Shown one piece after another: positions 1 through 43,741 of a stretch of 43,741 nucleotides of DNA. The stretch comes from a virus. The position numbers were made by a program, and so were the translations under genes. The notes under the pieces are model-generated. The model was not told the origin of the DNA. It worked only from the letters and a program-made list of their open reading frames with translations, and did not search any database. Every line of letters starts with the position of its first letter. Within the stretch, counting starts at the first letter, position 1. Where the stretch lies: the IMG/VR virus record IMGVR_UViG_3300031512_000001, positions 1 through 43,741 of that record; one strand, written 5' to 3'.

Positions 1-118
1 TTTCTATAACTGTTCCTTCAATCTCTTTTTTATATTTAATAAATGATAGTATAAAACTTATGAGTATTAAAAATATAATTACCTTCCATTTAATATATTT
101 TATTTTCTTCCATCCCAT
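1..118 (-). CDS. Small membrane protein, N-terminal part only (runs off window)
   Basis: An open frame starts with ATG at 118 on the minus strand and is still open at base 1, giving 39 residues. A basic N-terminus (MGWKKIKYIKWK) is followed by a hydrophobic stretch at about residues 13-27 and then a charged segment, which fits a single N-terminal transmembrane anchor or uncleaved signal with a soluble part beyond the window. AGAGGAG lies about 8 bases before the ATG. The start overlaps the stop of the upstream gene (TAATG), so the two are probably translated together. The family is not recognised; a phage lysis or membrane role is possible but unsupported. Confidence 0.6.
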   Translation of the reverse strand, partial: MGWKKIKYIKWKVIIFLILISFILSFIKYKKEIEGTVIE

Positions 119-459
119 TAAATTACTCCTCTTATAAACATCACTATAATTAATACAAAAAATATACCAAAAATTATCCTCATTCCCCAAATAATAAGAA
201 GATTGTGTCTATAGTTTAAAGATTTAAAACTGGGAGTAGAAGGAGTTGATTTAGACAAATTAATATAATGGAGGGCAAGCTTTTGAATTACTTTATTAAT
301 AAGATTAAGCTCATCAAATGTCTCTTTTGTAGCTTTTTGAAGTGTCATCCCGTTGGCAACTTTATTTTTTATAACTTGAGCAACAATTTGAGCAAAATCG
401 TGGATTATTTCAGGAGCCATAAATTTATGTTGATTTTTATGGAAAGTGTGATTTTTCAT
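118..459 (-). CDS. Small protein with C-terminal transmembrane helix
   Basis: This is a 113-residue protein with a clear AAAGGAGG ribosome binding site before the ATG at 459. Residues 1-80 are polar and helical. Residues about 87-109 are strongly hydrophobic (IIFGIFFVLIIVMFI), so it looks like a C-tail-anchored membrane protein. Its stop overlaps the start of the next minus-strand gene, which has an N-terminal membrane segment; the pair may act together at the cell membrane. No family is recognised. A lysis role (holin or spanin partner) would be a guess and no lysozyme is visible nearby. Confidence 0.65.
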   Translation of the reverse strand: MKNHTFHKNQHKFMAPEIIHDFAQIVAQVIKNKVANGMTLQKATKETFDELNLINKVIQKLALHYINLSKSTPSTPSFKSLNYRHNLLIIWGMRIIFGIFFVLIIVMFIRGVI

Positions 460-553
460 TATGTTTCCTCCTTTATATTAACTTTTATATCTAATTACTT
501 TTATTTTTGGAAAAGTTATATCTATATTTTTAATCCAAAACGTTAAAGCTTTC

Positions 554-568
554 CACCAGCTAGTGGTG
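554..568. other. Short inverted repeat in the 460-580 gap
   Basis: CACCA and TGGTG are separated by the five-base loop GCTAG, forming a 5-bp G+C-rich hairpin in otherwise AT-rich DNA. It lies just past the end of the minus-strand gene at 581-883 and before the gene starting at 459. It could be a weak transcription terminator or an mRNA processing or protein-binding site, but no clear T-run follows it on either strand, so the terminator call is weak. Confidence 0.3.
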
Positions 569-580
569 ACAAAATATCTT

Positions 581-883
581 TCAGCTTTCTTTTTTCTGAT
601 TATTATTAAATGTAGGTTCATAAAGAATTTTTTGAATTTTGAGTTTTATTTTATTCATTTCTTTAATTAATTTATTAATGCATTTAATTTTGCTTTCATC
701 ATATACCACATAAAGATCATCCCACTTAGCATTCGAATAAGTGAGTGAATTTAGAATTAATTTATCACCTAAATCAACTCCTCTATAAACTTCCAACGTA
801 GGTACGATATTGAATATATCTTTTATTACTTCATTTAGGTTATTTTTTTCAAGTGCTTTAAATTTTTTAGTTTTATTTTTCAT
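581..883 (-). CDS. Hypothetical small acidic/basic helical protein
   Basis: This is a 100-residue charged protein, lysine-rich at both ends, with a central part that looks alpha/beta (about residues 28-60) and a C-terminal helix. No membrane segment, cysteine cluster or known motif is seen. The ATG at 883 lacks a good Shine-Dalgarno at normal distance; a G-run (GAGGGGG) lies over 30 bases upstream. A TTTGTAATTATAG stretch immediately precedes the start and may be part of a promoter, which would give a very short leader. The family is not recognised. Confidence 0.55.
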   Translation of the reverse strand: MKNKTKKFKALEKNNLNEVIKDIFNIVPTLEVYRGVDLGDKLILNSLTYSNAKWDDLYVVYDESKIKCINKLIKEMNKIKLKIQKILYEPTFNNNQKKES

Positions 884-930
884 ACTATAATTACAAAAAA
901 TTTTGCACTTAATTTCCCCCTCAAATCATT

Positions 931-1506
931 TTAAGAGATGAGTATAAGAGTTTTAGATGACCAATCTTTTAAATCCCACGTTATTAAGTATTCTTTAAAA
1001 GAAAGTACTTCGTGAGCTTTATAGAAATCAAATAGGGGAATATGATATAGTTTATAAGTAGGTTGAATTAGAAAAGTAGAACAGAGATAAAGTTTTGTTT
1101 TTTTGTAGATGAGTGATTTATTGATGATTAAATCTTTCTCAAGTTTTGGAAAAACCAAAAAATTAAAATTTTGATAGGAATGATAGGAATAATCATTAGT
1201 AACCAATCCATTAACAATAAGACTTTTTCTTTCTTTTATTTTAAATTCAATATTAATGATAAATGGAGTAGTTATTTTTATTATATTAGTGGGTAACTTT
1301 ATTTTTGAAGTATTTCCGAAATCTATGAAAAAAGAATGTGAGAGTGGATTAGATTTAAAAGGTTTTCCATTATTAAAGTAAATATAAATTCCTTCATTAA
1401 CTTTAGGTAAATTATCGAAATCAGGAAAGGTAACAAAAATTGGAATTAGACTATGATTACGAGAGGTAATAAATCGAAATTTAGGTATATTTTTTAAAAT
1501 TTTCAT
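931..1506 (-). CDS. Hypothetical protein, beta-rich
   Basis: This is a 191-residue protein rich in Ile, Phe, Tyr, Asn and Lys, with alternating hydrophobic residues suggesting a mainly beta fold. No signal peptide, membrane helix or catalytic motif is visible. It starts three bases after the stop of the upstream coiled-coil gene and has no strong ribosome binding site of its own, so it is probably translated by coupling. The composition would suit a virion or surface-binding protein, but there is no direct support; function unknown. Confidence 0.6.
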   Translation of the reverse strand: MKILKNIPKFRFITSRNHSLIPIFVTFPDFDNLPKVNEGIYIYFNNGKPFKSNPLSHSFFIDFGNTSKIKLPTNIIKITTPFIINIEFKIKERKSLIVNGLVTNDYSYHSYQNFNFLVFPKLEKDLIINKSLIYKKTKLYLCSTFLIQPTYKLYHIPLFDFYKAHEVLSFKEYLITWDLKDWSSKTLILIS

Positions 1507-1509
1507 TAA

Positions 1510-1812
1510 TTACTTTTGTTTTATTTCTTTGTAAAAATTTAAAACTTTTTCTAAATAGTTTAAGGAGTTGTTAATAACATTTAATTCTTTTTTTATTCGT
1601 AATTTTTTCTGTATTAATTCCTTTAAGGAAGTTTCCATATATAGATTTCTCTCTCTATCAGTTCTTATATTTAGATAAACTTCATCTTTTCTTAAAATGT
1701 TATATTGAGCATCCAATATTTCGCTTTCTATATCTAATATTTGGTTTTCTAATTCAACTTTTTTTTCTCCCAAAGATTTATATTTTTCTAATAATTGATT
1801 TATGTCTGTCAT
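1510..1812 (-). CDS. Hypothetical coiled-coil protein
   Basis: This is a 100-residue, highly charged protein with heptad-like Leu/Ile spacing across nearly its whole length (for example LLEKYKSLGEKKVELENQI), which predicts a helical coiled coil. It is the first gene of the minus-strand group and diverges from the gene at 1865. Just upstream lies the palindrome ATCAATATTGAT and an AT-rich promoter-like stretch; no Shine-Dalgarno is visible before the ATG. It may be a structural adaptor or chaperone; the function is not known. Confidence 0.6.
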   Translation of the reverse strand: MTDINQLLEKYKSLGEKKVELENQILDIESEILDAQYNILRKDEVYLNIRTDRERNLYMETSLKELIQKKLRIKKELNVINNSLNYLEKVLNFYKEIKQK

Positions 1813-1832
1813 AAGTGATTTTTATTAAGAAA

Positions 1833-1844
1833 ATCAATATTGAT
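1833..1844. promoter_or_regulatory. Perfect palindrome between divergent genes
   Basis: ATCAATATTGAT is a perfect 12-base palindrome in the 52-base gap between the minus-strand gene starting at 1812 and the plus-strand gene starting at 1865. Read on the minus strand it continues as ATATTGATTTTCTTA, closely resembling the recurrent motif downstream half at 6496-6510. It could be an operator or the core of a bidirectional promoter. The assignment rests on position and resemblance only. Confidence 0.4.
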
Positions 1845-1864
1845 AAACATTGGGAGTGAAAATA

Positions 1865-2206
1865 ATGGCAAATATAAAGTTTTATCAATTTTTAAATTAT
1901 CTTTTCTTAATTGGAGATTTTAAAGCAATAAAAGAAAAGTGGGATAGTTATAAATCGGATTGGTATATAGTTAGAAATTTAATGGATAATGCCTTGTTTT
2001 ACAAAAAATTAGATTTAGTTTACTTTTTTTTAGATAAAGGAGTAGAATATCCTAAAGAATCTTTATTTCATTATGCTATCAAATATAAGGATGATAAATT
2101 GTGGGATTATGTGAATAATAGAAAGGATTTAATTGATTTGGTTAAAGAGGAAGCTTATAAAGAGAACAATGAGTGGTTGATTTCTAAGATAGAGGAGAGA
2201 CCTTGA
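1865..2206 (+). CDS. Small alpha-solenoid (ankyrin-like) protein
   Basis: The 113-residue product starts at ATG 1865, preceded by GGGAGTG at six bases; a TTG at 1850 in the same frame is less likely. The pattern of paired helices (NALFYKKLDLVYFFLDKG, then SLFHYAIKYKDDKLWDYV) resembles degenerate ankyrin-type repeats. It is thus similar in style to, but not clearly homologous with, the repeat-protein cluster at 4220-8655. It is the only plus-strand gene before the repeat tract at 2207-2549. Likely a protein-interaction module; partner unknown. Confidence 0.6.
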   Translation: MANIKFYQFLNYLFLIGDFKAIKEKWDSYKSDWYIVRNLMDNALFYKKLDLVYFFLDKGVEYPKESLFHYAIKYKDDKLWDYVNNRKDLIDLVKEEAYKENNEWLISKIEERP

Positions 2207-2286
2207 AAAAGAAAAAAGAAAAAAAGCTTCTAATAAAAAAAGAAAAAAGAAAAATAATAATAATAATAATAAAAAAATAATAAACT

Positions 2287-2343
2287 AAGATTAATAATAA
2301 ATATAATAAAACTCTTAAGATTAATAATAAATATAATAAAACT
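2287..2343. repeat. Two exact 27-base direct repeats, period 30
   Basis: Copies at 2287-2313 and 2317-2343 are identical over 27 bases, beginning AAGATTAATAATAAATATAA and ending TAAAACT, separated by three bases. The 30-base period keeps both copies close to the same face of the DNA helix, as in iterons bound by an initiator protein. No initiator gene is recognised in the window. Confidence 0.75.
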
Positions 2344-2460
2344 AAAGATATAAGATTAAAGATTAACTAAAGATATAAGATTAAGATTAAACTTTTTTTT
2401 TTTAATATTAATATAAATAATTAATCTAAAGATAAAACTAAAGATATAAGATTAAAGATA
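2341..2460. repeat. Three copies of a second AT-rich direct repeat
   Basis: ACTAAAGATATAAGATTA followed by (A)AGAT occurs at about 2341-2363, 2366-2387 (one A shorter) and 2437-2460. The first two are tandem with period about 25; the third is about 70 bases further on, after a T-run. This is a different unit from the 27-base repeat and overlaps its end by three bases. Confidence 0.7.
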
Positions 2461-2468
2461 AAGATTAA

Positions 2469-2479
2469 TCGATAATCGA
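2469..2479. other. Palindrome TCGATAATCGA with overlapping ATCGAT
   Basis: TCGATAATCGA is an inverted repeat with a one-base centre, followed directly by ATCGATATCGA. It is the least AT-rich spot in the gene-free tract and lies about 70 bases upstream of the helicase start. It may be a protein-binding site within the putative control region. Confidence 0.4.
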
Positions 2480-2549
2480 TATCGAACAGCAAAACAGCTC
2501 GAGGGACAAAAACTTCTTTAGAAATTTGTATTAATTTTTTTTTAAACTT

Positions 2550-3950
2550 ATGATAGAATTAGAAGTAACTAATTTAGAAACTTTTATAAAGAATGCACCT
2601 ACTTTAGTTACTCAAATAATAGATGATGCTTTAGCAATAGAAGTTCCAGGTGCATTTTTTGCACGTAACAAGATTAATTATTTTTGGGATGGAAAGAAAC
2701 ACTTATTTTCAATTAAAAGAAAAGTTTTTCCTACTGGATGTATTCGCCGAGTGATAGATTTATTGAATAAGATGGGATACGAATTTAGGATAAATGATTT
2801 AAGGGAGAAACCAAAACTTGACAATAGACCCTTATACTTAAGAGCTCACCTTAGAGATTACCAAGAAGAAGCAATAGAAATTTTAACTCAAAAACAGAGA
2901 GGAATAATTCAGATTGCGACAGGAGGAGGAAAAAGCTTAATTTTAGCTGGTTTATGTTCTCGTTTAAATATTCCCACTTTAGTATTAGTTCATCGTCAAG
3001 AATTGATGTATCAATTAGAAGAAACTTTTAGGACAAATTTGCGTGGAAAAGGTTCTCGTAAGCCATTGATAGGTATAGTAGGAGATGGAAATGTTGAATG
3101 GGGACATATAACTATTGCGATGATGCAAGCTTTGGATGTTAAGAAATATGAAAAAGAATTAGACAAGGTAGAGATGGTTTTAGTAGATGAATGTCATCAT
3201 TTGCCGTGTAACACAATGGTAGAAATAATGAAACATTTGAAGAATGCTTATTTTAGATTTGGAGTTTCAGCAACAAGTTTTAGAGAGGATGGAATGGATT
3301 TATTACTTGAAGCTTATTTAGCCCCCATATACTATAATCTTAGTATTAATGATTTAACTAAAATGGGTTATTTAGTTCCGGTTAAAGTTTTCTTTATTCC
3401 TTTTCATGATAATAGGATGTATAGGGATGATTTAACTTATAGTCAAATTTATGAAGAAGCAATTGAAAAGAACGAAAAGAGAAACAATTTGATTGTGGAA
3501 GCTGTAAAAAGAGTTTTAGCTACAGGTAAATCATGTTTGGTTGCAGTATCTAGAGTAGATCATGGGAAAATACTAACTCAAAAGATTAAATCTTTTTATC
3601 CTGAGGTAGAGTTTGTGGAAGGTAGTGATAAAAGTGAACGAAGAAAGAAGATTATTAAAAAGTTAAATTTAAAAGAGATTAGATGTGTTGTTTGCACTAC
3701 TGTTTTTGGTGAGGGGATTGATATTCCTACTTTAGATGTTCTCATTTCCGGCAAAGCTCAAGATAGTGGTATTGATGCTCTTCAATTAGCTGGGAGGGTG
3801 ACTAGAAAGGTTGATGGTAAGAATGAAGGATGGGTTATTGATATATTTGATTATCATCATAAATATTTTAAAAAGCATGCAATGAAGCGAAAGAAGATAT
3901 TTGAAGAAGTTAAGTTTGAAGTTAGAGAGGTAAAATGGAATTTACAATAA
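2550..3950 (+). CDS. Superfamily 2 DNA/RNA helicase (UvsW/XPB-like)
   Basis: This 466-residue protein is an ATP-dependent helicase or annealing helicase. It carries the ordered SF2 motifs: DYQ (103-105), Walker A ATGGGKS (123-129), DECHH (213-217), SAT (240-242), motif V TTVFGEGIDIP (383-393) and motif VI QLAGRVTRK (412-420). An N-terminal domain of about 95 residues precedes the motor. This layout matches phage UvsW-type helicases, which resolve branched DNA and restart forks. The start at 2550 is the first ATG after the repeat tract; no clear Shine-Dalgarno precedes it, so translation initiation is unusual. It overlaps the next gene by 16 bases. The specific UvsW role is inference from family. 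Confidence 0.88.
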   Translation: MIELEVTNLETFIKNAPTLVTQIIDDALAIEVPGAFFARNKINYFWDGKKHLFSIKRKVFPTGCIRRVIDLLNKMGYEFRINDLREKPKLDNRPLYLRAHLRDYQEEAIEILTQKQRGIIQIATGGGKSLILAGLCSRLNIPTLVLVHRQELMYQLEETFRTNLRGKGSRKPLIGIVGDGNVEWGHITIAMMQALDVKKYEKELDKVEMVLVDECHHLPCNTMVEIMKHLKNAYFRFGVSATSFREDGMDLLLEAYLAPIYYNLSINDLTKMGYLVPVKVFFIPFHDNRMYRDDLTYSQIYEEAIEKNEKRNNLIVEAVKRVLATGKSCLVAVSRVDHGKILTQKIKSFYPEVEFVEGSDKSERRKKIIKKLNLKEIRCVVCTTVFGEGIDIPTLDVLISGKAQDSGIDALQLAGRVTRKVDGKNEGWVIDIFDYHHKYFKKHAMKRKKIFEEVKFEVREVKWNLQ

Positions 3951-4186
3951 AAAATTTTGAAGATGAGATTTTATTTAAAAGTAATTCTTTGGATGATTTG
4001 ATTCCTTTAAATATTGAAGGTAGATTGGTTGTGGATGATTATGAAGTATGTTATATTTATACATTTGATTCAATTTCAGTTAGGGAGATATTAAAAGTGA
4101 TTAAAAGTAAAATAAAAAATGTTGGAGTTAGGAAATATAATTTGGAAAAAGAAATGAAATTATTGCAACTTTTTGAAACATTATAG
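3935..4186 (+). CDS. Hypothetical small protein
   Basis: This 83-residue protein starts inside the end of the helicase gene with AGAGAGG shortly upstream of its ATG. It is acidic in the first half and basic in the second, with an alternating pattern that fits a small alpha/beta fold (FTIKNFEDEILFKSNSL). No motif is recognised. The coupling suggests co-expression with the helicase. A copy of the recurrent upstream motif begins directly after its stop codon. Confidence 0.6.
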   Translation: MEFTIKNFEDEILFKSNSLDDLIPLNIEGRLVVDDYEVCYIYTFDSISVREILKVIKSKIKNVGVRKYNLEKEMKLLQLFETL

Positions 4187-4203
4187 TTTGTAAGGTTTGA
4201 TTT
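4187..4203 (+). promoter_or_regulatory. Recurrent motif copy 1 (TTTGT-N6-TGATTT)
   Basis: TTTGTAAGGTTTGATTT lies between the stop at 4186 and the start of the repeat-protein array at 4220, followed by ATTATAGTAG. It matches copies at 6487, 29278 and 42468. If TATAGT acted as a -10 box the transcript would begin close to the ATG, giving an almost leaderless message; only a weak AGAG is seen as a ribosome binding site. Promoter function is inferred. Confidence 0.5.
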
Positions 4204-4219
4204 ATTATAGTAGAGAAAT

Positions 4220-4747
4220 ATGAATATAAGTGATTTATTAAAAAATCCTAGTAAAGCAAAAATGGTTTTGAATGAATCTATTATTAAAAAAAATAAAGAA
4301 TTAGCAGAAATGTTAATTCCAATTGTTAAACATCCATATTTAACTTATATTTATGCCAAAGAAATAGTTAGAGGTAAAATTAAAGACGAATGGGAGGAGA
4401 TTATAGTCCAAGATCCATATGCTTCCCTTGATTATGCACAGCATGTTTTACGTAGACCCTTTCCTAAAGGAGAGGATACAATAGCTCAAAATCCATGTAC
4501 TTCTTTTGATTATGCTTATAAAGTTTTAAAAGGTTCTTTTCCTAAAGGAGAGAATGCAATTGCTTCTTTGGCTTCTTATTCTTATTATTATGCTCAAGAT
4601 GTTTTAAAAGACAGATTTGAAAAAGGTGAGGAAACTATTATTAAAGATAAGTATTATTTAGATAAATATGTAGAATTTCTTGAAAAGATTGGTAAATTAG
4701 ATGAATTTTTAAAAGATCATCTTGGAGTAGAAAAATGGATATCTTAG
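4220..4747 (+). CDS. Helical-repeat protein, array member 1
   Basis: This 175-residue protein is the first of seven related genes. A conserved head (LLKNPSKAK) is followed by a segment on Lys/Glu-rich helices (KNKELAEMLIPIVK), then repeats of the type YAxxVLxxPFPKGEDxIA about every 34 residues, and a C-terminal cap (FLEKIGKLDEFLKDHLGVEKW). Each repeat looks like a pair of helices, so the whole should form an alpha-solenoid used for binding. Similar YA..V..G...E repeats occur in proteins of other phages with unknown role. The stop is 13 bases inside the next gene. It lies just downstream of recurrent-motif copy 1. Function unknown. Confidence 0.78.
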   Translation: MNISDLLKNPSKAKMVLNESIIKKNKELAEMLIPIVKHPYLTYIYAKEIVRGKIKDEWEEIIVQDPYASLDYAQHVLRRPFPKGEDTIAQNPCTSFDYAYKVLKGSFPKGENAIASLASYSYYYAQDVLKDRFEKGEETIIKDKYYLDKYVEFLEKIGKLDEFLKDHLGVEKWIS

Positions 4748-5301
4748 ATTTGTTAAAAAATCCTAGTAAAGCAAAGATAGTTTTGGAAGATGCTATTTAT
4801 GAAAAAAATAAAGAATTAGCAGAAATGTTAATTCCGGTAGTAAGAGATCCATGGTTAACTTGTAAGTATGCCCAAATTATAGCCAAAGATAAGATTAAAG
4901 ACGAGTGGGAGGAGATTATTGCTCAAAATCCAGCTACTTCTTTTAATTATGCCAATTACGTTTTAAAAGGACCTTTCTCTAAAGGAGAGGATACTCTATC
5001 CAAGCATTCGTATTATGCTTTTTTGTATGCACGAGATGTTTTAAAAAGTCCTTTTCCTAAAGGAGAGGATGCAATTGCAACAGAAGCTCCTTTTGCATTA
5101 TCTTATGCTAAAAATGTTTTAAATGATAGATTTAAAAAAGGAGAAGAGGCAATTATTAGGAGTGAAATTGAAAATCCTGATAATGATTGGGGTGGCGATG
5201 GAGAATCTTGTTTTACTTCGTATGTTAATTTTTTAAGGTCGATAGATAAGTTAGACGAATTTTTAAAAGATTATCCAGAAGTAGAAAAATGGATATCTTA
5301 G
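4735..5301 (+). CDS. Helical-repeat protein, array member 2
   Basis: The 188-residue product shares head, repeats and cap with member 1. Three or so repeat units are visible (YANYVLKGPFSKGED, YARDVLKSPFPKGED, YAKNVLNDRFKKGEE). It has an acidic Gly/Asp insertion (about residues 145-153) before the C-terminal cap. The gene begins inside the previous one: the same 13 bases (ATGGATATCTTAG) encode the end of member 1 and the start of member 2, and the same arrangement recurs at the member 2/3 junction. This shows that the unit was copied together with its overlap. GGAGTAG upstream of the ATG serves as ribosome binding site. Confidence 0.78.
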   Translation: MDILDLLKNPSKAKIVLEDAIYEKNKELAEMLIPVVRDPWLTCKYAQIIAKDKIKDEWEEIIAQNPATSFNYANYVLKGPFSKGEDTLSKHSYYAFLYARDVLKSPFPKGEDAIATEAPFALSYAKNVLNDRFKKGEEAIIRSEIENPDNDWGGDGESCFTSYVNFLRSIDKLDEFLKDYPEVEKWIS

Positions 5302-5990
5302 ATTTGTTAAAAAATCCATCTAAAGCTAAAAGTTTATTAGAAAAAGTACTTGAAAATGGAAATAAAAAATTAACTGAAATTTTAATTCCCATAGCTAAAG
5401 ATCCTCATTTGACTTATAGATATGCATTAAAAATAATTAAAGGTAAAATTAAAGACGAATGGGAAGATATAATAGCTAAAGATTCTTTTAGTTCTTATAA
5501 TTATGCACTTTATGTTTTAAATGGACCCTTTTTAAGAGGGGAAGATGTTATTAGTAAAAATGCAGTTTTTTCATATAAGTATGCTAAAGAAGTTTTAGAA
5601 AGACCTTTTCCAAAGGGAGAGGATGCTATTAGTAAAGATGATAATTTTTCATATGAGTATGCTAAAGAGATTTTAAAAGGTCCCTTTCTTAAAGGAGAAG
5701 ATACTATTGCTAAAGATTCGTATTCAGCTTATCGATATGCTCGTTATGTTTTACATAAACCATTTCCTAAAGGAGAAGATGCTATTGCTAAATCTGCAAT
5801 TTTTTCTTATTATTATGCAAAAGATGTATTACATGATAGATTTCCAAAAGGCGAAAAAGCAATTATGGATAGTGAAGGTCAAATAGAAGAATATGAATCA
5901 GTAGATTATTTAACGTTGTATATTGAATTTTTGAAATCAATAAATAAATTAGATGAATTTTTAAAAGATCATTTGGAGGTGAAATTATGA
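5289..5990 (+). CDS. Helical-repeat protein, array member 3 (longest repeat run)
   Basis: At 233 residues this is the member with the most consecutive repeats. After the LLKNPSKAK head and the KGKIKDEWEDIIAKD segment there are about five units with the YA..VL..PFPKGED pattern, ending in YYYAKDVLHDRFPKGEKAI and the capping stretch LTLYIEFLKSINKLDEFLKD. Bases 5769-5866 are identical to 7883-7980 in member 6, showing recent duplication or conversion. The length differences between members are whole repeats. It overlaps member 2 by 13 bases and member 4 by 4 bases. No enzymatic motif is seen. Confidence 0.78.
   Translation: MDILDLLKNPSKAKSLLEKVLENGNKKLTEILIPIAKDPHLTYRYALKIIKGKIKDEWEDIIAKDSFSSYNYALYVLNGPFLRGEDVISKNAVFSYKYAKEVLERPFPKGEDAISKDDNFSYEYAKEILKGPFLKGEDTIAKDSYSAYRYARYVLHKPFPKGEDAIAKSAIFSYYYAKDVLHDRFPKGEKAIMDSEGQIEEYESVDYLTLYIEFLKSINKLDEFLKDHLEVKL
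5769..5866. repeat. 98-base exact repeat, copy 1
   Basis: Bases 5769-5866 match 7883-7980 exactly over 98 bases; the last part is also found exactly at 8467-8528 (62 bases). The repeat encodes the final repeat unit of three array members. The rest of these genes has diverged, so the identity points to recent duplication or gene conversion between paralogs. Confidence 0.85.
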
Positions 5991-6478
5991 ATATAGGTGA
6001 TTTATTGAAAAATCCAGAAAAATTAAATAAAGTGTTTGAAAATCTTTTGATGAATGATGAATATGATGAGGCAGAAAAACTTTTACCTTTTGTGACTAGT
6101 TCTAGATTGCTAATTAATTATGCTTTTCATACTAAAAAAAGATTGTCACCCCAATATGAAGGTAAGGTATTTAAAGATTTTGTTTCTCTTGATCCTCATA
6201 TGGATTTGGATCCACATGATGTTTTAGAATATATTGATTTTGTAAGAGAAAGATTTCCAAAATTAGAACCAACTATATTTGAGTTAGGTAATCCTTATTT
6301 TAGAAAATATTATGGAATTTTAAAATTAATTGGAAAAGATGATGAGTTTCTTAAAGATCATCCAGAGAAAATAAGAGATGCATTTGAAGTAGAGCTTTAT
6401 AATGCTTACGAAGAAGGGGATAATAGCGAATTAGAAAAGTTTTTGAAAAAGTATCCAGAGTATAGAAAATTTGTTTAA
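5987..6478 (+). CDS. Array member 4, divergent helical protein
   Basis: The 163-residue protein keeps the family head (MNIGDLLKNPEKLNK) and a C-terminal cap-like segment (GILKLIGKDDEFLKDHPEK), but its middle has lost the clear PFPKGED repeats; only YIDFVRERFPKLEP remains recognisable. It is therefore a diverged paralog. GGAGGTG just before the ATG is a good ribosome binding site. The start overlaps the preceding stop (ATGA). It closes the first half of the array; a 77-base gap with recurrent-motif copy 2 follows. Confidence 0.72.
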   Translation: MNIGDLLKNPEKLNKVFENLLMNDEYDEAEKLLPFVTSSRLLINYAFHTKKRLSPQYEGKVFKDFVSLDPHMDLDPHDVLEYIDFVRERFPKLEPTIFELGNPYFRKYYGILKLIGKDDEFLKDHPEKIRDAFEVELYNAYEEGDNSELEKFLKKYPEYRKFV

Positions 6479-6486
6479 GTTTTGGG

Positions 6487-6503
6487 TTTGTCGATATTGA
6501 TTT
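6487..6503 (+). promoter_or_regulatory. Recurrent motif copy 2 (TTTGT-N6-TGATTT)
   Basis: TTTGTCGATATTGATTT lies in the 77-base gap between array members 4 and 5 and differs from the copy at 42468 by a single base over 17 positions. It is followed by TTCTTATGA and, 52 bases later, by the start of member 5 with AAAAGGAG. Placement in one of the few real intergenic gaps supports a promoter or operator. Confidence 0.55.
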
Positions 6504-6555
6504 TTCTTATGAAAAAGATAGAAAATGAAATAAATATTGATAAAAGGAGAATAAT

Positions 6556-7551
6556 ATGACGCCAGAAATGGAATTTGCAGAAGCGCTTAAAAATAAAAAT
6601 AAAGAAGTAGCAGATAGTTTAATTGAACAAAATTTAATAGGTAATCCAGATTTATTATTGAAGTATGCATTAATGTTTAATCAACGTCTTCCACAATCTG
6701 TTGAATTTATAGTATTAGTAAATCCTTATTATGCTTGGGAATATATTTCAAAAGCAGTAAAAGATAGAGTTCCTGAGGCTGAGGAAATTATAAAACAAGA
6801 TCCTTATATATATCAACTCTATATCAACTTTTTGAAAAAGATTGGTAAATATGATGAATTTATGGAAGATCAAGGGTCGGATCAAAAACAAGATCAAATT
6901 GAAGATGAAAGAAAGATTGAAATATCTGATCTTTTAAAGAACCCTGAAAAATTAAATGATTTTTTTAGTAAGGCAGTAGATAGAGGAAATAAAGAGTTAG
7001 CAGATTTACTTCTTCCCCATGTTCTACCTATTCTTTATTATGAGTATGTAGATAAGCTTGGAGAAAGAGTTCCAATTAAATTTGAATCTAAATTATTTGA
7101 TTCAACCTTTTCTGCACCTGAAAAGTATTTAGAATATGTTATAGAGAAAGGAAAATATAATTCTTTTCTTAAAGATTGGGGAGATACTTATATAAATGAA
7201 ATAGTTAAGGTAATAGCTAACTTTTTTAGTTATAATCCATTAATAGAACATTTAGTTAGAACTAATAAAGAATGGGTAGATCAAGTTATTTTACCTCTTT
7301 TTAATTATGATTTTGATAGAACAAGTAGGGAGTGGGGAGTATTATTGGTTGTTCTTTTATCCACATATGATTATAAATTACCTTCTAGAATATTATCTAA
7401 GTTGAGTAGAGAGGATTTAGAAGCGGTAAAAGAGTATTTAGATGATTATGAGCAAATATTAATTGATAGAGAAGGAGATAGTTATGTAGAAGATTCATAT
7501 AATGCTATTAATGAAGCTTATAAATATTTGAGAAAAAATTTAAGGAGGTAA
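6556..7551 (+). CDS. Array member 5, two-module helical protein
   Basis: This 331-residue protein looks like a fusion of two diverged units. Residues 1-110 carry repeat-like helices (YALMFNQRLPQSVEF, YISKAVKDRVPEAEE) and a cap (FLKKIGKYDEFME). A linker rich in Asp, Gln and Glu (about 106-120) leads to a second head (ISDLLKNPEKLND) and RGNKELADLLLPHV helices. The C-terminal 130 residues are helical but no longer match the repeat. The PEAEE variant resembles the widespread phage repeat with G-R-W-P-E-A-E. AAAAGGAG precedes the ATG. Function unknown; likely a binding scaffold. Confidence 0.72.
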   Translation: MTPEMEFAEALKNKNKEVADSLIEQNLIGNPDLLLKYALMFNQRLPQSVEFIVLVNPYYAWEYISKAVKDRVPEAEEIIKQDPYIYQLYINFLKKIGKYDEFMEDQGSDQKQDQIEDERKIEISDLLKNPEKLNDFFSKAVDRGNKELADLLLPHVLPILYYEYVDKLGERVPIKFESKLFDSTFSAPEKYLEYVIEKGKYNSFLKDWGDTYINEIVKVIANFFSYNPLIEHLVRTNKEWVDQVILPLFNYDFDRTSREWGVLLVVLLSTYDYKLPSRILSKLSREDLEAVKEYLDDYEQILIDREGDSYVEDSYNAINEAYKYLRKNLRR

Positions 7552-7555
7552 AATT

Positions 7556-8122
7556 ATGAATATAGGTGACATATTAAAAGATGTTAATAAAGTAAAAAGT
7601 TTTTTGGAAAAATTAATTGATGATAAAAAAAATAAAGATTTGGTAGAAATTTTAATTCCGATTGTTAAACATTCAGATTTAACTTATAATTATGCTAAAA
7701 AAATAGTTAAAGATAAAGTTAAAGACGAATGGGAAGATATAATAGTCCAAGACTCTCTCAGTTCTTATAATTATGCAATGACTGTTTTAAATGGACCTTT
7801 TCCAAAAGGAGAAGACGTAATTGCTACCAATCCATATACTGCTTATAATTATGCCAGAAATGTATTAAAAGGTAGATTTGAAAAAGGAGAAGATGCTATT
7901 GCTAAATCTGCAATTTTTTCTTATTATTATGCAAAAGATGTATTACATGATAGATTTCCAAAAGGCGAAAAAGCAATTATTAGTAGTAAGGTTAAGCCAT
8001 CAACTAGTGATCTTTTAGAAGATGATGAATTTGTTTTGGATGCGTATATTGAATTTTTAAAGTCAATAGGTAAGTTAAATGAATTCTTAAGGGCTCATCC
8101 TGAGGTAAAGGAATGGATATAG
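7556..8122 (+). CDS. Helical-repeat protein, array member 6
   Basis: This 188-residue protein has the head MNIGDILKDVNKVK, the KDKVKDEWEDIIVQD segment and three clear repeats (YAMTVLNGPFPKGED, YARNVLKGRFEKGED, YYAKDVLHDRFPKGEK), then an acidic insertion and the cap FLKSIGKLNEFLRAHPEVKEW. Its last repeat is identical in DNA to that of member 3. AAGGAGG precedes the ATG, four bases after the previous stop. It overlaps member 7 by 10 bases in the same ATGGATAT arrangement seen between earlier members. Confidence 0.77.
   Translation: MNIGDILKDVNKVKSFLEKLIDDKKNKDLVEILIPIVKHSDLTYNYAKKIVKDKVKDEWEDIIVQDSLSSYNYAMTVLNGPFPKGEDVIATNPYTAYNYARNVLKGRFEKGEDAIAKSAIFSYYYAKDVLHDRFPKGEKAIISSKVKPSTSDLLEDDEFVLDAYIEFLKSIGKLNEFLRAHPEVKEWI
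7883..7980. repeat. 98-base exact repeat, copy 2
   Basis: This copy is identical to 5769-5866. It encodes the C-terminal repeat of array member 6. A 62-base portion recurs at 8467-8528 in member 7. See copy 1 for interpretation. Confidence 0.85.
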
Positions 8123-8655
8123 GAAGTTTATTAAAGGGGGGAGGAGTAGATAGAGCTTTTAACAATGCATTAAGAGAAAAAAATAGAGAATTAGCTGATT
8201 TTTTAATTAAGTATATAAAAGATCCTTTTCTTCTTTTAGATTATGCTCTTGTTTTTAATGAAAAGTTAAAGCCAGAATTTGAAGATATTATTGCTAAAGA
8301 TAAAGATGCTTCTCTTGGATATGCTGTAGATGTTTTAGAAGGTCCTTTTCCTAAAGGTGAAGATGTAATGGCACAAGATTTGTATACTGCCTATCATTAT
8401 GCAGCTGATGCTTTAAAAGGTCCTTTTCCTAAAGGTGAACCTATAATTTCTCAATTCCCATATTCCTCTTATTATTATGCAAAAGATGTATTACATGATA
8501 GATTTCCAAAAGGCGAAAAAGCAATTATTGATAGTAAAGGTCGTGTATGGGAATATGAAACTGATGACTATTTGACTTTGTATGTGGAATTTTTGAAATC
8601 AATAAATAAATTAGACGAATTTTTAAAAGATCATCCTGAAGTTAAAATTAATTAA
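8113..8655 (+). CDS. Helical-repeat protein, array member 7
   Basis: The 180-residue protein has a modified head (MDIGSLLKGGG) and then follows the family plan: RELADFLIKYIKDP helices, repeats YAVDVLEGPFPKGED, YAADALKGPFPKGEP and YYYAKDVLHDRFPKGEK, and the cap LTLYVEFLKSINKLDEFLKD, which is nearly the same as that of member 3. A G-run (GGGGGGAGG) in codons 8-11 reflects the altered head. It is the last gene of the array; a 90-base gap separates it from the DnaB-like helicase. No catalytic motif is seen. Confidence 0.77.
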   Translation: MDIGSLLKGGGVDRAFNNALREKNRELADFLIKYIKDPFLLLDYALVFNEKLKPEFEDIIAKDKDASLGYAVDVLEGPFPKGEDVMAQDLYTAYHYAADALKGPFPKGEPIISQFPYSSYYYAKDVLHDRFPKGEKAIIDSKGRVWEYETDDYLTLYVEFLKSINKLDEFLKDHPEVKIN

Positions 8656-8745
8656 CTCTTCTTAAATTAATTTTCTTTTTTCTTAGTCGGGGTAAATTCT
8701 TTTTTATTTTTTTGTATAAATAGAAAAGATTTGAGGAGAAAAGAT

Positions 8746-10110
8746 ATGAATGTAGAAAAGAATTTTATAAAGAAATTACTTTCTAATTCTAATTTTTTAG
8801 ATAGAGCTTTATTTAGAGGAATTGATTCAAGTTTTTTCATAGAGCCTTCCTATTCATGGTTGGTTGAAGTTATTATTTGGTTTTACGCTAAGTATAAAAC
8901 CTTACCTACTAAAGAAGATCTTAAATCTATTGTGGAATCTTCTACAAAATTGGATGATTTTAGAAAGCAAGATATTTTGATTGTTTTAGAAGATTTATTT
9001 AATGGAGAAGAAGTTACTTCAGATTTTAATTTTTTATTAGATTTTTTAGTAAGTCATTATCAAGAAAATCAATTAAAAATGCTTTTGTTTTCTGCTTCAT
9101 CTAAGTTAAGAGATGGAAAAAGAGGAGTATTAGAGGAATTGAAAGAAAGATTGATCGAATTAGAAAATAAAGTTAATTTTAAGGGAGATGAGGTTGATTT
9201 AGGAAAAGATTCATTAAATAGAATAGTTAGATATCAAGAGGGAAAAGTTGACAATACTAGAGGAGTAGAAATTGGTTTTCCAACATTAGATTATTTAACT
9301 TGGGGTTTAAAAGAAGGATGGGTTGTAGTTGTTTTGGGAGCTAATAAATCAGGGAAGAGTGTATTTCTTTTAAATTCAGCCATAAACGCTTATTTAAAAG
9401 GAAAAAATGTATTATTTATTTCTTTAGAAATACCAAAAGACCAGGTTATCTATAGATATGATTCTTGTAGAAGTGGAATTGCTTATGATAAATTAGTAAG
9501 AGGATTATGTTCTCCAGATGAATTGGAAGTATTAAAAAGAATATTAGAAGAAGATTCAAAAAGAGATAATATTTTTTATGTTGTAGATATTGTTAATTTT
9601 TCTGCTCATACACTTTATAGTTTAGTTAAGAGATTATCATTTAAGCCTGATTTAGTTGTTATTGATTATATGGGATTAATGAAAACTAATTCAAAAAGTG
9701 AAAAAGCTTGGGAGGTTTATTCAAAAATTGGTTTGGAGTTAAGAGAGGTAGCTAGAAGTTTAAAGTTTCCAGTATTAACTGCCATGCAAGTGAATAGAGA
9801 AGCTTATAAGAATAATGAGAAAGATGTATATGGAGTTGAAGATATTGCATTATCTTTTTTGTTAACTTGTCATGTGGATTTAGTAATGTCTTTGAAAGTT
9901 TTAGATAGACAAGCTTTATATGAAAATAATAGTAATAATGGAGTTGAATTAGCCGCCACGATTGTTGCATCTAGAGTTAGTAGGGGAGGAAAGTTTTCAA
10001 TTTGGGCAGATTTTTCAAGAATGCATATGAAAGAATTTAGAATGGAAGTAAATAATGATAGTTCTAATGAAAATTCTTCAGTAAAAGCTTCAGAAACTAT
10101 AAAATGGTAA
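8746..10110 (+). CDS. dnaB: DnaB-like replicative DNA helicase
   Basis: This 454-residue protein unwinds DNA at the replication fork. It has an N-terminal helical domain, a linker, and a RecA-like motor starting with GVEIGFPTLDYLTWGLKEG, Walker A GANKSGKS (about 198-205) and Walker B LVVIDYMGLM (about 303-312), followed by the AMQVNR motif typical of DnaB/gp41 enzymes. Start chosen at ATG 8746 because GAGGAG lies at correct distance; a TTG at 8731 would include that site. Upstream is a 90-base AT-rich gap with TATAAATA at 8715. It begins the replication block and precedes queE. No helicase loader is recognised nearby. Confidence 0.92.
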   Translation: MNVEKNFIKKLLSNSNFLDRALFRGIDSSFFIEPSYSWLVEVIIWFYAKYKTLPTKEDLKSIVESSTKLDDFRKQDILIVLEDLFNGEEVTSDFNFLLDFLVSHYQENQLKMLLFSASSKLRDGKRGVLEELKERLIELENKVNFKGDEVDLGKDSLNRIVRYQEGKVDNTRGVEIGFPTLDYLTWGLKEGWVVVVLGANKSGKSVFLLNSAINAYLKGKNVLFISLEIPKDQVIYRYDSCRSGIAYDKLVRGLCSPDELEVLKRILEEDSKRDNIFYVVDIVNFSAHTLYSLVKRLSFKPDLVVIDYMGLMKTNSKSEKAWEVYSKIGLELREVARSLKFPVLTAMQVNREAYKNNEKDVYGVEDIALSFLLTCHVDLVMSLKVLDRQALYENNSNNGVELAATIVASRVSRGGKFSIWADFSRMHMKEFRMEVNNDSSNENSSVKASETIKW

Positions 10111-10121
10111 AAGGAGGTTGA

Positions 10122-10808
10122 ATGAATAAATATAATATTGTTGAAATATTTGGACCAACTATTCAAGGTGAGGGTTGTTTAGTTGGTAAAAAGGTAAGTT
10201 TTGTAAGATTTTGGGGATGTGATTATAGATGTTCTTTTTGTGATACTAAATATTCATATGATAATAAAAATTATAAAAAAATGAGTTCTTTAGATATAAT
10301 AAGAAAAATAAAAAAACATGGAACTTCTACTGTAGTTTTAACTGGAGGTAATCCGTGTATATATGATTTAAATGAATTAATAGGTGATTTAAAAAATAAT
10401 GGATTTTTTATATGTGTTGAAACTCAAGGCAGTATTTTCCCATCTTGGTTAGATGTAGTAGATTTAGTAGTTGTATCCCCAAAGCCACCTTCAGCTAAAA
10501 CAAAAAAGTTTGATGTAGAGAATTTTAAAGCAAAATCTAAATTTTTTGAAGCTTTTATAATTAAACCAGTGGTAGATATAAATAATAAAGAAGATATGAA
10601 ATGGTTAGTAAATTTATATAATGAATTAGGAAGATGTGTTCCTTTTTATATTCAATTATGTACATATGAAAATGATACTCAAGTTTCTTTATTACAAAGA
10701 TATAAAAAATTAGTTGAATGGGTAATGTCTAAAAAAGATTGGAAGGATGTATTTGTATTACCTCAATTACATGTATTAACCTGGGGAGTAAAAAGTAGAG
10801 GGGTTTGA
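10122..10808 (+). CDS. queE: 7-carboxy-7-deazaguanine synthase (radical SAM)
   Basis: QueE rearranges 6-carboxy-tetrahydropterin into 7-carboxy-7-deazaguanine using S-adenosylmethionine and a 4Fe-4S cluster. The cluster motif is CX3CX2C at Cys33, Cys37 and Cys40 within WGCDYRCSFCDT, which matches the QueE-type spacing. EIFGPTIQGEG at the N-terminus and LTGGNPC (family TGGEP) are further family marks. At 228 residues it is of normal length. AAAGGAGG precedes the ATG. It lies far from queD, folE2 and the DpdA-like gene (13-16 kb downstream) but completes the same pathway toward modified guanine in phage DNA. Confidence 0.93.
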   Translation: MNKYNIVEIFGPTIQGEGCLVGKKVSFVRFWGCDYRCSFCDTKYSYDNKNYKKMSSLDIIRKIKKHGTSTVVLTGGNPCIYDLNELIGDLKNNGFFICVETQGSIFPSWLDVVDLVVVSPKPPSAKTKKFDVENFKAKSKFFEAFIIKPVVDINNKEDMKWLVNLYNELGRCVPFYIQLCTYENDTQVSLLQRYKKLVEWVMSKKDWKDVFVLPQLHVLTWGVKSRGV

Positions 10809-10819
10809 GTATTAAAATT

Positions 10820-11302
10820 ATGAATGAGAAAAGTTTTAATATGTCTATATTAGATTTGTTGAGAAAATATAAAATAGATTATATGAAAGTTGGAGATTAT
10901 ATATATAGAGCTTTTTGTCCCTTTCATAATGATACCTCTAAACCAAATTTAACTATTTATGAAAAAACTAATTCCTTTTATTGTTTTGCTTGTCATGTAG
11001 GTGGAGGAATATTAGATTTTATATCTTTATATGAAGGTATTTCTAAAGAAGATGCATTACTGAAAGTTTTGAATTCAATTTCATATGAATATATAGAAGA
11101 AAATTTAAAAGAAAATAAAAAAGAATTAAAAAATTTTAATGAATCTTTGATTTATTTTTGTAGTAAAAAAGCTAGATTTAATTCAAAGTTGCAGAATTAT
11201 TTTTATGAAAATTATATAAAATGGGTTGCATCTTTCATTGACTATAAAGATATGAAATTAATAGTGGAGGAGATAAATAAATATGAAAATCAAAGTACTT
11301 AA
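10820..11302 (+). CDS. Primase zinc-finger (CHC2) protein, stand-alone half
   Basis: The 160-residue protein has the zinc-binding domain of DnaG-type primases: CPFH (Cys33, His36) and CFAC (Cys55, Cys58), with the typical following GGGILDFISLYEGIS. This domain reads the template for primer start. The protein ends without a TOPRIM catalytic domain; that half is encoded separately at 27314. The start is uncertain: TTG at 10805 overlaps the queE stop, ATG 10820 and ATG 10841 are alternatives, and none has a well-placed ribosome binding site, so coupling to queE is likely. Residues 95-160 are a helical tail of unknown role. Confidence 0.85.
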   Translation: MNEKSFNMSILDLLRKYKIDYMKVGDYIYRAFCPFHNDTSKPNLTIYEKTNSFYCFACHVGGGILDFISLYEGISKEDALLKVLNSISYEYIEENLKENKKELKNFNESLIYFCSKKARFNSKLQNYFYENYIKWVASFIDYKDMKLIVEEINKYENQST

Positions 11303-11516
11303 TATAAATAAATCTTATGGTAAAACTATAATGGTAGATAATTATAGTTTTAAGTTTTCTACTTCTATCACCTGGGAAGTAGAATTAGAAGATGATTCTC
11401 ACTTAGATGAGCTTAATAAAATGTTGCAAGAAAAAGTTGAAAATTTAGTAAATAATGATATATTAAGAAATCAAGATGTGATGAGTAAATTGACTGGAGG
11501 AAAGAATGTTAAGTAA
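11283..11516 (+). CDS. Hypothetical small protein
   Basis: This 77-residue protein starts within the end of the primase zinc-finger gene; AGTGGAGGAGAT precedes the ATG. Its first 40 residues look like beta strands (VDNYSFKFSTSITWEVELEDD), followed by a helix (LDELNKMLQEKVENLV). No family is recognised with certainty. Its position among replication genes suggests a DNA-related accessory role, which is inference. Confidence 0.6.
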   Translation: MKIKVLNINKSYGKTIMVDNYSFKFSTSITWEVELEDDSHLDELNKMLQEKVENLVNNDILRNQDVMSKLTGGKNVK

Positions 11517-12081
11517 AGAAGATTATAGTAAGTATATAAATGAATTAAATAGCATTGAAGTAAGAAATGATACTGATCCTTTTACTATTGGAGTAGAAGA
11601 ATTTGTGAAAGTATTGGATCATATAAAACAGGTTATGTTTAGAGTTCATCAAATAATGCTAATAGCTATTCAAAATAGAGCTGAGATAAAAAGTAGGTAT
11701 GAGTTAGAAAAAGCCTTGTTTGATCAAAAAGTTAATTCTGTTTTAGTTTTAGATGAATCGGTTAGAGCAGAAAAATCAGTAGAAAGTAGACGAGCTGCGG
11801 CTATGGTAAAATGTAATGAAGATTTAGTGAGATTAGTTACTTTAGAACAAGATTTATTCTTAGCTGAATCTTTTTTATCTTTAGTTAAAAGGGTTTATTC
11901 TCAATTAAGAATGAATCTTTATATAATGAGTGAAGAAAGAGCTATGTTTCAAGTAAGTTTAAGTTTAGAAGGGAAATATGTAAAACCAGAACCATCTTTG
12001 AAGAGGAAATTAAAAATAGATGATGAAGATTCTGATGAAAATATTTTAGAAGATAATTTGCCTAAGGAGAATATAGATTAA
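11506..12081 (+). CDS. Hypothetical helical protein with acidic tail
   Basis: The 191-residue protein is mostly helical, with long amphipathic stretches (residues about 20-150), and ends in an acidic tail (about 167-191, DDEDSDENILEDN). Acidic tails of this sort are common in proteins that contact DNA-binding partners. A GGAGGAAAG ribosome binding site is present and the gene overlaps the previous one by 11 bases. No catalytic motif or known domain is recognised. Confidence 0.62.
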   Translation: MLSKEDYSKYINELNSIEVRNDTDPFTIGVEEFVKVLDHIKQVMFRVHQIMLIAIQNRAEIKSRYELEKALFDQKVNSVLVLDESVRAEKSVESRRAAAMVKCNEDLVRLVTLEQDLFLAESFLSLVKRVYSQLRMNLYIMSEERAMFQVSLSLEGKYVKPEPSLKRKLKIDDEDSDENILEDNLPKENID

Positions 12082-12082
12082 T

Positions 12083-12439
12083 ATGAGAATGTGGATGGTT
12101 GATCCTAGAATAATGTGTAGAAAGCATCTTTTAGGAGAGCATTTAGAAACACATATGTTTTGTGGAACCATAAAGAAAAAATGTGTTTCTTCTTTAGAAG
12201 GGTATATTAAAAATAATTTGTTGGAAATAGAATCATTAAAAAAACGACATGATGAGTTAGTACAAGAAATGAAGTATAGAAATTATCAGCATAATACTCC
12301 TATGGAAGTTTTAGAAGAAAGTATGATAGAAAATATAAGACGAATAAAAATCGATAAAGAAGTTAGTTTGAAAGAATTATTAAAGAGATGTCCTGAATGT
12401 AATAAAAGATATATGGAGTTAATTCAAAAAGGGGGATAG
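12083..12439 (+). CDS. Pyrimidine dimer DNA glycosylase-like protein
   Basis: The N-terminus (MRMWMVDPRIMCRKHLLGEH) matches the conserved start of the pyrimidine-dimer glycosylase family (T4 endonuclease V, DenV). Glu22 falls where DenV has its catalytic Glu23, after the H-L-x-x-E motif. The threonine at position 2 that serves as nucleophile in T4 is not present, so activity is uncertain. The C-terminal half is helical and has a CPEC motif, perhaps a small metal site. At 118 residues it is close to DenV length (138). If active it would cut DNA at UV dimers. It is separated from the previous gene by one base. Confidence 0.7.
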   Translation: MRMWMVDPRIMCRKHLLGEHLETHMFCGTIKKKCVSSLEGYIKNNLLEIESLKKRHDELVQEMKYRNYQHNTPMEVLEESMIENIRRIKIDKEVSLKELLKRCPECNKRYMELIQKGG

Positions 12440-12441
12440 AT

Positions 12442-12783
12442 ATGGTAAGAAATATTAAAGGTGAACTTAACGAAGAATTAATTTCTAAATTAAAAAAACA
12501 TTTTAAATGGACTGCTTTTTGTGTAGGTGAGAATGTGGTAAGTGTTACTCCTAGTGGAGGAGTTCATTGGACGGGTAAAAGAAAATTATTTCCTGCAGTT
12601 ATGTTTGAAGTAACCAGAAAAAATACTTATTTTGTAGTTCATTTGAATCAATATCCTAATGGTATTATTTTTCATGTACATATTTTTTCCTCTCAAATAG
12701 ATAAATTAACTAAAGAACAGATAAATGAAGTAATTGATTCTTTGTACAAAGAAGTGAATGATTTGGTTTCTTCTAAGGGGTAA
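12442..12783 (+). CDS. Hypothetical protein
   Basis: This 113-residue protein has a central run of beta-type sequence (VVSVTPSGGVHWTGKRKLFPAV) with several His and Trp residues, then a C-terminal helix (KEQINEVIDSLYKEVNDLV). The fold looks like a small alpha/beta domain. AAAGGGGG precedes the ATG. No family is recognised; it lies between the dimer-glycosylase-like gene and the SSB-like gene, so a DNA-metabolism role is plausible but unproven. Confidence 0.6.
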   Translation: MVRNIKGELNEELISKLKKHFKWTAFCVGENVVSVTPSGGVHWTGKRKLFPAVMFEVTRKNTYFVVHLNQYPNGIIFHVHIFSSQIDKLTKEQINEVIDSLYKEVNDLVSSKG

Positions 12784-12830
12784 ATTTTTTAAATTAAAAT
12801 TAGTAATTTAATTAAATTAGGAGGTGAAAT

Positions 12831-13253
12831 ATGATAATAGAAAAAAGAGGTGGAACACCCCAGATTCCAGAAGGAGAATATGAAGCAGAGTTGGAATCTG
12901 TAGCTGAAGAAATAGCTACTTTTAGTGGAGGAGATACCTATCCATATGTGAGATTTAGGTTTTCTCTTTTGGATCAAAATTATTTTGGAGTTAAGGTTGA
13001 TGCATCTGTTCCAAATAATTTTTCTCCTGGAACCAAATTAGAGAGCTTATTAAAGGGGTTTGGAATTGATGTTAATAAAGTTTCTTCAATAGATACAGAT
13101 TCTTTAATTGGAATGAGAGTGAAAGTATTAGTAGAACATGTTGCAACTAAAAAAGGATTAAAATATGCTAACGTTACTAAAGTTTTACCTTTAAGGAAAA
13201 ATACTAATCCAAAGCCAACAATTAATGCAGATAGAGATAATATTCCTTTCTAA
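12831..13253 (+). CDS. SSB-like protein with DNIPF tail
   Basis: This 140-residue protein appears to be an OB-fold type single-strand DNA-binding protein. The N-terminal part (PEGEYEAELESV) with alternating strands resembles phage recombination/replication proteins of the DUF669 type. The end, DRDNIPF, closely resembles the conserved acidic DDDIPF tail with which bacterial SSB recruits partner proteins. Its position directly before recA supports a role in coating single strands for RecA or the replisome. AGGAGGTG is a strong ribosome binding site after a 47-base AT-rich gap. The assignment is by tail and context, not by an unmistakable domain. Confidence 0.65.
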   Translation: MIIEKRGGTPQIPEGEYEAELESVAEEIATFSGGDTYPYVRFRFSLLDQNYFGVKVDASVPNNFSPGTKLESLLKGFGIDVNKVSSIDTDSLIGMRVKVLVEHVATKKGLKYANVTKVLPLRKNTNPKPTINADRDNIPF

Positions 13254-13267
13254 AGAGAGGAACTAAA

Positions 13268-15232
13268 ATGGATAAGAGAGAAGATTTCAATAAGGTGTTA
13301 AAAAAGATTGAAGATTCTTATGGAGTAAGAATTAGAAAACTTGGAGACTTTAAAGAAAATATTGAGAGTATTCCTTCAGGTTCTCTTATTTTAGATGATA
13401 TTCTAGGTGTTGGAGGTTATCCTAGAGGAAGACTTGTGGAGGTATATGGGGAATTTAGTTCTGGGAAATGTATTTCTGCTAATTCTTATGTTTTTACTGA
13501 GAATGGATTGTTAGCTTTAAAAGAATTGAAACCTGATTTGAAGAAAAATGAGTATTCTAAATTTGAAATCTCTCTCTTAACTCAAAATGTAAATGCAAAA
13601 AGTAGTTATATATATAATGATGGTTTTAAAAGAAGTTTACGTATTTTTACTGAAAGTGGGTTTGAATTAATAGGTTCATTAGAAACTACAAAGATAATGG
13701 TTTTAAGAGAGAAAGGATTAGAGTGGGTTCCCCTTAATAAATTAAAAGTAGGAGATAAGATTTTATTGAGAGGAGGGGGATCCACTTTTGGAAAAACTAA
13801 AATTAAAAAGTCTTTAAAGCAGATTTACGAATGGGGAAAAACTTATGATAAAGATAAAGAATTTCCTCTTGAAATAAGAAAAGCTCCCAAAGAACAAGTA
13901 ATTGCTTTTTTAGGAGGTTTAATTGAGGCAAATGGTAATTTATATGAATCGTGTTTGTTTTTTTCTCTTCCTAAAGAGTGGATTAAAATAATTCAATTAT
14001 TTCTTTTGAATTTAGGAATTGTTTCATATAGAAAAAAATTAATAAAAAATGAGTTTGATACTCTTTTTATAATTAGATCAAATCTATTAGAATTTAAGAT
14101 TATTTTTAATAAATGGTGTAAGTTATGTAAAGATATAGTTGTTTCAAATAATGTAGAAATAATTCCTTATGGGCATAGAGTAATGGAATATTTTAAAAAG
14201 TCAATTAATAAAGATTATAAAATAGATTTATATAAAGAACATGCAAGTAGAGGGGAAGTGATTGATTTTCTTAAGTTATTTGAGAAATATAGATTCAATT
14301 CTCTTTATGTATTATTGAGGGGAATGGAGTTAGGAAATTATATTTTGGATGAAGTAAAAGAATTGGAAGTAATAGAAAAAGAAGAAGTGTGGGATTTAAC
14401 CGTACCTTTCTTTCATAATTTTGTTGCAAATGGAATTGTTGTGCATAATACATTATTAGGTTTATTAGGTATAGCTAGTGTTCAAAAATTAGGAGGTAGA
14501 GCTTTATTTATTGATGCTGAATATACTTTGGATTTAAAATGGGCAAAGACATTAGGAGTAAAAGTTGAAGATTTATATGTAGTGCAAGAAAATTGTTTGG
14601 AAAAAGTTATGAATATTTTAGAAAAGTTTTTAGAAGAATCTTTATTTGATTTGATTGTAGTTGATTCAGTAACTGCATTAGTTCCTCAAAAAGAGTTAGA
14701 AGGAGAAATGGAAGATCAAAATATAGCTCTACAAGCTCGATTAATGTCGCAAGCTTTAAGAAAATTAGTAGGTAAATTAAGTAAAAGTAAAGCAGTAGTT
14801 ATCTTTATAAATCAATTAAGGGATAATGTTGGAGTAATGTTTGGAGATCCTTCTACTACTCCGGGAGGACGTGCTTTAAAATTTTATTCTTCGGTTAGGA
14901 TTAAGGTTGGAAAAGAACCTGGAGGTGATATAAAAAAAGATAATGTGAAGATAGGTCATCGAATAAAATTTAAAGTTGAAAAAAATAAAGTAGCCACTCC
15001 CTTTAAAGAAGGAAGTACTTTGTTGTATTATAGTAAAGGAATTGATGCAGTTAGAGAGCTTTTAGAATATGGATTATCTAAAGAAGTAATTAAGTTAGGA
15101 GGAAATACTTATTCTTATAAAGATCATAAATGGGTAGGTTTTGATAAAATGCTAGATTTTTTTAAAAGTTCTCCTGAATTAATTGATGAACTTAAGAAAG
15201 ATTTAGGTTTATCTCATGTTAAAATTAGTTAA
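13268..15232 (+). CDS. recA: RecA recombinase interrupted by an intein
   Basis: The 654-residue precursor comprises RecA residues 1-67, a 327-residue intein (68-394) and RecA from Thr395 on; splicing would give a 327-residue RecA. The join restores Walker A GEFSSGKT, split between Lys67 and Thr395. After the intein come Walker B (LIVVDSVTALVP), loop 1 (around LEGEMEDQNIALQARLMSQA), the strand INQLRDNVGVMFG, and loop 2 region STTPGGRALKFYSSVR, all typical of bacterial RecA rather than T4 UvsX. RecA carries out strand exchange in recombination-dependent replication and repair. The C-terminal domain is short. The gene follows the SSB-like gene and overlaps the Rad50-like gene by 17 bases. Confidence 0.95.
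   Translation: MDKREDFNKVLKKIEDSYGVRIRKLGDFKENIESIPSGSLILDDILGVGGYPRGRLVEVYGEFSSGKCISANSYVFTENGLLALKELKPDLKKNEYSKFEISLLTQNVNAKSSYIYNDGFKRSLRIFTESGFELIGSLETTKIMVLREKGLEWVPLNKLKVGDKILLRGGGSTFGKTKIKKSLKQIYEWGKTYDKDKEFPLEIRKAPKEQVIAFLGGLIEANGNLYESCLFFSLPKEWIKIIQLFLLNLGIVSYRKKLIKNEFDTLFIIRSNLLEFKIIFNKWCKLCKDIVVSNNVEIIPYGHRVMEYFKKSINKDYKIDLYKEHASRGEVIDFLKLFEKYRFNSLYVLLRGMELGNYILDEVKELEVIEKEEVWDLTVPFFHNFVANGIVVHNTLLGLLGIASVQKLGGRALFIDAEYTLDLKWAKTLGVKVEDLYVVQENCLEKVMNILEKFLEESLFDLIVVDSVTALVPQKELEGEMEDQNIALQARLMSQALRKLVGKLSKSKAVVIFINQLRDNVGVMFGDPSTTPGGRALKFYSSVRIKVGKEPGGDIKKDNVKIGHRIKFKVEKNKVATPFKEGSTLLYYSKGIDAVRELLEYGLSKEVIKLGGNTYSYKDHKWVGFDKMLDFFKSSPELIDELKKDLGLSHVKIS
13469..14449 (+). other. Intein in the RecA P-loop, with degenerate endonuclease domain
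   Basis: The 327-residue insert starts with Cys (precursor residue 68) and ends in VVHN followed by extein Thr395, the classic splice junctions. Block A is CISANSYVFTENGLLALKEL; block F/G is VWDLTVPFFHNFVANGIVVHN in part. Block B, normally TxxH, reads ETTK, so the usual catalytic His is missing. A single recognisable LAGLIDADG-type motif reads LGGLIEANG, with Asn in place of the metal-binding Asp; the second motif is not evident. Homing endonuclease activity is therefore probably lost, while splicing should persist because RecA depends on it. Confidence 0.9.
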
Positions 15233-16127
15233 ATTGAATAATTTTCAATCTCATGTTTCCTCTAATATTGAATTAAGTAATGGTTTAACTTGTATAATCG
15301 GAACTTCGAGGAGCGGAAAATCTTCTTTTGTAAGAGCATTAAAATGGCTCTTTTTTGGTAGATGGAAGTCGACTTTTATAAGACATGGATCTAAAACTTC
15401 AAGTATAGAGATAAAGATTGATGATAATGATGTTAAGTGGGTTAAGGGAGAATCTGTTAATAAATTAACTATTAATGGAAAAACTTTTATAAGTTTTGGA
15501 AACGATTTACCCGAAGAATTTTTAAGAATATTTAAATGGATTTCTTTAGGTGAAGATTTTGTAATAGCTTCACAAGATGATCCACCTTTTTTACTATTTA
15601 GTAAGTCGTTAGAAAGATGTAATGTTTTTGATAATGCTATAGGAGTTAATAATGTATTAAGATGGATTGAAGATATAAAAGTTCGAATTAATCAAAAAAT
15701 TGGTTCTATTAAAACTTTGGAAGGTGAATTAGGTTTAATTGATAAAAAATTAAAGGAATTGAAAGATGTTGAAGAAAAATTGAATAAAGTTAAACTTTTG
15801 TACAGTGAGGCATTAAAATGGAATAAACAAAAAGAAACATTAGATGCATTAATAAAATTAAATTCTTTTATAAAAAACAAAGAAAAAGAGTTAAATCAAA
15901 TAACTAATAAGTTGATAAATTTGCAAAAGTATGAAAAAATAATTTTAGATTTTTATATAAAAGAGAAATTATTTGAGTTAAAAGAAAGTATAAAAGAAAA
16001 AAGTATTACATTAAATGATTTAAATTTGCTTTTATCAAAAAAACAAAATGAATTAGTTAATTTAGTAAAAAATGGAGTAATTTGTCCTATTTGTAAGCGA
16101 CCTATTGAAGATATTAGTGTTGTATAA
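15216..16127 (+). CDS. SbcC/Rad50-like ATPase, N-terminal lobe with zinc hook
   Basis: This 303-residue protein begins like Rad50/SbcC (MLKLVKLNNFQSH), with Walker A GTSRSGKS at 29-36 and a Q-loop-like ASQDD near residue 119. A coiled coil from about residue 140 ends in CPIC (Cys290, Cys293), the zinc hook, close to the stop. Signature, Walker B and H-loop are absent; they lie in the gene at 17173. So the ATPase is split at the hook, and the Mre11 gene sits between the halves. The two lobes would have to assemble in trans. It overlaps recA by 17 bases. Confidence 0.87.
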   Translation: MLKLVKLNNFQSHVSSNIELSNGLTCIIGTSRSGKSSFVRALKWLFFGRWKSTFIRHGSKTSSIEIKIDDNDVKWVKGESVNKLTINGKTFISFGNDLPEEFLRIFKWISLGEDFVIASQDDPPFLLFSKSLERCNVFDNAIGVNNVLRWIEDIKVRINQKIGSIKTLEGELGLIDKKLKELKDVEEKLNKVKLLYSEALKWNKQKETLDALIKLNSFIKNKEKELNQITNKLINLQKYEKIILDFYIKEKLFELKESIKEKSITLNDLNLLLSKKQNELVNLVKNGVICPICKRPIEDISVV

Positions 16128-16132
16128 GGATT

Positions 16133-16981
16133 ATGAAATTTTTGTTTACTACTGATTGGCATCTTTCAAATAAAATACCTTCATCTAGAACTGAATTATA
16201 TATAAATAATCAATGGAATAAAGTAAAAGAAATTTTAGAAATTGCACTTGAAAATAAAGTTGATTTTATTTTACATGGAGGAGATTTATTTGATGATTAC
16301 GATATTGATTTTGTAGTAATTTCAAATTTAGTTGATATTTTAAAAGATTCAAAAATTCCTTTTTATGTTGTTCCAGGTAATCATGATTTGTTTGGAAATA
16401 ATATTGAATCGTTGAATAGGTGTGCTATATATATTACTTCGTTAACAAAAGTTATTGAATTATTGATTAAACCTAAATTTATAGAAGGAATTAAGTTTGT
16501 TCCTGTTTTACCTCAACAAATAGATAAAATAGATTGGATTGGAGATGTTTATATTGTACATAATTTAGTTACTCCAACTCCCCTACCATTTAAACACATT
16601 TTATGCAGTGAATTAGATTTGTTTGATAAAAAATTATTTTTATGCGGAGATTTTCATTATCCTTTTGAATATAAAGGGAAAAGTCTTTTTTTAAATCCAG
16701 GATGTATTGGAAGAAGATCAATAAGCGAAAAAGATATTGAATTATCAGTATATATTATAGAGATGAATCCATTTAAATATCAAAAAGTTAAATTGAAAAG
16801 TGGGATAGACGATTTTGTTATAAAAGAGAAAGAAGAAAAATTTAATTTTTTGGATAAAAAAATAGATGTAGATTTTAGTAATTTTAGAGTAAAAGATATA
16901 ATACTGGGAGTAGGAGAAAAATTAAAAATAAGTGAAGAAGCTAATAAATTAATTAAGGAGGAGATTGATAAATATGTTTGA
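16133..16981 (+). CDS. sbcD: SbcD/Mre11-like DNA nuclease
   Basis: The 282-residue protein is the nuclease partner of Rad50/SbcC, processing DNA ends and hairpins with two Mn ions. All metal-binding phosphoesterase motifs are present: DWH (Asp8, His10), GGDLFDD (Asp51), GNHD (Asn83-Asp85), His143 and GDFH (Asp173-His175). It is shorter than E. coli SbcD (400) and T4 gp47 (339), mostly in the C-terminal capping region. It is placed between the two pieces of the Rad50-like ATPase, six bases after the N-lobe and overlapping the coiled-coil gene by 8 bases, which suggests a single complex. Confidence 0.92.
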   Translation: MKFLFTTDWHLSNKIPSSRTELYINNQWNKVKEILEIALENKVDFILHGGDLFDDYDIDFVVISNLVDILKDSKIPFYVVPGNHDLFGNNIESLNRCAIYITSLTKVIELLIKPKFIEGIKFVPVLPQQIDKIDWIGDVYIVHNLVTPTPLPFKHILCSELDLFDKKLFLCGDFHYPFEYKGKSLFLNPGCIGRRSISEKDIELSVYIIEMNPFKYQKVKLKSGIDDFVIKEKEEKFNFLDKKIDVDFSNFRVKDIILGVGEKLKISEEANKLIKEEIDKYV

Positions 16982-17210
16982 AAGAGTTAAAAAATTAAAA
17001 CAAGAAATTGAAGATTTAGTTTTAAAGAAAACTAAACTTGAAGTTGAATTAGATAATTTAAGGAATGAATTAAATAAATTGATAAAAGAAAATTCATTAC
17101 CTGAAGATATAACTAATGAACAAATTGATAAAATGTATGAAGAAGCTTTAAAGAAAGTTGAGGATATTAAAAATGAATTTGATAAAGAATTTAGAGATTA
17201 TCAAAATTAA
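16974..17210 (+). CDS. Coiled-coil piece of the split Rad50-like complex
   Basis: A 78-residue protein, predicted coiled coil along nearly its whole length (FERVKKLKQEIEDLVLKK...), with no CxxC and no ATPase motif. ATG 16974 is chosen because AAGGAGGAG precedes it; TTG at 16965 is inside that site. It sits where the descending coil of a normal Rad50 would be, between Mre11 and the C-terminal lobe, and overlaps the latter in another frame by 38 bases. It could be a separate subunit, or the first part of a frameshifted C-lobe; a +1 shift would be needed to join them. Confidence 0.68.
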   Translation: MFERVKKLKQEIEDLVLKKTKLEVELDNLRNELNKLIKENSLPEDITNEQIDKMYEEALKKVEDIKNEFDKEFRDYQN

Positions 17211-17799
17211 ATTAGAACAATTAGTAATTGAAAAAAATAAATTAGTAGAGTCTAAAGCTAATTTAAAGAAAGAAATAAAAAATTTACAAAAAGAAAAAGA
17301 AGTTTTGGAAGAAGTAAGAGATTGTTTGTTAAAATCTCAAGAAGAAATTAGAAAACAGGCAGTCTTATTTACAGAAGAGATTGTAAATTGGGGATTAAGA
17401 GAAATTTTTAATAATTCTAATTTAGAATTTAAAATTGATCTAACTTATAAATGGAATAAGACAGAAATGAATTTTTTAGTTAGATATAATAAAAATGTTC
17501 CCTTTATTGATGTAGTGGATGGTGAAGCAGGAGGTATGAAAGATATAGTGGGAGTCTTATTAAGATTTTCTTTAATTCTTTTAAATAAAATTGATTTTCC
17601 TATAATATTAGATGAAGTTGGAAAACATGTTAGTAAAGAATATAGGGAAAATTTTGCAAAGTTTTTGAGAATTTTTAGTGAAAAGTTTCAAAAGCAAATT
17701 ATTTTGATAACACATCAGGATGAAGTTATTAGAGAAGGTCATAAAATAATTAGATTTAGTTTAGGAAGTAACAATGAAACGAAAATTAACTATAATTAA
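17173..17799 (+). CDS. SbcC/Rad50-like ATPase, C-terminal lobe
   Basis: This 208-residue protein has a short coiled coil (about 1-60) followed by the second ATPase lobe: a diverged signature motif DGEAGGMKD (116-124), Walker B PIILDE (143-148), D-loop-like region (GKHVS), and H-loop LITHQ (His181). These complement the Walker A lobe encoded at 15216. ATG 17173 is preferred, with GAGGAT upstream inside the coiled-coil gene; an in-frame TTG at 17158 is possible. It should dimerise with the N-lobe to form the ATP site that drives Mre11. The end overlaps the next gene by 26 bases. Confidence 0.86.
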   Translation: MNLIKNLEIIKIKLEQLVIEKNKLVESKANLKKEIKNLQKEKEVLEEVRDCLLKSQEEIRKQAVLFTEEIVNWGLREIFNNSNLEFKIDLTYKWNKTEMNFLVRYNKNVPFIDVVDGEAGGMKDIVGVLLRFSLILLNKIDFPIILDEVGKHVSKEYRENFAKFLRIFSEKFQKQIILITHQDEVIREGHKIIRFSLGSNNETKINYN

Positions 17800-18082
17800 A
17801 GTTTCAGTAAAAAATTCTGATGAATTAATTGAAATAAAAAATTTATTAATGAAATTTTATCCAAAAATACCTAAATATGTAATTTTAAATAAAAAAAGAA
17901 AACTTTTAAGTAAGATTAGCTTGATTGTAAATGATATAAATGAATTAAGAAAATATTTTAATGTAACAGATAAGGAATGGAGTATTCGTAAAATAGGAAT
18001 GGAATCTAAAGGATCTGAAATTACTATTTTAGTAGATTCTAAAAAAATAGATTGGATAGGATTAAAAAATTATGTCAAATAA
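17774..18082 (+). CDS. Hypothetical small basic protein
   Basis: The 102-residue, lysine-rich protein starts inside the Rad50 C-lobe gene with AGGAAG before its ATG. It looks alpha/beta, with strands KLTIIKVSV and SKISLIVND and the helix DELIEIKNLLMKF. No cysteine or catalytic motif is present. It overlaps the resolvase-like gene by 11 bases, so it is part of the recombination operon. Family not recognised. Confidence 0.62.
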   Translation: MKRKLTIIKVSVKNSDELIEIKNLLMKFYPKIPKYVILNKKRKLLSKISLIVNDINELRKYFNVTDKEWSIRKIGMESKGSEITILVDSKKIDWIGLKNYVK

Positions 18083-18620
18083 AGGATATTCACTAGAAAG
18101 AGAAATTGAATTATTGTTTGTTGAAATTGAAGGAACCACTTTGGATGTGCCTTTTTTTAAGCGTTCTCATAGAGTTTCTTTTTCAGGAGCTATGAGAGGA
18201 GAAAAAGGAGATGTAGTCGGATTATTTAGTTTTTTGAAATTTCCATTATTGGTTGAATGTAAGAGTAGATGTATTAAAAATAAAAAAGACCAAATTATAT
18301 ATTTAGAAGAAGAATGGTTACCTAAAATTACTGAAGAAGCTAAATCTATAGGAGCACTTCCATTATTAATTGTTTCCTTTAAAAGAAAGCAACTAAAAAG
18401 AATTTGGGTAGTCATGTATAAAAATCATTTTGAAGTTTTGTTTGGAAAAGTAGAAAATATTCCTGAAGTTAAATTAAAGAAAGGAAAAAAGAATATTGTT
18501 TTGAGTTATAATATTATGAAAGATTATGAATTATTTCAATTTGAAAATTTGATAATATTTGTTTTAGAAAAATTAGTTAATCGATTAAAGGAAATAAGAG
18601 ATGGAATGCGAAAAGTGTAG
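18072..18620 (+). CDS. Holliday-junction resolvase-like PD-(D/E)XK nuclease
   Basis: The 182-residue protein has the archaeal Hjc-type layout: an N-terminal KGYSLEREIELLF helix with acidic Glu9/Glu11, then RVSFSGAMRGEKGDVVG with Asp47, then LLVECKSR with Glu62 and Lys64. These make up the metal-binding core of PD-(D/E)XK nucleases. Hjc enzymes are about 120-140 residues; here a C-terminal extension of about 60 residues is unassigned. The location after RecA and Mre11/Rad50 genes fits resolution of recombination intermediates before packaging. It overlaps the polymerase gene by 20 bases. Substrate is inferred. Confidence 0.78.
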   Translation: MSNKGYSLEREIELLFVEIEGTTLDVPFFKRSHRVSFSGAMRGEKGDVVGLFSFLKFPLLVECKSRCIKNKKDQIIYLEEEWLPKITEEAKSIGALPLLIVSFKRKQLKRIWVVMYKNHFEVLFGKVENIPEVKLKKGKKNIVLSYNIMKDYELFQFENLIIFVLEKLVNRLKEIRDGMRKV

Positions 18621-20940
18621 TTTAGTTAAAAATAAAAAACATTATTTAAAAGGTTGGGGATCTTTAAATTCTTCAATAGTGTTTGTAGGAGAGATAGCTG
18701 AAGAAGAAGATCTTAAAGTTAAAAAGTTGTTATCTGGATTATTAGGTAAATATTTTAATAAAATTATTTCATCTTATTTTGATATTACTGATATATATTA
18801 TACTACAGCTCTTAAATGTAGACCTATTGATTTTAGAAGTACTGCAGTAAAAAATGACGATATTTTTATTTGTAGAGAAGATTTAGTAAATGAATTAAAT
18901 ACTTTAAAAAATAAAAAAGTTATTGTAGCTATGGGAAATATAGCTTTAAGATCTTTAATAAAAAGTAAGAATGCTCAAATAATGAAATATAGAGGAAATC
19001 CTATATGGAGCGATGAATTTAATTGTTGGATTTTTCCTACTTTGAATGTTGCTACAGTTTTTAGAACTCCTCAATATCAATCAGTGTTTGTTATGGATTT
19101 AATGAAGATTAAAAATTTATTAAGTTCTTCTTATAAAGAAAATAAATTACCTCAAACTTATATATTGACAAGAAAAGAAGATTTAGAAAGGGAATTAAAT
19201 AATTTAGCTACAAAAGGAGTTTATGCATTAGATATTGAAACAAGTGGATTTGATTGGAAGAATGATATTATAGGAGGTATTTCTTTTTGTTATTCTTCAG
19301 ATAAAGCATTTTATGTTCCTCTTAGAGATGGAGATGGGAATGTTTATTGGAATAATGAAGATGAGATTTTAAGAAGAATAGTTCAAACTGATGCAAAGAA
19401 GGTTTTTGCAAATGGTAAATTTGATATTAAATTTTTAACCGCTAGAGGAATTCTGGTTAAAAATTTTTATTTTGATGTAATTTTAGCTCATTCAATAATT
19501 GATGAAAATTTACAAGGAATGCATGATATTAAAACGTTAGCAAATCTTTATTTAGATTTAAATCATTATGAACAGGAATTAGAAGATTATAAAAAGAAAA
19601 ATAAAGAATGTAAAGAAAATTATTTGAAGATTCCTTTATCTATTTTAGGTAAATATGGAGCAATGGATAGTTGGGTCACTTTTGAATTATATAAAATTTT
19701 TATTAAAAAGTTAGTAGAAGAAGAATTAATTAAGTTTCATTGTGATTTTCAAATTCCGTTATCTAATTTTTTGATGGAGATGGAGTTAAATGGAGTTTAT
19801 TTTTTTGAAGATAAAGCTTTAAAATTAAAGGAAGAATGCTTGAAGGAGATGGAAGAAATTAAGAAAAGAATAGATGATATTTTAGGCATGTCTATTAATT
19901 TGAATTCTAATAAACAATTAAGTGATGCTATTAAAAAGTTAAAATTAAAGATTCCTAAAGGGGGAACTACTTCAACTGGATTGATAGCTACTTCAGAAGA
20001 AATGATGCAAAAAATAAGTTCTTTAAATCCTCAAAGTGAATTTCCTTCTTTAATTATTAAATACAGAAAAAATATGAAAATTGTAAGTACTTTTGTAGAT
20101 GGGATACTTAAGTTAAGAGATACAGATGGAAGAGTTCATCCAGAATTTGTCCAACACGATGTGGTTACCGGAAGAGTGGTTACACGAAATCCTAATTTAC
20201 AAGGTATTCCTCGAGATAATAGAATTAGAAACTTATTTGGAGTTCCTCCAGGAAAGAAGCTAATAGAGATGGATTATAATGCTGCAGAAGTAAGAGTTTG
20301 GGCTCATTATATTAATGATGAAAATTTGATTAATGCGTTTAAAGAAAGGATTGATATATATAAATATATGGCACAAAAAGTTTTTGGGATTTCTATTGAT
20401 CAAGTTACTAAAGAACAACGACAGCAAATGAAAGGAGTTGTATTAGGTTTAATGTATGGGAGAGGGGTTTGGTCTATTGCAGATGAATTTAATATGTCAG
20501 TAGAAGATGCTCAATTAATAGTAAATTCATTTTTCCAACAATTTCCTAATGCGTTAAAATGGATGAATGTTACAAAAATGTTTTTAAAAGAGTATGGATT
20601 TGTAAGAAGTTTGTTTGGAAGAAAAAGAAGATTACCTGGAGTTAATAGTTTTGATGAGCAAATAAAGGAAGAGGCTTATCGTCAAGCTATTAATTTTCCA
20701 ATTCAATCTTCAACCTCTGATTTAAATTTTTTGATTGGTATGAGAACAATGGAGGAAAGTAAGAAAAGAAATTTAAATGTTAAAGTAATTTTAGCTATAC
20801 ACGATTCGTTGTTATTTGAAGCAGATGAAAAAGATGTAGATGCTTTTATTGAAATAATAAATGAACAAATAAAAAAGATTCCTTTAAGGGTTCCTCTTAA
20901 AAATGATATTAATGTTGGTGATTGTTGGTCAAAAAATTAA
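18601..20940 (+). CDS. polA: DNA polymerase I with N-terminal uracil-glycosylase-like domain
   Basis: This 779-residue replicative polymerase has three parts. Residues 1-180 resemble family 4 uracil-DNA glycosylase: Cys3, Cys6, Cys73 (LKCRP) and Cys91 match the 4Fe-4S ligands, but the His motif reads NVATVFR instead of HPxxxxR. Residues about 200-370 are a 3'-5' exonuclease: DIE (211-213), NGKFD (271-275), YGAMD (352-356). The polymerase has motif A Asp558/Glu563, motif B R607-x3-K611-x3-L615-x3-Y619, and motif C HDS (734-736). L615 falls at E. coli Phe762, and Ser736 replaces Glu883. No 5'-3' exonuclease is present. SPO1 polymerase has a similar fusion. Confidence 0.93.
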   Translation: MECEKCSLVKNKKHYLKGWGSLNSSIVFVGEIAEEEDLKVKKLLSGLLGKYFNKIISSYFDITDIYYTTALKCRPIDFRSTAVKNDDIFICREDLVNELNTLKNKKVIVAMGNIALRSLIKSKNAQIMKYRGNPIWSDEFNCWIFPTLNVATVFRTPQYQSVFVMDLMKIKNLLSSSYKENKLPQTYILTRKEDLERELNNLATKGVYALDIETSGFDWKNDIIGGISFCYSSDKAFYVPLRDGDGNVYWNNEDEILRRIVQTDAKKVFANGKFDIKFLTARGILVKNFYFDVILAHSIIDENLQGMHDIKTLANLYLDLNHYEQELEDYKKKNKECKENYLKIPLSILGKYGAMDSWVTFELYKIFIKKLVEEELIKFHCDFQIPLSNFLMEMELNGVYFFEDKALKLKEECLKEMEEIKKRIDDILGMSINLNSNKQLSDAIKKLKLKIPKGGTTSTGLIATSEEMMQKISSLNPQSEFPSLIIKYRKNMKIVSTFVDGILKLRDTDGRVHPEFVQHDVVTGRVVTRNPNLQGIPRDNRIRNLFGVPPGKKLIEMDYNAAEVRVWAHYINDENLINAFKERIDIYKYMAQKVFGISIDQVTKEQRQQMKGVVLGLMYGRGVWSIADEFNMSVEDAQLIVNSFFQQFPNALKWMNVTKMFLKEYGFVRSLFGRKRRLPGVNSFDEQIKEEAYRQAINFPIQSSTSDLNFLIGMRTMEESKKRNLNVKVILAIHDSLLFEADEKDVDAFIEIINEQIKKIPLRVPLKNDINVGDCWSKN

Positions 20941-20961
20941 AAAAAGTAAAAAAGAGGAAAA

Positions 20962-21402
20962 ATGAAAATTCCAAAAACTATATTTAAAGCAAACGAAAAT
21001 ATTAAGCGAAGACAGTGGGTTGCTTTAATTAATGGGAAAGTTTATCCTATTCAGGTTAATGAAATTATTGTTTCGGTTAAAGAATTAGATAATCGATTCG
21101 TTAAAGCGGTAATTACTACTTCAAATCTTGTGAATAATCTTTTTGATGTAGTATTTTATAAGCAAAATAATCTTTGTAGTTTTAAAGTAGCTCATAATCT
21201 TACTTTGGAAGAACTTAATGAAAAGTTATCTGAATTTGGTTTTTGCTCATTAAAGTCTACTATAAAATTTGATAAGGTGTATAAAGATATTTTTAATTCT
21301 TTTTTTATTGAAAACTATGAATTAAAAAATAATTTAACTCAAACTATAGATTATATTCCTTTTCCTAATCCGTATGTTGAAAAATATGAACATGGAGTTT
21401 GA
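20962..21402 (+). CDS. Hypothetical protein
   Basis: This 146-residue protein lies between polA and the ribonucleotide reductase gene with AGAGGAAA as ribosome binding site. It has an N-terminal beta-type region (RRQWVALINGKVYPIQVNEI) resembling a small barrel, then a helix-rich middle and the C-terminal tail IDYIPFPNPYVEKYEHGV. No catalytic motif is visible. Context suggests a part in DNA metabolism; the function is not known. Confidence 0.62.
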   Translation: MKIPKTIFKANENIKRRQWVALINGKVYPIQVNEIIVSVKELDNRFVKAVITTSNLVNNLFDVVFYKQNNLCSFKVAHNLTLEELNEKLSEFGFCSLKSTIKFDKVYKDIFNSFFIENYELKNNLTQTIDYIPFPNPYVEKYEHGV

Positions 21403-21419
21403 TATAAAGGAGGAAAATT

Positions 21420-23825
21420 ATGATTGAATTAACTGCAACTCAAGAGAAAGTAATAAAAGATAAGTATTTAAAGGGGAATGAAAAAGTAGATGAAATGTTT
21501 GAAAGAGTAGCTCGAAATATATCATTGGCTGAAGTATTATATGATGATGAAGTGCCTAAGGATAAAATTTTAAATAAAGTAAATCATAGAATTATTTATA
21601 ATGAAGATAAAACTAGTTTTGTAATTTTATTTGAAGGTAAGAATAACGAAGAAAGAGAATCTAACTTTTTTACATTTTTAAGTAATTTAGAAAAAATCTA
21701 TGAAGAACGTAAAAAAGTTTATGAAAAAACCTGTAAAAATTTTTATAATATGATGTCTACTTTTAAATTTTTACCAAATTCTCCTACTTTAATGAATGCA
21801 GGAAGACATTTGCAGCAATTGTCAGCTTGTTTTGTTATCCCTATTGAAGATAATATAGAAAGCATTCTTTATGCTAATTGGGCACAAGGTATAATACAAA
21901 AATCTGGTGGTGGGACAGGTTTCTCTTTTGGTAATATAAGAATGAATGGAGATAAAGTAAAAAAGACAGGTGGAATTGCTTCTGGAGCGGTTACATTTAT
22001 GCAATTGTTTGATAAAATGACTGATGTAATTAAGCAGGGAGGAACTAGGAGAGGAGCAAATATGGGAATACTTCCATATTGGCATCCTGAAATAGTTGAT
22101 TTTATAAAGTTAAAAAGTAAACCTGGAGTGATGGAGAATTTTAATATTTCGGTAGCTTTAGATGATAAATTTATGAAAGCTTTAGAAAATGGAGAAGATA
22201 TTGATTTAATAAATCCTAGAGATAAAAGTAAAGTAGGGAAAATAAATTCAAAAGAATTGTTTAATATGATAGTTGAAAATGCATGGAAAACCGGTGATCC
22301 TGGAGTAATATTTTTAGATATTATTAATGAAAATAATCCAACTCCTCATTTAGGAAAAATAGAAGCGACAAATCCGTGTGGAGAACAACCTTTATTAGGT
22401 TGGGAATCGTGTAATTTAGGTTCAATAAATTTGTCTAAATTTGTAAAGGGAGAGCTTTTTAAAGGAAAAATTGATTGGGATGATTTAAGAGAGACTGTTC
22501 ATTTAGCAGTAAGATTTTTAGATAATGTTATTGATGTAAATAATTATCCTTTACCAGAAATAGAATATATATCTAAAACGAATAGAAAAATTGGATTGGG
22601 AATAATGGGTTGGGCAGAAACATGTGTTAAATTAGGAATAAAATATGATAGTGAAGAAGGTTTAAATAAAGCTCGTGAAATTATGAGATTTATACAAGAG
22701 GAAGCTTTAAATGCCTCTTCTCATTTAGCTTTAGAAAGAGGTGAATTTTTGAATTGGAAAGGATCTATTTATGATAAGGAAAGTAAGTATTTTAAAGGAA
22801 TTAATTTAAAGGTAAGAAATGCATCTAGAACAACTATTGCTCCTACTGGAACGATATCTTTAGCTGCAGGTTTACAAGGAAGTGGAATTGAACCATTTTT
22901 TGCGTTGTCTTATGTTAGATATAATGCAAGAGCTTTGGAAGCATTAAAAGAAGGAAGAGTTCCAGATGAGAAAGATACTTATATCGAGGTAAATCCCTTA
23001 TTTGAACAAGTAGCTAAAGAACATAATTATTTTGGTTTAAAAAAAGAAGAACTTCGGAAAAAGATAGAAGCTAATCATAAATCTATTAGAGGATTAAAAG
23101 AGGTTCCTCAAGAAATACAAGATTTATTTCCTACTGCACATGATATAAATTTTGAATATCATGTTCGAGTTCAAGCAACATTTCAAGAATATACAGATAA
23201 TGCTGTTTCTAAGACTATTAATTTAAGAAAAGATGCAACCTTAGAAGATATTGGTAAAATTTATCTTTTAGCCTATAAATTAAGATGTAAAGGAATAACG
23301 GTATATAGAGATGGATGTAAAGATCTTCAAGTATTGAATTTGTTATCTAAACCTGTTACTAAGAAAAAACTTATGCAAGGAATTTCTTCAGAATATTACT
23401 TAATGCAAACTGGATATGGTCCTCTGCATATTCATTTTAATTTTGAAGGAGATAAGATATTGCAAGTATTTTCAAATTTACCTCCATTAGGAACTGAATT
23501 AAGTGGATTAACTTCGTTGATTGGTATTCTATTATCAAAGTATTTTGAATTAGGAGGAGATCCTATAAGAATAATTAAGCATTTAAATTCTATAAAAGGA
23601 GATAAGCCTTATGGATTTGGAGAGTTTAAAATAAATTCTATTCCTCATGCTATTGCAGTGGCAATGTTACAATTTTTAAAGAAGAGGGGGGAAAATATTT
23701 CTTTGGTAACTAGTAATAATTATAGAATGAATTTTTGTCCTAAATGTTATTCCATGAATGTAAGTTATGAAAGTGGTTGTTCTGGGGTAACGTGTCATGA
23801 TTGTGGTTATTCAGAATGTTCTTAA
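21420..23825 (+). CDS. nrdJ: Class II (adenosylcobalamin) ribonucleotide reductase
   Basis: The 801-residue enzyme reduces ribonucleotides to deoxyribonucleotides for phage DNA synthesis. Active-site residues are visible: NPCGE with Asn318, the thiyl-radical Cys320 and Glu322, and the reducing pair Cys137 (LSACF) and Cys331 (ESCNLG). GGGTGFSF and GGTRRGANM are typical of the B12-dependent class II family, and no separate radical-generating subunit is encoded nearby. Near the C-terminus lies a TSCPD-like domain and a cysteine tail (CPKC, CHDC, then CS) that would re-reduce the active site. No ATP-cone is seen. AAAGGAGG precedes the ATG. The phage would rely on host cobalamin. Confidence 0.92.
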   Translation: MIELTATQEKVIKDKYLKGNEKVDEMFERVARNISLAEVLYDDEVPKDKILNKVNHRIIYNEDKTSFVILFEGKNNEERESNFFTFLSNLEKIYEERKKVYEKTCKNFYNMMSTFKFLPNSPTLMNAGRHLQQLSACFVIPIEDNIESILYANWAQGIIQKSGGGTGFSFGNIRMNGDKVKKTGGIASGAVTFMQLFDKMTDVIKQGGTRRGANMGILPYWHPEIVDFIKLKSKPGVMENFNISVALDDKFMKALENGEDIDLINPRDKSKVGKINSKELFNMIVENAWKTGDPGVIFLDIINENNPTPHLGKIEATNPCGEQPLLGWESCNLGSINLSKFVKGELFKGKIDWDDLRETVHLAVRFLDNVIDVNNYPLPEIEYISKTNRKIGLGIMGWAETCVKLGIKYDSEEGLNKAREIMRFIQEEALNASSHLALERGEFLNWKGSIYDKESKYFKGINLKVRNASRTTIAPTGTISLAAGLQGSGIEPFFALSYVRYNARALEALKEGRVPDEKDTYIEVNPLFEQVAKEHNYFGLKKEELRKKIEANHKSIRGLKEVPQEIQDLFPTAHDINFEYHVRVQATFQEYTDNAVSKTINLRKDATLEDIGKIYLLAYKLRCKGITVYRDGCKDLQVLNLLSKPVTKKKLMQGISSEYYLMQTGYGPLHIHFNFEGDKILQVFSNLPPLGTELSGLTSLIGILLSKYFELGGDPIRIIKHLNSIKGDKPYGFGEFKINSIPHAIAVAMLQFLKKRGENISLVTSNNYRMNFCPKCYSMNVSYESGCSGVTCHDCGYSECS

Positions 23826-23846
23826 TAATATAAAAGGAGGGTAATA

Positions 23847-24638
23847 ATGAAGCTATCTTTTGAAATACCAATTAGATATTTAGAGGAGCTTTCAGTTTAT
23901 ACTGATTTTGATTTTGCTTTAGCTCATCTTATAAATCAAAATTCTACCTATTTAAATTTTTATAAGAAACAAGTTGAAAAAGGAAGATTTGTAATACTCG
24001 ATAATTCTGCCTTTGAATTACCCCAACCTATTAGAGGAAGTGAATTAGTGAGAATAACAAAACTTTTAAATCCTTCGATAGTAATAGCTCCAGATTTTTT
24101 GAATGAGGTAGAATCAACTTTGAAAGAAGTAAAATCCTTTATAGAATTAGTACAAAAAGAGAATTTGAAAGTAAAAATAGGAGGAGTAGTTCAAGGTAAA
24201 GATTTTGATGAGTGGTTGAGATGTTATAAAGAATATGAGAATCTTCCAATAGATCTTATTTGCATACCTTTTGATGTTCCATTTAATGTAAGCAATATTA
24301 AGGTAGGTTCACAGACACAACAATGGATGTTAAATAGAATACATTTGATAAAGAAACTCTTAAAAGAAAACTTGCTCATAAAAAGACCTCATCATTTATT
24401 AGGAGCATCTAATCCGATTGAAATTATAGGGTATGGAAATTTTCCAGTAGAAATTTCTATGGATACTTCATCTCCTATTGTGCATGGATTGAATTTAATA
24501 AGATTTAATGAAAAAGGATTACCTGGAGAAAAAATAAAAGATAAAATTGATTTTTTTACTAAAGCAAATGCCAAACAGATGGATGCAATAATTCATAATA
24601 TAAGAACTTTAAAAAATTGGCAAAGTTTTTTAAATTAA
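23847..24638 (+). CDS. dpdA: DpdA-like DNA-guanine transglycosylase
   Basis: The 263-residue protein resembles phage DpdA, the relative of tRNA-guanine transglycosylase that exchanges guanine in DNA for a 7-deazaguanine. TGT-like landmarks are in order: LDNSAFE with Asp52 (TGT SDSGGFQ, general base), GGVVQG at 112-117 (TGT G-x-V-Q-G), HHLLGASNP at 182-190, and SMDTSSP with Asp206 at the nucleophile position. The TGT zinc cysteines (CxCxxC) are absent, as is usual in small phage forms. AAAGGAGG precedes the ATG. folE2 and queD lie just downstream, with queE at 10122, supporting a DNA-modification role. The substrate base is inferred. Confidence 0.82.
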   Translation: MKLSFEIPIRYLEELSVYTDFDFALAHLINQNSTYLNFYKKQVEKGRFVILDNSAFELPQPIRGSELVRITKLLNPSIVIAPDFLNEVESTLKEVKSFIELVQKENLKVKIGGVVQGKDFDEWLRCYKEYENLPIDLICIPFDVPFNVSNIKVGSQTQQWMLNRIHLIKKLLKENLLIKRPHHLLGASNPIEIIGYGNFPVEISMDTSSPIVHGLNLIRFNEKGLPGEKIKDKIDFFTKANAKQMDAIIHNIRTLKNWQSFLN

Positions 24639-24649
24639 AGGAGGTAATT

Positions 24650-25150
24650 GTGTTAAAGAAATTATTAAAGAAAAAGAAAGAAAGCAATGTAGGTGAAAAT
24701 AAAAACGAAATATTAGTTATAAAAGTAAAAAGGTTGGATAAAGAATTACCCTTACCAAAAAGAGCTTATCCAACTGATTCAGGTTGGGATTTGTATAGTA
24801 GAGAAGATGTGGTTATTCCACCTAAGTCTTATAAAGTAGTAAATTGTGGAGTAATTTTTTCTATGCCGCCTGAAGTAGAATGTCAAGTAAGGGGAAGAAG
24901 TGGATTTGCATTTAAAGGGATTTTTACTCATTTTGGAACCGTAGATTCTAATTTTAGAGGTGAAGTTGGACCTATACTTTTTAATATGAATGATTTTCCT
25001 TTTCAAATTCATAAAGGTGAAAGAGTATGTCAAGTTGTATTTATGCCTAAATTAGGTAAGTATTATAAAGATATTCAATTAATTGAAGTAGATGGGGTAG
25101 ATGAAACAGATAGAGGAAGCAAAGGTTTTGGAAGTACAGGGGTTAAATAA
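24650..25150 (+). CDS. dut: dUTP diphosphatase (dUTPase)
   Basis: This trimeric enzyme hydrolyses dUTP to dUMP, keeping uracil out of DNA. All five motifs are present: AYPTDSGWDLYS, RGRSGFA, GTVDSNFRGEVGP, GERVCQVVF and the C-terminal RGSKGFGSTG. The GTG at 24650 is chosen as start because AAAGGAGG lies five bases before it; an in-frame TTG at 24617 lies inside the previous gene. This gives 166 residues with a basic 25-residue N-terminal extension (LKKLLKKKKES) beyond the usual family core. It follows the DpdA-like gene and precedes a small gene by one base. Confidence 0.93.
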   Translation: MLKKLLKKKKESNVGENKNEILVIKVKRLDKELPLPKRAYPTDSGWDLYSREDVVIPPKSYKVVNCGVIFSMPPEVECQVRGRSGFAFKGIFTHFGTVDSNFRGEVGPILFNMNDFPFQIHKGERVCQVVFMPKLGKYYKDIQLIEVDGVDETDRGSKGFGSTGVK

Positions 25151-25151
25151 T

Positions 25152-25382
25152 ATGAAATTAACTAATTCAGTTAAAGAGGTTCAATATTCTCTTATAAAAG
25201 AGCCTGTTACTAGGATTGAGAAAAAAATATTGAAAGAAGTTAAATTTATTTTTGAAAATAAGATGCGTATATTTGGATATTCTTACAAAGAAGCAAAGAG
25301 AGAGATTGAAGAAGAATTGGAGTTATTTTTTGATAGAATAAGATATTTAGTAAATGAAGAAATTAGGAGGAAAAAAGAATGA
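25152..25382 (+). CDS. Hypothetical small helical protein
   Basis: This 76-residue protein starts at ATG 25152, right after the dUTPase stop, with AGGGG a few bases upstream; an in-frame ATG at 25101 lies within dut and is less likely. It is mostly helical and highly charged (KRIEEEL-type residues from about 20 to 76), perhaps a short coiled coil. It overlaps the folE2 start by four bases. No family is recognised. Confidence 0.6.
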   Translation: MKLTNSVKEVQYSLIKEPVTRIEKKILKEVKFIFENKMRIFGYSYKEAKREIEEELELFFDRIRYLVNEEIRRKKE

Positions 25383-26224
25383 CTAATTTACCTGATATTC
25401 AGAATTCAAAAGATATAAGGAATATTGCTATAAATAGAGTGGGAGTTGAAGATGTTCCTTTTTTAATTCAAATAAAAACTAAAAAAGGAGGATTTTTAAA
25501 ATTGTATTCTAAAGTTTCTCTTTTTAGCTCTCTTCCACATGATATAAGAGGAACAAATATGTCAAGATATTTGGAAGTACTTTATGATTGGAAAGATTCT
25601 TTGTCGGGGGATAATATACATGAACTCTTAAATAAATTAAAAGATAAAGTGAAATCAGATGATATTTATGTAAAAGTTTTTTTTAAATATCCAATTGAAG
25701 TAAAATCTCCTGTTTCGAAAAAAGAAGGATATAATTTTTTTGATTGTGATTTTATTGGATTGTTGAAAAATGGAGAATATAAGTTTTATGTATCTGTGGA
25801 AGGAGATGTTACAACTTATTGTCCTTGTTCTAAAGAAATGAGTTTAGTAGATAAAGAAAAAGAATGTGGTTGGGGAGCACATGCACAAAGAGGACGAGTT
25901 AGAATTATGACTTTAACTGAACCCGTTCAACCCGGAATGTGGATTGAAGATATTGCTACAATAATTGGAAAATCTGGCTCATCAAATGTTTACCCCCTAT
26001 TGAAAAGGCCTGATGAAAAATATGTTACAGAGCATGGATATAAAAATGCTAAGTTTGTGGAAGATGTGGCTAGAGATGCTTCTTTATTATTGCAAGAAGT
26101 TTCAAATTTAAGATGGTTTTCAGTTAAAGTAGTTAATTACGAATCTATACATCAACATAATGCAGTTTGTTATATTATAAGAGAGAAAGTTAATAATGAG
26201 TGGTGTATGTCTAGCTCAATATAA
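25379..26224 (+). CDS. folE2: GTP cyclohydrolase IB (FolE2)
   Basis: FolE2 opens GTP to 7,8-dihydroneopterin triphosphate, the first step towards 7-deazaguanine. The 281-residue protein has LPDIQ near the N-terminus, HDIRGTNMSR (substrate region), CPCSKEMS with Cys148, and GAHAQR with His168, all typical of the type IB family and unlike FolE1. AGGAGG lies before the ATG. With queD (26911), queE (10122) and the DpdA-like gene (23847) it forms a modified-guanine pathway. Phages more often carry FolE1; using FolE2, which works with various metals, is a notable choice. The gene overlaps the small upstream gene by four bases. Confidence 0.93.
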   Translation: MTNLPDIQNSKDIRNIAINRVGVEDVPFLIQIKTKKGGFLKLYSKVSLFSSLPHDIRGTNMSRYLEVLYDWKDSLSGDNIHELLNKLKDKVKSDDIYVKVFFKYPIEVKSPVSKKEGYNFFDCDFIGLLKNGEYKFYVSVEGDVTTYCPCSKEMSLVDKEKECGWGAHAQRGRVRIMTLTEPVQPGMWIEDIATIIGKSGSSNVYPLLKRPDEKYVTEHGYKNAKFVEDVARDASLLLQEVSNLRWFSVKVVNYESIHQHNAVCYIIREKVNNEWCMSSSI

Positions 26225-26234
26225 GGAGTTATTC

Positions 26235-26900
26235 ATGATAATTAAAAAGAATGAGGGTTTATTAATTAGTAAGATAGCAGAGTATTTAGAAGCACATCCA
26301 GAAAAAGCTTCTACATCAACTAAATTATCCCCTACCTACATAATAAAATGTGAACGTCAAGCATTTTATAAATTGAAAGGAGTTCCTCAAGAAACTTCTA
26401 GAGATTTTAAATCCAGATTAATAGCTTTAGAAGGAGATTCAATTCATAAAAAATTTACAAATTTGTTTAAAGAGATGGGAATTTTAATTGATTCTGAAAA
26501 ATTTATTTCTCATTCAAATTTTCCTTTTTTAGGATTTGTAGATGCTATAATTAAAATTAATGATGTTCCATATGTGGTAGAAATTAAATCTGTTAATAAA
26601 GAAGGATTTGGAAGATTGAATAAACCTTACGAAGAGCATATTTTACAAGTAAAAATGTATATGTTGATTTTAAAAATAGATAAGTCTATTATATTTTATG
26701 AAAATAAGGATACTCAGGATTTAAAAGAATTTTATATTGAATTAAATCCTGAATTTGAAAATTGGTTTAATGAGAAAATGAATCGTATTTTAAATTATTT
26801 TAAAGAAGATAAAGCTCCATCTAGAATTTGTGCTACTGAAGCAGATGGCAAATATCAATGGTGCCCATATGTAAAATATTGTTTCCAAGATAATAAGTAA
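26235..26900 (+). CDS. Cas4/RecB-like exonuclease with iron-sulfur cysteines
   Basis: This 221-residue protein of the PD-(D/E)XK superfamily has His71, Asp103 (GFVDA), EIKS (Glu116, Lys118) and QVKMY (Gln138, Tyr142), the order seen in Cas4 and AddB-type nucleases. Cys39 together with Cys199, Cys210 and Cys216 fits the four-cysteine 4Fe-4S staple of that group. ATG 26235 is selected because TAAGGAG precedes it; an upstream ATG at 26196 lies within folE2. No cas1, cas2 or CRISPR array is in the window, so it is more likely a phage replication or recombination exonuclease than an adaptation protein. It is located between folE2 and queD. Confidence 0.85.
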   Translation: MIIKKNEGLLISKIAEYLEAHPEKASTSTKLSPTYIIKCERQAFYKLKGVPQETSRDFKSRLIALEGDSIHKKFTNLFKEMGILIDSEKFISHSNFPFLGFVDAIIKINDVPYVVEIKSVNKEGFGRLNKPYEEHILQVKMYMLILKIDKSIIFYENKDTQDLKEFYIELNPEFENWFNEKMNRILNYFKEDKAPSRICATEADGKYQWCPYVKYCFQDNK

Positions 26901-26910
26901 GGAGGTAATA

Positions 26911-27330
26911 ATGATTTATGTAACAAGAACTTTTTCTTTTGCAGCAGCACACCGATTAATGTTTCATAAAGGGAAATGTAGAAATTTACATGGGCATAGC
27001 TATACGGTAAAAGTTTATGTTAGAGGTAAAGATACCTCATTTGAAAATGAACATAATTTTGTTTTAGATTTTAATGATTTTAAAAGCATTATAGGAGGAT
27101 GGATAGATGAGCATTTAGATCACGCTACTTTAGTTAGCGAAAAAGATGAAAAACTTTTAGAAGTAGTAAAAGAATTAGGATCTAAATATTATGTATTAGA
27201 AGATAGTAGTTCAGAAATGATTGCATCACATTTAAAAAAAGTCTTCCAACAACTTTTAGAAAGTAAAGGATTGGAAGTTTTTAAAGTGATAGTATCAGAA
27301 TCTCCATCTACTAATGCAGTTATTGAATAA
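26911..27330 (+). CDS. queD: 6-carboxy-tetrahydropterin synthase (QueD)
   Basis: QueD converts dihydroneopterin triphosphate to 6-carboxy-5,6,7,8-tetrahydropterin, the substrate of QueE. The 139-residue protein shows the zinc ligands His14 (AAAHRL) and His27/His29 (LHGH), the catalytic Cys23 in CRNLHGHSY, a LDH motif near residue 70, and the C-terminal SESPST with its glutamate. Length and motif spacing are normal for the family. AAGGAGG precedes the ATG. Its place after folE2 and the Cas4-like gene supports the DNA-modification reading, although QueC, which would make preQ0, is not found in the window. Confidence 0.94.
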   Translation: MIYVTRTFSFAAAHRLMFHKGKCRNLHGHSYTVKVYVRGKDTSFENEHNFVLDFNDFKSIIGGWIDEHLDHATLVSEKDEKLLEVVKELGSKYYVLEDSSSEMIASHLKKVFQQLLESKGLEVFKVIVSESPSTNAVIE

Positions 27331-27904
27331 AAGACAGATTTCATTAAAAACATTGACTAAATTTAATGTTTTTAAATATGAAAAAGGTGAGTATGAATAT
27401 TTTGGAGAAAAAGTTTTGATTGATGATAGAAGAGAAGGTATTTATTTTCCCATATATTATTTTAAGAAGAAATTTTTAGGATATGCTTTACGAAAAAAAG
27501 AAGATTCAAATGAAAAATGGGTTTATTCTAAATCTTTTAAAAGAAATTATTTTTTGTATGGGTTAGCAGAGAATTTTGATGAAATTAGGAAGAGAAAAGA
27601 GGTTATTTTAGTAGAAGGATTATTTGATTGCTTGAAATTAGTTGATGAAGGATTTGTTAATACAGTGAGTTGTTTTGGAACTTTATTTACTTTTTATCAT
27701 TTTGTATTATTATATCCTATAGTTAATAGAATAATTTTAATTCCAGATTCAGATGATGGGGGAGATAAAATGATAAAAAAAGTTAATGAAATTGTGAAGA
27801 ATAAATTAGAAGTGAATGTAGTAAGATTGCCTAAAGGATATGATCCAGATGATTTTTTAATTAGATTTGGTAAAGATTCTTTAAATGATTTAATTAGGAG
27901 GTAA
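27314..27904 (+). CDS. Primase catalytic (TOPRIM) protein, stand-alone half
   Basis: The 196-residue protein carries a TOPRIM domain: VILVEGLFD with Glu101 and ILIPDSDD with Asp145/Asp147, the metal site for primer synthesis in DnaG-type primases. Before it lies a region (residues 35-85) typical of the primase subdomain (GIYFPIYYF...LGYALRKK...KWVYSKSF...LYGL), and after it the YDPDDFL motif. There is no zinc finger; that domain is encoded separately at 10820. The start lies 17 bases inside queD and has no clear ribosome binding site, so coupling is likely. Together with the DnaB-like helicase the two halves should form the primosome. Confidence 0.87.
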   Translation: MQLLNKRQISLKTLTKFNVFKYEKGEYEYFGEKVLIDDRREGIYFPIYYFKKKFLGYALRKKEDSNEKWVYSKSFKRNYFLYGLAENFDEIRKRKEVILVEGLFDCLKLVDEGFVNTVSCFGTLFTFYHFVLLYPIVNRIILIPDSDDGGDKMIKKVNEIVKNKLEVNVVRLPKGYDPDDFLIRFGKDSLNDLIRR

Positions 27905-27906
27905 AT

Positions 27907-28245
27907 ATGGAAGATAATGGAAAAGATAATTCGGCAATATTTGATTATTTTGAAAAACTATCTAATTATTCTGCTAACTTAATAAATGAAGAAAGTTTGA
28001 AAGAGGGAGAAGAAATTATTAGTAAGTTAAGAAATAAGTTAATGTCTATTCCTTCAGTTAAAATTTTTCTTAGAGGAAAAGAATTTGAATTCAAAATGGT
28101 AGATATTAATATGTTGGTTTTAATTGCTTTAGTTGCTTTAAATAATAAAGATGTAGATGAAATATTAAAAAAATGTGGTGTTAAAATATATGATGCTAAT
28201 CAAAATATCGTTTTTCCCTTTCCGGAGGAGGGTAAAAATGAGTGA
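27907..28245 (+). CDS. Hypothetical helical protein
   Basis: A 112-residue protein, mostly helical, with an acidic N-terminus and the hydrophobic stretch MLVLIALVAL near residue 70 that is more likely a buried helix than a membrane span. AGGAGG precedes its ATG two bases after the primase gene. The end overlaps the NusG-like gene by eight bases, and its last codons carry that gene's ribosome binding site (GGAGGAGGG). Family not recognised. Confidence 0.6.
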   Translation: MEDNGKDNSAIFDYFEKLSNYSANLINEESLKEGEEIISKLRNKLMSIPSVKIFLRGKEFEFKMVDINMLVLIALVALNNKDVDEILKKCGVKIYDANQNIVFPFPEEGKNE

Positions 28246-28936
28246 AGTTAATAAAATAGAAGAAATAAAAATTGAAAAAGATAATGTAGATGCAGAGAAT
28301 ACAGAATCTAAGGTTTATTCAGAAAAGATTTTTTTAGATACTTTAAATGTTACTTATGGGGATGAGTTATTGCTTAGTGAGTTACCGTGGTATTTTTTGT
28401 ATTATGGTAATTTGAATTGTTTAAGGAATTTTTTAGGTATTTTACCTCTAAAAGTTAATAATTTTAAATTATGGCAACCTTCTTATAAAGTAAAAAAAGA
28501 AAAAGGAAGGAATATAATTGAAACACGACGATTACTTTTTCCAGGTTATGCTTTTTTTAAAACCTCAAATTTGTATGATGTGGATTGTTTTATACAAGAT
28601 TACTTTAAAGATTTTTATTTTTATTTTTTGAAAAAAGGAAATACGTTTGCTACTTTATCTAAAGAAGAAGAAGAGTGGATATTAAGATTAGAAGAAATTT
28701 GGTATAAAATTGTAGAAGAACATAGTACTTTTAAAAAGGGAGATTTAGTTAGATTAAAAGATTCTCGATGGGGAGAATTAATAGGTAAAGTAGTTAATGT
28801 AAACGAATCTAAAAGAACCGCTGAGGTAGAATTTGTGTTTTTTCGTACTCGTACGTTGTTATTTACAGTTGATTTAGATACACTAGAAAATTTAACCCCA
28901 CCAGAAGAGTTATTGGAGAATTTCTTAAATGAATAA
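28238..28936 (+). CDS. NusG-like transcription factor
   Basis: This 232-residue protein has the two-domain NusG plan: an NGN-type domain (WYFLYYGNLN, ..., LLFPGYAFFKT at about 99-109) and a C-terminal KOW domain (FKKGDLVRLKDSRWGELIGKVV in part, 165-187). NusG relatives ride on RNA polymerase, controlling pausing and termination; specialised paralogs (RfaH, LoaP) act on particular operons. It has an extra acidic N-terminal extension of about 45 residues. ATG 28238 has GGAGGAGGG upstream. It overlaps the sigma-like gene by eight bases and lies directly before the late/unknown block, suggesting antitermination of late transcription; this role is inference. Confidence 0.82.
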   Translation: MSEVNKIEEIKIEKDNVDAENTESKVYSEKIFLDTLNVTYGDELLLSELPWYFLYYGNLNCLRNFLGILPLKVNNFKLWQPSYKVKKEKGRNIIETRRLLFPGYAFFKTSNLYDVDCFIQDYFKDFYFYFLKKGNTFATLSKEEEEWILRLEEIWYKIVEEHSTFKKGDLVRLKDSRWGELIGKVVNVNESKRTAEVEFVFFRTRTLLFTVDLDTLENLTPPEELLENFLNE

Positions 28937-29291
28937 GATAATCAAAGATCCTTTTTGGGATTATGAAAATGATATTTTGAATGATTTTTCTAAAATTGAA
29001 GTTTGTTTGGGTGAATTTAATACATTTTCAAAAACTGATTTATCTGAAGAGGAAATTGATAATGTTTTGGAAAGAAGAAAGTATTATTATGAAATGTCTC
29101 AAAAATTATTGCATTACGTAGTAACTAATTTTGATGAAAAACATGCAAAAGTTTTTATTTACTTTTTTGTGTTTGGATTAACTCAGGGAGAAATAGGTAA
29201 ATTGATGAATATTTCTCAAGCTTATGTTTCTTTTTTATTGAAAAAAGTGAAAAACCAAATTTTAGATAACTTTAACATTTGTAATAAGTGA
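28929..29291 (+). CDS. Sigma-region-4-like helix-turn-helix protein
   Basis: The 120-residue protein ends in a helix-turn-helix (about 83-107, GLTQGEIGKLMNISQAYVS) followed by a basic LKKVKNQIL helix, as in region 4 of sigma-70 factors, which contacts -35 DNA. Upstream helices (FDEKHAKVFIYFFVFG) match the usual first part of region 4. Regions 2 and 3 are missing, so it is a partial sigma or an RNA polymerase appropriator rather than a full factor. It overlaps the NusG-like gene and is followed at once by recurrent-motif copy 3, making it a candidate late regulator. Confidence 0.74.
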   Translation: MNKIIKDPFWDYENDILNDFSKIEVCLGEFNTFSKTDLSEEEIDNVLERRKYYYEMSQKLLHYVVTNFDEKHAKVFIYFFVFGLTQGEIGKLMNISQAYVSFLLKKVKNQILDNFNICNK

Positions 29292-29294
29292 TTT
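29278..29294 (+). promoter_or_regulatory. Recurrent motif copy 3 (TTTGT-N6-TGATTT)
   Basis: TTTGTAATAAGTGATTT overlaps the end of the sigma-like gene and leads into TTTTATAGGAGG before the start at 29310. Beyond the core, TTATAG at the same distance is shared with copy 1. The ribosome binding site AGGAGG overlaps the TATAG box, so if TATAG were a -10 element the site would not be transcribed; the box may have another function. It begins the long unknown/structural block. Confidence 0.5.
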
Positions 29295-29309
29295 TTTATA
29301 GGAGGTAGG

Positions 29310-31052
29310 ATGCCTTTAAAGTATGTAGAAACGTATAATATTGAGATAATGGATGTGAGTGAGGCAGAAAAATTAGATTTAATTTCTAGTTCGGAATCTA
29401 ATCCAGTAATTGTTTCAGGAAAAATAGAATTAAATATTAAAGAAATTATGAGTGAAATAGAAATTGAAGATGTACATGAATCTCATTCAGTTTATTATTG
29501 GGCAGCTTCATTTATGGGAGAAGATATTACAAATAGAAGTAGTTGGTCAATTTCGGGTAATTATCCTGGAGAATTTGAAGGATGGATAGAGGAAAAAATT
29601 TTTGAAAAATTAAAAGAAGTTTATTTTAATCCAAAATCACCCGCAGAAAAGCACTATAAAGAAGCTGCAGATCAATTAATCAATAGATTAAAAAGTGACA
29701 TAAGCATTTTTGATGAGAAAGTTTTTAATTATTTTCTTGATTCGTTTAAAAGTTTAATACCAACTTATTTAGCTTCTAAAAATCCAGCTAAAGCTGAGAA
29801 TATTTTTTTAGAAGCGCTATATCAATCACTAAAAAATATTTTAAATAAAATTAATGAAATTTCAACTAAAGAAGGAGTTATATTGAAGGATTCAGATGAT
29901 ATTATTTCCTTTTTAAAGTCACATGATGAAGCGAAAAAATATATTGAAAATTTTTTAAAGTTAGCTATACGTTCTTTGATGGCTTCTGAATATTCTTTAG
30001 GTAAAAGTAAAGAGATTGTTGAAGAAGTTAGTGAAGAAGGAAAACCTGAAAAAACTACCCATAAGGTTAAAAGAGAAATAAGTTTTTCTGATTTACTTTT
30101 AGGTATGGGAGAAGACGAAAATGAATTTGGTGAAGAGGATGAAGAAAGTTATTTAGCTCAGAAATCAACTATAATAGATAAAAATCTAATTGATGAGTTA
30201 TTACTAGAAAAAGATTCAGTAAGTTTTAAAGAATTTAATAGAAAAGTAAATAAAATAAGAGATATATTAACGAGAGAAAATGCTATTAATGCTTTAAAAT
30301 TATTTGAGAAGCTTTTAAGTATTATAGAAGAAGGAATTAATCCCAGGGATGAAAAGAAATTGGAAGAAGCGGGTTTACCCCAAGATCTAGAATCTAATAA
30401 GGTATGGTCGGTTTTAGTAGGATTAAGTGAGTCTTCTACTAGTGAAGCTTTTAAAAAATTGCGACAAGTTCTTCCTTCAGTATTTAATCTTTCATTTAAA
30501 AGAAAAGATGAAATTAATGCTATACAAGAATTTGTAGATTCGCCGGATATTAAGCAAGTAAAAAATGAATTACAAAATCTTTTGCCAGAATATAAAAAAT
30601 TATTTAAAGATATATTGGATAGTAAATTAAGTGATTTTGAATTTGAACCCGTAGTAGATTTTTTCTTTCGTAATAAAAATATAGATGAATTGTTAGATCA
30701 TTATATGAGTATAAGACCTACAGAATTAGCTAATGCGATTCAAAAAGGAGTTACTCTTTATAAAAAATATGTACCTATTATGCGTGGAATAAATAATTTC
30801 TTAAATTCTTCAGACGTTAAAAAGAAAATTGATTTTATTAGAAAAGATTTACCCAAATTACTCCATTATGATTTATTTTTATCTAAGTTAAATAATAGAT
30901 TGACTACTGAAGAGTGGGAAGTTTTTAATGAATTTGTGTTTGATAATAAAAGTTTGTTAGAATTAGTTGAGAGTGGATATGATCTTAGAAGTTTGAAGAA
31001 AGCTTTAGAAGAAGCACTTTTAGTATTATCTGAGTTAAATTTTAGAAAATAA
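29310..31052 (+). CDS. Unknown large helical protein (580 residues)
   Basis: This acidic protein has an N-terminal alpha/beta part (1-100, with HSVYYWAASFMGEDI) and long helical stretches after that (about 105-580), with a highly acidic loop near 265-285. No membrane helix, cysteine pattern or catalytic motif is recognised. AGGAGG precedes the ATG and it is the first gene after the regulator pair and motif copy 3. The position before packaging genes suggests a virion or assembly protein, but many phages of this size also carry unknown genes here. Confidence 0.65.
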   Translation: MPLKYVETYNIEIMDVSEAEKLDLISSSESNPVIVSGKIELNIKEIMSEIEIEDVHESHSVYYWAASFMGEDITNRSSWSISGNYPGEFEGWIEEKIFEKLKEVYFNPKSPAEKHYKEAADQLINRLKSDISIFDEKVFNYFLDSFKSLIPTYLASKNPAKAENIFLEALYQSLKNILNKINEISTKEGVILKDSDDIISFLKSHDEAKKYIENFLKLAIRSLMASEYSLGKSKEIVEEVSEEGKPEKTTHKVKREISFSDLLLGMGEDENEFGEEDEESYLAQKSTIIDKNLIDELLLEKDSVSFKEFNRKVNKIRDILTRENAINALKLFEKLLSIIEEGINPRDEKKLEEAGLPQDLESNKVWSVLVGLSESSTSEAFKKLRQVLPSVFNLSFKRKDEINAIQEFVDSPDIKQVKNELQNLLPEYKKLFKDILDSKLSDFEFEPVVDFFFRNKNIDELLDHYMSIRPTELANAIQKGVTLYKKYVPIMRGINNFLNSSDVKKKIDFIRKDLPKLLHYDLFLSKLNNRLTTEEWEVFNEFVFDNKSLLELVESGYDLRSLKKALEEALLVLSELNFRK

Positions 31053-31056
31053 ATAT

Positions 31057-31770
31057 ATGTCTACCAGAAAGAAATTTCCACCAGAGGTTGATATTTTTGT
31101 TAGAGATTATTTAAAATCCAATAAAGATGTTAATTTTTTAACTTTATATTATTTGATTAAAGATAAATTTTACTCGCAATTTAAAAAATTTCCTACTTTA
31201 GATGAGTTTAAAATGATTGTTTCTAAAATATTGCAAGATATAAAAAGTACTCAAATTTTAGCTACTTCTTCTTCAGAAGAATTTAAAGAAAATTATTCTA
31301 GACCAGATAAGATTGAATTAAATACTATAGAAGAAATTTTAAAATTGAAAAATAAGATTTTAACTTCTGAAAATGATGCTTTTAGTAAAAAAGAGGCTTT
31401 AGAACTTATCATAAGTACTATAATTACCCGAATAAATAATTTAGAAAAAAATAATGTAGATGGATTTAATGATAAAATAGAAATGTTGATTGGAAGATAT
31501 TTAACAGAAATTAGGCAGATTATAATTGAAATGACTAAATTACAAAAAGAACTTCAAGAAGAAATTGAGGTTAAATTTCAGAATGTACTTGAAGGATTGC
31601 TAGTAGAATTTTTGGTTTATACTCTTTCAGTATTAAAAGAAATTTATGGAGAGGATGCTAGATTGCAGATTACTTTAGATAAAATTAGAAAGTATTGTAA
31701 AGATTCTGCTTCGTCTCTTTTAAAGAAAGTAGATTTTTCTAAAATTAATAATGTAGGAGTAAGGTTATGA
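31057..31770 (+). CDS. Hypothetical helical protein
   Basis: The 237-residue protein has an N-terminal helical domain (about 1-65, FPPEVDIFVRDYLKSNKD) that could be a small DNA-binding fold, then coiled-coil-like helices (about 100-185) with many Leu/Ile and Glu/Lys. No catalytic motif is visible. It starts four bases after the previous gene without a good ribosome binding site, so coupling is likely. It could conceivably be a small terminase type protein but lies too far from the large terminase to claim that. Confidence 0.58.
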   Translation: MSTRKKFPPEVDIFVRDYLKSNKDVNFLTLYYLIKDKFYSQFKKFPTLDEFKMIVSKILQDIKSTQILATSSSEEFKENYSRPDKIELNTIEEILKLKNKILTSENDAFSKKEALELIISTIITRINNLEKNNVDGFNDKIEMLIGRYLTEIRQIIIEMTKLQKELQEEIEVKFQNVLEGLLVEFLVYTLSVLKEIYGEDARLQITLDKIRKYCKDSASSLLKKVDFSKINNVGVRL

Positions 31771-32036
31771 TGGAGAATAGTAATGATTATTATTGGTTAT
31801 CCATATTAACTGATAAAAAACCACATGATTTTAATGAAATTTTATATTTTAGGTGGAATTTGAATAATAGAAAAGAAGATTTGAAAAAATTATTTTCAAA
31901 ATTTAAAAAAATGTTAGAATATGGATGGATTAAGTGCGATAATTTGGATAAGCCCTTTTATAGACGTAATTTTATGATTACAGATAAAGGATTTGAATAT
32001 TTTGAAAAATTAAAAACTAAATTTCAAAAAAATTAG
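31767..32036 (+). CDS. Small winged-helix-like protein
   Basis: The 89-residue product looks like a small winged-helix domain: N-terminal helices, the segment KKMLEYGWIKCDNL, a short strand (FYRRNFMITDKGFEYF), and a final helix (EKLKTKF). The ITDKGxxYFEKL ending is common in winged-helix regulators (PadR/HTH type). ATG 31767 overlaps the preceding stop by four bases; a second ATG follows directly. AGGAGTAAGG lies upstream. It may bind DNA or another virion protein; not assigned. Confidence 0.55.
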   Translation: MMENSNDYYWLSILTDKKPHDFNEILYFRWNLNNRKEDLKKLFSKFKKMLEYGWIKCDNLDKPFYRRNFMITDKGFEYFEKLKTKFQKN

Positions 32037-32046
32037 GAGGAATGAA

Positions 32047-33195
32047 ATGGAAAATTGGTTATTTAATTTGTTATTGGGTAGAAAAGAAACAGAGGAAACT
32101 CAATTAAAGAAAGAAGCTAAGAAAAAGAATTTTGATAATTGGTTAAAGATTAAAGAAATAGAAACTGAGATAGATCAGTGGAGAAAAGATATGGTAGATC
32201 AAATAAAAGCTTTAGATAATTTTGTTCTAGCCGAATTTTTAGCTGAAGAAGATTTAAAAGGTAAAGATATTGAAGATTATTCAACTCTTTTTCAATCTTA
32301 TTATAAAAAAGTTTTAAAGAATAGAGGAGCAATGGAAAAATTACTCCTTTCTAAATTGTTTAATAATGATCCCGATTATGTACCAATGCAATTTGATGAA
32401 TGGAGTGAATCCTCGTCTAAATTAAAGAGAAAAGCTAATATAAGTGTTTCTCGTACTGATGATATATGGGAATTAAGAATTAGTGGAGAAAAAGAGGTTT
32501 TAGTTAGAAAAATAGTAGATGAAAATGAAAGAGTTGATTTAATTGAAAGAGATTTATTAAATGAAATGTCAACTGAAGTAAAAAAAAGTGATATATCAAA
32601 AGTAATAAATAAAGTAGCAAAAATGAATGGTGTATTAGAAGATACAGTAGGTAAAGTTTTGATGAAAACTATTCTTGAGAAAAAAGTTGGTTTTTATGAT
32701 AAAGATACTTTAATGAGAGCTGGAAAAATTTTAGATATTAATTCAAATATAGATAAGTGGGGATTTAATTTTACTGTGTTTGATGTAGATGATAGTATAT
32801 ATAATAAAGTAAAAGGTTTTGTTATAAATAAGGAAGGAAATAAAGTTAATGTTTTTGTTCCTATTCTTAAAAAGAAACCATTAAATAAATTAACACTTAA
32901 AGAAGCTATAAATAAATTGAATAGTAAGGATTTTTCATTTAAAGATGAAAAGTATAGTACTTATTATAATAGATGTATTAAAGCAAATGAAGATGATGAG
33001 ATTTATAAGATATTAGAGGAGTTGAAAGAAGAAGGAGATGATGAACTTTATAATCAATTAATTTCTGATTTAGTTCAAGATGAGATAATAGATATAAATG
33101 AAAGGATTGAGGGAGAAAGTTCTCCTACAGGATATGCAACTATGGATGGTACTGGAGTTTTTATAGAACCAGCTAAAAAGAATAGTTATAAATAA
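32047..33195 (+). CDS. Hypothetical protein (382 residues)
   Basis: The protein is highly charged, with helical segments (1-120, 175-230) and a central alpha/beta part (130-170, NISVSRTDDIWELRISGEK). The C-terminus after residue 345 is Gly/Ser/Thr-rich and may be flexible (GESSPTGYATMDGTG). There is no recognisable enzyme motif. TTAGGAGG precedes the ATG. It belongs to the unknown block upstream of the terminase. Confidence 0.62.
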   Translation: MENWLFNLLLGRKETEETQLKKEAKKKNFDNWLKIKEIETEIDQWRKDMVDQIKALDNFVLAEFLAEEDLKGKDIEDYSTLFQSYYKKVLKNRGAMEKLLLSKLFNNDPDYVPMQFDEWSESSSKLKRKANISVSRTDDIWELRISGEKEVLVRKIVDENERVDLIERDLLNEMSTEVKKSDISKVINKVAKMNGVLEDTVGKVLMKTILEKKVGFYDKDTLMRAGKILDINSNIDKWGFNFTVFDVDDSIYNKVKGFVINKEGNKVNVFVPILKKKPLNKLTLKEAINKLNSKDFSFKDEKYSTYYNRCIKANEDDEIYKILEELKEEGDDELYNQLISDLVQDEIIDINERIEGESSPTGYATMDGTGVFIEPAKKNSYK

Positions 33196-33210
33196 CTTTA
33201 GGAGATTTCT

Positions 33211-33963
33211 ATGGATGATAAAAAATTAAAATTTAAAGATGATTTAGAAAAAATTCATGTTACTCCTCCCAATATAACAAAAACTAGAATAATTAGATTT
33301 GATAATCAAAAGAATATTTGGGTTGTTTATGTAAATACAAAAGAACAATATTCTTTTGCAACCGAAGAAGAAGCTCTTGAGTTTTTAAAACAAGCCTATT
33401 CTTTTCCTAAAGTTAGAATTTTAGGAAGTTATCGGAATAAAGGGAGTTCTAAATTAGGGCATGTTTATGAAATATTAAAAGTTTATAGTAGTTTAGTAAA
33501 AGCTCGATCTTTACATACAGGAAAAATTGAGTATTTAAATAGGAAAGATGTAAAAGCTTATCCGATATTTTTAAAGAGGTATTTGAAAGCTAGTGTGAAT
33601 GATTTAAAGGAATTTAAATTTAATGTAGGAGATTCTGTAAAAATAATTAAGAAATGTGTTTTGAATGGCGTTTCTTATGAACAAAAAGAAGGAGTAATTT
33701 CTGATAGATGGGTAGATTATAAGTTAGGAAATTTTATTAATCATTATAAAGTTGATATGTTAGATGATACTTCTATTGTAGTAGCTGAAAATTTTTTAAC
33801 TAAAGATATAATAAAAAAGAGATCTTCAGTAAAGTATATGGATTTAGATAGTAAAGAAATGAAAGAAGTAAGTGAATTGGGCTTAAATGAAGGAGATAAT
33901 AATTTACCCGAAGAAGTTACAAAAGATGGGAAAAAGTATAAAAAAGTTATCATTTCTGATTAA
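33211..33963 (+). CDS. Protein with SH3/Tudor-like barrels
   Basis: This 250-residue protein seems to contain two small beta-barrel units: about 68-115 (KVRILGSYRNKGSSKLGHVYE...) and about 138-190 (FNVGDSVKIIKKCV...KEGVISDRWVDYK), the latter with the GD-x-V-x-I opening common in KOW/SH3-like domains. The tail (200-250) is charged and probably flexible. TTAGGAG precedes the start. The neighbouring gene at 33975 has the same style, so the pair may be related in structure. Function unknown. Confidence 0.6.
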   Translation: MDDKKLKFKDDLEKIHVTPPNITKTRIIRFDNQKNIWVVYVNTKEQYSFATEEEALEFLKQAYSFPKVRILGSYRNKGSSKLGHVYEILKVYSSLVKARSLHTGKIEYLNRKDVKAYPIFLKRYLKASVNDLKEFKFNVGDSVKIIKKCVLNGVSYEQKEGVISDRWVDYKLGNFINHYKVDMLDDTSIVVAENFLTKDIIKKRSSVKYMDLDSKEMKEVSELGLNEGDNNLPEEVTKDGKKYKKVIISD

Positions 33964-33974
33964 GGGGTAAGTTT

Positions 33975-34373
33975 ATGAGAATTATTAAATCTAATAAAGA
34001 AATTGGTTTCTTAAGTAAAGTTAGTTTTAGAGATAAAATTGGCCGAGTAATTGGTTTGACTCCTGCTAGAGTTACTGTGGCTTTTAGAGATGGCGAAGTA
34101 AGAACTTTACATAAAGATGAAGTGTCTTTTGTTAATGAAAGTTTTGAAATTAATGAGCCTGTAAAAGTCTTAGTTGATGGGGAGTTTTATGATGGTATGG
34201 TGGTTAAAAAATTGAAGGATAATTTGTATTTAGTAATAATGGATGGTAATCAATTAGTGACTGACGGAGAGTTTTTAGATAAACTAAGAAAATATATGGG
34301 TCCTTTTGATGGTTGGAATGATACTTATTTGGGAAAAGACTCTTATAGAGATTATTGGAAGGAACCTCATTAA
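33975..34373 (+). CDS. Small protein with two SH3/Tudor-like units
   Basis: A 132-residue protein in which two short barrels can be seen: about 14-50 (KVSFRDKIGRVIGLTPARVT..VAFRDGEVRTL) and about 60-95 (PVKVLVDGEFYDGMVVKKL..LYLVIMDGNQLV), both with the strand-turn pattern of Tudor or KOW domains. The C-terminal 30 residues are rich in Trp, Tyr and Asp. TAAGGGG precedes the ATG. It could bind nucleic acid or partner proteins; no specific family is recognised. Confidence 0.6.
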   Translation: MRIIKSNKEIGFLSKVSFRDKIGRVIGLTPARVTVAFRDGEVRTLHKDEVSFVNESFEINEPVKVLVDGEFYDGMVVKKLKDNLYLVIMDGNQLVTDGEFLDKLRKYMGPFDGWNDTYLGKDSYRDYWKEPH

Positions 34374-34395
34374 ATCATAATTGAAAGGAGGAGAA

Positions 34396-34620
34396 ATGAT
34401 AGGACATGTATATTCTAAATTTGAGAATAAGAAATGTTATAATTGTGGATTTGATTTGACTATTGAAAATGTGAAGAAAATTGAACTTTCTCTTGGGAGG
34501 GCTTCTTTATTTTGTCCTTCATGTAGTTGTTTTTTAGGTATTTTAGAAGTTCCTCAACCAAAAAAAGATGTTAAAAAGTTATCTAAAGAGACAAATAAAA
34601 AAATTATAAGTAATAAATAA
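34396..34620 (+). CDS. Small zinc-ribbon protein
   Basis: The 74-residue protein has two Cys pairs, CYNC and CPSC, about 26 residues apart, typical of a zinc ribbon, with an added Cys after the second pair, followed by a basic tail. ATG 34396 is preferred, with AAAGGAGGAG just before; the in-frame TTG at 34381 precedes that site. Such ribbons often bind DNA, RNA or polymerase. It sits in the unknown block, five bases before the 993-residue gene. Confidence 0.66.
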   Translation: MIGHVYSKFENKKCYNCGFDLTIENVKKIELSLGRASLFCPSCSCFLGILEVPQPKKDVKKLSKETNKKIISNK

Positions 34621-34625
34621 TTGAA

Positions 34626-37607
34626 ATGATATTTTTAAAAAGTGGAATTTATTTTAAGTTGAAAGATTTTTTGAATTTAGTGGATGATATTGATTATCAT
34701 TTTGAAGTTCCTAATTTAAGTTTTGTAAAAAAACTTTCTTCTATTTTACAAAGTAAATTTAAGTTACCTGTAACTCATTTAAATTTAGAAGATTATCGTA
34801 TTGATAAAAAGAATATGTATGAAAGTGAATTTTTGTTTTCCTTTCCAAATTTAGTTTTATTGAAAAAAGGAGATTTTACTCCTACATTAGCTATTTCACC
34901 AGTGTATGAAATAGAAATTAGTATGCCGATTGATGTTCTTTATTCACCTGAAGCAAATGATACTGATAAAAGTTATACATTACCAGATTTTATTACTCAT
35001 CGAGATTTTAGATTAGAAGGTATGTCTGAGTTAAGTTTATTGTATGAAATTTATGAAGGAAAAAATTCTTCTGATTTAATTTTAAAGATATTGAGAGATA
35101 ATGATGATGATTCTGTATATTTTAAATTAGATATAGGTAAGGATAGTTTAAAATTAACCAAATTAGATAAAGTAGATGTGGATATTTTAACTATTGTAGA
35201 TAAAGGTTGGTTAAAATTTCTTGAAGCTGGATTTATTAGATTTTTTGGTAAAATGTTATATGGTAAATTTGCTTTAGAAAAGAAAAATGAATCTTTTGTT
35301 TTAAATAAGATAGCCCGTCAACCAAGTACTACTTGGGAAATAAATGAACCTTATTTTCCATTTAATTGGCTTTCTCCAATTAGTATATCAAGTGATAGTA
35401 GTTTGTATTTACAAACTTGGCCATATCAATGGGCTAAATATCCAGGAGAAAGTTTACTTTCAACTTTATTGGAATTATTGAAATCATTAGGAAATGAAAG
35501 TTTAAAAGAAAAAATTGATGATAAGAAAAAAACTAAAAAAATAGATGATGTAGAAGAATTTTTAAAAGAGTTAGAAAAAGAAGGAAATCAATGTTGGAAA
35601 ATTTGGAAAAATAGCTATAAAGATACTGTTACTTATAAAAATTTTTTAAAAGGTTGGTTAATAAAGAAAGTAGCCGAAGAAGAAAAAGACTTAACTAGAT
35701 TGACAGATGAAGATAAAAATAAATTTTATTTAGAAGTAAAAAGAATAAAAGAAGAATTAAAAGATAAATTTGATGGATATGAGTTAAAAGCAGAAATGTT
35801 TAAAAGACTTAAAATATTATTTCCCGATTTAAAGGATAAAACTATTTTTTTAGCGATAGATAAAATAAATAAAGAAGCTACTGTTTATGATGATAATGAA
35901 CAACCTGTGATATTAGGAGATGATTATGGAATAAGCGTATTTCCTCACCATGATTTTCCAGAGAATTCTAATGATATCTTAATAGAAAAGTCTTTTCATT
36001 TAGATGAATTTGATAAAAGTTATATTTATGCTTTACCTACTACAGGTGCATACTTGATTGCTTTACCTAATGGCGATCAACTTATTGTAGATGAAGAAGA
36101 TTTGGAAAAATTTAAGAAAAAGAATTTAAAAAAGAAGTTAAGTAAAGCAATTGTAGATGTTTTAAGAAAAATTATAGGAGCAACGGAAGAAAAGAAAGAT
36201 GAAAATGAAGAAGAAGATAAGAAAAAATCATTATTAGAAGAATTTGATCAAAAAATTCGAAAGTATCTTGAAAAATATACCCCAAAAGAGTTATCAGAAA
36301 TAGAAGAAATTAAAGATAAAGAAGAAAAACGTATTAAATATGAGTTTTATCGTCAATTCTTAATTCGTAATTTAGTTAGATTTTTGATAGAAGGAGCTCG
36401 AAATAAAGAGGGATTAGTTCCAGAGAAAGCTTTAAAAGTGATTAATCCGAAGGATAAAGAAGGATTTAAGCTCGATTATAAAAATACTATAATTATTAAT
36501 TTAGATTTTTTAGAAGAAGTATACGAAAAAGAAAAAAATGCTTTGAAAATATCTTTTTCATGTAGGTTGTTTATAGGAGAAAAAGAGTATAATTTTGGAA
36601 CAATTAATTTTTATTTTTCACCTAATCCAAATCTTACTAATAAAGGAAAATTGAATGAGCCTTATTTTGTAGAAGGATATAATGAAACTCCAATTTATAT
36701 TTTTGTAGAAAATTTTGATTCTCTAATTAATTTTTTAGGAAAGATATATACATCATTGTCTGAATTCATGAAAACATCAAAAGAAACATTTTTTCATAAA
36801 GATTTTTATGTTGCATTAAGAATAAGTGGGGTTGAAACTAGTGAATTAATTTCTCTTAAAAGTGATATTTCTTTTTCTCTTAAAGAAGTTTTTAATCGCT
36901 TAATTATAGGATTTTTAGATAGTCACAATAAAATTTTAGAGACTTTTAAAGATATTATTAGCTTTTTTAATAGAAGTCGTTTTCCAATACAGTTAAAAAT
37001 AAATATGAAAACTCAATCTGATAAAGGTATTTATGACTTGAATGCTGAGTTAGAGATATATGATAAGAAAGAATCTTTTTCATTAGGTTCACTTTCAATT
37101 TCACTAGATAAACCAAGTTCAAATTTTAAAATATTGACGTTAGATAAAATTAACCTTTATCTAAATTTTGATTTTAATGTAATTGAAAATTTAGTAAGTA
37201 AAGTAAACGAAATAATTAGAGAAATAAAAGAAAAAGTCGATGAAAAAATAAATCCACCTGTTAATGTAAATATAGCACTAGAAAATGGTTCTTCTAAATC
37301 TTTTAAACTATATGAAACAACTTATTTAAGAAAAATGATAGAAGAAGGTATAATAGAATTAGTAAAAGATGATTTATTAAAGAATAAACCAAAGTTTTTA
37401 GTTTTACCTCAGTTAAGTAGTTATTTTATAAGTGAAGGAGTTAAAATTGTTCCTAAAGATTTATTAAAAGAAAAATTAGGAAAAGAAAAGTTAGAAGAGA
37501 TAGTGAACGAAATAAAAGAACGAGGATATTATGAAGATAAAATTATTGGAGTTTTGTATTATGAATATCCACTTGATGAACGATTTTTAGAAATTTTAAG
37601 AAGATGA
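34626..37607 (+). CDS. Very large unknown protein (993 residues)
   Basis: This is the longest gene in the window. Residues 1-270 are mixed alpha/beta with many aromatic residues (a QTWPYQWAKYPGESLL segment near 260-275). About 290-420 and 500-600 are charged helices; the second contains an acidic, Lys-rich linker (DENEEEDKKK). The C-terminal 370 residues repeat a beta-rich style twice: SCRLFIGEKEYNFG near 645 and KINMKTQSDKGIYDL near 795 lead into comparable strand patterns. No polymerase (DxD), protease or lysozyme motif was found. No ribosome binding site beyond weak TTGAA. It may be a virion component; this is only inferred. Confidence 0.65.
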   Translation: MIFLKSGIYFKLKDFLNLVDDIDYHFEVPNLSFVKKLSSILQSKFKLPVTHLNLEDYRIDKKNMYESEFLFSFPNLVLLKKGDFTPTLAISPVYEIEISMPIDVLYSPEANDTDKSYTLPDFITHRDFRLEGMSELSLLYEIYEGKNSSDLILKILRDNDDDSVYFKLDIGKDSLKLTKLDKVDVDILTIVDKGWLKFLEAGFIRFFGKMLYGKFALEKKNESFVLNKIARQPSTTWEINEPYFPFNWLSPISISSDSSLYLQTWPYQWAKYPGESLLSTLLELLKSLGNESLKEKIDDKKKTKKIDDVEEFLKELEKEGNQCWKIWKNSYKDTVTYKNFLKGWLIKKVAEEEKDLTRLTDEDKNKFYLEVKRIKEELKDKFDGYELKAEMFKRLKILFPDLKDKTIFLAIDKINKEATVYDDNEQPVILGDDYGISVFPHHDFPENSNDILIEKSFHLDEFDKSYIYALPTTGAYLIALPNGDQLIVDEEDLEKFKKKNLKKKLSKAIVDVLRKIIGATEEKKDENEEEDKKKSLLEEFDQKIRKYLEKYTPKELSEIEEIKDKEEKRIKYEFYRQFLIRNLVRFLIEGARNKEGLVPEKALKVINPKDKEGFKLDYKNTIIINLDFLEEVYEKEKNALKISFSCRLFIGEKEYNFGTINFYFSPNPNLTNKGKLNEPYFVEGYNETPIYIFVENFDSLINFLGKIYTSLSEFMKTSKETFFHKDFYVALRISGVETSELISLKSDISFSLKEVFNRLIIGFLDSHNKILETFKDIISFFNRSRFPIQLKINMKTQSDKGIYDLNAELEIYDKKESFSLGSLSISLDKPSSNFKILTLDKINLYLNFDFNVIENLVSKVNEIIREIKEKVDEKINPPVNVNIALENGSSKSFKLYETTYLRKMIEEGIIELVKDDLLKNKPKFLVLPQLSSYFISEGVKIVPKDLLKEKLGKEKLEEIVNEIKERGYYEDKIIGVLYYEYPLDERFLEILRR

Positions 37608-37632
37608 AAGTAATTTTGATAGGAGGATTTTT

Positions 37633-38706
37633 ATGAATATAAATCCGATTAAATTTTTAAAAGAAAAATTAGAATTTCAAGCAAAAATGAAGGAAAATAA
37701 AGAATTGGAAGAAGTTTCACGTCAGATTTATTCTAAACTTTTAGTTAACTTTCCTTCATTTAAATTAGTTAATTTGAGTAAAAAAAGTGAAAATAATTAT
37801 GAATGTGTAGGAGAATTTTTATTTAAGAAAAAAAATCATTTAGTAAAATTTGCAGTTATTAAAGATGAAAATGATGTTAAAATAAATGTTGAAAATATAA
37901 AAGAAAGTTTAAATAATGTAGTTGAATCTTATGAAAGTTTTTTTGATATTAATGATTATTTAGAAGAAAATGATAGTAAATTTGACGAAGTATTGAGAGA
38001 AGCTATGAATTCAAAAGAATTTTTAGTAAAAACGAGTAATGAATTTTCTGGAATAGCTAGAATTATAAAATTCTTTTTTGAAGAAAATTTAACTAAAAAA
38101 GGAAGTGTGACTAAAGATGATTTTAGAAATTTAATTAAAAATGTATTTATTAATGAGAATTATCTTATTGATCCTTCTGAAATACTTGAAGTTGTTGCTA
38201 AATCTAAAAAAGAGAAAGATAAATTAAAAGAAAAGAAAGAAGTAATGTTTAAAAGAGAGATACCTTATGATTTAGTTACGGATGAGGGAGAGGTAAAAAA
38301 AGTTAAAGCTTTTGTTTATTCTAGGGTAGATTCACCTAAAACTGTTGATGATATTATAGTAGTTTTTGAGGGAGATAATAAAGAAGAAGTAAGTTTTTAT
38401 AATGAATATTATGCATTAGATAATAATATAAAAGGAGATATTTTAAATAAAATAACTAAGACCGCTTCTGGAACTATGGTTGTTCCTTGGGGTTCTTTAT
38501 CACCTATAATTAGATTAAATAAAGACTTTTTACCCGTAGATTTAGAAGAAGGAGATGTAATTGAAGTAGATGGTTTTACTTTAAGATTAGTAAATAAAAA
38601 AGAAAATGTGTTATCTAATGGTCCAGAAGATGAAGGAAGTTATTGGGTATTTGAAATTATTAGTGGAGATAAGGTAAAAGATAAACAAAAGATAAATAAT
38701 CTGTAA
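37633..38706 (+). CDS. Hypothetical protein (357 residues)
   Basis: The protein has a helical N-terminal half (1-210), a lysine-rich stretch near 205-220 (KSKKEKDKLKEKKE) and a beta-rich C-terminal part (about 225-350, including VVPWGSLSPIIRLN and EEGDVIEVDGFTLRL). The beta part with a GDVIEVDG turn resembles small barrel domains found in virion or nucleic-acid binding proteins. TAGGAGG precedes the ATG. Not assigned to a family. Confidence 0.62.
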   Translation: MNINPIKFLKEKLEFQAKMKENKELEEVSRQIYSKLLVNFPSFKLVNLSKKSENNYECVGEFLFKKKNHLVKFAVIKDENDVKINVENIKESLNNVVESYESFFDINDYLEENDSKFDEVLREAMNSKEFLVKTSNEFSGIARIIKFFFEENLTKKGSVTKDDFRNLIKNVFINENYLIDPSEILEVVAKSKKEKDKLKEKKEVMFKREIPYDLVTDEGEVKKVKAFVYSRVDSPKTVDDIIVVFEGDNKEEVSFYNEYYALDNNIKGDILNKITKTASGTMVVPWGSLSPIIRLNKDFLPVDLEEGDVIEVDGFTLRLVNKKENVLSNGPEDEGSYWVFEIISGDKVKDKQKINNL

Positions 38707-38718
38707 GGAGGAATTTTT

Positions 38719-39258
38719 ATGCGTATAGAAATGATTGAAAAATATTTAATAATGAAAGACGATGATGTATTTAATGTAGAATTGATATTGAGAGATTTTG
38801 GAGATTTTTATAGAGTAATTTTAATAGATTCCATTACTGAAGAAATTTTAATATCTAAATTATTTGAAGATAAGAGAGAGGCAATAACATTTTTTAGAGA
38901 GATTGAAGCTAAATTGAAAGAAATTAAAGGGTATATTTTAGATAAAAAGAATGAGAAAGCTAGCGAACTTACAAAAAAATTTTTAGATTTTGCAAAAAGT
39001 TTAGAAGAAGATGTAATTTCTGTAGAGGATTTAAAAGTCGAAGACGAAAAAGAAGATGAAGTCAATAAAATTGAAAATGAAGCTTTTTATGTTGGCTCTT
39101 TGAATAAGAATGCATATTATTTTGATTTATATGAAAAAGATGGTAAAATAAAAGGAATTTTATATAAAGGAAAAGATGTTACTAAATTGAAAAAAATTAA
39201 AGAATTTATATTTAATGATTTAGATGATGCTCATTTATATTTTGAAAATTTGAAATGA
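38719..39258 (+). CDS. Hypothetical acidic protein upstream of terminase
   Basis: This 179-residue protein is mixed alpha/beta: strands in 1-45, a helix to about 90, an acidic Glu/Asp/Lys-rich linker (about 95-120), and a second alpha/beta unit (125-179, AYYFDLYEKDGKIKGILYKG). The two halves share a strand-turn-strand-helix plan, perhaps an internal duplication. AAGGAGG precedes the ATG. It overlaps the terminase start by four bases, where phages often encode the small terminase subunit, but no helix-turn-helix is visible, so that label is not given. Confidence 0.6.
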   Translation: MRIEMIEKYLIMKDDDVFNVELILRDFGDFYRVILIDSITEEILISKLFEDKREAITFFREIEAKLKEIKGYILDKKNEKASELTKKFLDFAKSLEEDVISVEDLKVEDEKEDEVNKIENEAFYVGSLNKNAYYFDLYEKDGKIKGILYKGKDVTKLKKIKEFIFNDLDDAHLYFENLK

Positions 39259-40799
39259 TTAATTATGATTTTTTAAAAGGATTATTTTATAAGGGATTAG
39301 ATTTTCACTTAGAATATCTTTCTGATAGCATAAAATTAGCCGAATATTATTTTAAAGTAAAAATATACAAAAATCAAGAAGAAATTATTAGAGCAATATT
39401 GGATCCAAAAATAAAATATATTTTAGTGATGCAAGCTCGTGGAGGAGGAAAAAGTTTTGCAGTTAGTTTAGGATTACTTATTTTAGGAATATTTCATCCT
39501 AATTTAAGTATTGGTATTTTTGCTCCTAAAGAAGATCAAGCAATTAGATTGTTAAATGTAATACGTTCTTTTCTTGAAAACTCAAATACTTTTTTTAAAG
39601 GATTAATAGATACTAAAAACTTATCTAGTGTTAAAATACAATTGAAGAATGGATCTTATTTCTTAGCTATGTCGGCACATGAACAAACTTTACAAGAGGG
39701 TTGGCATTTTTCGGTTATGTGCATTGATGAGGCGATGAGAGTTACAGATGTATCAATGGCAACTCGTCTTTTACCTATGTTAGGATCAGAAGAAAGAGTT
39801 AAATTGATTAAAATTGGGATTCCTATATTTAAGAATCATTTTTATAAAAGTGCTCAATCCTCACAATATACTAAATTAATTAGAAGATGGGATGAATGTG
39901 ATCGTTTATTGGAAAGTGGATATGTAGTCTATAAAGGTAAGAAAATTTCTAAATATGTTTTGGATAGAATGCCTTTATCTTTTAAATTAAAGTTTTTTCC
40001 TGATGCTCCCGAATTTCATTATGAAGGAGATATGAGTGAATTCGATTTTAAAACTCAATATAATATGGAATGGGCAGAAGATGTTTCTTTAGTATTGACT
40101 GGAGACGATTCTGAAAAATTAATAGGAGATTTTTTACCCTTAGAAATAGGACGACCAGATGAAACTTATTTCTTTGGATTAGATCCTGCAAGTGGAACTT
40201 TAGGAAGAAAAGATAAAGAATTAGATTTTACTGCATTAAGTATTTGGAGATTGAGAGGAGAAAGATTTGAAAAAGTTTTTACTAAGGAATGGCAAGGAGA
40301 TATTTTACGACAGATTGAAGAAGTAAAAGAAATACTAACAAATAAATTTAGATGTAAGATGGGTTGTGTTGATTATAGTAATGTAGGATCAGTATTTGTA
40401 GAAGAATTGAAAAAAGCAGGAATTAGATGTATGGGAATAGCTTTTAATTCTACATTTAATTCTGAAACTGGACATAATTTTAAAAATCATGTGGTACCAA
40501 AATTTATTATTGAATTGAAGAAAAACAATATAAAATATCCTAATAAAAATATTATAGAAAATCACCCTCTTTTTAGAAAACACTATGATCAATGGTGTAT
40601 TTTAGAGAGATATAAAACAGGAGGAACTAACGATCGTATTGAGGCACCATCATTTGAACATGATGATGGACCGATGTCAGATTTATTAGCTTTTTGGGCG
40701 GGATTAGTAAGTAGAAATGATGTATCAATTCAAGAAAAGAAATATATTATTCCTTTACCTAAATTAGGGCCTAGTAGAGTGAAAAATGGATTATTCTAA
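39255..40799 (+). CDS. terL: Terminase large subunit
   Basis: The packaging motor cuts concatemeric DNA and pumps it into the prohead. The 514-residue protein has the ATPase motifs ARGGGKS (Walker A, about 61-67) and VMCIDEA (Walker B, about 154-160). The RNase H-like nuclease has Asp310 (FFGLDPAS), Asp373 (CVDYSNVG) and a late HDDGPMSD motif near residue 480. Length and domain order are normal. Start ATG overlaps the previous stop (ATGA) with no own ribosome binding site. It overlaps a 57-residue gene by 14 bases and precedes the portal gene, as usual in tailed phages. Confidence 0.93.
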   Translation: MINYDFLKGLFYKGLDFHLEYLSDSIKLAEYYFKVKIYKNQEEIIRAILDPKIKYILVMQARGGGKSFAVSLGLLILGIFHPNLSIGIFAPKEDQAIRLLNVIRSFLENSNTFFKGLIDTKNLSSVKIQLKNGSYFLAMSAHEQTLQEGWHFSVMCIDEAMRVTDVSMATRLLPMLGSEERVKLIKIGIPIFKNHFYKSAQSSQYTKLIRRWDECDRLLESGYVVYKGKKISKYVLDRMPLSFKLKFFPDAPEFHYEGDMSEFDFKTQYNMEWAEDVSLVLTGDDSEKLIGDFLPLEIGRPDETYFFGLDPASGTLGRKDKELDFTALSIWRLRGERFEKVFTKEWQGDILRQIEEVKEILTNKFRCKMGCVDYSNVGSVFVEELKKAGIRCMGIAFNSTFNSETGHNFKNHVVPKFIIELKKNNIKYPNKNIIENHPLFRKHYDQWCILERYKTGGTNDRIEAPSFEHDDGPMSDLLAFWAGLVSRNDVSIQEKKYIIPLPKLGPSRVKNGLF

Positions 40800-40959
40800 A
40801 ATAAATTTGTTTAATTTGATTATTAAAGATATTGAGTCTTTGAAAGAAAAGATAATGATATTAGATAATGAAGATTATTATATTTATTTGAACATATTAG
40901 AAAATTTTAAAAATGAGATAGAAAAAGAATTGTATATAGATATGATGAAGGAGGAGTAA
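40786..40959 (+). CDS. 57-residue gene between terminase and portal
   Basis: An ATG at 40786, inside the end of terL, opens a 57-residue frame that exactly fills the gap to the portal gene; its TAA overlaps the portal ATG (TAATG) and its last codons (AAG GAG GAG) form the portal ribosome binding site. The product is acidic and helical (INLFNLIIKDIESLKEKIMI then a second helix). Close fit to both neighbours argues for a real gene. No family recognised; a small adaptor to portal or terminase is possible. Confidence 0.65.
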   Translation: MDYSKINLFNLIIKDIESLKEKIMILDNEDYYIYLNILENFKNEIEKELYIDMMKEE

Positions 40960-42464
40960 TGGATAAGACAAATGCAGTTAAAACTATAGGTAGAAAAGTT
41001 ATCGCTTCAGGATTTAGTTCAACTACTCTCCCATCTTTTTGGTATTCGCCGGAATTAACTACTGAATCTTGGTTATTACCTAAAAGTAGACAAGAAGTTT
41101 TAAAATGGATTCGCATCTTTTTTAATTTGGAGCCTTTTGTTCAAAATGCTATAATAGCACATGCATTATATCCTTTTTCTAAATTTGATTTAGTAACTAA
41201 AGATGAATCTATTACTAAAATTTATAGAGATATGGTATTTAATAGGGAGTTTGATTTATATGAATTTATAATTCAAGCTGCTTTATCTTTTGAAAAATTT
41301 GGTGAATTTATTGCTTTTGGAAATTTAAAAAGAGAGGATGGATTGTGGAAGTGGAAAAGATTTATTTTACTTGAGCCAGAATTAGTTGAAATTAAGAGTG
41401 ATTTAATAAGTGGTGAATTAGTATTTGAAATGATTCCTCCTGCAGAGTTAAAAAGATTAGTAAATAGTATGACTGATGATGAGCTTAAAAATTCTAAAAT
41501 TCCTCCTATAGTTATTAATTCAATTCGAGAAGGAAAAAATATTCCATTAGATTCTTTTGTAACTTCTATAGTGGCTCGAAAAACTGATCCTTCAGCTATT
41601 AGAGGAACTAGTAGAATTCAATCGTGTTTTAAAGTTTTGATATTTCAAGATTGGTTAAGATTAGGTCAGGTAGCATATTATCAAAGATTTATATTTCCAC
41701 TTGAGATGTGGACAATTGGAGATATAAATAAAGATATACTACCTGATGAAGATACTTTAGAAAGATGGAGAACTTTTTTAACTAGTCAAATGACTCAACC
41801 TCCATATTCTTTAGTTGTTCCTCCATTTGTGAAATATGAAGTTCATAGTGCATCTGGAAAATTATTGCCTATTTTGAATGAATATAATTATATACAAGAT
41901 CAATTGTTAGCTGGATTAGGTGTAACTAAAGAATTTTTGTTTGGAGGGGGATTATCTATATCTAATACAAAAACTATGGCCTATCAAAAGTTGATAAAAT
42001 ATTATCAATCTGTAAGAGATTTGTTTGAAAATTGGATGATAAATAAAGTATTTCGTCCTATTGCAGAATTAAATAAGTTTAGAGATAAAAGAGGAGATTT
42101 AATTCTTCCTGAAATAGTTTGGTATAAATCTTTAGATATTGAAGGAGAAGAACAAGAAAAGAAAGATTATATTGAATTACATAGAAGAGGTTATATTAGT
42201 ACTAAAACTCTTTTTAGTAAATTTAAGAATTTAGATGTAGATAAAGAAATGGAACTTTTAAAGAAAGAAAAAGGCACTGTATTTGATAAAGAAAATCGTA
42301 TTCCAAAAGAATTTTCTAAATCTACTCCTGAAAACTTTCCTTTGGGATCAAATTTAGGAGCAGGAACCGAATTAGGTGGAGTTTTTTCTCCCATTCCTGA
42401 AGAGTTACCTCCTTTACCAAATGAAACTTCTCCATTACCTTCTGAAGTTGGTTCAGAAGAATAA
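40959..42464 (+). CDS. Portal protein
   Basis: This 501-residue protein follows terL and has features of portals from large myoviruses: an N-terminal region with SRQEVLKWIRIFF and EPFVQNAIIAHALYPFSKF, the helical and strand-rich middle (EKFGEFIAFGNLKREDGLWKWKRF region), and a C-terminal, Pro-rich tail (about 455-501). The portal ring is the DNA entry channel of the head and the docking site for the terminase. The AAGGAGGAG site lies in the small upstream gene. The next recognised gene downstream is the prohead protease, the normal order. Confidence 0.85.
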   Translation: MDKTNAVKTIGRKVIASGFSSTTLPSFWYSPELTTESWLLPKSRQEVLKWIRIFFNLEPFVQNAIIAHALYPFSKFDLVTKDESITKIYRDMVFNREFDLYEFIIQAALSFEKFGEFIAFGNLKREDGLWKWKRFILLEPELVEIKSDLISGELVFEMIPPAELKRLVNSMTDDELKNSKIPPIVINSIREGKNIPLDSFVTSIVARKTDPSAIRGTSRIQSCFKVLIFQDWLRLGQVAYYQRFIFPLEMWTIGDINKDILPDEDTLERWRTFLTSQMTQPPYSLVVPPFVKYEVHSASGKLLPILNEYNYIQDQLLAGLGVTKEFLFGGGLSISNTKTMAYQKLIKYYQSVRDLFENWMINKVFRPIAELNKFRDKRGDLILPEIVWYKSLDIEGEEQEKKDYIELHRRGYISTKTLFSKFKNLDVDKEMELLKKEKGTVFDKENRIPKEFSKSTPENFPLGSNLGAGTELGGVFSPIPEELPPLPNETSPLPSEVGSEE

Positions 42465-42467
42465 TTA

Positions 42468-42484
42468 TTTGTCGATTTTGATTT
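42468..42484 (+). promoter_or_regulatory. Recurrent motif copy 4 (TTTGT-N6-TGATTT)
   Basis: TTTGTCGATTTTGATTT begins four bases after the portal stop, followed by CTTTAAATAG; the next gene starts 45 bases downstream with TTTAAGGAG. It differs at one position from copy 2. The spacing here allows a normal leader, consistent with promoter function for the protease/scaffold genes. Confidence 0.55.
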
Positions 42485-42528
42485 CTTTAAATAGAGAAAA
42501 GTTTTGTATTGTTTAAGGAGTTTAGAGT

Positions 42529-42774
42529 ATGAAAAGTTTTATAGAAAAGAGCATTGAATCAATTATAAGGCTAATGGGTGAAGCTTTAGATTTAGCCCGA
42601 ATTAGTGGGATGTCAGATAGAAGTTTTAATCAATTTCGAATCTCTTATAAAAAGAAATGTTTTAATGTTATTAATGAATTAGTAAAGGAAGCTAAAGAAA
42701 ATAAATTAATTGATGAAGATTTTAAAATTGATTTAGGAAGTGGAAATGGCAATAAAGAAGATAGGAACAGCTAA
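42529..42774 (+). CDS. Hypothetical small helical protein
   Basis: This 81-residue protein consists mainly of two long helices (IESIIRLMGEALDLARISG and KKKCFNVINELVKEAKENK), ending in a polar Gly/Asn tail. TTTAAGGAG precedes the ATG after the 64-base gap that holds motif copy 4. Lying between portal and protease, it might be a head-assembly factor, but no family is recognised. Confidence 0.62.
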   Translation: MKSFIEKSIESIIRLMGEALDLARISGMSDRSFNQFRISYKKKCFNVINELVKEAKENKLIDEDFKIDLGSGNGNKEDRNS

Positions 42775-42886
42775 TAAAATAAATATAATAAAAAATAAAA
42801 AAGATTTTGAAAACTTTTTGCTAAAAAGGAGTAAGATTAATGATAAAAAAAATAGGAACTCTGACAAATCTAAAAGTAATTCCTAA
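42746..42886 (+). CDS. Possible 46-residue ORF resembling the protease N-terminus
   Basis: An ATG at 42746 opens a 46-codon lysine/asparagine-rich frame that overlaps both neighbours (29 and 47 bases). Its start, MAIKKIGTANKINII, resembles that of the following protease gene, MIKKIGTLTNLKVI, also at DNA level (ATAGGAAC shared). It may be a small real gene, or the trace of a local duplication of the protease start. No clear function; translation uncertain. Confidence 0.3.
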   Translation: MAIKKIGTANKINIIKNKKDFENFLLKRSKINDKKNRNSDKSKSNS

Positions 42887-43741
42887 TTTTAAATACGCTT
42901 CTACTGAGATTGAGCCTTACAATAAAGATTTTTTATATTTTAGTGCACGAGCAGTTTCTGCTTACGAAACTTCGGGATTTAATGAGAATGGTGATGCTTT
43001 TTTATGGGATGAACTTTTAAGATCTTACAAAACTTTTGTTGGTAGAAATATGTTTTTAGATCATGATACAAACCCTCTAAATACTGTAGGAAAAGTGATA
43101 GATGCCTATCCGGTAGAAGAAGAAAATGGAGAGAAATATATTGAATGTCTTTGTAAAATAGATAAAGTAGCCTATCCTAATTTAGCTAGAAATATTGAGA
43201 CAGGCATTCTTAATAGTGTGAGTATGGGAGCTTCAGTAGATAAATCTATTTGTTCAGTTTGTGGTCATTATATAGAATCAGAAATTTCACCCAAATGTGA
43301 GCATATGTTAAATTTAAAGAAAGATTTTGTTGCATTATGGGATTTTCCTAAAGCATCTATAGCTAAAGGTAGGCCTATAAGGGCATTTTTTATTAATGAG
43401 GGAGTTAGGTTTACTGAATTGTCTATTGTTACTAATCCTGCAGATTGTAATGCATTAGTTAAAAAAATAGTTGCTTCTAGAAATATTGGAAATGAAGTTG
43501 TTTATGAAAAGAAGGCAAATTTAGCTCATTCAGTATGGAAAATTATTACTCCGGATAAAATTGTTTTTTCATTTCCAATTTATAAAATAGCTAATTTAAG
43601 TAAAATTAAGTATTATAACTCAGGTAAATTTGGAGAATATCTTAAACGAACTTCAATAAGTAAAGTAATTGATGATTTAAAGATCGGAGGTAATTTTATG
43701 GAAAATATTAAATCAAAAATTGAAAAAATTCTTGAAGCAGA
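42840..43741 (+). CDS. Prohead protease / scaffold (N-terminal 300 residues, runs off window)
   Basis: The frame opens at ATG 42840 (AAAAGGAG upstream) and has no stop before the window end. It resembles head-maturation serine proteases of SPO1-like phages: FLDHD with His75, SVSMGAS with Ser128, and FTELSIVTNPAD with Glu193 form the probable catalytic triad. A zinc-finger-like insert (CSVC at 138-141, CEH at 153-155) is typical of that subgroup. The protease cleaves scaffold and head proteins during capsid maturation. After about residue 215 a charged region leads to an internal start (43698), implying a fused scaffold domain beyond the window. Confidence 0.85.
   Translation, partial: MIKKIGTLTNLKVIPNFKYASTEIEPYNKDFLYFSARAVSAYETSGFNENGDAFLWDELLRSYKTFVGRNMFLDHDTNPLNTVGKVIDAYPVEEENGEKYIECLCKIDKVAYPNLARNIETGILNSVSMGASVDKSICSVCGHYIESEISPKCEHMLNLKKDFVALWDFPKASIAKGRPIRAFFINEGVRFTELSIVTNPADCNALVKKIVASRNIGNEVVYEKKANLAHSVWKIITPDKIVFSFPIYKIANLSKIKYYNSGKFGEYLKRTSISKVIDDLKIGGNFMENIKSKIEKILEA
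43688..43700 (+). other. Probable internal start for a nested scaffold protein
   Basis: GGAGG is followed by TAATTTT and ATG at 43698-43700, in frame with the protease (codon 287). A ribosome binding site at ideal distance inside a gene suggests a second product consisting of the C-terminal part only, as with lambda C/Nu3, where the internal product is the scaffold. The following residues (MENIKSKIEKILEA) look like the start of a coiled coil. Confidence 0.55.

Follow-up and report, generated by a model that had tools for sequence, protein, structure and literature searches.

Introduction

Repeat proteins built from two-helix solenoid units, with a conserved core and a variable surface, include the ankyrin, TPR, Sel1, LRV, HEAT and DUF4116 families, and such units bind proteins elsewhere. 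In poxviruses and giant viruses, ankyrin-repeat genes form lineage-specific solenoid families that differ between relatives. The internal proteins of phage T4 (IPI-IPIII) are the products of fast-changing phage genes and have a common N-terminal segment. The closest described relative of the locus reported here is PHROG 28193, a function-unassigned family represented by gp435 of Salicola phage SCTP-2, in which the 26-residue repeat of this locus occurs once or twice.

We analysed a 43,741-nt (44-kb) phage fragment from IMG/VR (IMGVR_UViG_3300031512_000001, hereafter the window) that carries seven tandem genes with this repeat. The third of these (gene 3) matches PHROG 28193 with E 5e-11, the single match in PHROGs, and is 41% identical to gp435 by tblastn. 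Gp435 differs, however, in being a single 648-aa protein with a second domain (the WC domain, see below) upstream of its repeats and with long unrelated regions, and unlike the window members it does not belong to a tandem array of repeat paralogs. The poxvirus and giant-virus families use a different repeat and belong to eukaryotic viruses rather than to phage. Furthermore, the T4 internal proteins are packaged and cleaved by the prohead protease, whereas the window proteins are known here from their genes alone. In Pfam, none of the seven genes matched a profile of the ankyrin, TPR, Sel1, HEAT or LRV families.

Seven paralogous genes form a tandem array

The seven genes are consecutive on the plus strand, from 4220 to 8655, and their ORFs are separated by short gaps or overlap slightly (Table 1). 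Common to them are a head (MNIxDLLKNPxKAK...), YAxxVLxxPFPKGEDxIA repeats and a cap (FLKxINKLDEFLKDHPEVK). Other members match gene 3 at E values down to 1e-47, and pairwise identity among genes 1, 2, 3, 6 and 7 is 49-68%. These results confirm the seven tandem paralogs proposed in a sequence-only reading of the window. Head, repeat, cap and significant similarity place the members in a single paralog family, to which genes 4 and 5 conform only partly. As that reading also held, repeat number differs between members, from none recognisable in gene 4 to five in gene 3, and decayed or fused modules occur in members 4 and 5. Its placement of the array between two helicase genes stands for the SF2-type and DnaB flanks, but an 83-aa gene precedes the array on the left.

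Table 1. Coordinates of the array and associated features in the window.
Feature	Position	Strand	Size	Content or remark
SF2-type DNA helicase (PHROG 16)	2550..3950	+		conserved left flank of array
83-aa conserved gene	3935..4186	+	83 aa	between SF2-type helicase and array
Degraded TTTGTCGATWTTGATTT copy	4187..4210	+		just upstream of array; read from the sequence
Array gene 1	4220..4747	+	175 aa	head, three 26-aa repeats, cap
Array gene 2	4735..5301	+	188 aa	head, three repeats, acidic insert, cap
Array gene 3	5289..5990	+	233 aa	head, five repeats, cap; AlphaFold2 solenoid
98-bp identical block	5769..5866 (gene 3) = 7883..7980 (gene 6)	+	98 bp	last repeat region of both genes
Array gene 4	5987..6478	+	163 aa	head, cap-like segment, additional C-terminal segment; repeats too diverged to recognise
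Recurrent upstream motif TTTGTCGATATTGATTTTTCT	6487..6507	+		gap before gene 5
Array gene 5	6556..7551	+	331 aa	truncated head, one repeat and cap, second head, unique C-terminal domain
Gene 5 unique C-terminal domain	about 7087-7551			homologous to L017:2563-3018 of relative G001
Array gene 6	7556..8122	+	188 aa	head, three repeats, acidic insert, cap
Array gene 7	8113..8655	+	180 aa	degenerate head, three repeats, cap
63-bp stretch in gene 7	8467..8529	+	63 bp	identical to gene 6 7919-7981; 62 bp match gene 3 from 5805
DnaB-like replicative helicase	8731..10110	+		conserved right flank of array

Early expression of the array had been inferred from a recurrent upstream motif. The motif TTTGTCGATWTTGATTT has exact copies in the window at 6487 and 42468, and a longer form allowing up to 3 mismatches has 4 sites vs 0.19 expected. 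In the relative G001 (see below) a one-mismatch copy lies just before the array (L017:2348), in the same place as the degraded copy at 4187 in the window. The motif gives no indication of early expression, because the copy at 42468 comes after the portal gene and precedes the gene that follows it. The proposed early timing is therefore unsupported.

The repeat has a period of 26 residues and a predicted solenoid fold

The 34-residue repeat described earlier was not borne out. In self-comparison the offset peak was at 26 in genes 1, 2, 3, 6 and 7, with no such peak in genes 4 and 5, and the repeats are spaced by 78 nt in the DNA. The AlphaFold2 model of gene 3 is a confident all-helical solenoid (mean pLDDT 95.4, pTM 0.88) in which helices recur every 26 residues. 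Helix pairs recur regularly along its chain, as in an alpha-solenoid, although by prediction only, and the solenoid expected by the sequence-only reading is thus what the gene 3 model gives. The array proteins are predicted to be rod-like and built of a 26-residue two-helix (helix-loop-helix) repeat.

A Pfam scan of all seven genes found no solenoid family above cut-off. Sequence searches of the PDB gave E values of 0.07 or worse, a fold search of the solenoid gave no PDB match with E below 0.2, and a literature search on such repeats or tandem arrays returned nothing relevant. With no Pfam model, solved structure or fold match, and no paper in the library searched, the repeat family is undescribed.

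Repeat arrays occur in many phages

A whole-protein profile (A1) found one relative and nothing more in viral contigs and had no match in bacterial and archaeal genomes; the wider family surfaced only once the repeat itself was the query. The 26-residue repeat is present in dozens of other IMG/VR contigs, often in tandem paralogs with lineage-specific heads, and the longest array found has 27 repeat genes in a row on one contig. Tandem arrays occur independently in many environmental phages, many of them large. Among 50,697 cultured-phage records one matched, and a consensus-repeat query against GenBank phages gave no match. The surroundings of the repeats vary. Two repeat copies adjoin baseplate-like genes in another phage, repeat genes adjoin nucleotide-metabolism-type genes in one further phage, and in another locus the repeats come after a nucleotidyltransferase domain. 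Arrays that adjoin structural genes count against a repertoire of host-binding proteins.

The array changes at a conserved locus and exchanges modules

G001 is a 125-kb relative whose core proteins are 73-81% identical to those of the window, with dN/dS of 0.11-0.26; the primase row (dN/dS 2.44) was left out, since it is inconsistent with the 74% identity of that protein and is most likely an alignment-index artefact. The helicase-array-DnaB locus is also present in G001 with other gene number and content, five array genes plus a remnant vs seven in the window. The 83-aa gene is 65% identical (dN/dS 0.24). The best matches of the array genes are 53-61% identical (76% for gene 7), with dN/dS of 0.24-0.67; these values lie below 1, and the proteins are therefore still constrained. 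Gene 7 is the only member with a supported orthologue (L017:4085-4609, 76% identical), and a tree of the heads resolved gene 7 only. The array thus varies between related phages, as the earlier reading had anticipated, instead of being conserved unchanged.

G001 also contains interrupted copies of repeat genes, and the tail sheath gene has another of its arrays immediately upstream. Protein L015:3054-3863 of G001 joins head and repeat modules to an RNAP alpha-CTD-like domain (PF03118, E 5e-9). A head-like segment also stands before a ChaB domain.

Genes 3 and 6 have recently exchanged sequence, as their identical 98-bp block shows, and part of the block recurs in gene 7 (Table 1). Identical blocks of 41-64 bp were found within and between the arrays of G001.

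One face of helix A is variable

In most lineages variability peaks at repeat positions 2, 3, 6, 9 and 10, which form one face of helix A, while the core of the repeat is strictly conserved in every lineage. Position entropy in the window plus G001 had a rank correlation of 0.69-0.93 with that in four other sets. Large hydrophobic or aromatic residues account for 52-93% at positions 3 and 6, despite predicted exposure. In G001, pN/pS was 1.17 at the five positions vs 0.53 elsewhere in the repeat, and in UViG_3300035181_001867 it was 1.67 vs 1.18 for the rest; this contrast comes from divergent repeats with exchange among them, and the positions had first been picked out in data that overlap with these. 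In two other sets, G002 and L027, the ratio at these positions was below 1. Entropy on an exposed helix face is in part expected of any solenoid. Members have a pI of 4.8-6.3 in the window and of 8.5-9.1 in some other lineages, and because charge differs between lineages there is no evident common ligand chemistry. Fast array change, module exchange and a recurring variable exposed face fit what proteins with a variable binding partner would show, and the earlier suggestion of such binding is supported to that extent.

A second domain accompanies the repeat in other phages

In many phages a second undescribed domain, WC, is fused to the repeat or lies beside it. It has an invariant T-x-W-C-T and, further downstream, a Tyr. 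All 12 of the 12 WC ORFs lie in repeat loci, and four of the five unfused ones are within 128 nt of a repeat gene on the same strand. Eleven other loci show the association, as does Salicola gp435; in Salicola phage SCTP-2, gp45, gp46 and gp48 as well as gp435 carry WC or repeat modules. The WC homologue of phage PA5oct, EST35_0205, is annotated as 'structural protein, ESI-MS/MS' and adjoins the large terminase gene. A fold search with the WC domain gave no PDB match. Neither the WC HMM nor hhalign (E 0.39) detected a WC domain in the window, a 44-kb fragment of its phage, or in G001. A segment of G001 array protein L017:4606-5796 (SWCVKDLEYAEFY...LYFVLKNG), spotted by eye as a possible WC domain, was supported by neither the HMM nor hhalign and resembles only a segment in L011:7176-10001.

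Interpretation of the array

From the repeat, its predicted fold, array turnover, sequence exchange and the recurring variable face, we consider it somewhat probable that the locus is a recombining tandem repertoire of small alpha-solenoid proteins that bind proteins through a variable face, with partners most plausibly in the host. Protein binding by this face, an adaptive turnover and partners of host origin are what we infer; a host takeover or anti-defence role of the array is a guess. Each protein would begin with a head and end in a C-terminal cap, with helix-loop-helix repeats in varying number between them; conserved residues would build the solenoid core, and the exposed face of helix A would most likely contact other proteins. 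On this reading, genes of the array duplicate, disappear, fuse and swap repeat modules with their neighbours, and the replication genes on either side stay in place. The likely benefit would be that binding surfaces keep being renewed as the partners change; these partners are most plausibly proteins of the host, defence proteins included. PADLOC profiles matched none of five array members, and this absence of an anti-defence family match counts against the repertoire reading, although counter-defence proteins as such are outside what PADLOC models.

The proteins could instead be virion-associated or injected accessory proteins resembling the T4 internal proteins, packaged solenoids that act or dock an effector on entry. 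This is a minority possibility, suggested by the fusion or direct proximity of repeats to the WC domain in other phages, by the mass-spectrometric annotation of EST35_0205 and by arrays or copies beside tail sheath and baseplate-like genes. The window array sits in the replication region, however, repeat genes of one further phage adjoin nucleotide-metabolism-type genes, neither the window nor G001 has a detectable WC domain, and the annotation concerns a WC protein and no repeat protein. A scaffold or adaptor for the replication or transcription machinery of the phage itself, varying by co-evolution with phage partners, is more doubtful still. The position between two helicases, the alpha-CTD-like and ChaB associations in G001 and the nucleotidyltransferase domain elsewhere are in its favour, but other arrays lie away from replication genes, and the flanking replication proteins evolve slowly while the array turns over; a scaffold serving conserved partners should itself be conserved.

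A further possibility is that a recombination-prone repeat family has for the most part duplicated and decayed neutrally, its individual copies having little selected function. This would account for the decayed genes 4 and 5, the interrupted G001 copies and the frequent identical blocks. We regard it as the least probable of these explanations and improbable overall: the majority of copies are intact ORFs whose overlaps are ordered, dN/dS stays below 1, every lineage strictly conserves the core residues, and unrelated phages retain large arrays.

If, as the repertoire reading has it, the face binds host proteins, the arrays would yield new phage inhibitors and offer a natural scaffold for work on how viruses create binding diversity by recombination. 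A broader proposal, which we put forward only tentatively and think unlikely as a whole, is an undescribed system, common to environmental phages, of rapidly recombining solenoid arrays that vary on one binding face and in many phages work with a constant, virion-packaged WC partner; as a phage-side set of binding specificities it would diversify by module exchange and track host defences or receptors. A concrete and testable entry point is the WC domain, with its link to the repeats and its annotation as virion-associated.

Candidate kinships set aside

Kinship with DUF4116 was rejected: the window members had no Pfam match to it, and hhalign against the DUF4116 repeats of Salicola gp45 gave E 0.66. 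Repeats that read nucleic acids (TALE, PPR, PUF) have units of 34-36 residues and were rejected on the period of 26 and on the acidic nature of the members. For Pfam HTH_35 (PF13693, a Ner-like winged HTH), the score of gene 3 summed over repeats was 25.2 vs a cut-off of 25. A DNA-binding reading was rejected: in each repeat about 18 of the 75 profile positions align, no stretch passes by itself, and the predicted structure is a solenoid. Such a match is an artefact of summing over repeats and could mislead automated annotation.

Repeat period and predicted fold

The window spans 43,741 bp of a virus record and belongs to a tailed phage (G+C about 25%). Its genes include those for portal, large terminase, DNA polymerase, ribonucleotide reductase, DnaB and QueE, and a RecA-like gene. 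The seven paralogs described in the sequence-only reading were recovered as consecutive ORFs (see table). Their repeat had been given as 34 residues, which is wrong: the period is 26, as indicated by self-comparison (peak at offset 26 in genes 1, 2, 3, 6 and 7), by the 78 nt between DNA copies and by predicted helices that come back every 26 residues in an AlphaFold2 model of gene 3. This model, built with 22 family members as input, is all-helical and confident (mean pLDDT 95.4, pTM 0.88), and its helix pairs support the proposed solenoid. The head is predicted to end in a degenerate repeat, with helices 39-50 and 56-62 following the helix A/helix B pattern. Genes 1, 2, 3, 6 and 7 carry 3, 3, 5, 3 and 3 canonical copies, respectively, between head and cap. 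The suspected decay or fusion of members 4 and 5 was also borne out: gene 4 retains head and cap-like parts with zero recognisable repeats, and gene 5 fuses two degenerate modules to a unique C-terminal domain.

A Pfam scan of the array proteins returned no family and PDB sequence searches no relative; the sole PHROGs match was PHROG 28193, whose function is unannotated. Foldseek searches with the gene 3 model gave nothing better than E 0.2 in the PDB, and the top match in a viral library was an unnamed 648-aa protein (E 2.6e-3), the same length as gp435 of Salicola phage SCTP-2, the one match among 50,697 cultured phage records. An apparent HTH_35 hit in the array, being 18-residue partial matches added together, was disregarded. 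A single protein in locus L090 that contains the 26-aa repeat 20 times would likewise be assigned to HTH_35 by automated Pfam annotation (37.1 bits, cut-off 25) from summed partial matches.

Features of the window and of related or repeat-bearing loci
Feature	Sequence	Position	Strand	Basis
Array, seven consecutive ORFs of 163-331 aa	window	4220-8655	+	ORF calling
Motif TTTGTCGATWTTGATTT	window	6487, 42468		
Motif TTTGTCGATWTTGATTT	window	1831	-	
Motif TTTGTCGATWTTGATTT	L017 (relative, same locus)	2348		
Motif TTTGTCGATWTTGATTT	L010 (relative)	16900, 17173		
Direct repeat AACTAAAGATATAAGATTAAAGATT	window	2340-2460		
RecA-like gene	window	13268-15232		
RecA-like gene	L017	10352-12310		
Alpha-CTD protein	L015 (relative)	3054-3863		
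Primase-like protein	L011 (relative)	7176-10001		
ChaB protein	L011	2988-3323		
TnpB-like protein	L010	14323-15435		read by eye
Nucleotidyltransferase-repeat protein	L045	8874-11087		
20-repeat protein	L090	2030-4273		
WC paralog cluster	L096 (SCTP-2)	3648-8689		

Turnover of the array at a fixed locus

The window and its relative G001 (UViG_3300031463_000001, 124,898 bp) are colinear across helicase, 83-aa gene, DnaB, QueE, primase and RecA, where nucleotide identity is about 75-81%. Whether the array is unchanged in relatives was checked here: between the same helicases G001 holds five array genes and a remnant, the window seven genes, and an orthologue is supported for gene 7 alone (76% identity, dN/dS 0.24). 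The other best array matches show 53-61% identity (dN/dS 0.29-0.67), core proteins 73-81% (0.11-0.26) and the 83-aa gene 65% (0.24). Gene number and content differ and dN/dS is below 1, so the array turns over without changing its place, and its proteins remain constrained. G001 has 57 family matches in several clusters, one immediately upstream of the tail sheath gene.

Identical blocks between paralogs indicate recombination. Genes 3 and 6 share an identical 98-bp stretch, 62-63 bp of which is also present in gene 7; elsewhere about 40-50% of synonymous sites differ among the three. Blocks of 41-64 bp are identical within and across G001 arrays, including one of 53 bp across arrays about 45 kb apart. 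Within the array of UViG_3300035181_001867, an 85-kb contig, there are 393 pairs of exactly matching stretches 40 bp or longer.

In G001 an RNA polymerase alpha-CTD (PF03118, E 5e-9) separates the head-like module from the repeat module of one array-type protein, a ChaB domain is preceded by a head-like N-terminus, and a 942-aa protein has an archaeo-eukaryotic primase-like domain at its C-terminal end, scoring slightly under cut-off. A TnpB-like transposon protein lies near a family array.

Distribution in other phages

Querying with the repeat itself rather than the whole protein uncovered a wider family. Unrelated phage contigs with the repeat include a 341-kb phage (several clusters), an 18-kb contig, a 64-kb contig and others; 63 IMG/VR DNA stretches encode GRWPEAEP or its Ser/Arg-codon variants. 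A repeat HMM found 196 repeat ORFs in the loci examined; several of these loci lie on the same contigs and overlap. Tandem paralogs recur across lineages, each with its own heads, and reach 27 consecutive genes, spanning about 18 kb, in UViG_3300035181_001867 (hand count, locus overlap removed). In one 738-aa protein, apparently a multi-domain phage protein, 26-aa repeats come after a nucleotidyltransferase domain (Polbeta, E 3e-6).

Proposed binding face, WC domain and possible function

Solenoid proteins built from repeats, and viral sets of variable solenoid genes, are of a known kind. For the 26-residue repeat itself, its phage-wide arrays and its association with a second domain, here named WC, no description was found in the databases and literature searched. 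The best-supported reading is that the array proteins are small binding solenoids whose specificity would lie on the exposed face of helix A, with duplication, loss and module exchange diversifying these faces. Repeat positions 7, 8, 12, 16, 20 and 23 are invariant or nearly so, and the variable positions (2, 3, 6, 9 and 10) all fall on helix A (positions 1-12), where their i/i+3/i+4 spacing is predicted to place them on one face. Entropy profiles agree across independent lineages (Spearman 0.69-0.93). Positions 3 and 6, though variable, are 52-93% large hydrophobic residues, a combination typical of protein interfaces. At variable positions versus the rest, pN/pS was 1.17 versus 0.53 in G001 and 1.67 versus 1.18 in UViG_3300035181_001867; at variable positions it was below 1 in G002 and L027, two other repeat-bearing sequences. 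These patterns are only suggestive of a binding face, because exposed faces always vary more and divergence is high. The solenoids may bind proteins, plausibly host factors, and their change may be adaptive.

The array solenoids might also be virion-associated or injected, for which there is real indirect support from other phages. WC (EASCxxGxGTxWCTxxxxxxFxxYxxxxPLYxxxxxxGxKYQF) is fused N-terminal to repeats in seven ORFs on six contigs, and five more WC ORFs lie near repeat genes on the same strand (gaps 0, 4, 4, 128 and 1372 nt). All 12 WC ORFs found in those loci are thus fused to or near repeats; of the DNA in these loci, 41% lies no more than 1.5 kb from a repeat gene. WC homologues occur in Pseudomonas jumbo phages; that of PA5oct, EST35_0205, has the annotation of a structural protein detected by ESI-MS/MS and adjoins a gene that reads as terminase large subunit, so annotated in the related phage Cassandra. 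An HMM search of the window and G001 detected no WC domain, and the WC link therefore does not transfer to the window's array. Binding solenoids and virion-associated or injected proteins are mutually compatible; both can be true.

A Pfam search gave no family for WC, and it matched only PHROGs of unknown function. Its model is alpha/beta, of moderate confidence (pLDDT 81), without a match in a PDB fold search. Salicola gp45 joins WC to DUF4116 repeats instead of the 26-aa repeat, so WC combines with at least two kinds of helical repeat. SCTP-2 has a cluster of WC paralogs with differing C-terminal parts, one with DUF4116 repeats.

Upstream motif and neighboring features

Early expression of the array had been suggested from its place between helicases and a recurrent upstream motif. 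The motif, TTTGTCGATWTTGATTT, does precede the array in both phages, but it also precedes a gene after the portal gene, so it does not indicate early expression. Its 21-mer form has 4 sites in the window against 0.19 expected, and it may be a phage promoter or a regulatory site. Upstream of the helicase, a 25-nt A+T-rich direct repeat, AACTAAAGATATAAGATTAAAGATT, occurs three times in non-coding DNA, a possible origin or regulatory region. In both phages the RecA-like gene has a large insert at the P-loop, with intein-like ends (SSGK/CVSA...VVHN/T in G001); most phage RecA alignments reach only the two ends of this gene.
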